Source: Halocatena pleomorpha
GTDB taxonomy: Archaea; Halobacteriota; Halobacteria; Halobacteriales; Haloarculaceae
DNA length: 36,716 nt
Direction of reading: 5' to 3'
Assembly (NCBI RefSeq): GCF_003862495.1
Contig: NZ_RRCH01000032.1
Location: 1 to 36,716 of the forward strand
Part shown: piece by piece, positions 1 through 36,716 of the stretch
Position numbering within the stretch: position 1 is the first letter of the stretch
Layout: every line of letters begins with the position of its first letter
Translations under genes and position numbers: made by a program
Notes under the pieces: model-generated
Database searches by the model: none
What the model was told of the DNA's origin: nothing
What the model saw: the letters and a program-made list of their open reading frames with translations, nothing else

Positions 1-5
1 TGTAT

Positions 6-29
6 CCCCCCCACCCCGTTTTGCAAGTG
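6..29 (-). repeat. ORB-like origin repeat, copy 1 (inverted)
   Basis: On the minus strand this reads CACTTGCAAAACGGGGTG followed by a run of G. With copy 2 at 56-73 it forms an inverted pair separated by 26 bp. Likely an Orc1/Cdc6 binding site. Confidence 0.75.
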
Positions 30-55
30 CTCTTCTGTGAAAGAGATTAGCAAAA

Positions 56-73
56 CACTTGCAAAACGGGGTG
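56..73 (+). repeat. ORB-like origin repeat, copy 2
   Basis: Reads CACTTGCAAAACGGGGTG, an exact match over 18 bases to the inverted copy 1. It borders the AT-rich stretch on its left side. Confidence 0.75.
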
Positions 74-170
74 TATGTACAAATCACTACGAACACGATC
101 TTATACGGTAGTTCTATGATAGAACATATAAAATAAATAGTGGTATAAAATTTCTATTATATAGTGTTCT

Positions 171-195
171 AGAATCGGGATTCTATCCCGATTCT
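171..195. repeat. perfect palindrome inside the unwinding region
   Basis: Ten-base arms AGAATCGGGA and TCCCGATTCT match perfectly around a five-base loop TTCTA. It lies within the AT-rich stretch between the origin boxes and could be a protein-binding or cruciform element of the origin. The palindrome is seen; the role is inferred. Confidence 0.6.
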
Positions 196-364
196 ACGAA
201 GGTAATAGACTACGGTTGTGGTTTAGGTTGTAGGGTAATAAAGCTATCTACTAGTAAGCTAGTAATCCTTAGCTAGTACTAGTTAGTTATAGGTCAAATA
301 GTGTTAGTTTATCTAGATTTAGTGGCAGCAAGGTCTAGACCAAGGTCGTTATCTAGAGTAAGAA

Positions 365-386
365 CACTTGCAAAATGGGGTGGGGG
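365..386 (+). repeat. ORB-like origin repeat, copy 3
   Basis: Reads CACTTGCAAAATGGGGTG followed by GGGG, one mismatch (T for C) to the other copies. It borders the AT-rich stretch on the right and lies directly upstream of the orc1/cdc6 TATA box, so initiator binding here could also repress its own gene. Confidence 0.75.
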
Positions 387-388
387 AG

Positions 389-396
389 GTATATAA
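389..396 (+). promoter_or_regulatory. TATA box for orc1/cdc6
   Basis: GTATATAAAA is a strong archaeal TATA-like sequence about 70 bases before the start codon at 462. It immediately follows origin repeat copy 3, so box occupancy could block transcription. Confidence 0.55.
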
Positions 397-461
397 AACA
401 GCGAAGCACATGAAACACTCGCAACACCGGTCTTTAAGTACTGACAAGCAAATGGTGACAC

Positions 462-1658
462 ATGGGTCGGTTCGCACAACGTTCAGATATTTTCATCGAC
501 GAGGATACTCTCCGAGATGAATATACACCCGAGCCCGATGAATTGGTTGAGCGTGAAGAAGAAATGGACGAGTATGAAGAAGCCCTCCAACCCACCGTGA
601 ACGGTTCCCAACCACGTCATATCTTCGTGTATGGCGAAACTGGTGTTGGGAAGACAGTTGCGACACGAATGATCCTCTCTGAACTGGAAGAGGACCAACA
701 ACATTTTTCAGGTGTTTCCATTCGGGTTGTTTGGCTTAACTGCAAGGATCTCACATCCTACTTGGCGGCAGGCCATCTAGTCAACAAGTTTCGTGAGGAC
801 GGACAATATATAAGCACTACCGGGTATCCCCGAGGAACAGTTCACCAAATGCTGTGGGAACATCTAAACGAACTTCCCGAGTCTCACATCCTATTCGTGC
901 TTGATGAGGTCGATAGTCTCGGCACAGATGATGAGCTTCTATATCAACTCCCTAGAGCAAATAGCAATGGCAAAGTGACAGAGACGAAGGTCGGCATAAT
1001 TGGGATCAGTAACGACTTCACATACCGAGAGAATCTGTCCCCCCGTGTCCAGTCTAGCTTGTGTGAGCACGAAATTCACTTTGCTCCTTACGATGCACCG
1101 CAACTTCAAGCGATCCTAGAGCCGCGTGCGTCCAAAGCATTTGCCAACGATGTTCTAGAGAATGATGTTTTGCCCTTGGCTGCGGCTTTCGCAGGACAGG
1201 ACACAGGAAGTGCACGTCATGCGCTCAACATTCTCTACAAGGCAGGATCTATTGCTCGTCGAACTGATGCCTCGCAAGTGACTGAAGACCACGTCCGAAA
1301 AGCTGCTGATCTCGTCGAGCGAGGCATCATTGAAGACGAACTACGGGCGCTTCCAGCCCAAAGTCACCTCCTTCTCTATGTGTTAACAGTGCTAGCATCC
1401 AATGATGAAACGCCAGCTCGTCGGACACGAATATACGAGGTGTATGAAACTGCAGCCAACCGATGTGGCACTACAGTGAAAGCACCACGGACTGTCCACA
1501 ACCGACTCAGCCAGTTATCTCTCAAAGGATTTTTGAAAGTGAATGAAGTAAATGAAGGAATCAACGGTGGGAAACATTATGATTACGGGTTGGATGTTGA
1601 TCCAGACATCGTTATGGATGCTCTCGAAACAGATAATAGACTCTCTGATTTGGTCTGA
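462..1658 (+). CDS. orc1/cdc6: Orc1/Cdc6 family replication initiator
   Basis: A 398-residue AAA+ ATPase that binds origin repeats and recruits the MCM helicase. Walker A is VYGETGVGKT near residues 55-64 and Walker B is LFVLDEVDSL near 144-153. The C-terminal third has the expected winged-helix region that contacts origin DNA. Length is typical for haloarchaeal Orc1/Cdc6. The ATG at 462 follows a TATA box and origin repeats, and the gene points away from the AT-rich element, as usual for an initiator linked to its own origin. Plasmid-borne copies are common in haloarchaea. Family assignment is secure; the specific paralogue cannot be named. Confidence 0.95.
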   Translation: MGRFAQRSDIFIDEDTLRDEYTPEPDELVEREEEMDEYEEALQPTVNGSQPRHIFVYGETGVGKTVATRMILSELEEDQQHFSGVSIRVVWLNCKDLTSYLAAGHLVNKFREDGQYISTTGYPRGTVHQMLWEHLNELPESHILFVLDEVDSLGTDDELLYQLPRANSNGKVTETKVGIIGISNDFTYRENLSPRVQSSLCEHEIHFAPYDAPQLQAILEPRASKAFANDVLENDVLPLAAAFAGQDTGSARHALNILYKAGSIARRTDASQVTEDHVRKAADLVERGIIEDELRALPAQSHLLLYVLTVLASNDETPARRTRIYEVYETAANRCGTTVKAPRTVHNRLSQLSLKGFLKVNEVNEGINGGKHYDYGLDVDPDIVMDALETDNRLSDLV

Positions 1659-2018
1659 GAATCTACTCCCTCGGTGCTGATCGTTTGTAGTGGCGAACCA
1701 ACAGCACTGCTCAATCGGGCCTTGTTGGCATTCTCAGCCGGATCGTTGAGCTACCGGGGGAAATCCCTGCATCCCAGCATCACAGAGCCCAACACCCTGG
1801 TCAAAGGAGTAGGACGGTACGTTGATTCGCGTTCTTCCCCAGGCCCGGTCGTTCTAAATTGTATTTCGCTAAAGCAACTATTTGAAGCTGGTTGGGTACA
1901 CTAGAGGTGGCTTCGAGGTCGAGATTCACTACTGGCTCGATGTATTTAGGATAGCATATAGTACTGCATTGAGCTGGCTCCACCTCACCAATATTTATAC
2001 TGATTGCAGTGTTGATAC
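1659..2018. other. intergenic, no recognised gene
   Basis: A 360 bp gap between orc1/cdc6 and the DUF3006-like gene. A 76-codon frame is open on the plus strand from 1674, but it has no recognisable motif, and opposing frames are also open here. AT content rises toward 1940-2000, consistent with a promoter for the following gene. Nothing further can be supported. Confidence 0.4.
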
Positions 2019-2387
2019 ATGGCAGAGACAATGACGACATTTGAGGATGCCCACTATCGGTGGAAGGACGAACCGGTGGATGGCGAGTACGAACTCCAAT
2101 TCGATCGCTTTGAAATGGGGGATGAGCGCTACGAACAGGCTGTTCTTCTTATCGTTTCCAAGGAAAATAGAGAAACTATTGGACACGTTGTTCTCCCAAC
2201 TACAGATGTCCCTCATATTAATCCTCATGAGTCAACTAAGACGAAAATATACCATGGAAAATTAAAAGATGCTGAGATTGTTGAACTGAAGTACGATTCA
2301 GAGCTTTCCAAACAGCGACATAAAGAGGGCGTGGAGGCGCTTGAATATTTGCAGGGGAAAACAGATGAGGAAGGTAGTAAAGACTGA
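2019..2387 (+). CDS. DUF3006-like small protein, partner of the downstream MBL hydrolase
   Basis: A 122-residue protein. Its core shows the weak pattern of DUF3006: a DRFE segment (residues 28-31), a hydrophobic strand AVLLIV, a VVLP strand, then a basic/acidic helix with LKYDSELSKQRHKEG. DUF3006 genes are commonly found directly before ComEC-like metallo-beta-lactamase-fold proteins, and that is the arrangement here, with a 31-base gap, so an operon is likely. Biochemical function of the family is unknown. The domain call rests on a short pattern plus gene order and could be wrong; a profile search would settle it. Confidence 0.55.
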   Translation: MAETMTTFEDAHYRWKDEPVDGEYELQFDRFEMGDERYEQAVLLIVSKENRETIGHVVLPTTDVPHINPHESTKTKIYHGKLKDAEIVELKYDSELSKQRHKEGVEALEYLQGKTDEEGSKD

Positions 2388-2418
2388 CACTGCAGTTATT
2401 TTCAATATATGGATATAA

Positions 2419-3723
2419 ATGTCACTATTTAATGTTCATATAATTGATGTTGGGCAAGGAGATAGTATCTTACTCGAAGGACCAGACGGAGATACAATAC
2501 TCATCGATTCTGGTCCAGAGCATTATAACGGGGAGCCTGTCATTGATTACCTTGATGAACATAATATCAGTTATCTAGATCATTTTGTCTCTACCCATTA
2601 TGATGCAGACCATATTGGCGGCCACACTGCGATCATTGAACATCTGGGTCATGATCGAGTTGAAGAAATACATGGTCCAAACATGTCCGGCGTCAGTATA
2701 GATGAATCAAACGCATCTGAGGTGTTAATAGACTATAAAGAGTATTTAAAGAAGCATGAAATTGTACCCAATACCCTCCAATCAGGTTCGGATGAACTCA
2801 GTGCTGACAACATTGCTATCGATATTTTGAACCCATCACCAGAGATTGACAGTGGCAGTAAGAACGAAAACAGCATCGTTATGCAGTGTACGTATGGCGA
2901 GCAAAGTGTCCTCCTTGCGGGAGATATTAAAACGGAACGAGAAACGGAACTGGCACGGAAGCACCACGACAGTCTCAGTAGTACCGATGTCCTCAAAGCG
3001 TCGCATCACGGCTCAAAATACGGAACCAGCGCAGAGCTGTTGATGACATGTGATCCAGAAATCGTTTGTTTTTCACATGGAAATGCGCATTCCAAACACC
3101 CACACGACACAACGCTATCTCGGACCAACCTTCACGATACGGACGCTGTCTCTACCGCTGTTCATGGCTCGACTACGTTCGCCCTCGATGGCAAGGAGAT
3201 GATCGCTGTCGAACACGAGAGGGATATACAGACCTACGACACAGCCGATGTGACGGCACTGATCCATGCGATTCGTGAGAATGGCCGTGAGCAATTCGAC
3301 CCTGCTTCAGGCGTCGATCCTGCTGATCTCCCCGAGGATGTCCCCACTTGGGCTACAGAGGCTTCGATTGTCGGTACGACCGAAACCGTAGGTAAGGAGA
3401 CAGCCCATACCAATGACCCAGAAAAAGAGGTAGCAGCGACAGCTTCTCTAACTGAAACAGAACTGTTAGAGTCAGCTCAGAAGTACGCCGAAGCCAACGA
3501 CATGCCAGTGACGGATGTGCTCCAGTCGTTGCGTCAAACTGCGATTGCCAAAGGAATGTCTACCCCGTCAGCTGAACAGAACGGGACAGTCGGTGAGGAG
3601 GGACACAAGGTTCTCGAGGGAATTCGCTCTGCCTCGGTCGAGGACGAGGAAGCGATGTCTGCAAGTGAGGGCCTCAACAATCGACCGGACGATGATGACG
3701 ACGGTCCGTCATTGTCCCCGTAA
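2419..3723 (+). CDS. ComEC/Rec2-type metallo-beta-lactamase-fold hydrolase
   Basis: A 434-residue protein whose first ~270 residues form a metallo-beta-lactamase fold. The N-terminus carries VGQGDSILLEGPDGDTILID, typical of the ComEC competence subfamily. The metal-binding motif THYDADHIGG sits at residues 59-68 (H60, D62, D64, H65). Later ligands are in LLAGDIKTE and LKASHHGSKYGTS. No transmembrane competence channel is present, so this is a stand-alone soluble enzyme, probably a nuclease or phosphodiesterase. The C-terminal ~150 residues are an acidic, low-complexity extension with a short helical segment, poorly conserved in type. It follows the DUF3006-like gene, its usual partner. Confidence 0.85.
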   Translation: MSLFNVHIIDVGQGDSILLEGPDGDTILIDSGPEHYNGEPVIDYLDEHNISYLDHFVSTHYDADHIGGHTAIIEHLGHDRVEEIHGPNMSGVSIDESNASEVLIDYKEYLKKHEIVPNTLQSGSDELSADNIAIDILNPSPEIDSGSKNENSIVMQCTYGEQSVLLAGDIKTERETELARKHHDSLSSTDVLKASHHGSKYGTSAELLMTCDPEIVCFSHGNAHSKHPHDTTLSRTNLHDTDAVSTAVHGSTTFALDGKEMIAVEHERDIQTYDTADVTALIHAIRENGREQFDPASGVDPADLPEDVPTWATEASIVGTTETVGKETAHTNDPEKEVAATASLTETELLESAQKYAEANDMPVTDVLQSLRQTAIAKGMSTPSAEQNGTVGEEGHKVLEGIRSASVEDEEAMSASEGLNNRPDDDDDGPSLSP

Positions 3724-3809
3724 CCCACGTATCGTTTCTGCAGCCATTCTTCTGCTGTCACTGTTGTACAACCATACTGTTTTATTAGATAGTATGTCGG
3801 AACGCCACT

Positions 3810-3977
3810 ATGTCAACCCAATTCGACTCGTTGCCGTGGGTGATAGTCGGCGACCAAATACGGTTGGTTGGCACAGCGCTGACTGTCCTATTTGCCATTT
3901 TTGAATCTATCCATTCCGCTCAGTCGCCACAATCACTGGAGATGATTCCTGTTGTCGTCACGCCAGATAATGGATGA
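3810..3977 (+). CDS. 55-residue predicted membrane peptide coupled to the TraD-like gene
   Basis: A short frame begins at the ATG at 3810 with MSTQFDSLPW. It has one hydrophobic segment around residues 20-32 (LVGTALTVLFAIF) and ends in TPDNG at a TGA. The last codons overlap the preferred ATG (3970) of the TraD-like ATPase by eight bases, a typical sign of translational coupling. A small membrane protein preceding a VirD4/TraD-like ATPase would make sense as an anchoring or assembly partner. No family is recognised; the frame, membrane segment and overlap are seen, the role is inferred. Confidence 0.55.
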   Translation: MSTQFDSLPWVIVGDQIRLVGTALTVLFAIFESIHSAQSPQSLEMIPVVVTPDNG

Positions 3978-5637
3978 TCACCGTCCACAGCTGTCCCAGT
4001 CCGGCCACCAAGCATGGACCAAGCTACAGCGGGGATACTATTGGGTGCTCTTGCAGGGTCGGATGCGTCTGCGCTACTTGGCCGTGCTCATCGGCGTGCT
4101 TGCGGTCGTGGTGCCCACACTGGGTGGTGCACTGGTGGCGGGAAGTACGCTTTCGACCCAGCTACTGCGTAGTCCTATCACAGTCGATGTGACGGTCGAT
4201 CCCGTGATGTTGGTCAGCGGACTGGGTGTGTTGGCGATCTATTGGCGGTTCGGGAGAACAGAGTATCAACTGCGCCATCGGCTGTACGAGGACATTATAT
4301 TCGTGCCACTCACTGATGCAGGCGAGCGCCACGGGGATCCCCCAGGATCGAAGCGAGCCGTTCAGCTAGAGATGGATCGGTCGGTGCTGGTGCTTGGTGA
4401 GACCGGCAGCGGGAAAACCGAAGCGATCCGCGTGCTTGCTCACCAGCTTCAGGCCGATCCCGACGAAGCGTTCGTGATCTTCGAGTACAAAAAAGACTAC
4501 CAGACGTTTTTTGGAGGGGACAACATCATTCGGCTTTCCTCGCGCAACTCAACTCACGTGTGGAACGTCTTCCACGAAATCGAAGACGACGAGGATTACG
4601 GGGAAGTGGCCAACGCAATCTTCACCGGCACGGAGGTCAACAACGATTACTTCACGAACGCCGCTGCCCAAGTTTTCGAAGACGTGCTGCGCTTGATGCA
4701 GATTCGGGCTGACGGACCGCTCACCAACGCTGATCTGTTGACGTTTCTCGATGGTGCCGATGTCGATCTGTTACGTAAGGGATTTCTTCTTGAAGACCTT
4801 TCCGCTCAAAAACACCTCCCACCGGATGTCGAGGCGAGCAGCAACATCGTCTCCATCCTCGAAGAGCGAGTAAAAGCGGTATTCCGTGGCGATTTCGCCA
4901 AGGAAGGGACCTTTTCGGTCCGTGAATATATGGCCAATCCTCAGGGACGGGTCCTGTTGCTGGACTTTCCTATTCAGCAGTCGTCGTCTGTGAAACCGAT
5001 CTTCCGGCTGTTGATCGACTGGAGCATCCGATTCGGTCTGGAAGACGAACGGGGATCGTACTACATCCTCGATGAGTTCGCGGCGCTGCCGAAACTCGAC
5101 ATGCTCGAACGGCTGGTCAACGCTGGGCGGGCGTACAACTGCTATGCGATCTTAGGCGTGCAGGCGATCCCCCAGCTCCGAGATACCTACGGGCGAGACA
5201 AAGCCGACAGCCTGTTGAGTGGCCTCGCTCAGGAGATCCATCTCCGGGTGGGACAGGGATCGGTCGACTACTGTCGTAAACGCCTGGGCCGCGAACGCGT
5301 CGAACGCACCGTTGGGGACAATGACAATAATGGCCTGTGGAACGAGCCTGATGAAAATGATATCCGCGTGTTCGAAGATTACCCCATCGGTGAGGATACG
5401 TTCCAGAACTTTGAGGCCGGTCGTGGCATCGTCCATACCCCTGCAGGCCGCCAGCGCGGCCGTCTCTATCTCCTTGAAGATATCGAGGGTCGCTTGCTCC
5501 CGGCTGAGCGAGCGGGTCTCCGAACACGAGTTCGGAAACGGGTGCTCAGACGACACCGTTACCAACCGGCTATCGAATCGGAAAATGATCGCGAGACACA
5601 GCCACCGCAACTCGAAGGGGACAATGGAGCTAATTGA
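3970..5637 (+). CDS. TraD/VirD4-like coupling ATPase
   Basis: About 555 residues. Two hydrophobic segments near the N-terminus (around residues 36-58 and 77-93) would anchor it in the membrane. Walker A VLGETGSGKTEAI follows at about 142-154. Near residue 370 is the TraG/TraD-type segment YYILDEFAALPKLDMLERL followed by an NAGRAYN sensor-like region. Such hexameric pumps feed DNA to conjugation-like machinery, so this gene suggests the replicon is or was transferable. A TTG at 3952 is an alternative start; the ATG at 3970 is preferred because it overlaps the upstream small ORF. A decayed copy of the 3' third of this gene lies at 11701-12172 on the other strand. Confidence 0.85.
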   Translation: MDDHRPQLSQSGHQAWTKLQRGYYWVLLQGRMRLRYLAVLIGVLAVVVPTLGGALVAGSTLSTQLLRSPITVDVTVDPVMLVSGLGVLAIYWRFGRTEYQLRHRLYEDIIFVPLTDAGERHGDPPGSKRAVQLEMDRSVLVLGETGSGKTEAIRVLAHQLQADPDEAFVIFEYKKDYQTFFGGDNIIRLSSRNSTHVWNVFHEIEDDEDYGEVANAIFTGTEVNNDYFTNAAAQVFEDVLRLMQIRADGPLTNADLLTFLDGADVDLLRKGFLLEDLSAQKHLPPDVEASSNIVSILEERVKAVFRGDFAKEGTFSVREYMANPQGRVLLLDFPIQQSSSVKPIFRLLIDWSIRFGLEDERGSYYILDEFAALPKLDMLERLVNAGRAYNCYAILGVQAIPQLRDTYGRDKADSLLSGLAQEIHLRVGQGSVDYCRKRLGRERVERTVGDNDNNGLWNEPDENDIRVFEDYPIGEDTFQNFEAGRGIVHTPAGRQRGRLYLLEDIEGRLLPAERAGLRTRVRKRVLRRHRYQPAIESENDRETQPPQLEGDNGAN

Positions 5638-5845
5638 TATTCCTCCATGGCGAAGCAGTTGGTTCTGAGGTAGACAATAACTCGATGAGACACACTTGCG
5701 TCGTGATGCAGACAAGCACGAGGGTGACAAGGAGTAATCGATCACTCAGGGAGACCGAATCGGGGCATGTGCAACAGATGTGTTCACGACAGCGTCAGTT
5801 CCAAGAGAGTAGATTATGAGTGATCTCCATCACCTGCTGACCGCT

Positions 5846-6361
5846 CTATAGATTGTCGATGAACGTATTCCCGTCAATCCATTCGATTTGGTCAGCGTCG
5901 AAGCCATACCGAGGGATGATCTGTATGGCCGCGTTTCCTGCCGGTTGATCACCCGTATAGATGATCACCGTTTTTGCACGTCCCTGATTCAGTAGCTGGA
6001 CGGCCAGCCCGATTACAGCCGTGTCCGCTTTCTCGACGCTGTCTTCGGCTCTGTCCGTTTCAGCCGCAATAAATCGTCGCGCATCATCCATCACCTGTGA
6101 CACTGTCGGATCCGTATAGTCAAGCGATTCCGCGACCGTGACCCATCCTGCTTGGACCGCGCTCTCGATCGGCAATGATCCGGAGCCGTACGCGTCCGTC
6201 TCTGGATCACCGCCGAGTTCTGTATAAACCTGTGGAGGAATCAAAAACGTAGTGCCTCGCCGCTTTGCTTCGGTGGCCAATCCGTGAAATTTCGGATTGT
6301 CTGTTTGACCGCAGGCCACGAACACACACGTATCAACGATATGAGCGACCTGCTCCGACAT
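5846..6361 (-). CDS. PIN-domain protein
   Basis: A 171-residue protein with the acidic residues of the PIN nuclease fold: D10 in HIVDTCVFVACG, E48 in YTELGG, D113 in EKADTAVIGLA and D138 in IIYTGDQ. PIN proteins are metal-dependent RNases, often toxins, though larger ones act in RNA processing. It starts five bases after the stop of the winged-helix gene, so the two form an operon transcribed leftward. The arrangement resembles a toxin with a DNA-binding antitoxin/repressor, but the partner is not a classical VapB, so a toxin role is inference. Confidence 0.75.
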   Translation of the reverse strand: MSEQVAHIVDTCVFVACGQTDNPKFHGLATEAKRRGTTFLIPPQVYTELGGDPETDAYGSGSLPIESAVQAGWVTVAESLDYTDPTVSQVMDDARRFIAAETDRAEDSVEKADTAVIGLAVQLLNQGRAKTVIIYTGDQPAGNAAIQIIPRYGFDADQIEWIDGNTFIDNL

Positions 6362-6366
6362 CCACG

Positions 6367-6894
6367 CTAGTCCTCTCGTTCCTCTTCGACGATATCACGG
6401 AGCGCTTGCAGAATGATCGAAGCCTCAAGTGGTGAAAGATCGAGTTCGCGGGCCATAATCCGATGGTTCACGCTCCCGTCGATATACTCGCGGGTGTAGT
6501 CAAGTGCGGTCGCCAACCCGTCGAGACCGTGCTTATCGAGATACACATCGATGTCGTCGTCAGTGTCGCGGTGGGCGATTGCTGCGACGAACGCGGGTGT
6601 GATGGCTCGTGTTTCCCCTTCCACTTGGAGCGTGAGATCGATCTCGGTGGTCGTGTACGATACCGGACGCGTCTCCGAGACTGACTGCAGGAACCCGGCG
6701 TCTTCCAGGGTGTGAACGTAGTCATACGCGGTGCGCTCTGGCACATCGAGGTCGTCGACGATCTCGCTGACGGATTTGGGTCCCGTGCGTCGAACGGTGG
6801 TGTAGATCCGAGCCAGCGTCGGCTCTCGGATGATATCCACGAGGGACACCATCTCTCCGAGCGCCGTTCCGTGGGACTGGTCAGTCTTCGACAT
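6367..6894 (-). CDS. winged-helix regulator paired with the PIN gene
   Basis: About 175 residues from the ATG at 6894 (MSKTDQSHG); a start nine codons earlier is possible but less likely because the sequence before 6894 is AT-rich promoter-like DNA. Residues ~20-80 form a winged helix: IREPTLARIYTTV, SVSEIVDDLDVPERTAYDYV and a wing ending at FLQSV. The C-terminal half is helical and acidic without a recognised domain. It lies immediately upstream of the PIN gene in the same operon and probably regulates it, perhaps by binding the 354 bp divergent region shared with the recombinase gene. Confidence 0.7.
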   Translation of the reverse strand: MSKTDQSHGTALGEMVSLVDIIREPTLARIYTTVRRTGPKSVSEIVDDLDVPERTAYDYVHTLEDAGFLQSVSETRPVSYTTTEIDLTLQVEGETRAITPAFVAAIAHRDTDDDIDVYLDKHGLDGLATALDYTREYIDGSVNHRIMARELDLSPLEASIILQALRDIVEEERED

Positions 6895-6962
6895 CAATTG
6901 CAAATTGTGTGCAATAAGCAATAAGTCTTCTCACCATGCTTCAGAACGAACGCGCACACGCA

Positions 6963-7145
6963 TTGGGCGATTGATGAAGTCCCATGCAACCGACATTGGA
7001 TGTAGCGAACCGCATGACAGCACCGACCTCTGTCGGAATCGACCCGAAACCGAACGAACTCCCAGCTGCAAACGGCGGTAGCGTTATATACACCGCACTG
7101 CCGTCCCTTGGGTTCGAATCGTTCGGAAAACGAACGGGCGTTGAG
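6963..7145 (+). repeat. ~183 bp long direct repeat, copy 1
   Basis: This stretch matches 29843-30025 in the same orientation over its whole length, roughly 90% identical by eye with one single-base length difference. It includes TGTCGGAATCGAC, GCAGCTGCAAACG-type segments and an inverted repeat CGTTCG/CGAACG near its right end (7127-7138). It lies between the divergent winged-helix and recombinase genes and could be a recombination site (att-like), an operator region, or the preserved upstream part of a duplicated locus. Confidence 0.8.
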
Positions 7146-7248
7146 GGCGCTCGTTCGCGTTCCGGACGGACCCCCTTGGTGGCTGTGATACGGGCGGTAT
7201 CGAGCATTCTGAATTGGGGTCCAGTCTGTGGTCGCTGGATAGATAGCC

Positions 7249-8259
7249 ATGAATCTCGAACCGATCGACCCGGAAACCGCGCTCGACCTCTACCTCGCAG
7301 ACCGAGAGACAGAGGTATCACAGGCGACGCTCTATTCGCACAGCTCCCATCTCGGACACTTCCTCCGTTGGTGCGATCAGGAACACATCGAGAATCTCAA
7401 CGACCTGAGCGGCCGCCAGCTCCATCTGTATCGGTTGTGGCGACGCAACGAGGGAGATCTACGGCCAGTCTCGGAGAAAACCCAGATGGATACGCTTCGC
7501 GTCTTCATTCGATGGTTGGAATCGATCGAGGGGGTTGAACGGGATTTAAGTACCAAAGTGCAGTCACCGTCGATTGCACCAACAGAGAGCGCACGCGATG
7601 TGATGTTGGATGACGAACACGCAGAGAGCGTTCTGACGTATCTCGAAAAGTACGAATATGCGACGCTTGCGCATGTGAGTATTGCGCTGGTATGGCACAC
7701 GATGATGCGCATCGGTGCTGTCCACGCGCTCGATGTCGACGATTATCACTCCGACGATCAGTACGTTGTGGTCAGTCATCGGCCGGAAACGGGAATGCCA
7801 ATCAAGAATAAAGAACGGGGCGAACGGATGGTTGCTCTCTCCGACCAGATCTATGAATTACTAGATGATTGGATTGCTGACCGACGGCCGTCCGTCTGTG
7901 ACGATCATGGACGACAGCCACTGCTCGCTACACCCAATGGAGGGGTGTGCAAATCAGTTCTCCGATATTATGTCTATCAGTGGACGAGACCCTGTACGCA
8001 TGGTGAACCGTGCCCGCACGATCGTGACTCATCGGAGTGTCCAGCGACGGATCGCGATCATGCATCGAGCTGTCCGTCGAGTGTGAGTCCACACGTGATT
8101 CAGCGTGGAAGCATCACCCATTATCTCCACAGAGATATGCCAGCAAGAGTCGTCAGCGATCGAGCGAACGTGAGCTAGAGGGTGATCGACAAACACTATG
8201 ATCGGCGAACAGAACGCGAAAAGATGGAGCAGCGTCGTCGATATATAGATGACTCGTAG
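7249..8259 (+). pseudogene. XerC/D-type tyrosine recombinase interrupted by an in-frame TAG
   Basis: The open part (7249-8178, 309 residues) begins with an N-terminal SAM-like core-binding domain (YLADRETEVSQATLYSHSSHL). The catalytic domain follows, with the first arginine in HTMMRIGAVHALDVDDY and the H-x-x-R box in SPHVIQRGSITHYL. A TAG at 8176-8178 stops translation. The same frame continues for 26 more codons with VIDKHYDRRTEREKMEQRR to a TAG at 8257, and this tail holds the expected nucleophile tyrosine in KHYDRR. The truncated product would lack the catalytic tyrosine. It is therefore probably inactive unless the stop is read through or is a sequencing error. It lies 104 bp after repeat copy 1. 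Confidence 0.8.
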
Positions 8260-8678
8260 TTTCAAAGAGATTGACTCTACGTATTTCCCAGATCGTACAC
8301 ACTGTGTGACTGATTCGAGAATCATCAGAACGCCAGTATCCATGAACGACAGTCGTCACGACTGCGCGCCCAGCAGGTCACTGAGGAGCGAATTCATGAG
8401 GGATGCCGAAGCTGAGTGAGACTTCATGAAGCGGGATAGCCGTAATGCTGTTTCTGGCAGATGCGCTGACGATGATAGCGAGCGCCACTGCGGTGAACAA
8501 CGCGTTGCTCAATCCTCAAACGTCGCGGAGAATTACAAGCGCTTTGAGCGCATTCTCAAGCCCAATGGGTAAGATGTAATTTCTGACTAGACATTCTGTT
8601 CGAGACTACCTAAGTCCGATTATCCTGTCTGGTGCGAATTCTTGCCGATAGTGCCCTCTCCCCCGAGATCAAGCTTCT
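8260..8678 (+). other. gap with two weak small frames
   Basis: Two short frames are visible. One is 56 codons from 8249 (MTRSFKEIDSTYF..., overlapping the restored recombinase tail). The other is 44 codons from 8445 with an apolar alanine-rich start. Neither has a recognised motif. They may be small genes once linked to the recombinase or chance frames in decaying DNA. Confidence 0.25.
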
Positions 8679-8923
8679 ATGCCGTGGCTGGAGCACGCTG
8701 ATGCAGGGATCAACTATGTCGACAAGCAGACAACCAGACGGAAAAAACACGGACTCCATGCTCATGGGACTATCTTTACTCTGTGCCGAAAGAACAGCCG
8801 ACCGAGCAAGACCTCCTGCTTGAGGTGACGCATCGGGAACGTGATCAAAATCAACTCCTTGATGGACAACGATCGATACAATCTTTAGAAGATCTCGAAC
8901 AAATTGTTGAGACCATCTATTAA
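8679..8923 (+). pseudogene. decayed ORF fragment, frameshifted
   Basis: From the ATG at 8679 one frame reads MPWLEHADAGINYVDKQTTR and on to about 8765, then loses its coding character. The neighbouring frame takes over with WDYLYSVPKEQPTEQDLLLE and continues through THRERDQNQLLDGQRSIQSL to a TAA at 8921. The two halves read naturally as one ~80-residue protein separated by a one-base shift. Family not recognised. Confidence 0.45.
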
Positions 8924-9005
8924 TCCATCAATAATTATTATACAAAATAATATGGAATAAATATATAGTATTTTAAATTGGGAACTTGATTAACTGTGGG
9001 ATTTG

Positions 9006-11477
9006 TCAATTTACCAACGCTATCCGAGTGTTGTAATCTTCCTCAATTATTTCCTCGATATTTTTCTCCACAGATTCAAATTCATTTTCCTTTGTTGGGA
9101 AACGTAGAGAATCAAGCAGGCTCTTTATCAATTCTGTTTTTCGTTCAACAGAACGCTTCCATGTCCACCATTCATTAAAGAATTCAATAACATTTGCACT
9201 TCCATCAACAGTCTCGTCATCAGGGATTTCTGTGGAGAGTAGCGTATTGAACTGGCTGTTCGGTATCGCTCCGTTGGCGGTGAAGTATTGGTTTGCAATA
9301 TTATCCATATCTTTTGAGTGTTTTTGGTGGTAATATTTCAATTTTGATGAAAATGGATTATTCTTTACCTTGCTATTCACACTCTTGTGGAGTAGCAACA
9401 TGTTCCCAATATCACGGACAAATGATTCTTCGATTCGTTTGATGATTGGCTTTAAGTCACCATAACTATCAGAATCATTGACACTTCCATCAACCTGATT
9501 CTTTTTAAGTAGATTAATCGTCTCTTCAAGCTGAGGAGAATCATCAGGCATGAAGAAGTTGTTGAGCCAGGCATAGGAATCCTCTTTTGTGTGAAGAATG
9601 AATGATCTCGGAAAAACGTGTTCGATATGAACTTCCCCAGTATCCTGTGAAAGAGACGTACTAGTGATACCTGTCTTGTTGCGCTGCTGGTTATCCTCAT
9701 CTACCAATTTCATCAGCAATTGTTTGACCTTACTATTGTGCCATCCCTTCTTTGAGATCAGCTGTTCTGCAAAGTTTTCTCCAAACATCTCACGAGCAGA
9801 GTCGTCAATGTTCTCTATGAGGATATTGGAGACTTTATCAAGATCAAATTGATGTCCAGTCGTATCGAGTTCAATGAATCCCTGAGTAGTCTCTGGGAAC
9901 GTACTCTCGATCACTGTTGCGGAGTGCGGTGAAATAGTGAAACGGAACATGATATTCTCAACTATCTGTAGGATTTCATGGAAAAATTCACCCTGTCCTG
10001 GTGTTTCTAGCACCTGTTGATAAAGATACATAACGAAGGGGCGCCATATCGTGGTTCCAAGGCCATTGAGTCGTCGGAGAATCGCCTCGACACGTTCCCG
10101 AGGCTCATCTGGAAGGTTCTGTCGATGGTCGACGAGCTCTGCGTTGACGATCTCTCGGTAACGCTTTGCATACGCCTCTAGTTCTTCAAGAAAAGAACGA
10201 GCCTTACCTTTACCTGCGAGACGAGACTTGACTTCGCTAGTACCAATCTCCCGGAGCCTAAAGGCTTCCAGCATATTATTCCGCGCATCCGTGACGGTCT
10301 TGAATTCCCTTTCGGTGGCAGCCAGATAATGTGCGAGAAATTCTTCAACTTCACTTGCGTCCGTACCGAACTCCTTCATGACAGTCTCCCATCGACCTAT
10401 CTGTTTGTCACTATCTTGTTCTCCTTGGAAACGCCCTACAATTCGGGCTCTGACTTTATCCATCATCGAGAGCTCAATACCCCTGTCATTGAGCGACTGG
10501 AAGACTTCGATCCGAAGCTCTTGGTCATTGGTCTCGAACAAGCACTCTGAAACACGTAGACTGCGCAGAAGATACTGTGTGAAGTTAACTAATATCCGAA
10601 GTTTCACTTCGACTGATTGAAATTGATCTCGGCTGAGTAGTTGATCGATCTTATTTTCATAAAATTTATCGGCATAAATTAGCTTCTTGTGGGCGTCCCC
10701 ATAATATCTGAAATCATCTAATTCAGCTTCATTTATAATTTCTTCATATAACTCAGATTTGATCCCTAATTCATCATATAGCTCACCCAATCGAATAGCG
10801 TTCTTTTTCCGCCCATCATATTGTTCAAATCCCTTTATCTTTTTGGTTTTTTCTTCATCATCTTCAAAAAGAAGATTAAACCAAGGGTTGTCGTGGTTAT
10901 TGAGCGACAAGAACGGTACATCGGATGGGCCTTGTTTTCTATATAAAACCTCATCTATACAATCCTCTTTGATATATTTTGCATAATTTTTAATTTCTCC
11001 GTCTGCCGACTCTGCATAGTAGTCTAGTTTTGCACCAAGATTTCGCAAAATTATCGCGATTGTAGCAATTCGCTGCTGGCCATCAATGATTTCGTATCTA
11101 TCTCGTCGAGGAGATTTCGCAACATAGAGACTTCCAAAGAAAGCATCACTGGGTTTTTCGTTAGCCTGACTTTTTAATTGAAGTGCTTGCATGAGGGTTT
11201 CCCACATTTCCTCGTGTTGATTTTCCCCCCAACTATAGTTCCGCTGGTAATCTGGGATATGGAATTGTTTACCATCTATTACTTCTAGTAGCGAGAGATC
11301 CCGAAGTGTGATGTCGTTATCCAAAGAACGAATGAATTGTGAACTTTCGACGAAATTAATGTTCTGGTATGCATTACGATATTCATTTAACTCATAGCCG
11401 ATGATTCCCGTTTTGCTTGGGTCTCCTGGATATAGGAAGATTCGCTCTGCACATTCCGGTAGGCTATCAGATCCCAT
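9006..11477 (-). CDS. DUF262 + DUF1524 nuclease (GmrSD/SspE-type)
   Basis: An 823-residue protein. The N-terminal DUF262 (ParB/Srx-like) domain shows IPDYQRNYSW at 74-83 and YEIIDGQQRIATI at 128-140, the family's nucleotide-binding signature. The C-terminal DUF1524 HNH-type nuclease has VHIEHVFPRSF near residue 618, then RDIGNMLLLHKSVNSKVKNN with the conserved asparagines. This architecture occurs in the type IV enzyme GmrSD, which cuts glucosylated phage DNA, and in SspE, the effector that senses DNA phosphorothioates. It is more AT-rich than its surroundings, a sign of separate acquisition. It lies in the same island as dnd genes, so a modification-dependent antiviral role is likely, but which modification it senses is unknown. 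Confidence 0.85.
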   Translation of the reverse strand: MGSDSLPECAERIFLYPGDPSKTGIIGYELNEYRNAYQNINFVESSQFIRSLDNDITLRDLSLLEVIDGKQFHIPDYQRNYSWGENQHEEMWETLMQALQLKSQANEKPSDAFFGSLYVAKSPRRDRYEIIDGQQRIATIAIILRNLGAKLDYYAESADGEIKNYAKYIKEDCIDEVLYRKQGPSDVPFLSLNNHDNPWFNLLFEDDEEKTKKIKGFEQYDGRKKNAIRLGELYDELGIKSELYEEIINEAELDDFRYYGDAHKKLIYADKFYENKIDQLLSRDQFQSVEVKLRILVNFTQYLLRSLRVSECLFETNDQELRIEVFQSLNDRGIELSMMDKVRARIVGRFQGEQDSDKQIGRWETVMKEFGTDASEVEEFLAHYLAATEREFKTVTDARNNMLEAFRLREIGTSEVKSRLAGKGKARSFLEELEAYAKRYREIVNAELVDHRQNLPDEPRERVEAILRRLNGLGTTIWRPFVMYLYQQVLETPGQGEFFHEILQIVENIMFRFTISPHSATVIESTFPETTQGFIELDTTGHQFDLDKVSNILIENIDDSAREMFGENFAEQLISKKGWHNSKVKQLLMKLVDEDNQQRNKTGITSTSLSQDTGEVHIEHVFPRSFILHTKEDSYAWLNNFFMPDDSPQLEETINLLKKNQVDGSVNDSDSYGDLKPIIKRIEESFVRDIGNMLLLHKSVNSKVKNNPFSSKLKYYHQKHSKDMDNIANQYFTANGAIPNSQFNTLLSTEIPDDETVDGSANVIEFFNEWWTWKRSVERKTELIKSLLDSLRFPTKENEFESVEKNIEEIIEEDYNTRIALVN

Positions 11478-11499
11478 ATCACAAATATAAATAATGTAT

Positions 11500-11510
11500 T
11501 GGTTAAATAA
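11500..11510 (-). promoter_or_regulatory. possible TATA element for the DUF262/DUF1524 gene
   Basis: On the minus strand the sequence TTATTTAACC lies about 25-30 bases before the ATG at 11477, the spacing expected for a leaderless archaeal transcript. The DNA here is AT-rich overall, so the match is only suggestive. Confidence 0.35.
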
Positions 11511-11700
11511 GTTATGGATTCGATTGACTGTCTACATAATAAGATAACATGACATCATGCTTATATTTTAGGACTATCTAAGCCCCGAACGTGGTTATGG
11601 ATACTGGATTTGCTTGACCTGCGCCAAAAGATGCGGATATATGCATGCCATATATTTGAATTATAAATTCTAGAGTTCTTTTTCAAGCTATGGGTATTCA

Positions 11701-12172
11701 TCAACTTCCGGAGGATTCAAAGATACTGTCTGATGAACTGCCTCCAAACGCACTCACGAAGTCCAAATCGGTTGGTTGGATCGAGTTTCCCTCGATATCC
11801 TCAAGCAAATACAGCTGACCTCTCTGGCAGCCAGCGGGTGCGTGGACGATGTCCCATCCGGCCTCGAAGTTCCGGAAGGTATCCTCGCCGACCCATTGTC
11901 TTCGAAGAGACGTCGACTTCAACGGATCACTCATCCTCATCATTCGATCCGATGTCGTGTGCTCGACACGTTTGCAGCCCACTCCTTGCGACAGTACTCT
12001 ACGGAGATTTGGACAACACGCAAATAGATTTCCTGAGCCGACTGCTCAACAGGCTATCGACCTTATCTCAACCGCAGGTACCTGAAGTAGGAGGATTACC
12101 CATACACCCCAATCGCATAGCAGATGTGCATCCGGCTGGCGTTGGCCGACTACCCAAGCATATTGAGATCAA
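11701..12172 (-). pseudogene. relic of the 3' third of a TraD/VirD4-like gene
   Basis: Read on the minus strand this region aligns by eye to the 3' part of the ATPase gene at 3970-5637. The last piece encodes VGEDTFRNFEAGWDIVHAPA then QRGQLYLLEDIEG, versus IGEDTFQNFEAGRGIVHTPA then QRGRLYLLEDIEG in the intact gene. Further upstream (about 12000-12170) nucleotide similarity continues through TGCTATGCGAT, GATAGCCTGTTGAG and GAGTACTGTCGCAA, but the frame is broken. Only the C-terminal third remains. It shows either an internal duplication or the remains of a second conjugation-type module, next to the dnd cluster. Confidence 0.85.
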
Positions 12173-12483
12173 GTACACTGCGAACTTATTGAGAATGTAG
12201 TACAGACTGTACTTACATATTCTGTCATTAAAACATGGTTAATAACTGTGGAACAAGACGAGCCAAGGAAATTACTAAATCAGAGATATAACAAGCGAAT
12301 CTAAGACGACAGAAGCCAAAAACTCTGACGTCTCTCAGATACTGAATTGGTTTCTCAGATATGAGATATAATGAATACTGATAGTATAATTAGGAAGATA
12401 CTGGAAACTTTACAATGTGGTGTATAAATATTATATAATAAATAAATTTAAATTGAGATAATTGTCGATGCTGTCGCCACCAA
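12173..12483. other. AT-rich gap downstream of dndA
   Basis: No gene seen. It contains an inverted repeat, AGTACAG-A-CTGTACT at 12199-12213, inside a longer imperfect dyad of about 30 bases, and a very AT-rich stretch at 12420-12460 just downstream of the dndA stop that may serve as a transcription end. Confidence 0.4.
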
Positions 12484-13662
12484 TTAGAATGTCAGCTTTT
12501 GTAGCCGGTTGACAGACTGGATCACTTGGTTGGCCGCGTACTCAATCTGCTCTTGGGTAGTATCCTTACCGAGCCCGAACCGGATGGCTGAATGCCAGAT
12601 GTCCTCTTCATCTGAGATTGCTTGGAGAACATGAGATGCCTCAACTTTCCCGGTTGTGCAAGCAGAGCCAGCAGAAACCGCAATGTCAGGTTGCAGATTC
12701 TGGACCAACGCTTTGTTCTCTACGCCAGCGAAGGAGATATTGAGATTGTTCGGAATTCGCTTTTCTGGATGCCCATTCAGGACAACACCCTCGAGTTTAG
12801 TATTGATCCGCTCCCACATCGCTGTGGTGAGTTCGGCAACGTGCTGACTACGCTCTTGCATTTGCTCGTCAGCCAGCTGGACGGCCTTTCCAAACCCGAC
12901 GATCGATGGAACGTTAAGCGTTCCAGAGCGCCACCCTCGTTCATGACCTCCTCCATGAATTAATGGCTGGAGTTTGACCTTCGGGTTTCGTCTACGGACG
13001 TAGAGTGCTCCAACGCCTTTCGGGCCATAGATTTTGTGAGCGGATAGCGACATCAGATCGATTCCCGTGGACTGAACGTCGATCGGAACGTACCCCATTG
13101 CCTGAACTGCGTCAGTATGGAAGAAGACCTGATTGTTCTTGGCAATCTCTCCAATCTCTCTTATCGGTGCGATAGTCCCGATCTCATTGTTGGCGGCCAT
13201 TATCGAGATCAGAACGGTATCTTCTCGGATCGCTTCTTTGATGGTTTGTGGGTCAACACAGCCGTGCTCGTCAACGGGGAGGTAGGTGACGTCGAATCCA
13301 TCTCCTTCGAGGGATTCACAAACCTCAAGGATCGCTTCATGTTCGGTGACGCTGGTGATGATATGACTACCTTTGTCGTGCTTCTCGGCGTATTCAGCCA
13401 TGCCACGGACAGCGAGGTTGTCGGATTCTGTGGCCCCACTGGTGAAGATAATTTCCTCTTTCCGACAGTTGATGACGCCCGCGATACGTTCTCGGGCTTT
13501 CTCGACTCCCTTCTTGGCGTTAGAGCCAAAGATGTGGTCATCACTGGCCGGATTCCCAAACTGTTCTGTGAAGTATGGCTTCATCTCTTCGACAACCGCT
13601 TCGTCAACTGGGGTCGTAGCGTGATGATCGAGATATATCGGAGTTTCAGGATTAGGACTCAT
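12484..13662 (-). CDS. dndA: cysteine desulfurase DndA
   Basis: A 392-residue PLP enzyme of the IscS/NifS class that takes sulfur from cysteine and passes it on, here for DNA phosphorothioation. Seen: N-terminal IYLDHHATTPVD; FTSGATESDN; the PLP-contacting aspartate D184 in FHTDAVQAMG; the PLP lysine K210 in SLSAHKIYGPKGVGALYVR; the persulfide cysteine C335 in SAGSACTTGK. It is the last gene of a dndC-dndD-dndE-dndA run, overlapping dndE by 11 bases, which supports the DndA name over a housekeeping IscS. A decayed second desulfurase lies at 18263-18627. Confidence 0.93.
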   Translation of the reverse strand: MSPNPETPIYLDHHATTPVDEAVVEEMKPYFTEQFGNPASDDHIFGSNAKKGVEKARERIAGVINCRKEEIIFTSGATESDNLAVRGMAEYAEKHDKGSHIITSVTEHEAILEVCESLEGDGFDVTYLPVDEHGCVDPQTIKEAIREDTVLISIMAANNEIGTIAPIREIGEIAKNNQVFFHTDAVQAMGYVPIDVQSTGIDLMSLSAHKIYGPKGVGALYVRRRNPKVKLQPLIHGGGHERGWRSGTLNVPSIVGFGKAVQLADEQMQERSQHVAELTTAMWERINTKLEGVVLNGHPEKRIPNNLNISFAGVENKALVQNLQPDIAVSAGSACTTGKVEASHVLQAISDEEDIWHSAIRFGLGKDTTQEQIEYAANQVIQSVNRLQKLTF

Positions 13663-14062
13663 TGTTAGCCTGATCGCTTTGGTCTGGCTTGAGGTGTTCG
13701 GGCATCAGAGTGTAATAGTCGTTGATGTCCTTGACGTTTCCAAAGATGCGAATGACGCCCCGGTTCAGGTGGGCCACTAATTCGTCGTACAGATCTTCGT
13801 CAGGATCCTTGCCCTCCTGAATGAGCCGTTCTTTAACGAGTGCGAGATAAAGCGCTTCGTGCTCTCCAAGCAGGGTATATCGGTTGATTGTAAGTCCTTC
13901 TGTATCGTACTCGCTGTGGCTTGGAGGTCGAGGCTCGTTCAGCGAGTAACAGAGACCGATCCGACAGGTGAAATTGTGAGTCATGCCTGTCCGGCCTTTC
14001 AGCATTTGCAACCGGTGCGTGGCGTCGCTCCCCAGTGTAATACGATTGAATTCGTGGCTCAT
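13652..14062 (-). CDS. dndE: DNA phosphorothioation protein DndE
   Basis: A 136-residue protein matching the DndE family in size and sequence, including ITLGSDATHRLQMLKGRTGM near the N-terminus and FTCRIGLCYSLNEPRPPS. DndE is a small helical protein that binds nicked DNA and is needed for inserting sulfur into the DNA backbone with DndC and DndD. It overlaps dndD by four bases and dndA by 11 bases, so the three genes are translationally coupled. The last ~15 residues are acidic, as usual for haloarchaeal proteins. Confidence 0.93.
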   Translation of the reverse strand: MSHEFNRITLGSDATHRLQMLKGRTGMTHNFTCRIGLCYSLNEPRPPSHSEYDTEGLTINRYTLLGEHEALYLALVKERLIQEGKDPDEDLYDELVAHLNRGVIRIFGNVKDINDYYTLMPEHLKPDQSDQANNES

Positions 14063-16083
14063 GATGTGATCTCTTCGGGAGAGGTTTGGTCGGTATCATC
14101 GTCCCAGAAATAACCCTCTGTCGGGACAGTGACGCCTTCGGTTTCGTCGTATTCGAGGTGGTAGGCCTTCGCCACGTCACGGCTCAAAACTTCGTACTGT
14201 TGGTCGTCAATCTCGGTGTCGGTAGAGAAGATTAAGACCTGGTGTGAGGCTTCCGGGAAGAACCGTTTAATCAGGTTATTCCGGTGTCTCTGGTCAAGTC
14301 GTCCGAGCGGCGTGTCGATGATGAAGGGAAGCGGCCGCCCGGAGATCTCAGCAAGCGCCCAGAGCAGAGATGTTGCGAAAATCTGGCGTTCACCTGCCGA
14401 CAGTTCGGTATGCGGTTTCTGACTGCCATGTCTAGTGATAAGGGAGATATCCAGTGTGTCTTCATCGATCTGGATTTCCTTATAGAAGTCGCTCTTATTG
14501 GAGAGTGTAAGGTAGCGGTCGCTCAGTACCTCCTCCAGTTTCCCAAGCTTCTCCTTCGCGAGTTCGTCTCGGTAGTCCTCAATGGCTTTTCGAACGTCGG
14601 AGGCAAGGTTGGCGCGTTCAGAGACGTCCTCAAGCCGGGACTTTTCATCAAGCTTGCTTTGAATCCGGCTATTTACCGTTTCGAGCTTGTTCTGGAGGGT
14701 GCTAATTTCGCTCTCCAGACCTTCAATCTCGTTCTTGAGCGACCCCATCTCCTCTGTTAGCTCGTTCAATTCGTCGATCATCGGCGAGATAACCGATTGG
14801 TCGGGGGCTTTACTGAGACTAGATTCCACTTCTTGTAATTCCCGGACATCAGCCTCAGTCCTGTGGTTGGCCTCAGCGAACTGCTGAGGAACATCATTCA
14901 TCGCTCGGTCAACAACTGAGTAGATGTCTTGACGTTGCGCCCGGGAGAACTGATGAGCTAACTGTGGGTCGTCGCCATCGTGATCAAATTGGCCTTCGAG
15001 TTTGGAGCGGATACGGGTGGTAAGTTCGTTGACGTCACCTTCGCTGACACCAAGGTCCTCCCAGACATCGTCTTCTTCTAGCACATCATCAAGCTCTTTG
15101 GTGAGCTCTTCCTTTGCAGTCCGCTGATTCTGCTGCTCGGTTTCTTCTTGAAGACGTTCTACAACGTTTTTACAGAGGTCAGGTGCCAGTGTGAACGGGA
15201 AGATCCCAGTGACAATTTCCTCGATCTGTCCCTCATGGGACTCGATACTGGCTTTAAGTTCGGCTCTGCGTTCTTTCAGGTCATCACGACGGTTAGCGTA
15301 GGAGCCGCCTTCGGACGCGATTTTGGCCTCAATCTCGTTGATTTCGTCCTGAATTGTATCGAGCTCTTCTTTTTTCTCGAATTTTTCATCTCCTAATCGC
15401 TCGATTTCTTCTTCTAACGCTTCTTTCTCCTCGCGGTAGTCTTCGAGTTCGTCATTGATGCCTTCGACTCCAGAGCTATCGAGCTTCTGTGAGACGTAGA
15501 TGGAAAGGTCAGTATCTAACCGGTCAACAAGGTCAAGACCAAGAAGAGAGTACATCGAGTCAGTGAAGCTGTCATCAGACTCAACAGCACTGGCGAGCTC
15601 CTGAATTTTCTCACCATCAAAAAAGAACAACTGGGAGACGCCCGGCGGAACCAACTGCTGAAGGAAGTCCTGCCACTGATCTTTGTCAAGTTCAGTTGGA
15701 ATCTTCCCGTTCCGACGCATTTCCAAGTTTTCAACAATGCTCTTACCTCTGTCACGCCAGGTGCGCTCCACGGAATAATAATCCTTCTCACCTAGGTGGG
15801 CGTATTCGAACTCAATCCGGACTGAGGCAGTTTCTGCCTTGCCGTCGGGGTATTCGTGGAGACGGCTTCGAACCGTTTGATGGTACTCTCTCATCGCCAC
15901 ACGGCGACCAAGAGCACTGCGGCCATGGAGACAAAATCGGATGGCTTCGAATAGCGTGGTTTTCCCCGCTCCATTTTGCCCACCAAACAGGATAATAGGT
16001 GAGTTATCTGTGGTGGTGAGATCCAGCTCATTCTGTCCGCGATATGGACCGAAATCCTCGATAACAAGTTTATTAAATTTCAT
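14059..16083 (-). CDS. dndD: DNA phosphorothioation ATPase DndD
   Basis: About 674 residues from the ATG at 16083 (MKFNKLVIEDFGPYRG); a start seven codons upstream would overlap dndC by 11 bases and is less likely. It is an SMC/Rad50-like ATPase. Walker A is LFGGQNGAGKTTLFEAI, the signature motif is ELSAGERQIFATSLL and Walker B is LPFIIDTPLGRLDQRHRN. Between them are two long coiled-coil arms (roughly 195-280 and 400-510), rich in Glu and Lys. DndD works with DndC and DndE in sulfur insertion and is thought to supply energy or open the DNA. It lies between dndC (10-base gap) and dndE (four-base overlap). Confidence 0.95.
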   Translation of the reverse strand: MKFNKLVIEDFGPYRGQNELDLTTTDNSPIILFGGQNGAGKTTLFEAIRFCLHGRSALGRRVAMREYHQTVRSRLHEYPDGKAETASVRIEFEYAHLGEKDYYSVERTWRDRGKSIVENLEMRRNGKIPTELDKDQWQDFLQQLVPPGVSQLFFFDGEKIQELASAVESDDSFTDSMYSLLGLDLVDRLDTDLSIYVSQKLDSSGVEGINDELEDYREEKEALEEEIERLGDEKFEKKEELDTIQDEINEIEAKIASEGGSYANRRDDLKERRAELKASIESHEGQIEEIVTGIFPFTLAPDLCKNVVERLQEETEQQNQRTAKEELTKELDDVLEEDDVWEDLGVSEGDVNELTTRIRSKLEGQFDHDGDDPQLAHQFSRAQRQDIYSVVDRAMNDVPQQFAEANHRTEADVRELQEVESSLSKAPDQSVISPMIDELNELTEEMGSLKNEIEGLESEISTLQNKLETVNSRIQSKLDEKSRLEDVSERANLASDVRKAIEDYRDELAKEKLGKLEEVLSDRYLTLSNKSDFYKEIQIDEDTLDISLITRHGSQKPHTELSAGERQIFATSLLWALAEISGRPLPFIIDTPLGRLDQRHRNNLIKRFFPEASHQVLIFSTDTEIDDQQYEVLSRDVAKAYHLEYDETEGVTVPTEGYFWDDDTDQTSPEEITS

Positions 16084-16093
16084 ATGTGAGTAG

Positions 16094-17584
16094 TCATTTT
16101 TCAATGCCTGGGTATTCCCAGACCTCGACGCGATCTTCTCCTTCGATCTCAGCGATGATTTCTTCCGTTGGCCGCCAGTCCTCTTTCAGTACCTTTTCTA
16201 ATTCGTTATAGATCGAAGCACGTCGTTTCATGCCATAGTGTTGGAATTCAGTGTCGAGTAGACGCTGGACTAGTTCCCTCGGAACATCGTGTTCCTCACA
16301 GATCTCTTTGAGAAGTTCGGCTTCGTCCTCTCCGAAGGTTCCGAGATCGTCGTGAATCCAGTCCATTGTATCTCCGTCCATCACATTTCGGTAAATCTTG
16401 GGAACGGAGTCCTCCCAGTCAGACTGTTCCTCTCTCCAGAGCCGGCGGATTTCACGGAGTTCTTCTTTACGAATTAATACCATATCTTCTTCGTCTTCTG
16501 GCAGTTTCTCATTCACTTTTTTCTGGGTCCGTAGTAGCCTCTCTAACAGGTCTTTGCGAAATTCGAACTTATAGGCACGAGGAATGATGCCGTCACCACC
16601 GTTAGTTTTCTCTCTAACTTGTCCGTGTCGTCGGCCTTTCACCTCTCGGTACTGCGGTTTTTTCTCGGGGTCCTGCGTCATCTTGAGGAAATCCCGGAAC
16701 TCAAGGAGAGATTCCATCCAGTCTTCACCTTCGTCGATCATATTCTGCATCGCTTTATCTTCCGAGACGACGGTACATGTCCAGCAACCGAACCGACTGT
16801 TGCCACAGGACGGAGTTTTGGTATCGATCACCATGGGGCACTCGTCATCAGCTTCTTGGTAGAGGGCAGCAAGATCTCGGTTATTCTTACCCCAGGGACA
16901 GTCGACCTGCAACAGGTAGGACCAGACATCGTCAACAATCCAGTCTTCGATCGGAGTATAGACGAAGGCATTAGCGAATTTAGAATGGCGGGAGAGTACA
17001 CTGCCATCGATACCATGTAAGTCCATCACCTGTTTTCTGGTTGCGGATTCGGCTTTCCGGGCTCCAAGAATGACGACGACTTCACCGTGTTCTGAGACTT
17101 TTTCCTTGATAAAGTTGTCCGCTGGGTCGATCTTCATTCGTTCCGTACACCAACGGAAATTCTGGTTAGGGGCCGGGTATCCACGTCCAATTAGGTTCAC
17201 CCAGAACGTATCCTCGATTTGTGGTGTGACCTTGTGAGCTTCGAATGGCAGATCATTCTTGTCCGCAAATTCATTTACATTTTCAAGAGTACTGACGATA
17301 TGGTTGACGATTTTTGGGGTTTCTACTAAGGTATCGCTAGATATGACGTAAACTGGCTTGTTCTGCTGTTCCTCTGGAAGATCTGAGATTGCGTACCAGA
17401 TAAGTTGGAGAGCGGTTGTCGAGTCTTTGCCGCCACTGTATCCAATTACCCAGGGACGACTGTCCGCAAGATAGACCTCCCTGATTTCGTCGTGGATATC
17501 GGTTAGATCACGCCGATCAAAGACAGAATCACCTTTCTCCTGTCCTGTGTTAGCCACATTTTGGACTTCCTCAAAAGTACTCAT
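16094..17584 (-). CDS. dndC: DNA phosphorothioation sulfurtransferase DndC
   Basis: About 496 residues from the ATG at 17584 (MSTFEEVQNVAN); an upstream start at 17608 is possible. It is a PP-loop ATP pyrophosphatase of the PAPS-reductase type, with the loop in VIGYSGGKDSTTALQL. A cysteine cluster follows: WCTERMK, then CGNSRFGCWTC, which would bind an iron-sulfur cluster. DndC activates the DNA phosphate and accepts sulfur from DndA. First gene of dndCDEA and probably transcribed from its own promoter, since the preceding pbe operon ends about 1 kb upstream. No dndB repressor gene is adjacent. Confidence 0.95.
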   Translation of the reverse strand: MSTFEEVQNVANTGQEKGDSVFDRRDLTDIHDEIREVYLADSRPWVIGYSGGKDSTTALQLIWYAISDLPEEQQNKPVYVISSDTLVETPKIVNHIVSTLENVNEFADKNDLPFEAHKVTPQIEDTFWVNLIGRGYPAPNQNFRWCTERMKIDPADNFIKEKVSEHGEVVVILGARKAESATRKQVMDLHGIDGSVLSRHSKFANAFVYTPIEDWIVDDVWSYLLQVDCPWGKNNRDLAALYQEADDECPMVIDTKTPSCGNSRFGCWTCTVVSEDKAMQNMIDEGEDWMESLLEFRDFLKMTQDPEKKPQYREVKGRRHGQVREKTNGGDGIIPRAYKFEFRKDLLERLLRTQKKVNEKLPEDEEDMVLIRKEELREIRRLWREEQSDWEDSVPKIYRNVMDGDTMDWIHDDLGTFGEDEAELLKEICEEHDVPRELVQRLLDTEFQHYGMKRRASIYNELEKVLKEDWRPTEEIIAEIEGEDRVEVWEYPGIEK

Positions 17585-17613
17585 TGTTGTCTTATTGTGT
17601 TTCCCCACGGCAA

Positions 17614-17624
17614 GCCCTTAAATC
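17614..17624 (-). promoter_or_regulatory. possible TATA element for dndCDEA
   Basis: On the minus strand GATTTAAGG lies 33-40 bases before the dndC ATG at 17584, compatible with a short-leader archaeal promoter. Weak motif, position-based call. Confidence 0.35.
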
Positions 17625-18262
17625 CCACACACTTCCCCTAACTAGGTTGTTCATTAATTCCCCCACCTTAGGGTTTCTACGCTATGATTTCGAAGGATGG
17701 AATTTATATTTAATTTTCGACCATTCCAGAAGTTTTCGATTGGTAGATCGTTTCCCATAATGAAGCACATATAATATTCCTTATAAATAGGGGTGTAATT
17801 GATTCAATGATAATCTACACCAGCTTTCGATAATATCTGTGGCAAATCAAATGATAACTATCTGATCGCTGCTATGAGCCCACTATCTCAACAGTCCGTG
17901 GGCACTCACAGATGACGATCGACTAGTATAACTCAGATTTCTGTGTACTAGCTTATCGTCTCTGAGGGTTCTCTATGAGAACGAAGAATATATTGTCGGC
18001 TCCCTGCTGAAGACCACAGAATACTTGAGTTATTCATCTAAATTTGCCACATTAGAAAGTTACTACAATGAGGACTCGCAGCACTCTCAAAATATTCATA
18101 TATTATCTAATATAGTAAAAGGTAGCGGAGAGAACGTTAAGGGGTTTACTCTCGTGAATCTGCCATCTGTTTGCCGTGGCTTGTTGAACACATCCTCGTC
18201 AGGTGAATCACTCGGCAAACTCGCTTTGTGAAGTACTAATGTTAGAGTCAATCCGTAAGGCC
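17625..18262. other. AT-rich gap between the dnd and pbe operons
   Basis: About 640 bp with no convincing gene. It carries the presumed upstream control region of dndC and ends where a decayed cysteine desulfurase begins. A 68-codon frame from 18025 has no motif. The DNA is much more AT-rich than the flanking operons, especially around 17700-17830. Confidence 0.4.
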
Positions 18263-18627
18263 ACGAACGTGGGAGGTGGCTGGTACACTGAATACGCCGG
18301 CGGTCGTAGGGTTCGGGAAGGCGATGTAGCTGACTGAACAGGAGCGTGAGTCTCGGGCCGAGCACGTGGACACGCTGACCTCGTACATGTGGGAACGTAT
18401 CGACGATGAGTTCGATAACATTGTGTTGAACGGCGACCCAGACCACCGGCTTCTAAACAATCCCAACGTCAGCTTCCTTGGCGTCGAGAACAGGACGCTG
18501 GTGAAGAACCTGCCCCAATGTTGCGGTATCAGCCGGATCAGCGTGTACGACCGGGAAAGTCAAAGCTGTCCTCTGTGCCATCGGTGGTGACGACGACCGA
18601 TAGCACTTGGCCATCCGGTTCGGATAG
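18263..18627 (+). pseudogene. decayed cysteine desulfurase (DndA/IscS-like) 3' fragment
   Basis: Lies on the plus strand, opposite to dndA and to the pbe genes. One frame encodes TSYMWERIDDEFDNIVLNGD and NNPNVSFLGVENRTLVKNLP, closely matching dndA residues ~279-323. A neighbouring frame then gives NVAVSAGSACTTGKVKA, which preserves the persulfide-cysteine loop. A last piece resembles the IWHSAIRFG ending. Upstream (18263-18340) the GGW-SGTLN-VP-IVGFGKA region is visible but full of stops. At least two frameshifts and several stops make it nonfunctional. It is a second, diverged desulfurase, not an exact duplicate of dndA. Confidence 0.85.
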
Positions 18628-18629
18628 TC

Positions 18630-19073
18630 CTATCCCTGGAACTCCCGTTCGATCTCCTCAAGGACACTGATCCGTTCCTCCTCGGACTCAATATCACGGT
18701 TGCGCCGGAGGAACTCGATCATGTTGTCAAGCGGGTCACCGGGCTGCTCTACCACTTGTGAGCGGATGATGTCGATACCGGCTGACGCGTATTTCTGCAG
18801 GATGTCAACCTGCATGTCCTCGTCTACCAGCGTCTCATAGTCTTCGGTGTGTGCGTACGCAATCGACATCGCTACGACCAGGTTCTGCGGATTGTTCCGT
18901 AGGATGCGCCACGGTATTTCATCGCCCTTCCCGGGATTGTCATCGAACTGGCTACGGTTATATCCGACCGAGGCAGCCAACAGGAACAGGTCTTTGTACG
19001 TGTCGAAGATCGAGTTATCGCCGTCAACAAGGATCTCATATGTCTCAGTTTTCTCGTAGCGAATCCGGGGCAT
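18630..19073 (-). CDS. pbeD: 147-aa phosphorothioation-associated protein, probable PbeD
   Basis: Acidic, mostly helical protein beginning MPRIRYEKTETYEILVDG and ending in a charged helix ISVLEEIEREFQG. No enzymatic motif is visible. It is the last of four tightly packed genes, starting eight bases after the SMC-like gene. The four-gene order beside dndCDEA matches the DndCDEA-PbeABCD antiviral system described in haloarchaea, where the Pbe proteins block virus DNA replication without cutting it. The letter D is assigned from gene order only. The protein could act as a structural or DNA-end-binding partner of the SMC-like ATPase. Confidence 0.65.
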   Translation of the reverse strand: MPRIRYEKTETYEILVDGDNSIFDTYKDLFLLAASVGYNRSQFDDNPGKGDEIPWRILRNNPQNLVVAMSIAYAHTEDYETLVDEDMQVDILQKYASAGIDIIRSQVVEQPGDPLDNMIEFLRRNRDIESEEERISVLEEIEREFQG

Positions 19074-19081
19074 AGCTGTAA

Positions 19082-21100
19082 TTACACCTCCTCACGGATC
19101 TCGGTATACTCGTACTCAATGTCCACTTCCTTCTCGGGGTCGTGATACTCCAGATAATACTGCTTGCCTGCGTACCGCTCTAAGTGGTGTTTTACTTCGG
19201 CTTCCCACTGCGGTTCCGTCACTAAGACCACTACTTGGTCCGCGAGGTGCGGGATTTTCTTACTGACGCCTCGCTGGTACTCTGTTCCCAGGTATCCAAA
19301 CGGAGCGTCCATGACCAATGGGTAGACACCGCCCTGAAAGTACACGTTGTTCTCACTAGACCGGTACTGCTCCCGAGTAAGGTACGTTAGAGCGCCGATG
19401 AACGCAAGACTAGCAACCTGTCGCTCTCCGGTGGACGTCGGCACCGAGGAGATCAGATCGTTTCGGCCGCCGACCTCTTTGTACACGTCCAGTGAGTAGT
19501 CCTCCCCAATCTCGGTCCAGTAGTTCTTCGAGATAATGTCGTCAAAAATCTCCTTCACCGTGTCGTCAACTTGCTCCCGGACCTGATCCTGATACGACTC
19601 AAACTTCACCTCCAACTCCTCACGCGCTCGCTGTGCAGCTATGAACCGGCGCCGGGCCTTCTTCGACTTCTCCTCTTCCTCCCGTGCGTCTTCGATGTCG
19701 GACTCGATATCCGATATCTGTTCTTTGATTCGCTTAATCTCGTTTTCAACACGGTCCATCTCCTGATCAAGGTTCGTGATACGCTCCTCCATCTGCCCCC
19801 GGCGCCGTTCCAACTCCTGAATATCTTCCTTCGCCTTACCAGAGATTTGGTCGCTGATATCGTCCAACCGTTCGGAAATTTCGTTTATCTCGTCCAGCCG
19901 AGCGCGTCGACGGCTGAGGTCGTCTTGAATCTCGTCAAAGAGCCCTGACCGAGCCTTCGTAATCCCTCGAAGTCGACTGGTGATGTTCGTGGCCGCTTGA
20001 TCGAGGTCGTTGGTGCCCGCTTTCGTCTTCCAGTCCTTCACCTGCTCATATGGGTCCGTCTCCTCGATTAGATCCCGGCCACAGATACACTGCCCCATAT
20101 CCAGCCGGTCCTCGACAAACCGAGCCTTGATTTCGCTGGGTATCTCGCCTTTATCGCGTTTCTCTTCCAAGGCCTCTGCTGTCTTCTGAACGGCCGGCAT
20201 CGAGAACACGAGATAACCGTATTCAGAGCAAGTTTCTCGGACATCGTTGTTTATCTCCTCAATTTCTTCACGTAGTTCTTTTTCCCGTTCCTCCAGCTTA
20301 TCGCGTTCCTCCTGCAACTCACGCGTATCCTCAAGTTCACGCAGGCGTTTCTCTACAGACGCTAACTCGCCTTCCGTTTCCTCGATGCTCTGCTCTAAGT
20401 CCAGCAGTCGTTCTTTTTTGGAGGACAATTTCTCCTGCTTCTCATCGTGGGCGACAATGTATTCCGATAGCTCATCACTCCCGTATTCTTCCATCTCCTC
20501 CTCGAAGGCGTTCTTCTGTACCCACTTCAGGTGCCGGATGGAGCGTTCAAGGATTTCCAGCCCCATCAGGTTCCGGATCGCATCGCGAACCTTGTCCTGG
20601 TTATCCTGCCGGGAGAGTTGGTCGATTTCCTCTCCGTGGAAGAAGAACAGGTGGCTCAAACGTTTAGGGATGAACCGCTCTAGTGACGTGTTCGGGTTCT
20701 CAGGCGTCACCGTCTTCCCGTCCACGTCCATGTACTGGACGTGGGATCCCTCGTCCACTAGCTCTCCGTCCAAGTCATCTGAGGCCTGCTTCTCGTACTC
20801 GGCCCACCGCCCAGTCCAGTAATGCCGGTCGTTATGATCGAACTCTAACTTAACCTCTACTCTGATGGGGTCACCCACATCGGCTTCGGCCATCGCCCGC
20901 TCATTCGCGACGTGATCGGGCTGCGGCAGGTCGACATCGTTGTAGAATAGCCAGAGAAACGTGTTCCGTAACGCAGATTTACCAGCACCGTTCGCACCGT
21001 GGATGACCGTGACGTTCTCATCCTCGTCTTGAGAGAACTTGACCGACTGATCACCGTAGTATTGACGAAAATTTGATAATCTAAGAGTATCGAACTCCAT
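19082..21100 (-). CDS. pbeC: SMC/Rad50-like ATPase, probable PbeC
   Basis: A 672-residue protein built like DndD. Walker A is VIHGANGAGKSALRNTFLWL near residues 32-51. A hydrophobic patch YLVFSMPAVQ and a cysteine hook-like GQCICGRDLIEE sit midway, between two long coiled coils. The signature is SSVPTSTGERQVASLAF and Walker B is YPLVMDAPFGYLGTEYQRG. It is distinct from the modification ATPase DndD at 14059-16083 and sits in the separate effector operon. Likely role: ATP-driven DNA sensing or blocking in the Pbe effector complex. Starts two bases after the 51-aa gene stop. Letter C is assigned by gene order. Confidence 0.8.
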   Translation of the reverse strand: MEFDTLRLSNFRQYYGDQSVKFSQDEDENVTVIHGANGAGKSALRNTFLWLFYNDVDLPQPDHVANERAMAEADVGDPIRVEVKLEFDHNDRHYWTGRWAEYEKQASDDLDGELVDEGSHVQYMDVDGKTVTPENPNTSLERFIPKRLSHLFFFHGEEIDQLSRQDNQDKVRDAIRNLMGLEILERSIRHLKWVQKNAFEEEMEEYGSDELSEYIVAHDEKQEKLSSKKERLLDLEQSIEETEGELASVEKRLRELEDTRELQEERDKLEEREKELREEIEEINNDVRETCSEYGYLVFSMPAVQKTAEALEEKRDKGEIPSEIKARFVEDRLDMGQCICGRDLIEETDPYEQVKDWKTKAGTNDLDQAATNITSRLRGITKARSGLFDEIQDDLSRRRARLDEINEISERLDDISDQISGKAKEDIQELERRRGQMEERITNLDQEMDRVENEIKRIKEQISDIESDIEDAREEEEKSKKARRRFIAAQRAREELEVKFESYQDQVREQVDDTVKEIFDDIISKNYWTEIGEDYSLDVYKEVGGRNDLISSVPTSTGERQVASLAFIGALTYLTREQYRSSENNVYFQGGVYPLVMDAPFGYLGTEYQRGVSKKIPHLADQVVVLVTEPQWEAEVKHHLERYAGKQYYLEYHDPEKEVDIEYEYTEIREEV

Positions 21101-21102
21101 TT

Positions 21103-21258
21103 CTATTTGACCTCTTCCCGAATGATGTCTTCGATATCCTTACGGATTCCGCGCGGGTTCTTTAAATGCAGCTTATCCTGCTCTGCCTGCAGTACCCGCT
21201 CGATTACTGCAGCGATCTTCTCGTCCTCAACCTCGGTATCGGGGTTGTTCCGGCTCAT
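21103..21258 (-). CDS. pbeB: 51-aa helical protein in the effector operon, probable PbeB
   Basis: A short gene beginning MSRNNPDTEVEDEKIAAVIE and ending DIEDIIREEVK at a TAG. It fills the 165 bp between the helicase and the SMC-like ATPase, with gaps of seven and two bases, so all four genes are co-transcribed. The protein is charged and predicted helical with a central AEQDKLHLKNPRGIRK segment, and it has no membrane or metal motifs. Its packing strongly suggests a real gene despite its size. It would complete the four-member Pbe set; the letter B is from order and not from a sequence comparison. Confidence 0.65.
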   Translation of the reverse strand: MSRNNPDTEVEDEKIAAVIERVLQAEQDKLHLKNPRGIRKDIEDIIREEVK

Positions 21259-21265
21259 AATTGTA

Positions 21266-23419
21266 TTAGATACCAAGAAGGTTGAAGTCTTCTTTCAGTT
21301 TTCTTATTGACCCTTGGCTGGTAGGAAGCCTTTGGAGCTCCGCGTCCGGGTGATTGAGGGCGTCTTCTGCGAACACGGAGGCACGTTTAAGTTCCTTTGA
21401 GATAAGTTTTCTCTCTATGCTGAATTGACTCTTGCCCATCGTGTTTGGATTCATCGATTTTGGAGGTGATACGATAAAATCATGGATAACTGCCTGTTCT
21501 TTGTCGGGATACTGTCGGAGGATGCGGCCTCGCCGCTGCACAAACTGGATTGGGTTCGTCGAACTGGCGAGGAGATACGCTGTCTCGGTCGCCGGGACAT
21601 CCACACCTTCGTCGAGGCAGCGAATGGCGACAAGCGCCTGTAGATCTCTGTTTTCAAACTTGTTCAAGAGCCGTTCCTGCTCACTCTGTGTTTCCTGTGC
21701 AGTGAACGGGTGGACTTTGAGTCCCAGATCTCGTCCCAATGTTTGGGCAGTGGCGTCGACATGGCGCTGTGTTTCCTCATGACTCTCGTCGGATTCAACG
21801 CTTCCATCCCCACAGTACACGAGCGTGTGCTTGATATCCTCCTGCTCCGACACCAGCTCAGTTAACCGTTTGATCTTGTTCTCCGCAGTGCCGATAAGCC
21901 GGGCTCGCTTGATGAGCAGAGATTTCAGGCGGTCATCCTCGGTCAGTTCGATGTCGTCGTCAACGACATGCGATAGCTTCCCGATACGCTGCGACAGGTC
22001 AAAGTACCGGTGTTCCTCGTCCTCAGTGAGTTCGATGATGTGCGGGATGTAGTAGTATTCGCACAGGAACCCGTTGTCGATCGCCTTTCTGATGCCGTAC
22101 TCGAACACGACGCCGTTTCCGAAGTAGTTAAACAATCGCTCCGTCCCTGTATCGTCATAGTACCGTTCAGGTGTTGCGGACAATCCCATCCGGTTCTGGA
22201 TGTTGGACGGTAGCTGCTCTCGGTAGTGGCTAGCGCCCATGTGATGCACTTCGTCCAGAATCAGCAGCGACTCCTCACCCTCCAACCGGCTGAGCACGTT
22301 CTGGAAATGGTTGGAAGAGAACGTCTTGTGCGTCGTGATAACGGAGAGGTGGTCATTTGCACCCCAATTGAAATCCGTCACAGCCCGGGCAAAATCGTCC
22401 TCCCACCGTGACCGGGATTTGTACGCGAGAATAGGATCCATGTTAAAGTCCGTCATCGCGCTCTTCCACTGCTCGACAAGATGCTGGTACGGAGCGGCTA
22501 CGATCAAAGCTAGCCGTTCACCCTGTCGTTCGTAGAGTTCACGGGAGGCAAGGAGCGAGGTAAGCGTCTTTCCCGTCCCGGTCGCCATCTTCAAGATCCC
22601 TCGTCCTCCTGTTTTCATCCAATTCTGGACCGCCTCTTCCTGGTATGGGCGGTGTTCGATCCATTCCGGCTCCGAGAGGCCGACGGGATCATTCCTCGAC
22701 ATGTCTGGTTCAGGGTAGGGACGGTTGTCCGGTTTACGCAACTGTACGATATCCTCCTGGATAGTCTCTGGGAGATTGTACACCGTCATGTCCGGTGTCT
22801 GGTCGTTCCATAGGAGATCAAACCGGTTCTCATGCTGCCGGATACGGTCTGCATCCCGGCTGGATTCCCACTCGCAGAAGATATCGTACGATTCGTAGTT
22901 GTAAAACCCTTGTTTGCTGTCATTCTTCGATCCGTGAAACGCGAGTTTATCGCCGTAGACTCCGGTGATGATTCCCCACTTGTCGTGGAAATCGCCGGCG
23001 GGATTGCCGTCCGGCATCGCGAACCGAATCTCCAGTAGGCCATCAGCAATCAACCATGCAAGGGTGTTCAGCGTATCGTCCTCCAAGCCGTCCTCGATCT
23101 CGTTAACATTCCGTCGAAGTGACTCGTACAGGATGTCGTTCTGTTTAGCTTCCTCGCCTTCCCGGAACGCCTCCCAGTCATCTTCCTCGAGGTTCGGGCT
23201 GGTAATCCACTGCGCCTTTCCGTTGTTTCGAGCGAGGCTGGCCATCCCCTGCGCGGCGAACTGTAGCCAGCCGCTGGTAAAGAATCCGACGCCGCGTTTG
23301 TACTCGGCGGCGCACTGGAGGACCGGGTTGTAGAACTCTTTGATGAAGTCCGTGGTCGAAGTTTCGATAACGGCGGACAGATCGAGATTCTGAAGCTGCT
23401 TTGAGTCTGTCTCACTCAT
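21266..23419 (-). CDS. pbeA: PLD-domain SF2 helicase, probable PbeA
   Basis: A 717-residue protein. Residues ~20-205 resemble a phospholipase-D-type nuclease domain with HDKWGIITGVYGDKLAFHGS (H145, K147, then GS at 163-164). After this comes a superfamily 2 helicase: Q-motif-like HRPYQEEAVQNW, Walker A KMATGTGKTLTSLL at 278-290, DEVHH in LLILDEVHHMGA, GLSATPERY, and motif VI PIQFVQRRGRILRQ. Similar PLD-helicase fusions occur in restriction and defence loci. First gene of the four-gene effector operon beside dndCDEA, hence the probable PbeA call; the domains are certain, the name rests on context. It may unwind or scan unmodified invading DNA. Confidence 0.82.
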   Translation of the reverse strand: MSETDSKQLQNLDLSAVIETSTTDFIKEFYNPVLQCAAEYKRGVGFFTSGWLQFAAQGMASLARNNGKAQWITSPNLEEDDWEAFREGEEAKQNDILYESLRRNVNEIEDGLEDDTLNTLAWLIADGLLEIRFAMPDGNPAGDFHDKWGIITGVYGDKLAFHGSKNDSKQGFYNYESYDIFCEWESSRDADRIRQHENRFDLLWNDQTPDMTVYNLPETIQEDIVQLRKPDNRPYPEPDMSRNDPVGLSEPEWIEHRPYQEEAVQNWMKTGGRGILKMATGTGKTLTSLLASRELYERQGERLALIVAAPYQHLVEQWKSAMTDFNMDPILAYKSRSRWEDDFARAVTDFNWGANDHLSVITTHKTFSSNHFQNVLSRLEGEESLLILDEVHHMGASHYREQLPSNIQNRMGLSATPERYYDDTGTERLFNYFGNGVVFEYGIRKAIDNGFLCEYYYIPHIIELTEDEEHRYFDLSQRIGKLSHVVDDDIELTEDDRLKSLLIKRARLIGTAENKIKRLTELVSEQEDIKHTLVYCGDGSVESDESHEETQRHVDATAQTLGRDLGLKVHPFTAQETQSEQERLLNKFENRDLQALVAIRCLDEGVDVPATETAYLLASSTNPIQFVQRRGRILRQYPDKEQAVIHDFIVSPPKSMNPNTMGKSQFSIERKLISKELKRASVFAEDALNHPDAELQRLPTSQGSIRKLKEDFNLLGI

Positions 23420-24043
23420 ATGGGCGCATCGTTCCGTATACTCATTTGTGGTGGACGTTACCAGAAGTAGATACTATGTCTGCATAAGTCCACCGGGGTA
23501 AGAACACTGCGGGTTAGCCTATGAATCCCGCGGAAAATGATAGACCATGACTTCTCGGGAACGGAATACTTAACATCGTCTAGAATGTACCTGACATTAG
23601 GCTGTCTGGGTCTCGCCATCGTCCCAACATGGCTCTCCTGGGCGGCCGGCACGCCCGCGTAGAGAACCGCTGCCAGTGGGTCGGTTCGATAGCTCTGGGT
23701 ACGGTTTCCGAACGGGCGATCAGCGACGTATGCAGATTCCGAGCCCACCGTCACAAGGGCGGTTCCGGGAGCTGCTGGAGGACTCCCAGCGTGTCCTCCA
23801 GGTGATGTGGCTCGCGTGGCAGCTTTTCCGCGAGTTGTCCTTGTGACACACGACGAAAAGAGGCATCGCTTGCCAACTCTTCTCATTTTTCCTTAGGACT
23901 AGTCTAAGGTATCTCATTCGAGGATATGCTGACTGTCCCCTGACTTTTCTCGCTTATCTGCAGACGATATACCCTACTCGGAGAGAAAACGCGCCACCAA
24001 ATTCTTTCCGCAGGACACTATGGAGACGCTGCTCCCTCGGCTT
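23420..24043. other. gap upstream of the pbe operon with possible transposase debris
   Basis: No intact gene. A plus-strand frame ending at a TGA near 23848 reads like the C-terminal end of a transposase (RRMQIPSPPSQGRFRELLED followed by a Trp-rich helix VMWLAWQLFRELSL), but it has no convincing upstream part. A 142-codon minus-strand frame here is Arg/Pro/Thr-rich and looks like the shadow of that sequence. The region must also carry the pbeA promoter near 23420-23460. Confidence 0.35.
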
Positions 24044-24445
24044 TCACTCATTTAGAGCGTAGAATCCTTTCTGAATTTTCTTCAGGTGTCCCTCATCAAC
24101 CAGCTGGCCGAGTGCTTCGCTGACATTCGAGTCGTTTCGTCCCGTCGCTTTCACCAGTTCACCGGTGCTGAATTTATTCGCATCCTCCGCCCGGAAGTGA
24201 TTCAGGATTTCCACCCTTACCTGACTAGCCACCATATCCAGAGTGTCGTACTGGTACACTAACTGCGCGAGATTCCTAAAATCAATATTCACCTCTTTCA
24301 CGACACCGATTTCACCGTCCGTTTCCACGTCGCGGAATACCTTTTCCTGCTTCAGTCGTTGCAACTCCGTTTTTCCAATGGTGGTGGAAGCGCACCGCAA
24401 TTCGGTGTCCTCTGAAAACTCTACTTTTTCCCCTGGCGTTGTCAT
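24044..24445 (-). CDS. winged-helix transcription regulator upstream of the pbe operon
   Basis: A 133-residue protein. The C-terminal half is a winged helix: MVASQVRVEILNHFRAED, FSTGELVKATGRNDSNVSEA and LGQLVDEGHLKKIQKGFYAL. The N-terminal half is beta/acidic, of unknown type. It faces the same way as the pbe and dnd operons and lies about 620 bp upstream of pbeA. No dndB repressor is seen, so this gene is a plausible local regulator of the phosphorothioation system, but that link is only positional. An inverted repeat just upstream (24480-24493) may be its operator. Confidence 0.75.
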   Translation of the reverse strand: MTTPGEKVEFSEDTELRCASTTIGKTELQRLKQEKVFRDVETDGEIGVVKEVNIDFRNLAQLVYQYDTLDMVASQVRVEILNHFRAEDANKFSTGELVKATGRNDSNVSEALGQLVDEGHLKKIQKGFYALNE

Positions 24446-24479
24446 TAACCGCGACTATCTAGCACCACCGACTTAACTT

Positions 24480-24493
24480 CTTTGTTGACAAAG
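24480..24493. promoter_or_regulatory. short palindrome upstream of the winged-helix gene
   Basis: CTTTGT-TG-ACAAAG is a perfect inverted repeat 35 bases before the start codon at 24445, in the promoter zone. A candidate autoregulatory operator; role not shown. Confidence 0.35.
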
Positions 24494-25474
24494 TTCCTTG
24501 GCTACGTCCCGAAGTCATCACCCCAGATACAGCAACAGCTACACGCTTGCCTACGGTGTCTTCCTCCAATAACTAGTGGTAATACCCATTTGAGATATCT
24601 TGCGACAGGATTTATCCTCACATAAGAAACGAGGTAACTTTGTAAACTGGGAAAGTGGTTTCAGAGATCAGGGAGGAATCATTGAAAGCTGGCTAGATAG
24701 ATTCTCTTCGAAATTTCCTTCTAACGTCTGGGGGCGGATTATTACACAAGATTAATATGCTCCCACGTATTACGAAAAATCGGGACGATGGCGAGACCAG
24801 CCGCAAGGTGGCCTCGCTAATTCTGCGGAGAAAATAAAGTAGCGGTTGCTGAGTGCAATCGATAAGGGCGGCTGATTGCTTTCCTCCATGAGGTTTGGCT
24901 GTTTCCACCTTTTCAATAGTATTATTCCTGCAGTCCCGTATCCCAGACCTGACAATCCAGCTCGTCAGGTGACATCGTCTAACTTCCTGTATTCAGTCAT
25001 AAGATCTTGGTTATACTCTGAGGCTCGAATCTCTAGCCAGGTCCCGCGCTCATTTTAGGTTCGGCGTGGCACAGAAGAGGCCGCTCGTGAAGAAGGCGGT
25101 GACTATGTACAGTTGCAGCAGCGTCAGCTACGGAACGACCGAGGTGATTGTCTGGGTGATTCTAAGACGTTCAGAATTACTCAGCATCATATCTTCTGAG
25201 AAATACCGTGTTACGAAGAACACCGATGCTCCTCCGATTATCACCCGGCGGCCTGTCCTCGTTGCAGATCCGCAACACCAGCAGGCGCCACGAACAGGGC
25301 GGTCCTGATTCCGCCGCCGACATCCAGCACGAAGTCTCTCACCCGATACTACCTTCTACTTTCGCTCGCCTCTTGCGATACAGCCACGTCAACACTTTTC
25401 AGAAGAACAGGCCGATTAACAAGTTGTGAACCGTAACCAGCAGAGTCCTGACCTCTTGTTGATTGGGACGATAC
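24494..25474. other. noncoding or decayed stretch
   Basis: About 980 bp in which both strands carry only short frames with stops. A minus-strand frame around 24770-24908 (ETAKPHGGKQSAALIDCTQQ) has a semi-natural look but no family was recognised. Probably old mobile-element debris, given the IS630-like relic that follows. Confidence 0.4.
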
Positions 25475-25785
25475 TCACGGCCATAAGCACGTAAAGAGAT
25501 TTGGTGGATTGACGCTGTCGAGCGCGGCGTCACGAAGTTCGCCCAGAGTATTGAACAGGCGGTTGCCGAGTGCTTGATTGAGTTTCTTCCACGCCTCCCC
25601 GAGTCCAGCTCTGGTGAACCCTGTGGCAGGTAACACAGTTCGATCGGGGTGTCCTTGACGAACTCTTGGACTGCGTTCGCCGTGAAATACGACGCGCTGT
25701 CTGAGAGGATGCAGGTTTTCTCGCCGAACTCAATCTGAATCGCGTTCAACAGCCGGATCGTTGAGGTGTTCGAAGCGATCCGCAA
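25475..25785 (-). pseudogene. IS630-type transposase, 3' relic
   Basis: The minus strand encodes ILSDSASYFTANAVQEFVKD then LCYLPQGSPELD, the DDE-domain segment of IS630 transposases (normally D-N-A then S-P-E-L-N-P). The frame then breaks, and a shifted frame continues AWKKLNQALGNRLFNTLGEL and RDAALDSVNPPNLFT to a TGA at 25475. The 5' half is missing and the acidic residue region is altered, so the element is dead. Confidence 0.85.
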
Positions 25786-26230
25786 GCAGAATCAACCGGT
25801 CGTATTCTGCTCTGTCTTGAACCATTTCTTCCTATCATACACGCGCACGCGATCCAAGAGAACACGGCACCACGCTGGTCTTTCTCCCTCTCGCTTCGGC
25901 ACATCTACAGCCGATCGAACTGTTTGGAACAATCTCAAGCAAGCGCTTTCGCCGATTTCCTCAGAGAGTGCAGACGTTCTGTGGACTCATCGAAGTGATT
26001 TTCCGTTATCTGACACGTCGTTTTAGCTTCGTCCCTCACTGGAACAACACGTGTTCTTCGATGTCAATAAGTTATGTTAGACCGCGACGCTGCTCATGTT
26101 TCCGTGACCTCTCACTTCTCAAGCATGATTAGCGCATCCGAAGATCAACACTCAACTTGGAAAACTTTCGAAGCGTGTGGTGATGTTGGGTCTCGACCCT
26201 TAATATTGCCGGGATACGCTACATCCCGAT
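25786..26230. other. noncoding or decayed stretch
   Basis: About 440 bp with no supportable gene. Short frames on both strands are interrupted and match no recognised family. Probably remnants next to the IS630 relic. Confidence 0.4.
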
Positions 26231-26481
26231 GTGACGATTTACGCTGACGATTTTGACAACGTCATGCTGTACTCCGTCGGTGGCCGGCAGGAGTCGCGGT
26301 CACTCCGAGGTTCTAGACCACCGAGGCGGTCGAAAAGACACTGCCAGAAGTGCTGGCCAACGCCTCCTACCTTGAGGACGAACTTCTAGTCATCTTGCAC
26401 AACACTGAGTCACGGAACGAGTACACCGTTCCATACAAGGAGATAGAGACGATAAGAGTGGGTCGGCGACCGCTAACCTGA
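26231..26481 (+). pseudogene. small ORF split by a frameshift
   Basis: A first frame from a GTG at 26231 reads VTIYADDFDNVMLYSVGGRQ and loses sense near 26310. A second frame, from about 26317, reads TTEAVEKTLPEVLANASYLE then DELLVILHNTESRNEYTVPY and KEIETIRVGRRPLT to a TGA. Together they would make a compact acidic protein of ~80 residues. Family not recognised. Its acidic, haloarchaeal-like composition suggests a real gene that has shifted frame. Confidence 0.5.
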
Positions 26482-26743
26482 TACCGATACCAAGTACTCG
26501 TGCTCGTATCCCTCCAAGACCTTGACCTCACCCCATCTAATTCCTTAGCCGCATCCAACTGGCCTAGTAGGGATGTAAGTCGTGATCACGTCGTCGTGTA
26601 TCTAGGTACCCTCTCCCCTATACTACACTTCAATTGCAGCTAATTATTCTACAAGCTGACTGAGCTTCATTTGGGATGCAGTCATGTTATTCTCCTAATT
26701 GAGGACACAGCTGAAACCGTTTTAGGTCAGTATCAGCCTAATT

Positions 26744-28083
26744 TTAGATCGGTCCATCAGCATCGTCCGATAGCAGCATATCCTTCAACGTGTCATCGAT
26801 CAAGCTACCGATCGGGTCATCATCGTCTTCCTCGTCCTCAGCTTTGGACTCACCACTGTCTTGCTCTTCATCTTCTTCCCCAGTGTCTTCCGTCTGAACA
26901 CTGTAACGTTCTGACGAGTCCAGTCCAGCCGTCTCAAGCGCAGCTACCCACGACCCAAAACGCAAGGATGCAAGTCCCGGAGAGAAATCGATTAATTTCT
27001 CCGCTTCAGTGGTTGTCGGGGCATGCCCGAGCTCGTCGGCTACGGCCCGGAGGCCATCCAGTATATCAGTGTTCGTATGCGATCGACGGCTCCAGTCTGG
27101 TACATCGTTGGGGTCGTACTCCGCGGTTTCAAGTGCAGCAGCCCACGAACTGAATGCATCCCGGTATGTCTCCGCTGAGAACACCCCATACGTAGCTACT
27201 AAGTCCTCGGTCGGCGGTTCACCGAGAAGGTTGGCAAACCGTTGAATCTCACTGATTAAGTCGTCTTCATTGAAGTCCTCTGGAATCTCGAACTCCGGCC
27301 GGTCAACATCTCTCTCCGAAGCATCTATCTCAACTGACTTGTCTGTCTCAGCTTCGCCTTCGGAATTTTCCGGTGTTTCTTTCTCGGGGGCTTCTTCATC
27401 CGGTTCGGGCTTAGGCTCTGGCTCCTTAACGCCATCAGACTTGCCCTCGGTATCTGGCCGCGGTGTTGCTGCTTCCTCACTGTAGAAATCTGCTCGCGTC
27501 ACCTCGTCCGGGAGAATCCCTGTCTCTTGATACGCAGTGTACAAATCGCCAAACTCATCTCGGTACCGCTGATGGACGTACTCGCCGTGGTCGTTGATCT
27601 CCTCGGCACTCGGTAAGTGGCCCAGTTCCTGGGTGAGCGACACCAACGCGATCACTAGGTCTCGCCGCCGCAGATCAATCTGTTTTTCCTCCGGTTCGTC
27701 TTCTGGCCTGGTCACATCCTGATACAAGTCCTGGTGGTTCTGGGTGAATTCCTCTGCCACATCGGTCGCCCGGATATACCCGTCGTCATCCCGGTAATAG
27801 TAATTTTTGAGTTCGGATTCGAAATATTGGCGGATCTCATTGCCATCATTTAATCCCCACCGGTCCTGTAGCCTGACGTTCCTCGTCGGCTGCCGCCGGA
27901 CAAGGTCAACAACTTGTTCCTGCTCCCGTTCAGGAAGTGTGGCGTCCGCACCGTTCGATTCCAGATCATTCTCAAAAATGAAACCCCTATCTTCTTATTT
28001 TCTTCGTTTGATTGATTGGTCGAAGTAACTGGGTCGGCATCGACGTCCGCAGATTTCTCAGTGGTGTCGTTCGGCGGCCCCAT
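26744..28083 (-). pseudogene. acidic protein with homing-endonuclease-associated repeats, frameshifted
   Basis: The 338-codon part after a GTG at 27760 has three repeats of the homing-endonuclease-associated helical type: ELGHLPSAEEINDHGEYVHQ, LLGEPPTEDLVATYGVFSAE with SSWAAALETAEYD, and ELGHAPTTTEAEKLIDFSPG with GSWVAALETAGLD. They are joined and flanked by long acidic linkers. The same frame stays open upstream to about 27978 (LPEREQEQVVDLVRRQPTRN, a winged-helix-like segment) without a start. A second frame carries the beginning (MGPPNDTTEKSADVDADPVT from 28083, or an earlier ATG at 28221). The two join if the T-run at ~27977-27981 had six rather than five T. It lies directly downstream of the nuclease gene. 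Confidence 0.65.
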
Positions 28084-28174
28084 CGATAGTTGCTCAACCG
28101 GATTCAGTGAATTACGAAGAATCTCATCTTGTATGCCTCCTGTGCAGGCACTTCGCTTAAAACTATTACTTCCA

Positions 28175-29404
28175 TCAAATCGATCTATAAATCGAATCGT
28201 TGTTGGTACATTTCTCATCAATGATTTGGTAGAAGCTGGTACCTTCCAACACTCGGTGCAGATCGCGTGAGTTGATGACGATGATCTCCGGGGTTCCGTT
28301 TAGCCCCCCAGTTGCCATACGTTCTGCATGCCGCTCCTCACCTTCACCAGAGATACCGTTCCAGGCGAACATGATTCCGAGGTCAACGTCCGTCATGTTG
28401 CATTTGTCCTTGAAGTGGCCGATCTCCTTGGCCGGGACTGGGTCAATCCAGTGTTTGCATTCGACTATAATGAACCGGGAATAGAAGTTAAACAGGGTGT
28501 GTCGGTCCGTCCCCTTGTTTTCGATCACTAGATCAATTTCACCAAACTTTGTATACAGGTTTTCATCGCGAACAGAGAGGTACGGGAACGAGCTGAATAA
28601 CTGTGTAGCGACGGCTTCCAAGGCGTTGCCTTTCTCCTGTTTCGTTTCAGCTATCTCAGCCTCATACAGGATCTCGCCGAATCTTCGGAGATTGAGCTGA
28701 CAGTGCTCGGTCTCGATACTCGGCGGATTGTAAGCGATATCCGCATCACCCCAGACAGTAAACATCTGCAGCTTCGTCTGCTCCGGATGATACCCAGCAG
28801 GATACGCCACAGCCCGCGGATACCGATCTGGCGCCCGCAATAGCTCATACAGCCGCTCCGAATCCTTCCGCTCAAGCTCCCGAAACCGAAATGCTTCGAG
28901 ATCTTCGCTCGGCCGAACGACGACTATCCCTTTATCAGAGAATAAGATAGAGTAGTGGGCACCGGCCGTTTCACGTCGGATATTAAGATAATAGATGGCA
29001 GAGATGTAATCGGAACCGTGTTCGAAATCTTCCGGCGTAAGGGATGCTGTATCGACCGTAAGGTAGGGTGGGGAGTTGACGCTTCTGGCAGCTAGGATGT
29101 CGAAAAAGAAGGTGATGCCTGGTTCAGGGGCGTAGTTATCGGGCGGCGGGCACAGCATCATTGCCCGTTCAGATTGTAGATCTCTAATCGGGTGCAGGTC
29201 TTCTGCTTCTACGGACACGTTGTTGAACAGATGCTGGTCATCGTATCCGAGAAGTAAAAGAAATTCTTGAAGAACGATTTCTATTCTGTCTCGGGATTGT
29301 TTCCCTGAGTTAGAGTTCCGGGTGGCGCTGTAGAGTGAGGTGAGTAGGTCGTGGAACTCCTGTTTATTTTCGTTTTCCATGTGTTCTTGCTGGACTGTGC
29401 CCAC
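28175..29404 (-). CDS. PD-(D/E)XK restriction-endonuclease-like protein
   Basis: A 409-residue protein. The C-terminal half has the catalytic pattern of Mrr-like nucleases: E263 in GNALEAVATQLF, D291 in FGEIDLVIENKG, then E315 and K317 in FIIVECKHW, with EIGHFKDKC as the helical cap. The N-terminal ~230 residues are a beta-rich region of unknown type, likely for target recognition. Either ATG 29404 or 29380 (MENENKQEF) may be the start. The downstream repeat protein follows in the same direction and may overlap its end, which suggests a two-gene unit. An antiviral or type IV-like restriction role is inferred from fold and neighbourhood. Confidence 0.75.
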   Translation of the reverse strand: MGTVQQEHMENENKQEFHDLLTSLYSATRNSNSGKQSRDRIEIVLQEFLLLLGYDDQHLFNNVSVEAEDLHPIRDLQSERAMMLCPPPDNYAPEPGITFFFDILAARSVNSPPYLTVDTASLTPEDFEHGSDYISAIYYLNIRRETAGAHYSILFSDKGIVVVRPSEDLEAFRFRELERKDSERLYELLRAPDRYPRAVAYPAGYHPEQTKLQMFTVWGDADIAYNPPSIETEHCQLNLRRFGEILYEAEIAETKQEKGNALEAVATQLFSSFPYLSVRDENLYTKFGEIDLVIENKGTDRHTLFNFYSRFIIVECKHWIDPVPAKEIGHFKDKCNMTDVDLGIMFAWNGISGEGEERHAERMATGGLNGTPEIIVINSRDLHRVLEGTSFYQIIDEKCTNNDSIYRSI

Positions 29405-29842
29405 TATTTGGATGTTAGATAGCTGCTTTCGCTACATAAGTCCTGCCGCTGAGATGACTGGTTCTGGAATCGAATCTACACCGACCGGAGACTGTGGATT
29501 CGCAAGTAACCTAATCGAATAGAACATGCCGCCCAAGTTGGAGCGTTATTCGTCCAGCAGTCTGACCAAGTGCATCCCTCGATGATAACCATGGTTAGTC
29601 GATGGAGATGAATCGCGCATCTGCATGTGAACTCGTCTGCATACCACGACCACCACGAACAGAACCGCTAACGTGAACCCACCAACCGTACGTAGTAGTC
29701 ACTGTCATGAACATCCGCGCCAGTCACGGGAAGACAGCCACCATCAGAACAAGGCGGCGTATCAGGTGCGAGGACATGGACCAAACCGTTGCCCGATGCA
29801 CCGCTAACCGTTTATACGTAGAATCACAGAGCCAACAAGCTC
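29405..29842. other. gap upstream of the nuclease gene
   Basis: About 440 bp without a recognised gene. It must hold the promoter of the nuclease gene near 29405-29450 and ends at the second long repeat. No transposase or RNA gene could be supported. Confidence 0.4.
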
Positions 29843-30025
29843 ATTAGGCGATTGATGAAGTCCTATACAACCGACATTGGATGTAGCGACCGCATGACAG
29901 CACCGATCTCTGTCGGAATCGACTCGAAACCGAACGAACGCTCAGCTGCAAACGACAGTAGCGTTGTATACACCAAACTGCCGTCTGTTGGATTCGAATC
30001 GTTCGGACAACGAACGGGTGGTGAG
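29843..30025 (+). repeat. ~183 bp long direct repeat, copy 2
   Basis: Matches copy 1 at 6963-7145 end to end in the same orientation, with scattered substitutions and one single-base length difference. It keeps the CGTTCG/CGAACG inverted repeat (30000-30017) and the TGTCGGAATCGAC segment. Outside the repeat the two loci differ: no recombinase gene follows this copy. The pair brackets about 22.7 kb containing the recombinase, the nuclease genes and the phosphorothioation island. Confidence 0.8.
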
Positions 30026-30510
30026 AGGTTTGAACCTCAGTCGTTTCACATGCTCCACTTCTTGCTTCAAATCCGCAGCATGGCAGAATGCAGACAGGCA
30101 CTGAGGTGCTCGTACTCATATTAAGAATATAGAATTAGTTTTTCCGTGTCATCACGACTGGGTAGAAGACGGTGTTACCGAGCGGTGGTGTACCGCACGC
30201 AATACGTACCAGCTTCCGGAGGCTACGCTGAGGGAGAACCACTGGAAGTGGCCCTGATTGCGGTGAGTCGGTTCAATCCATGTGATGCTTCTATTGACAG
30301 TTATGGGCCGGAGGTGGCTTTGGCGAACAGTTTAGACTTCCAAAGCAACTGTTCGAGAGCGTTGTGCATGAGCCGTGGCCGTCGAGTGCAACTCTATATC
30401 CCGTGGATCGCTGTAGATCGGGCTGAGAGCTAAAACGGTCTATTGCAATCGCTGTCCTTGTTTCTCCTCTGCAACTCTTCGAATCTTCTCCAATTGTTCG
30501 ACGATATGAC
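30026..30510. other. gap with no recognised gene
   Basis: About 485 bp. Frames of 85-95 codons are open on both strands around 30146-30548, but they overlap each other and show no motif. Nothing else is seen. Confidence 0.35.
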
Positions 30511-30786
30511 TTATTTCCTCGTTCGCATCTGATGGACAATGTACCCAATAGCCATGGAGATGACAGTGAGATATGCGGCGAAGAGTGCCCAGAAGGCGGT
30601 TCCCGTCAGGCCAGGAAGCAGCGTGTTCTGAAGGAGGTCAAATCCGGCCATGATTAGGTATCCCGGAATCTGGAGGAATCGCATCGCTATCCATTCTGAA
30701 GCGACAAATAACACAACGAGTACGGCCAACGTGACGACCGACTCGATTCCCAGTCGAATACGGGATTTGGAAACGTGGGTAGTCAT
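30511..30786 (-). CDS. small membrane protein with two or three helices
   Basis: About 91 residues from the ATG at 30786 (MTTHVSKSRIRLG), preferred over 30852 because the extra 22 residues look non-coding. Hydrophobic segments are VVTLAVLVVLFVASEWIAM and FWALFAAYLTVISMAIGYIV, with a shorter one at LIMAGFDLLQNTLL between them. The end HQMRTRK is basic and probably cytoplasmic. Family not recognised. It is transcribed away from the parA locus. Confidence 0.6.
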   Translation of the reverse strand: MTTHVSKSRIRLGIESVVTLAVLVVLFVASEWIAMRFLQIPGYLIMAGFDLLQNTLLPGLTGTAFWALFAAYLTVISMAIGYIVHQMRTRK

Positions 30787-31016
30787 AGGTGTAAGTTGTT
30801 TCTCAAGCAAATAAAGTTCGCCAGCTCCCGTGCTGAAAGCTGGTAATTCCACGGTCAGCAGCGTCTCGGCATTCGTTTGTTCATTGTCTCCTCGTTTGAT
30901 GGTGGTCTGTTCTTGAGTGAGAAGGAATTTTTCGCCCCGTTTCTGTATAGCTACGAAATAGCAGCTGATAGCCTTCCCTGAATTCTTCGAGTGTACTCTT
31001 ATCCTTCATGATTTGT

Positions 31017-31098
31017 GTTCACTACTGGTGTTCACTACTGGTGTTCACTACTGGTGTTCACTACTGGTGTTCACCGATGAATGTACTTACTGGTGTTA
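31017..31098 (+). repeat. 13-bp iterons upstream of parA
   Basis: Four exact head-to-tail copies of GTTCACTACTGGT occupy 31017-31068. A partial copy (GTTCACC) follows at 31069 and a degenerate one (TTACTGGTGTTAA) near 31087-31099. They sit about 50-130 bp before the parA start. Such iterons next to a ParA gene commonly form the plasmid centromere and the operator for the partition operon. Confidence 0.8.
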
Positions 31099-31151
31099 AT
31101 GATTGAATGTAATAGGTAACATTGATGGCTGAGTGGATAGTAAACACACAC

Positions 31152-32033
31152 ATGCTGGCGTACACCACGTATTCGGAGGCCGGTGGCGTTGGAAAGACGA
31201 CGACAGCTGCAAACTTGGCCGCCGCTCACGCTCGTGCTGGATTGGATGTGTTAGTCGTTCCATTGGATCCACAAGACGGTGACCTCTCGCGGCTGTTTGG
31301 GGTTGATATGAATCGAACAGAGTCCGTCGATAATCTCGTTCGCCACATGATTCAGCGCCCAAAGGGAGAGTTCGACGATCTCATTGAGACCGTCGAAGGA
31401 ATCGATATCGTTCCTGAACACAATATGCTGAGTGACCTCGCAGATTACCTCCGACGGGAAAAAGAACAAGCAGAGGCGATGGGAGAGGCGTTCGGGATGC
31501 ACTCACAATTGCTTCGCACGTTACGCGAAGCAGGTGTTCAGGACCGCTATGATGTGTTGATCTGTGATCCACCGGCAACCGAAAGTCCTCACCTTTACAA
31601 CGCAATCAATGCGACCCGGTCTTTGGTACTGCCTGTTGAGCCGAGCGAGAAAGGGAACGCAGCAGTGCAAGGGTTAGAATCACTAGTCGCTGGGATACAA
31701 GAGAGTCTCAACATTGATATCGGGGTGCTGGCCGCGCTGCCAGTAGGGTACAAGGATACGAATGATCAACGCGCCATCCTCAATGCTATTCCGTATTCAA
31801 CGCCTGAGATCGTTGGAGAGCGTTCATCGCTGTTCGAAGGCTGCTGGAAAGAGCAGTGTTCGGCGTTCGAATATGTTCGTACCCACCGGGATCGTCAGCG
31901 CGACTACGAACTTGAGACGCTCGCGAAATTCGATCGCTTGGCGCGACGACTTGAGCAAGAGGTCGATATTGAAGCGCCAACCCCGCCCGCTCCCGGCACT
32001 GTTGACCACGACGCAGTCGAAGCAAGACTATGA
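31152..32033 (+). CDS. ParA-family partition ATPase
   Basis: About 293 residues from ATG 31152 (MLAYTTYSEAGGVGKTTTAA); ATG 31125 and TTG 31122 in the same frame are alternatives. It carries a deviant Walker A AGGVGKTT in which the usual signature lysine (KGG) is replaced by alanine. The A' motif is VVPLDPQDGDLSRLFG and the Walker B-like strand is VLICDPPATESPHLYN. ParA ATPases move plasmids by binding DNA nonspecifically and responding to a centromere-binding partner. Iterons upstream and a small acidic partner gene overlapping the end by four bases complete the module. Confidence 0.88.
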   Translation: MLAYTTYSEAGGVGKTTTAANLAAAHARAGLDVLVVPLDPQDGDLSRLFGVDMNRTESVDNLVRHMIQRPKGEFDDLIETVEGIDIVPEHNMLSDLADYLRREKEQAEAMGEAFGMHSQLLRTLREAGVQDRYDVLICDPPATESPHLYNAINATRSLVLPVEPSEKGNAAVQGLESLVAGIQESLNIDIGVLAALPVGYKDTNDQRAILNAIPYSTPEIVGERSSLFEGCWKEQCSAFEYVRTHRDRQRDYELETLAKFDRLARRLEQEVDIEAPTPPAPGTVDHDAVEARL

Positions 32034-32416
32034 CAGGGATGAAAGAAGGAGCTGGCGAGGACCCGTTCGCGGATTCAGAGCCAGTACCAACGCAGTCGTC
32101 TGAGAGTGATGCCGACGATGAGCGCGAAACTGAATCGGATTCAGAACCGACCATGACTGAGACACCGCAACCGACCGAGATTCCGATGATTCTTCGACGT
32201 GACAGTGTGCAAGACAACCGCGATCGCGTTCCACTGTTCCTACAACAAGAAACGAAACGTGATGAACGCGATGCACTTCGTGAGCTCGAAGCCCGATTTG
32301 ATGACGATCTTTCACTGACTGATCTCCGTGAAGCCTTGGTGTTGATTGGACTAGATAACCTCGACGATGTGGAAGGACAGCTCCGTGGCTGGGGATATGG
32401 CTTGACCTTCGACTAA
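32030..32416 (+). CDS. small acidic partner of ParA
   Basis: A 128-residue protein whose start overlaps the parA stop (ATGA), so the two are translationally coupled. Residues 1-50 are a disordered acidic linker (SSESDADDERETESDSEP). The C-terminal half is helical: RVPLFLQQETKRDERDALRE then LTDLREALVLIGLDNLDDVE. Position and size fit a centromere-binding or adaptor protein for the iterons, but no ParB or ribbon-helix-helix signature is recognised. Confidence 0.7.
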   Translation: MTGMKEGAGEDPFADSEPVPTQSSESDADDERETESDSEPTMTETPQPTEIPMILRRDSVQDNRDRVPLFLQQETKRDERDALRELEARFDDDLSLTDLREALVLIGLDNLDDVEGQLRGWGYGLTFD

Positions 32417-32540
32417 CCGATACCCAATCCATTTCGAAAACGGTGTGTTCGTCAGTCACTGGATTGCTTTTACTCAAACAGTTCCCATCACTATTTGACG
32501 CATTTGTGATGTATCCGGAGTATACGGTTAGATCCAGCCG

Positions 32541-32867
32541 TTAGGGACAAAAAACGATTTCGTTGCGGAGATTGTCGGGTCGGAGAACACTAACTGCGTT
32601 GTGGATTGGACGGACGAGATCAGTACGTGTGTGACGCTGATCTTCGTAAAAGAAGATGCCGTGGTGGTCGTGGGCTGTCACGAAGTCTTTGGTGACGAAA
32701 TCTGGGTCGTCGGTGAGGACTACATAGCCATGTTCGATAGCGTATTCGAGGAGTGGCTGGTCCCCACCGATGAGATCGGCATCATAAATGGTGATAGCGT
32801 CGATATCTTCACTCTGGAGTGTGATAGGAATTGCTCGAGGAACGTGCCCGTCAGTGAGGATGTTCAT
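32541..32867 (-). CDS. DUF5615 PIN-like toxin
   Basis: A 108-residue protein of the DUF5615/Mut7-C-like PIN family: MNILTDGHVPRAI (D6), a GGDQPLLEYAIEHGYVVLTD segment with TDDPDF, and DHHGIFFYEDQ. These proteins are RNase toxins usually paired with a DUF433 antitoxin. The DUF433 remnant just upstream confirms the pairing: an extended reading of its frame would end in a TGA overlapping this ATG. With the antitoxin apparently damaged, the toxin may be inactive, silenced, or neutralised by another copy. Confidence 0.8.
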   Translation of the reverse strand: MNILTDGHVPRAIPITLQSEDIDAITIYDADLIGGDQPLLEYAIEHGYVVLTDDPDFVTKDFVTAHDHHGIFFYEDQRHTRTDLVRPIHNAVSVLRPDNLRNEIVFCP

Positions 32868-33090
32868 GCGGTTTCGGTATGGCGGTGCTGCTCAGGGTCG
32901 AGCTGTCGCGCATGCTGCCCGGCGGCCCGTTTCTATTCGCGCCAGTGTTGCATCTCCCGTGGTTGATCGTAGTAGGCCAGCGCGTGATGGATGTCGGCAA
33001 GATCGAGGTCGTAATCGGTTGCTACGTCTTCTGGGCGTTCATCCTCATCGATCACTCGGGCAGCGCACTGGCCCTCCCCTCCCCCCTGCG
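32866..33090 (-). pseudogene. DUF433 antitoxin, truncated and TAG-interrupted
   Basis: The recognisable part encodes ARVIDEDERPEDVATDYDLD and LADIHHALAYYDQPREMQHW, the C-terminal two thirds of a DUF433 antitoxin. A TAG at about 32931-32933 stops it. The same frame continues KRAAGQHARQLDPEQHRHTE to a TGA that overlaps the toxin ATG at 32867, the normal layout of this gene pair. The expected first ~30 residues are absent: upstream of about 33060 the frame runs into DNA that is the reverse of the membrane-protein gene. Both ends are therefore damaged. Confidence 0.7.
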
Positions 33091-33477
33091 ATGTTGCTCG
33101 AGGCGATGGGCTCGGCCGCAGGAGTGGTGACGTGGTTTGCTCCCATTGCTGTCGCGATCGGCGTACTTGCAACGATCGTCTTGCGCGCGATCGTTCTGCT
33201 CGAGTTCGTGTTCTGGCCGGTCGCCGTCATCGTGTGTTTGTTCGAGCATGATCTCTTCACGCGGTTTGGCCACTCAGTGACGGCCATGTTCGCGGTCGCA
33301 GTGACCGCGAAGCTGTTATAGGCCGTGTTCGCGTTTCTGATGGTCTTTCTGACTCACTGGATTGCGAGTGTCATCGATCGAGAGAAGACCCAACACACCA
33401 CACTGTCCGAAGCTGTCGATGGAGGGGACAGATCTTACCAAAGAACCGAGCCGCCCGGCGACCACTACTCTTGGTAA
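33091..33477 (+). pseudogene. membrane protein interrupted by an in-frame TAG
   Basis: From the ATG at 33091 the frame encodes MLLEAMGSAAGVVTWFAPIA and hydrophobic helices VAIGVLATIVLRAIVLL and VFWPVAVIVCLF, reaching a TAG at 33319-33321. The same frame continues with another hydrophobic segment (AVFAFLMVFLTHWIASVI) and a polar tail to a TAA at 33475. Read through, it is a ~128-residue membrane protein with three or four helices. Family not recognised. Its 5' end abuts the broken DUF433 gene, so a rearrangement may have joined the two. Confidence 0.55.
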
Positions 33478-33596
33478 GACGCGACCTCTCCCCTCGTACC
33501 GAGTGAGAATCGACCGACAGTGGCACTGAGAAATACAAATTGGCCTATTTGGCAGAGGCACAAGCGTAAATATCGAGCACTATATTGGTAATATAT

Positions 33597-34274
33597 ATGT
33601 TCGAACCCACAGCCCCTGATCCCTCTATCACGACGATTACCACCGCTGAACGTCAGGCGCTGCGGGAGTATCTCGGGAACTGTGTCGATAACGAACTCTT
33701 CAGCGATCCTCAACCATTGTTGTTTGTTCTCATGCTGGCTGGGGAGAAACCAGCGATAGCATTTGATCCTCGCAACGAAGCGTTCCCTGAATATCCGTTC
33801 GCAGCTCGCCAAGGTGTCCGAGATCTGTGTGAGACGTTCGATCTCGCGCTCGAAACCCGTCTCGGAACGCCGTTTTGGGTCGTTGCTCCTGTTCATGGAC
33901 GGCTTGATCTCTTGCCAACGAGTAACCGTTCGGAGCGATCACAGGCGTGGGAACGCAGGCTTGGCGTTGTGTTCGGATACCCTCCTAAAGCGGTGGAATC
34001 ATTCGTTGCTCGGTCGGAAGACTGGATGGCAGCGCGTGAGCGTGTCCGTAATGAACAGTTCTCAGCCGAGGAGATGGCGGATGTTGGACTTCTCGGCTAT
34101 CGGTGTGAAAACACCAAGGAGGGCTACGAAATAGCGATTCAAGACGGCCGACGTGTCCGTCATCGCCTCGAACAGTTGGCTGAGAAGTGGGACCTCCCTG
34201 AACTACAAACGCTCCTCAAGGCCCACCGGGACTACTTACTCGACCGAATTAAGCGTGAAAACCCCATCTCGTGA
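33597..34274 (+). CDS. hypothetical protein
   Basis: About 225 residues from the ATG at 33597 (MFEPTAPDPSI), four codons inside the longest frame; a TATA-like TATATAT lies immediately before it, which makes the exact start uncertain. No domain is recognised. The N-terminal half is mixed alpha/beta (LLFVLMLAGEKPAIAFDPRN, TPFWVVAPVHGRLDLLPTS). The C-terminal half is helical and charged, from RSEDWMAARERVRNEQFSAE to DYLLDRIKRENPIS. Codon use looks like the plasmid backbone. It converges with the small zinc-ribbon gene. Confidence 0.65.
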   Translation: MFEPTAPDPSITTITTAERQALREYLGNCVDNELFSDPQPLLFVLMLAGEKPAIAFDPRNEAFPEYPFAARQGVRDLCETFDLALETRLGTPFWVVAPVHGRLDLLPTSNRSERSQAWERRLGVVFGYPPKAVESFVARSEDWMAARERVRNEQFSAEEMADVGLLGYRCENTKEGYEIAIQDGRRVRHRLEQLAEKWDLPELQTLLKAHRDYLLDRIKRENPIS

Positions 34275-34376
34275 TCAGCCAAACATCTGGCAGCCAGCGC
34301 ATTTTGTGTTCCCGTTTTTGGTCTCTTTTGGATCGAATTCGTTACCACATTCAGAGCAGACGACTTTCTTTCCCAT
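34275..34376 (-). CDS. 33-aa zinc-ribbon protein
   Basis: A very short frame reads MGKKVVCSECGNEF, then a lysine/asparagine turn, and ends TKCAGCQMFG. The CxxC pairs C7/C10 and C26/C29 form a complete four-cysteine zinc knuckle. Such microproteins are frequent in haloarchaea and often overlooked. It is convergent with the hypothetical gene and its stop directly follows that gene's stop. The DNA before its ATG is AT-rich and may hold the promoter. Confidence 0.7.
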   Translation of the reverse strand: MGKKVVCSECGNEFDPKETKNGNTKCAGCQMFG

Positions 34377-34908
34377 GTTGCAATATATTCCCATTATACA
34401 TTATGTATAAATATTGTGCTCATTCCCCATGACAAAGTTGACAAGGGAGACTTGAAGCTCGCAGACGTGTATAAGATCGTCGATAACATTACTTCTCGCT
34501 AGGCTCCTGACCGGCGTTGGCGTATTCTCAGACGCTCTCCACGAACGCTCGATACTCCGTGCTCGGATGGCGGTTAAATCGGCTCATAGAGCTACTCTGT
34601 CCATCGATTCGATGATATTTATCTTGGTCGATGCAGCGAGTACGACTCGGTGATGGTCAATGTCACACTGCACCATGGTGAGAAGGTATAGTTTCTTGCC
34701 AGTCTGGCGAGAAGTGGGGCATCTTTAAGACAATGGTAGGGGTGGTACAAAGTGAGACGAATGAGTGGAACAACTGTACTCTATTGTTGCATTTCGACAG
34801 CCGATCAGGATCTATCTCGTCAGAGCTAGTTTCCAGCGAGTACGCCACCGATCGTCTTGATGTGGAACCTACGGAGATTGATCTATTCGTCATAAATAGA
34901 GTGGAACA
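34377..34908. other. gap with no recognised gene
   Basis: About 530 bp with frames on both strands around 34663-34980 but no motif. The serine-recombinase relic begins at its right end. Confidence 0.4.
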
Positions 34909-35120
34909 AACACCGACCGGGAGGGCTCCCGCGAGCTGATGGCTGCGATCAGGGCTGGGAGATCTCGCAGGTGATTGCATCGGAAGTCAGCCAGATCTCT
35001 CGGTCAGTGCGGGACTTCAGCGCGACGGTCGAGCGCATCGTGGACGAGCACGGCATCGGACTCCATATCCTCGATATGGGGATCGCGCTCGACGGTGCGG
35101 ACGATCGCGGAGGACCGTAA
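34909..35120 (+). pseudogene. serine recombinase (resolvase) relic
   Basis: One frame reads NTDREGSRELMAAIRAG, the segment before the resolvase core. After a one-base shift near 34955 a second frame reads SEVSQISRSVRDFSATVERI then VDEHGIGLHILDMGIALDG, typical of haloarchaeal resolvase/invertase catalytic domains, and ends at a TAA at 35118. The N-terminal catalytic serine region and the DNA-binding tail are missing, so it is a fragment. Confidence 0.8.
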
Positions 35121-35361
35121 GCGATACACAGCCCAGTAGATCATTCTTCGAGGCTGTTGCGTGGTCAGAAGGCAGTCCCCAAACTGCCCTATAGCATTCT
35201 CTATAGCGGAGACTATAGGCTACGATTACGTCACAACAGATGTTGAACTCAATCTACTTCAATGCTACAGCAAGCGGAACACTCTTGCTATCGAAGACAG
35301 GTTCATTCCTCCATCTTGTCTTATAGACGTGAAAATACATTTATACTTCATAAATTATTCA

Positions 35362-36498
35362 TTAGCCACCGTGAGAAATATAATCCGGTAGTGTGAGGAA
35401 AATCTGATCCTGATGCAGTATATCCTCAACCATCTGTGCATCCATACCGTGCTCTAGATCATGCTCGATGAGTTGGTAGATATCGACAGTAGTGAGGATC
35501 TTATAGCCACGCTGTTCAATATATTTCATAGCATTCGACGATACAATATCTTCGCGATCATTCGGGGAATCATTAATTGACCCATTAGGAATTAGGAGTC
35601 CGTCTGTCGATTCATAATCTCCTTCCTCTAGCACATTACCAACCCAATTGTCCAATTGTCTTGCTTTATCAAGTCCTACCTCATTAGTTGTACCAGTGAT
35701 CTCTAAAGCAAACGCTGTCTCATCAGTTTCTATGATGCCGTCACGCTTTCCAGGTATCTCTTCGCCAACTGTGAGCCCAAGCTCGCGGAGGGCCTTCGGA
35801 ACGATCCGTTCTAACTGGTTGTCGCCTTCATAGAGGAGGTTTTTGTATCCCTCCAATGTTTTCAACTCGTCTTTCAAATCGTCGATTTTAGTTTGGTGCT
35901 GGGCTATAGTTTGCTCAATATTCGTCTCACCTGGCAATGAGCATTCAGACAGCCATTCTGGTGGAGACCGCCCTCCAACACCAGCGTCAATGCCATATAC
36001 ATTCCCTAGTGTTTTTCTCACGAATTCTGAATATGTTTGATTATCTTTTGAAGGGATTAAATATACACCGCCTTCATCTTCTTCTTTATGCCTGATTACA
36101 ACCGCTATAGATTCCTCACTTCTGTTTGTCGCAATATGATGTCTTGTATAATCTTCATCAGACTTCATAAGAAACCTCATAGCAAATGTAAAGCTAGAGT
36201 TGAAATGCCATTCCCAGCCGGACTCAATATCTCTGATATATTCGCCACCTATTTCCTCATGCAAAACCATTCTAAATGGTAACCAATCAAATAGATTGAT
36301 TTCCTCTACAAATTGAGGTGAGATGCGATTGGAAGGAGGACCAATTAGATACTTATTCGAAATTTTATTATAATTAATATACTTAGACACTGTATTAGTT
36401 TTTAAATGGTTAGGACAACATACTATTATATCTCTTTCTGTTTTAATATATTTTTTAACCATTGAATGATATGGGAACTTAACTCCTATACGCTCCAT
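35362..36498 (-). CDS. restriction-endonuclease-like protein (AT-rich)
   Basis: A 378-residue frame. The C-terminal third looks like a PD-(D/E)XK core: ERIVPKALRELGLTVGEEIP, KRDGIIETDETAFALEITGT, then GLDKARQLDNWVGNVLEEGD and DGLLIPNGSIND. The acidic D and E residues are in place, but the usual ExK lysine is a threonine (EIT), so catalysis is uncertain. A short coiled coil (IEQTIAQHQTKIDDLKDELK) precedes it. The gene and its flanks are clearly more AT-rich than the backbone, indicating transfer. The N-terminus probably continues in another frame at 36486-36641. Confidence 0.6.
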   Translation of the reverse strand: MERIGVKFPYHSMVKKYIKTERDIIVCCPNHLKTNTVSKYINYNKISNKYLIGPPSNRISPQFVEEINLFDWLPFRMVLHEEIGGEYIRDIESGWEWHFNSSFTFAMRFLMKSDEDYTRHHIATNRSEESIAVVIRHKEEDEGGVYLIPSKDNQTYSEFVRKTLGNVYGIDAGVGGRSPPEWLSECSLPGETNIEQTIAQHQTKIDDLKDELKTLEGYKNLLYEGDNQLERIVPKALRELGLTVGEEIPGKRDGIIETDETAFALEITGTTNEVGLDKARQLDNWVGNVLEEGDYESTDGLLIPNGSINDSPNDREDIVSSNAMKYIEQRGYKILTTVDIYQLIEHDLEHGMDAQMVEDILHQDQIFLTLPDYISHGG

Positions 36499-36641
36499 AT
36501 TTGGATGGTAGAGACACTTTTTTCCGATAGTTTATCAAGATTGATGAATGTGATATCATAATCAGTGAAATTAGAAAATTCTGACCATCTAACAGACCTA
36601 TCGACAAAGGGAAGATTTCCACCTTTGGAAAGAATTCGCAT
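36486..36641 (-). pseudogene. 51-codon frame, probable N-terminus of the nuclease-like gene
   Basis: From an ATG at 36641 it reads MRILSKGGNLPFVDRSVRWS then FTDYDITFINLDKLSEKSVS and stops at a TAG that overlaps the start of the 378-codon frame by 13 bases. It reads as the natural beginning of a longer protein that shifts frame by one base near 36498 (ACCATCCAAATATGGAG). A separate small coupled gene is the alternative. Confidence 0.5.
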
Positions 36642-36716
36642 ACTACTAGCATGTTTATAATCTACTATATAGCTATCGAATAGTTATGTGATAAAGATAA
36701 TATACTGTTGTATTAT

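Follow-up and report, generated by a model that had tools for sequence, protein, structure and literature searches.

Within the stretch of Halocatena pleomorpha DNA analyzed here (the window; 36,716 nucleotides, contig NZ_RRCH01000032.1), a protein combining a DUF5797 domain with three PF18780 repeats is encoded near a Dnd-Pbe cluster, and the association of this kind of protein with PbeA-type helicases is well supported. We read the repeat protein as an optional accessory of Dnd-Pbe and of related haloarchaeal helicase defences, and the nuclease encoded next to it as an independent Mrr-like enzyme, a joint reading to which we assign a probability of about 0.55.

As described in PMC6459918, DndCDEA-PbeABCD blocks virus replication in a phosphorothioate-dependent manner and with no cleavage visible, the cloned cluster gives about 10^4-fold protection, and how PbeABCD picks non-phosphorothioated DNA and blocks replication without visible cleavage is open. 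In a 2024 reappraisal (PMC10853773), PbeA is argued to consist of an HKD nuclease joined to an SF2 helicase, and cleavage to be likely. A recurrent accessory gene whose product probably binds DNA is a candidate for the target-selection step of PbeABCD. The literature searches found no functional study of DUF5797 or PF18780 and no paper naming DUF5797; such an accessory gene, together with the fusions of both domain types described below, provides a first functional lead for both.

Two neighbouring genes and the adjoining Dnd-Pbe cluster

Two minus-strand ORFs in the same direction, 28175-29404 (409 aa) and 26744-27760 (338 aa), were found as an earlier, sequence-only reading had described them. 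The nuclease probably starts at the ATG at 29380 (401 aa), likelier than at the GTG that yields 409 aa. The second ORF exists, but its true frame is longer, as the GTG at 27760 is an internal codon of a frame that stays open upstream to 27994 and thereby gains a DUF5797 domain. The nearest plausible ATG (28082), about 90 bp from the nuclease stop, is shifted by one base relative to this frame in the assembly, which points to a one-base frameshift or sequencing error, or else to an unusual start codon. The intergenic stretch contains a TATA-like TTTTAA. Both genes and their neighbours in the window are as follows.

28175..29404, minus: PD-(D/E)XK (Mrr_cat-type) nuclease (conserved E / ExD / ExK; Mrr_cat in 10/11 family members)
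26744..27994, minus: DUF5797 and HNH_repeat (PF18780 x3) protein, 416-aa open frame (ORF and domain matches)
25399..25785, minus: transposase remnant (truncated DDE_3, E=2e-7), separating the repeat gene from the Pbe genes
24044..24445, minus: small winged-helix protein with a weak AbiEi-antitoxin-like N-terminal HTH
23458..23886, minus: 142-aa protein with no family match, directly upstream of PbeA
21266..23419, minus: PbeA, SF2 helicase (PADLOC PbeA, E=2.3e-236), putative partner of the repeat protein
21103..21276, minus: 57-aa ORF, candidate PbeB only by its position between PbeA and PbeC and its size
19082..21100, minus: PbeC, ABC ATPase (PADLOC, E=3.5e-218)
18630..19073, minus: 147-aa protein in the pbeD position (phmmer matches; no PADLOC or Pfam model)
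12484..17608, minus: DndC, DndD, DndE and DndA, phosphorothioate modification (PADLOC, operon position, homologues)

PbeA, PbeC, DndC and DndD were each identified in this one cluster by PADLOC (E <=2e-204 each), bearing out the claim that phosphorothioation genes adjoin the two ORFs. DndE and DndA were assigned from their place in the operon and from homologues present at other Dnd loci, and the 147-aa protein is homologous to genes that directly follow PbeC in other Pbe clusters. The window shares DndC, DndD, PbeA and PbeC with the DndCDEA-PbeABCD system (Xiong et al. 2019, PMC6459918); DndE, DndA and candidates for PbeB and PbeD lie in the corresponding positions. It differs from that system in the repeat protein: the available portions of PMC6459918 and PMC10853773 mention no DUF5797/PF18780 protein, whereas the window and about a quarter of the sampled loci have one.

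The repeat gene is found upstream of the 142-aa gene that precedes pbeA, and the roughly 2.9 kb between them contain the transposase remnant and the small HTH gene. The repeat gene might be a pseudogene that transposon activity left behind, a decayed passenger with no function in this genome, as its plausible start is one base out of frame, the transposase remnant adjoins it, and no close relative was found in two same-genus genomes. We consider this unlikely, given that the other 416 codons form an open frame and that the domains are well conserved, but a reading frame with no normal start in the assembly does mean that the window copy may be dead.

A degenerate dndA-like fragment at 18366-18590 (plus strand) faces the gene in the PbeD position, as though a convergent dnd operon once present there had been replaced.

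Domains of the repeat protein

The domain matches, all on the minus strand, are distributed as follows.

27716..27934, minus: DUF5797 (PF19110) domain (E=2.5e-22), overlooked in the gene model of the sequence-only reading
27545..27667, minus: PF18780 repeat 1, of the type common to Pbe-linked relatives
27116..27268, minus: PF18780 repeat 2
26918..27076, minus: PF18780 repeat 3

The three helical repeats noticed earlier in this protein proved to be PF18780 repeats (E=1.2e-35), and the window gene is the only one in this genome to carry them. The impression of a winged-helix-like N-terminal part is explained by the DUF5797 domain; a low-confidence model predicts it as helices plus a small beta hairpin, winged-helix-like, and the PF18780 repeats as helical bundles. 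Foldseek returned no significant match for the repeat protein, with weak HTH-type matches only.

Like other homing-endonuclease-associated repeat (PF18780) proteins, the window protein has repeats that score, all three, well above the curated cut-off; unlike them, it carries no HNH or LAGLIDADG endonuclease domain and is partnered with SF2 helicases. The domain search returned PF18780 and DUF5797 only, and not the endonuclease domain expected of a homing endonuclease.

Used as a query, the repeat protein found matches in 288 of the 292 haloarchaeal genomes searched, and most of these were to DUF5797 in stand-alone frames of about 160-200 codons. Being near-universal in such small frames, DUF5797 may have a wider role.

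PF18780 genes are enriched beside PbeA

To place the repeat family, windows of about 20 kb around PbeA were taken from 43 of the 46 matches scoring above 430 bits, picked by PbeA score alone, and PF18780-type genes were called with a profile made from 12 repeats. Such genes occurred in 10 of the 43 PbeA windows and in none of 52 control windows (0/13 HsdR, 0/13 Cas1, 0/6 weak HSDR_N and 0/20 random). From their density across genomes (about 39 in 25, that of the window included), about 0.35 windows would be expected to contain one. Fisher p is 1.9e-4 versus all controls and 2.3e-3 versus the defence controls, but the exact values should not carry much weight: two of the ten positive windows (L101 and L102) belong to one genus, three of the ten loci supplied some of the seed repeats of the profile, and the control sets are small. 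Enrichment near defence genes, which the sequence-only reading had proposed as a check, holds for the repeat family, but at PbeA, and its probable partner is a PbeA-type helicase and not the nuclease. That PF18780 genes merely track defence islands was rejected for the islands sampled (0/32 HsdR-type and Cas1 windows). Many PF18780 genes are located away from Pbe.

The six closest relatives of window repeat 1 (E<1e-15) come from four Pbe loci (L051, L052, L053 and L140) and from L049 and L050, which encode a PbeA-like helicase. The repeat gene lies directly beside the Pbe genes and near DndCDEA in L051, L052 and L053; in L051 it is convergent with the gene in the PbeD position, with a 4-bp overlap, and in L053 (4985-10531) it encodes a protein of 1,848 aa that combines DUF5797 with 12 or more PF18780 repeats, and it ends 45 bp upstream of PbeA, in the same orientation. 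In L140 it is found downstream of PbeA, the PbeC-position gene and the PbeD-position gene, 59 bp after the last of these, and on the same strand as that gene and as DndCDEA. The repeat gene of L049 and L050 adjoins an SF2 helicase similar to PbeA and a second helicase, whose homologue in another locus, L130, matches DpdJ.

Fusions to PbeA-like helicases

A plasmid protein of Halapricum desulfuricans (WP_229126527.1; 1,601 aa) joins a PbeA-like helicase (2.7e-48 against PADLOC PbeA) to four PF18780 repeats, and near-full-length homologues encoded by an intact gene are present in two more plasmid records (Halorientalis and Halomontanus). When the helicase part of this fusion was used as the query of a class-wide search, the same fusion of helicase and PF18780 repeats was found at five further loci (L228-L231 and L233), and the same helicase family with a C-terminal DUF5797 at two others (L238 and L239; 1.5e-15 and 2e-14). 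In addition, two genomes have single frames of 3,293 and 3,117 codons (G010:C2 and G162:C2, respectively) with matches to both the PbeA-like helicase and DUF5797; each of these fusions is called from two matches within one open frame, lying a multiple of three bases apart. Each of the two domain types of the window protein therefore occurs elsewhere as part of a PbeA-like helicase protein.

These arrangements would also fit a broader, tentative reading that we hold less probable than the main one, in which DUF5797 and PF18780 form an interchangeable DNA-recognition toolkit joined in cis or in trans to haloarchaeal PbeA-type SF2 helicases. If so, repeat arrays would be specificity or loading modules of many helicase antiviral systems, both phosphorothioate-dependent and not.

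The nuclease, probably a separate Mrr-like gene

The features assigned within the nuclease gene are the following.

28616-28618, minus: catalytic codon E263
28538-28540, minus: catalytic codon E289
28532-28534, minus: catalytic codon D291
28460-28462, minus: catalytic codon E315
28454-28456, minus: catalytic codon K317
28838..29305, minus: degenerate N-terminal REase-like fold, approximate extent (AlphaFold2 model, homologue matches, alignment)

The full catalytic set attributed to this protein (E263, E289xD291, E315xK317) is intact and conserved among homologues: E263, E289/D291 and E315/K317 are invariant in an alignment of five haloarchaeal homologues, and the catalytic residues are at least 90% conserved in an alignment of 11 sequences including bacteria. 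The Mrr_cat model (PF04471) matches 10 of these 11 aligned family members, and relatives tested singly exceed its cut-off; the window nuclease itself scores 18.7 bits, below the cut-off of 21, and is for this reason classed as Mrr-like and not as Mrr. Foldseek gave weak restriction-endonuclease-fold matches (Rpb5 jaw, EcoT38I, DrdV and an HsdR fragment; E 1e-3 to 1e-2) that are consistent with such a fold for the modelled protein but no proof of it, and sequence searches of the PDB gave nothing useful.

The N-terminal region, left unassigned by the sequence-only reading, is now best read as a degenerate REase-like fold. Residues of about 26-181 of the AlphaFold2 model (mean pLDDT 73, pTM 0.48) follow the helix-strand-strand-strand-helix-strand order of the restriction-endonuclease fold, and the N-terminus of the Variovorax homologue (L015) weakly matches HSDR_N (4.1e-4) and HSDR_N_2 (3e-3). 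In the alignment, the E-x-K motif at the relevant strand is kept in three bacterial members, and the window nuclease has TVDTA where its bacterial relatives show IELK, FEIK or IEVK, the acidic/Lys motif being lost. From the alignment and the model we infer, with moderate confidence, a second, degenerate REase domain. The nuclease shares with Mrr and type IV-like restriction enzymes (PF04471) a C-terminal domain with conserved E, ExD and ExK, and differs from them in its score below the Pfam cut-off and in an N-terminus that looks like this fold and not like a recognised modified-base reader.

The family is thinly spread. A single-sequence query found it in 5 of 292 haloarchaeal genomes, and the alignment query recovered these five with strong matches and some other genomes with weak matches to the catalytic domain; plasmid records gave distant catalytic-domain matches only, and scans of a viral collection with the nuclease alignment and with the repeat protein gave no relatives. 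One homologue (L013, an archaeal MAG) is 48% identical, and a change of frame splits its gene in two. No PF18780 gene and no Dnd or Pbe gene was found around the homologues L009-L013 in the 13-18 kb fetched per locus, and among the 43 Pbe loci only the window has a nuclease homologue. The pairing of nuclease and repeat protein proposed earlier is not supported, as the two families occur independently and the conserved adjacency looked for is absent at both sets of loci. With tyrosine recombinase-like genes adjoining the nuclease in L011 and L012, and no Dnd or Pbe genes near L009-L013, the gene looks independently mobile, and it is best treated as a separate restriction-type boundary gene, beside the repeat gene by chance or as an extra.

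The C-terminal PD-(D/E)XK domain looks active, and the degenerate N-terminus may be a sensor or a dimer platform. The enzyme probably cuts foreign or modified DNA alone, or else might serve as a boundary back-up effector of Dnd-Pbe, fired when the main system is inhibited. This second role, proposed in PMC10853773 for the stand-alone restriction enzymes that it describes at Dnd boundaries, would suit a single-gene restriction enzyme at the cluster edge. The examined homologues of the window nuclease lie away from Dnd loci, two of them near recombinase-like genes, and we regard the back-up role as rather improbable.

Proposed role of the repeat protein

Returning to the repeat protein as an accessory, we propose that it is an optional subunit of DndCDEA-PbeABCD, split off in the window by the transposase remnant. 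Its repeats and winged helix most likely bind DNA, and it would position a PbeA-type SF2 helicase on, or bring it to, invader DNA devoid of phosphorothioate marks. We infer this DNA binding, the contact with PbeA and the target-loading role from the domains and their genomic company; target loading would fit both the no-cleavage and the cleavage views of Pbe. As only about a quarter of Pbe loci carry a PF18780 gene, and the cloned cluster protects well, the repeat gene is not generally essential.

The same domains might instead point to a promoter switch, given that DUF5797 is winged-helix-like in its low-confidence model, near-universal in haloarchaea and mostly found in small frames, and that the repeats are predicted as helical bundles. 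The occurrence of both domain types at the C-terminus of SF2 helicases, together with arrays of at least 12 repeats in one 1,848-aa protein, suggests an effector-side role, and we regard a switch as unlikely. Most improbable by a wide margin is a two-gene module in which the repeat protein guides the nuclease to DNA, since the shared strand, the close spacing and the nearby defence cluster are outweighed by the separate distributions of the two families, the company of helicases kept by the repeats and the TATA-like element between the genes.

Further observations

A set consisting of a DpdJ-like helicase and a PbeA-like SF2 helicase recurs in L049 (1-10698), L050 (9836-19801) and L130 (1231-8644). 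In L049 and L050 the set also includes two PF18780 proteins, one of which has a length of about 910 aa and, in L049, a helix-hairpin-helix domain as well; in L130 the two helicase genes are divergent to PbeA. This set is possibly an uncharacterised defence system.

In the window, tandem 13-bp repeats (TTCACTACTGGTG) occupy positions 31005-31111, directly before a ParA-like gene (31122-32033). Their resemblance to iterons or a partition site suggests a plasmid-type replicon.
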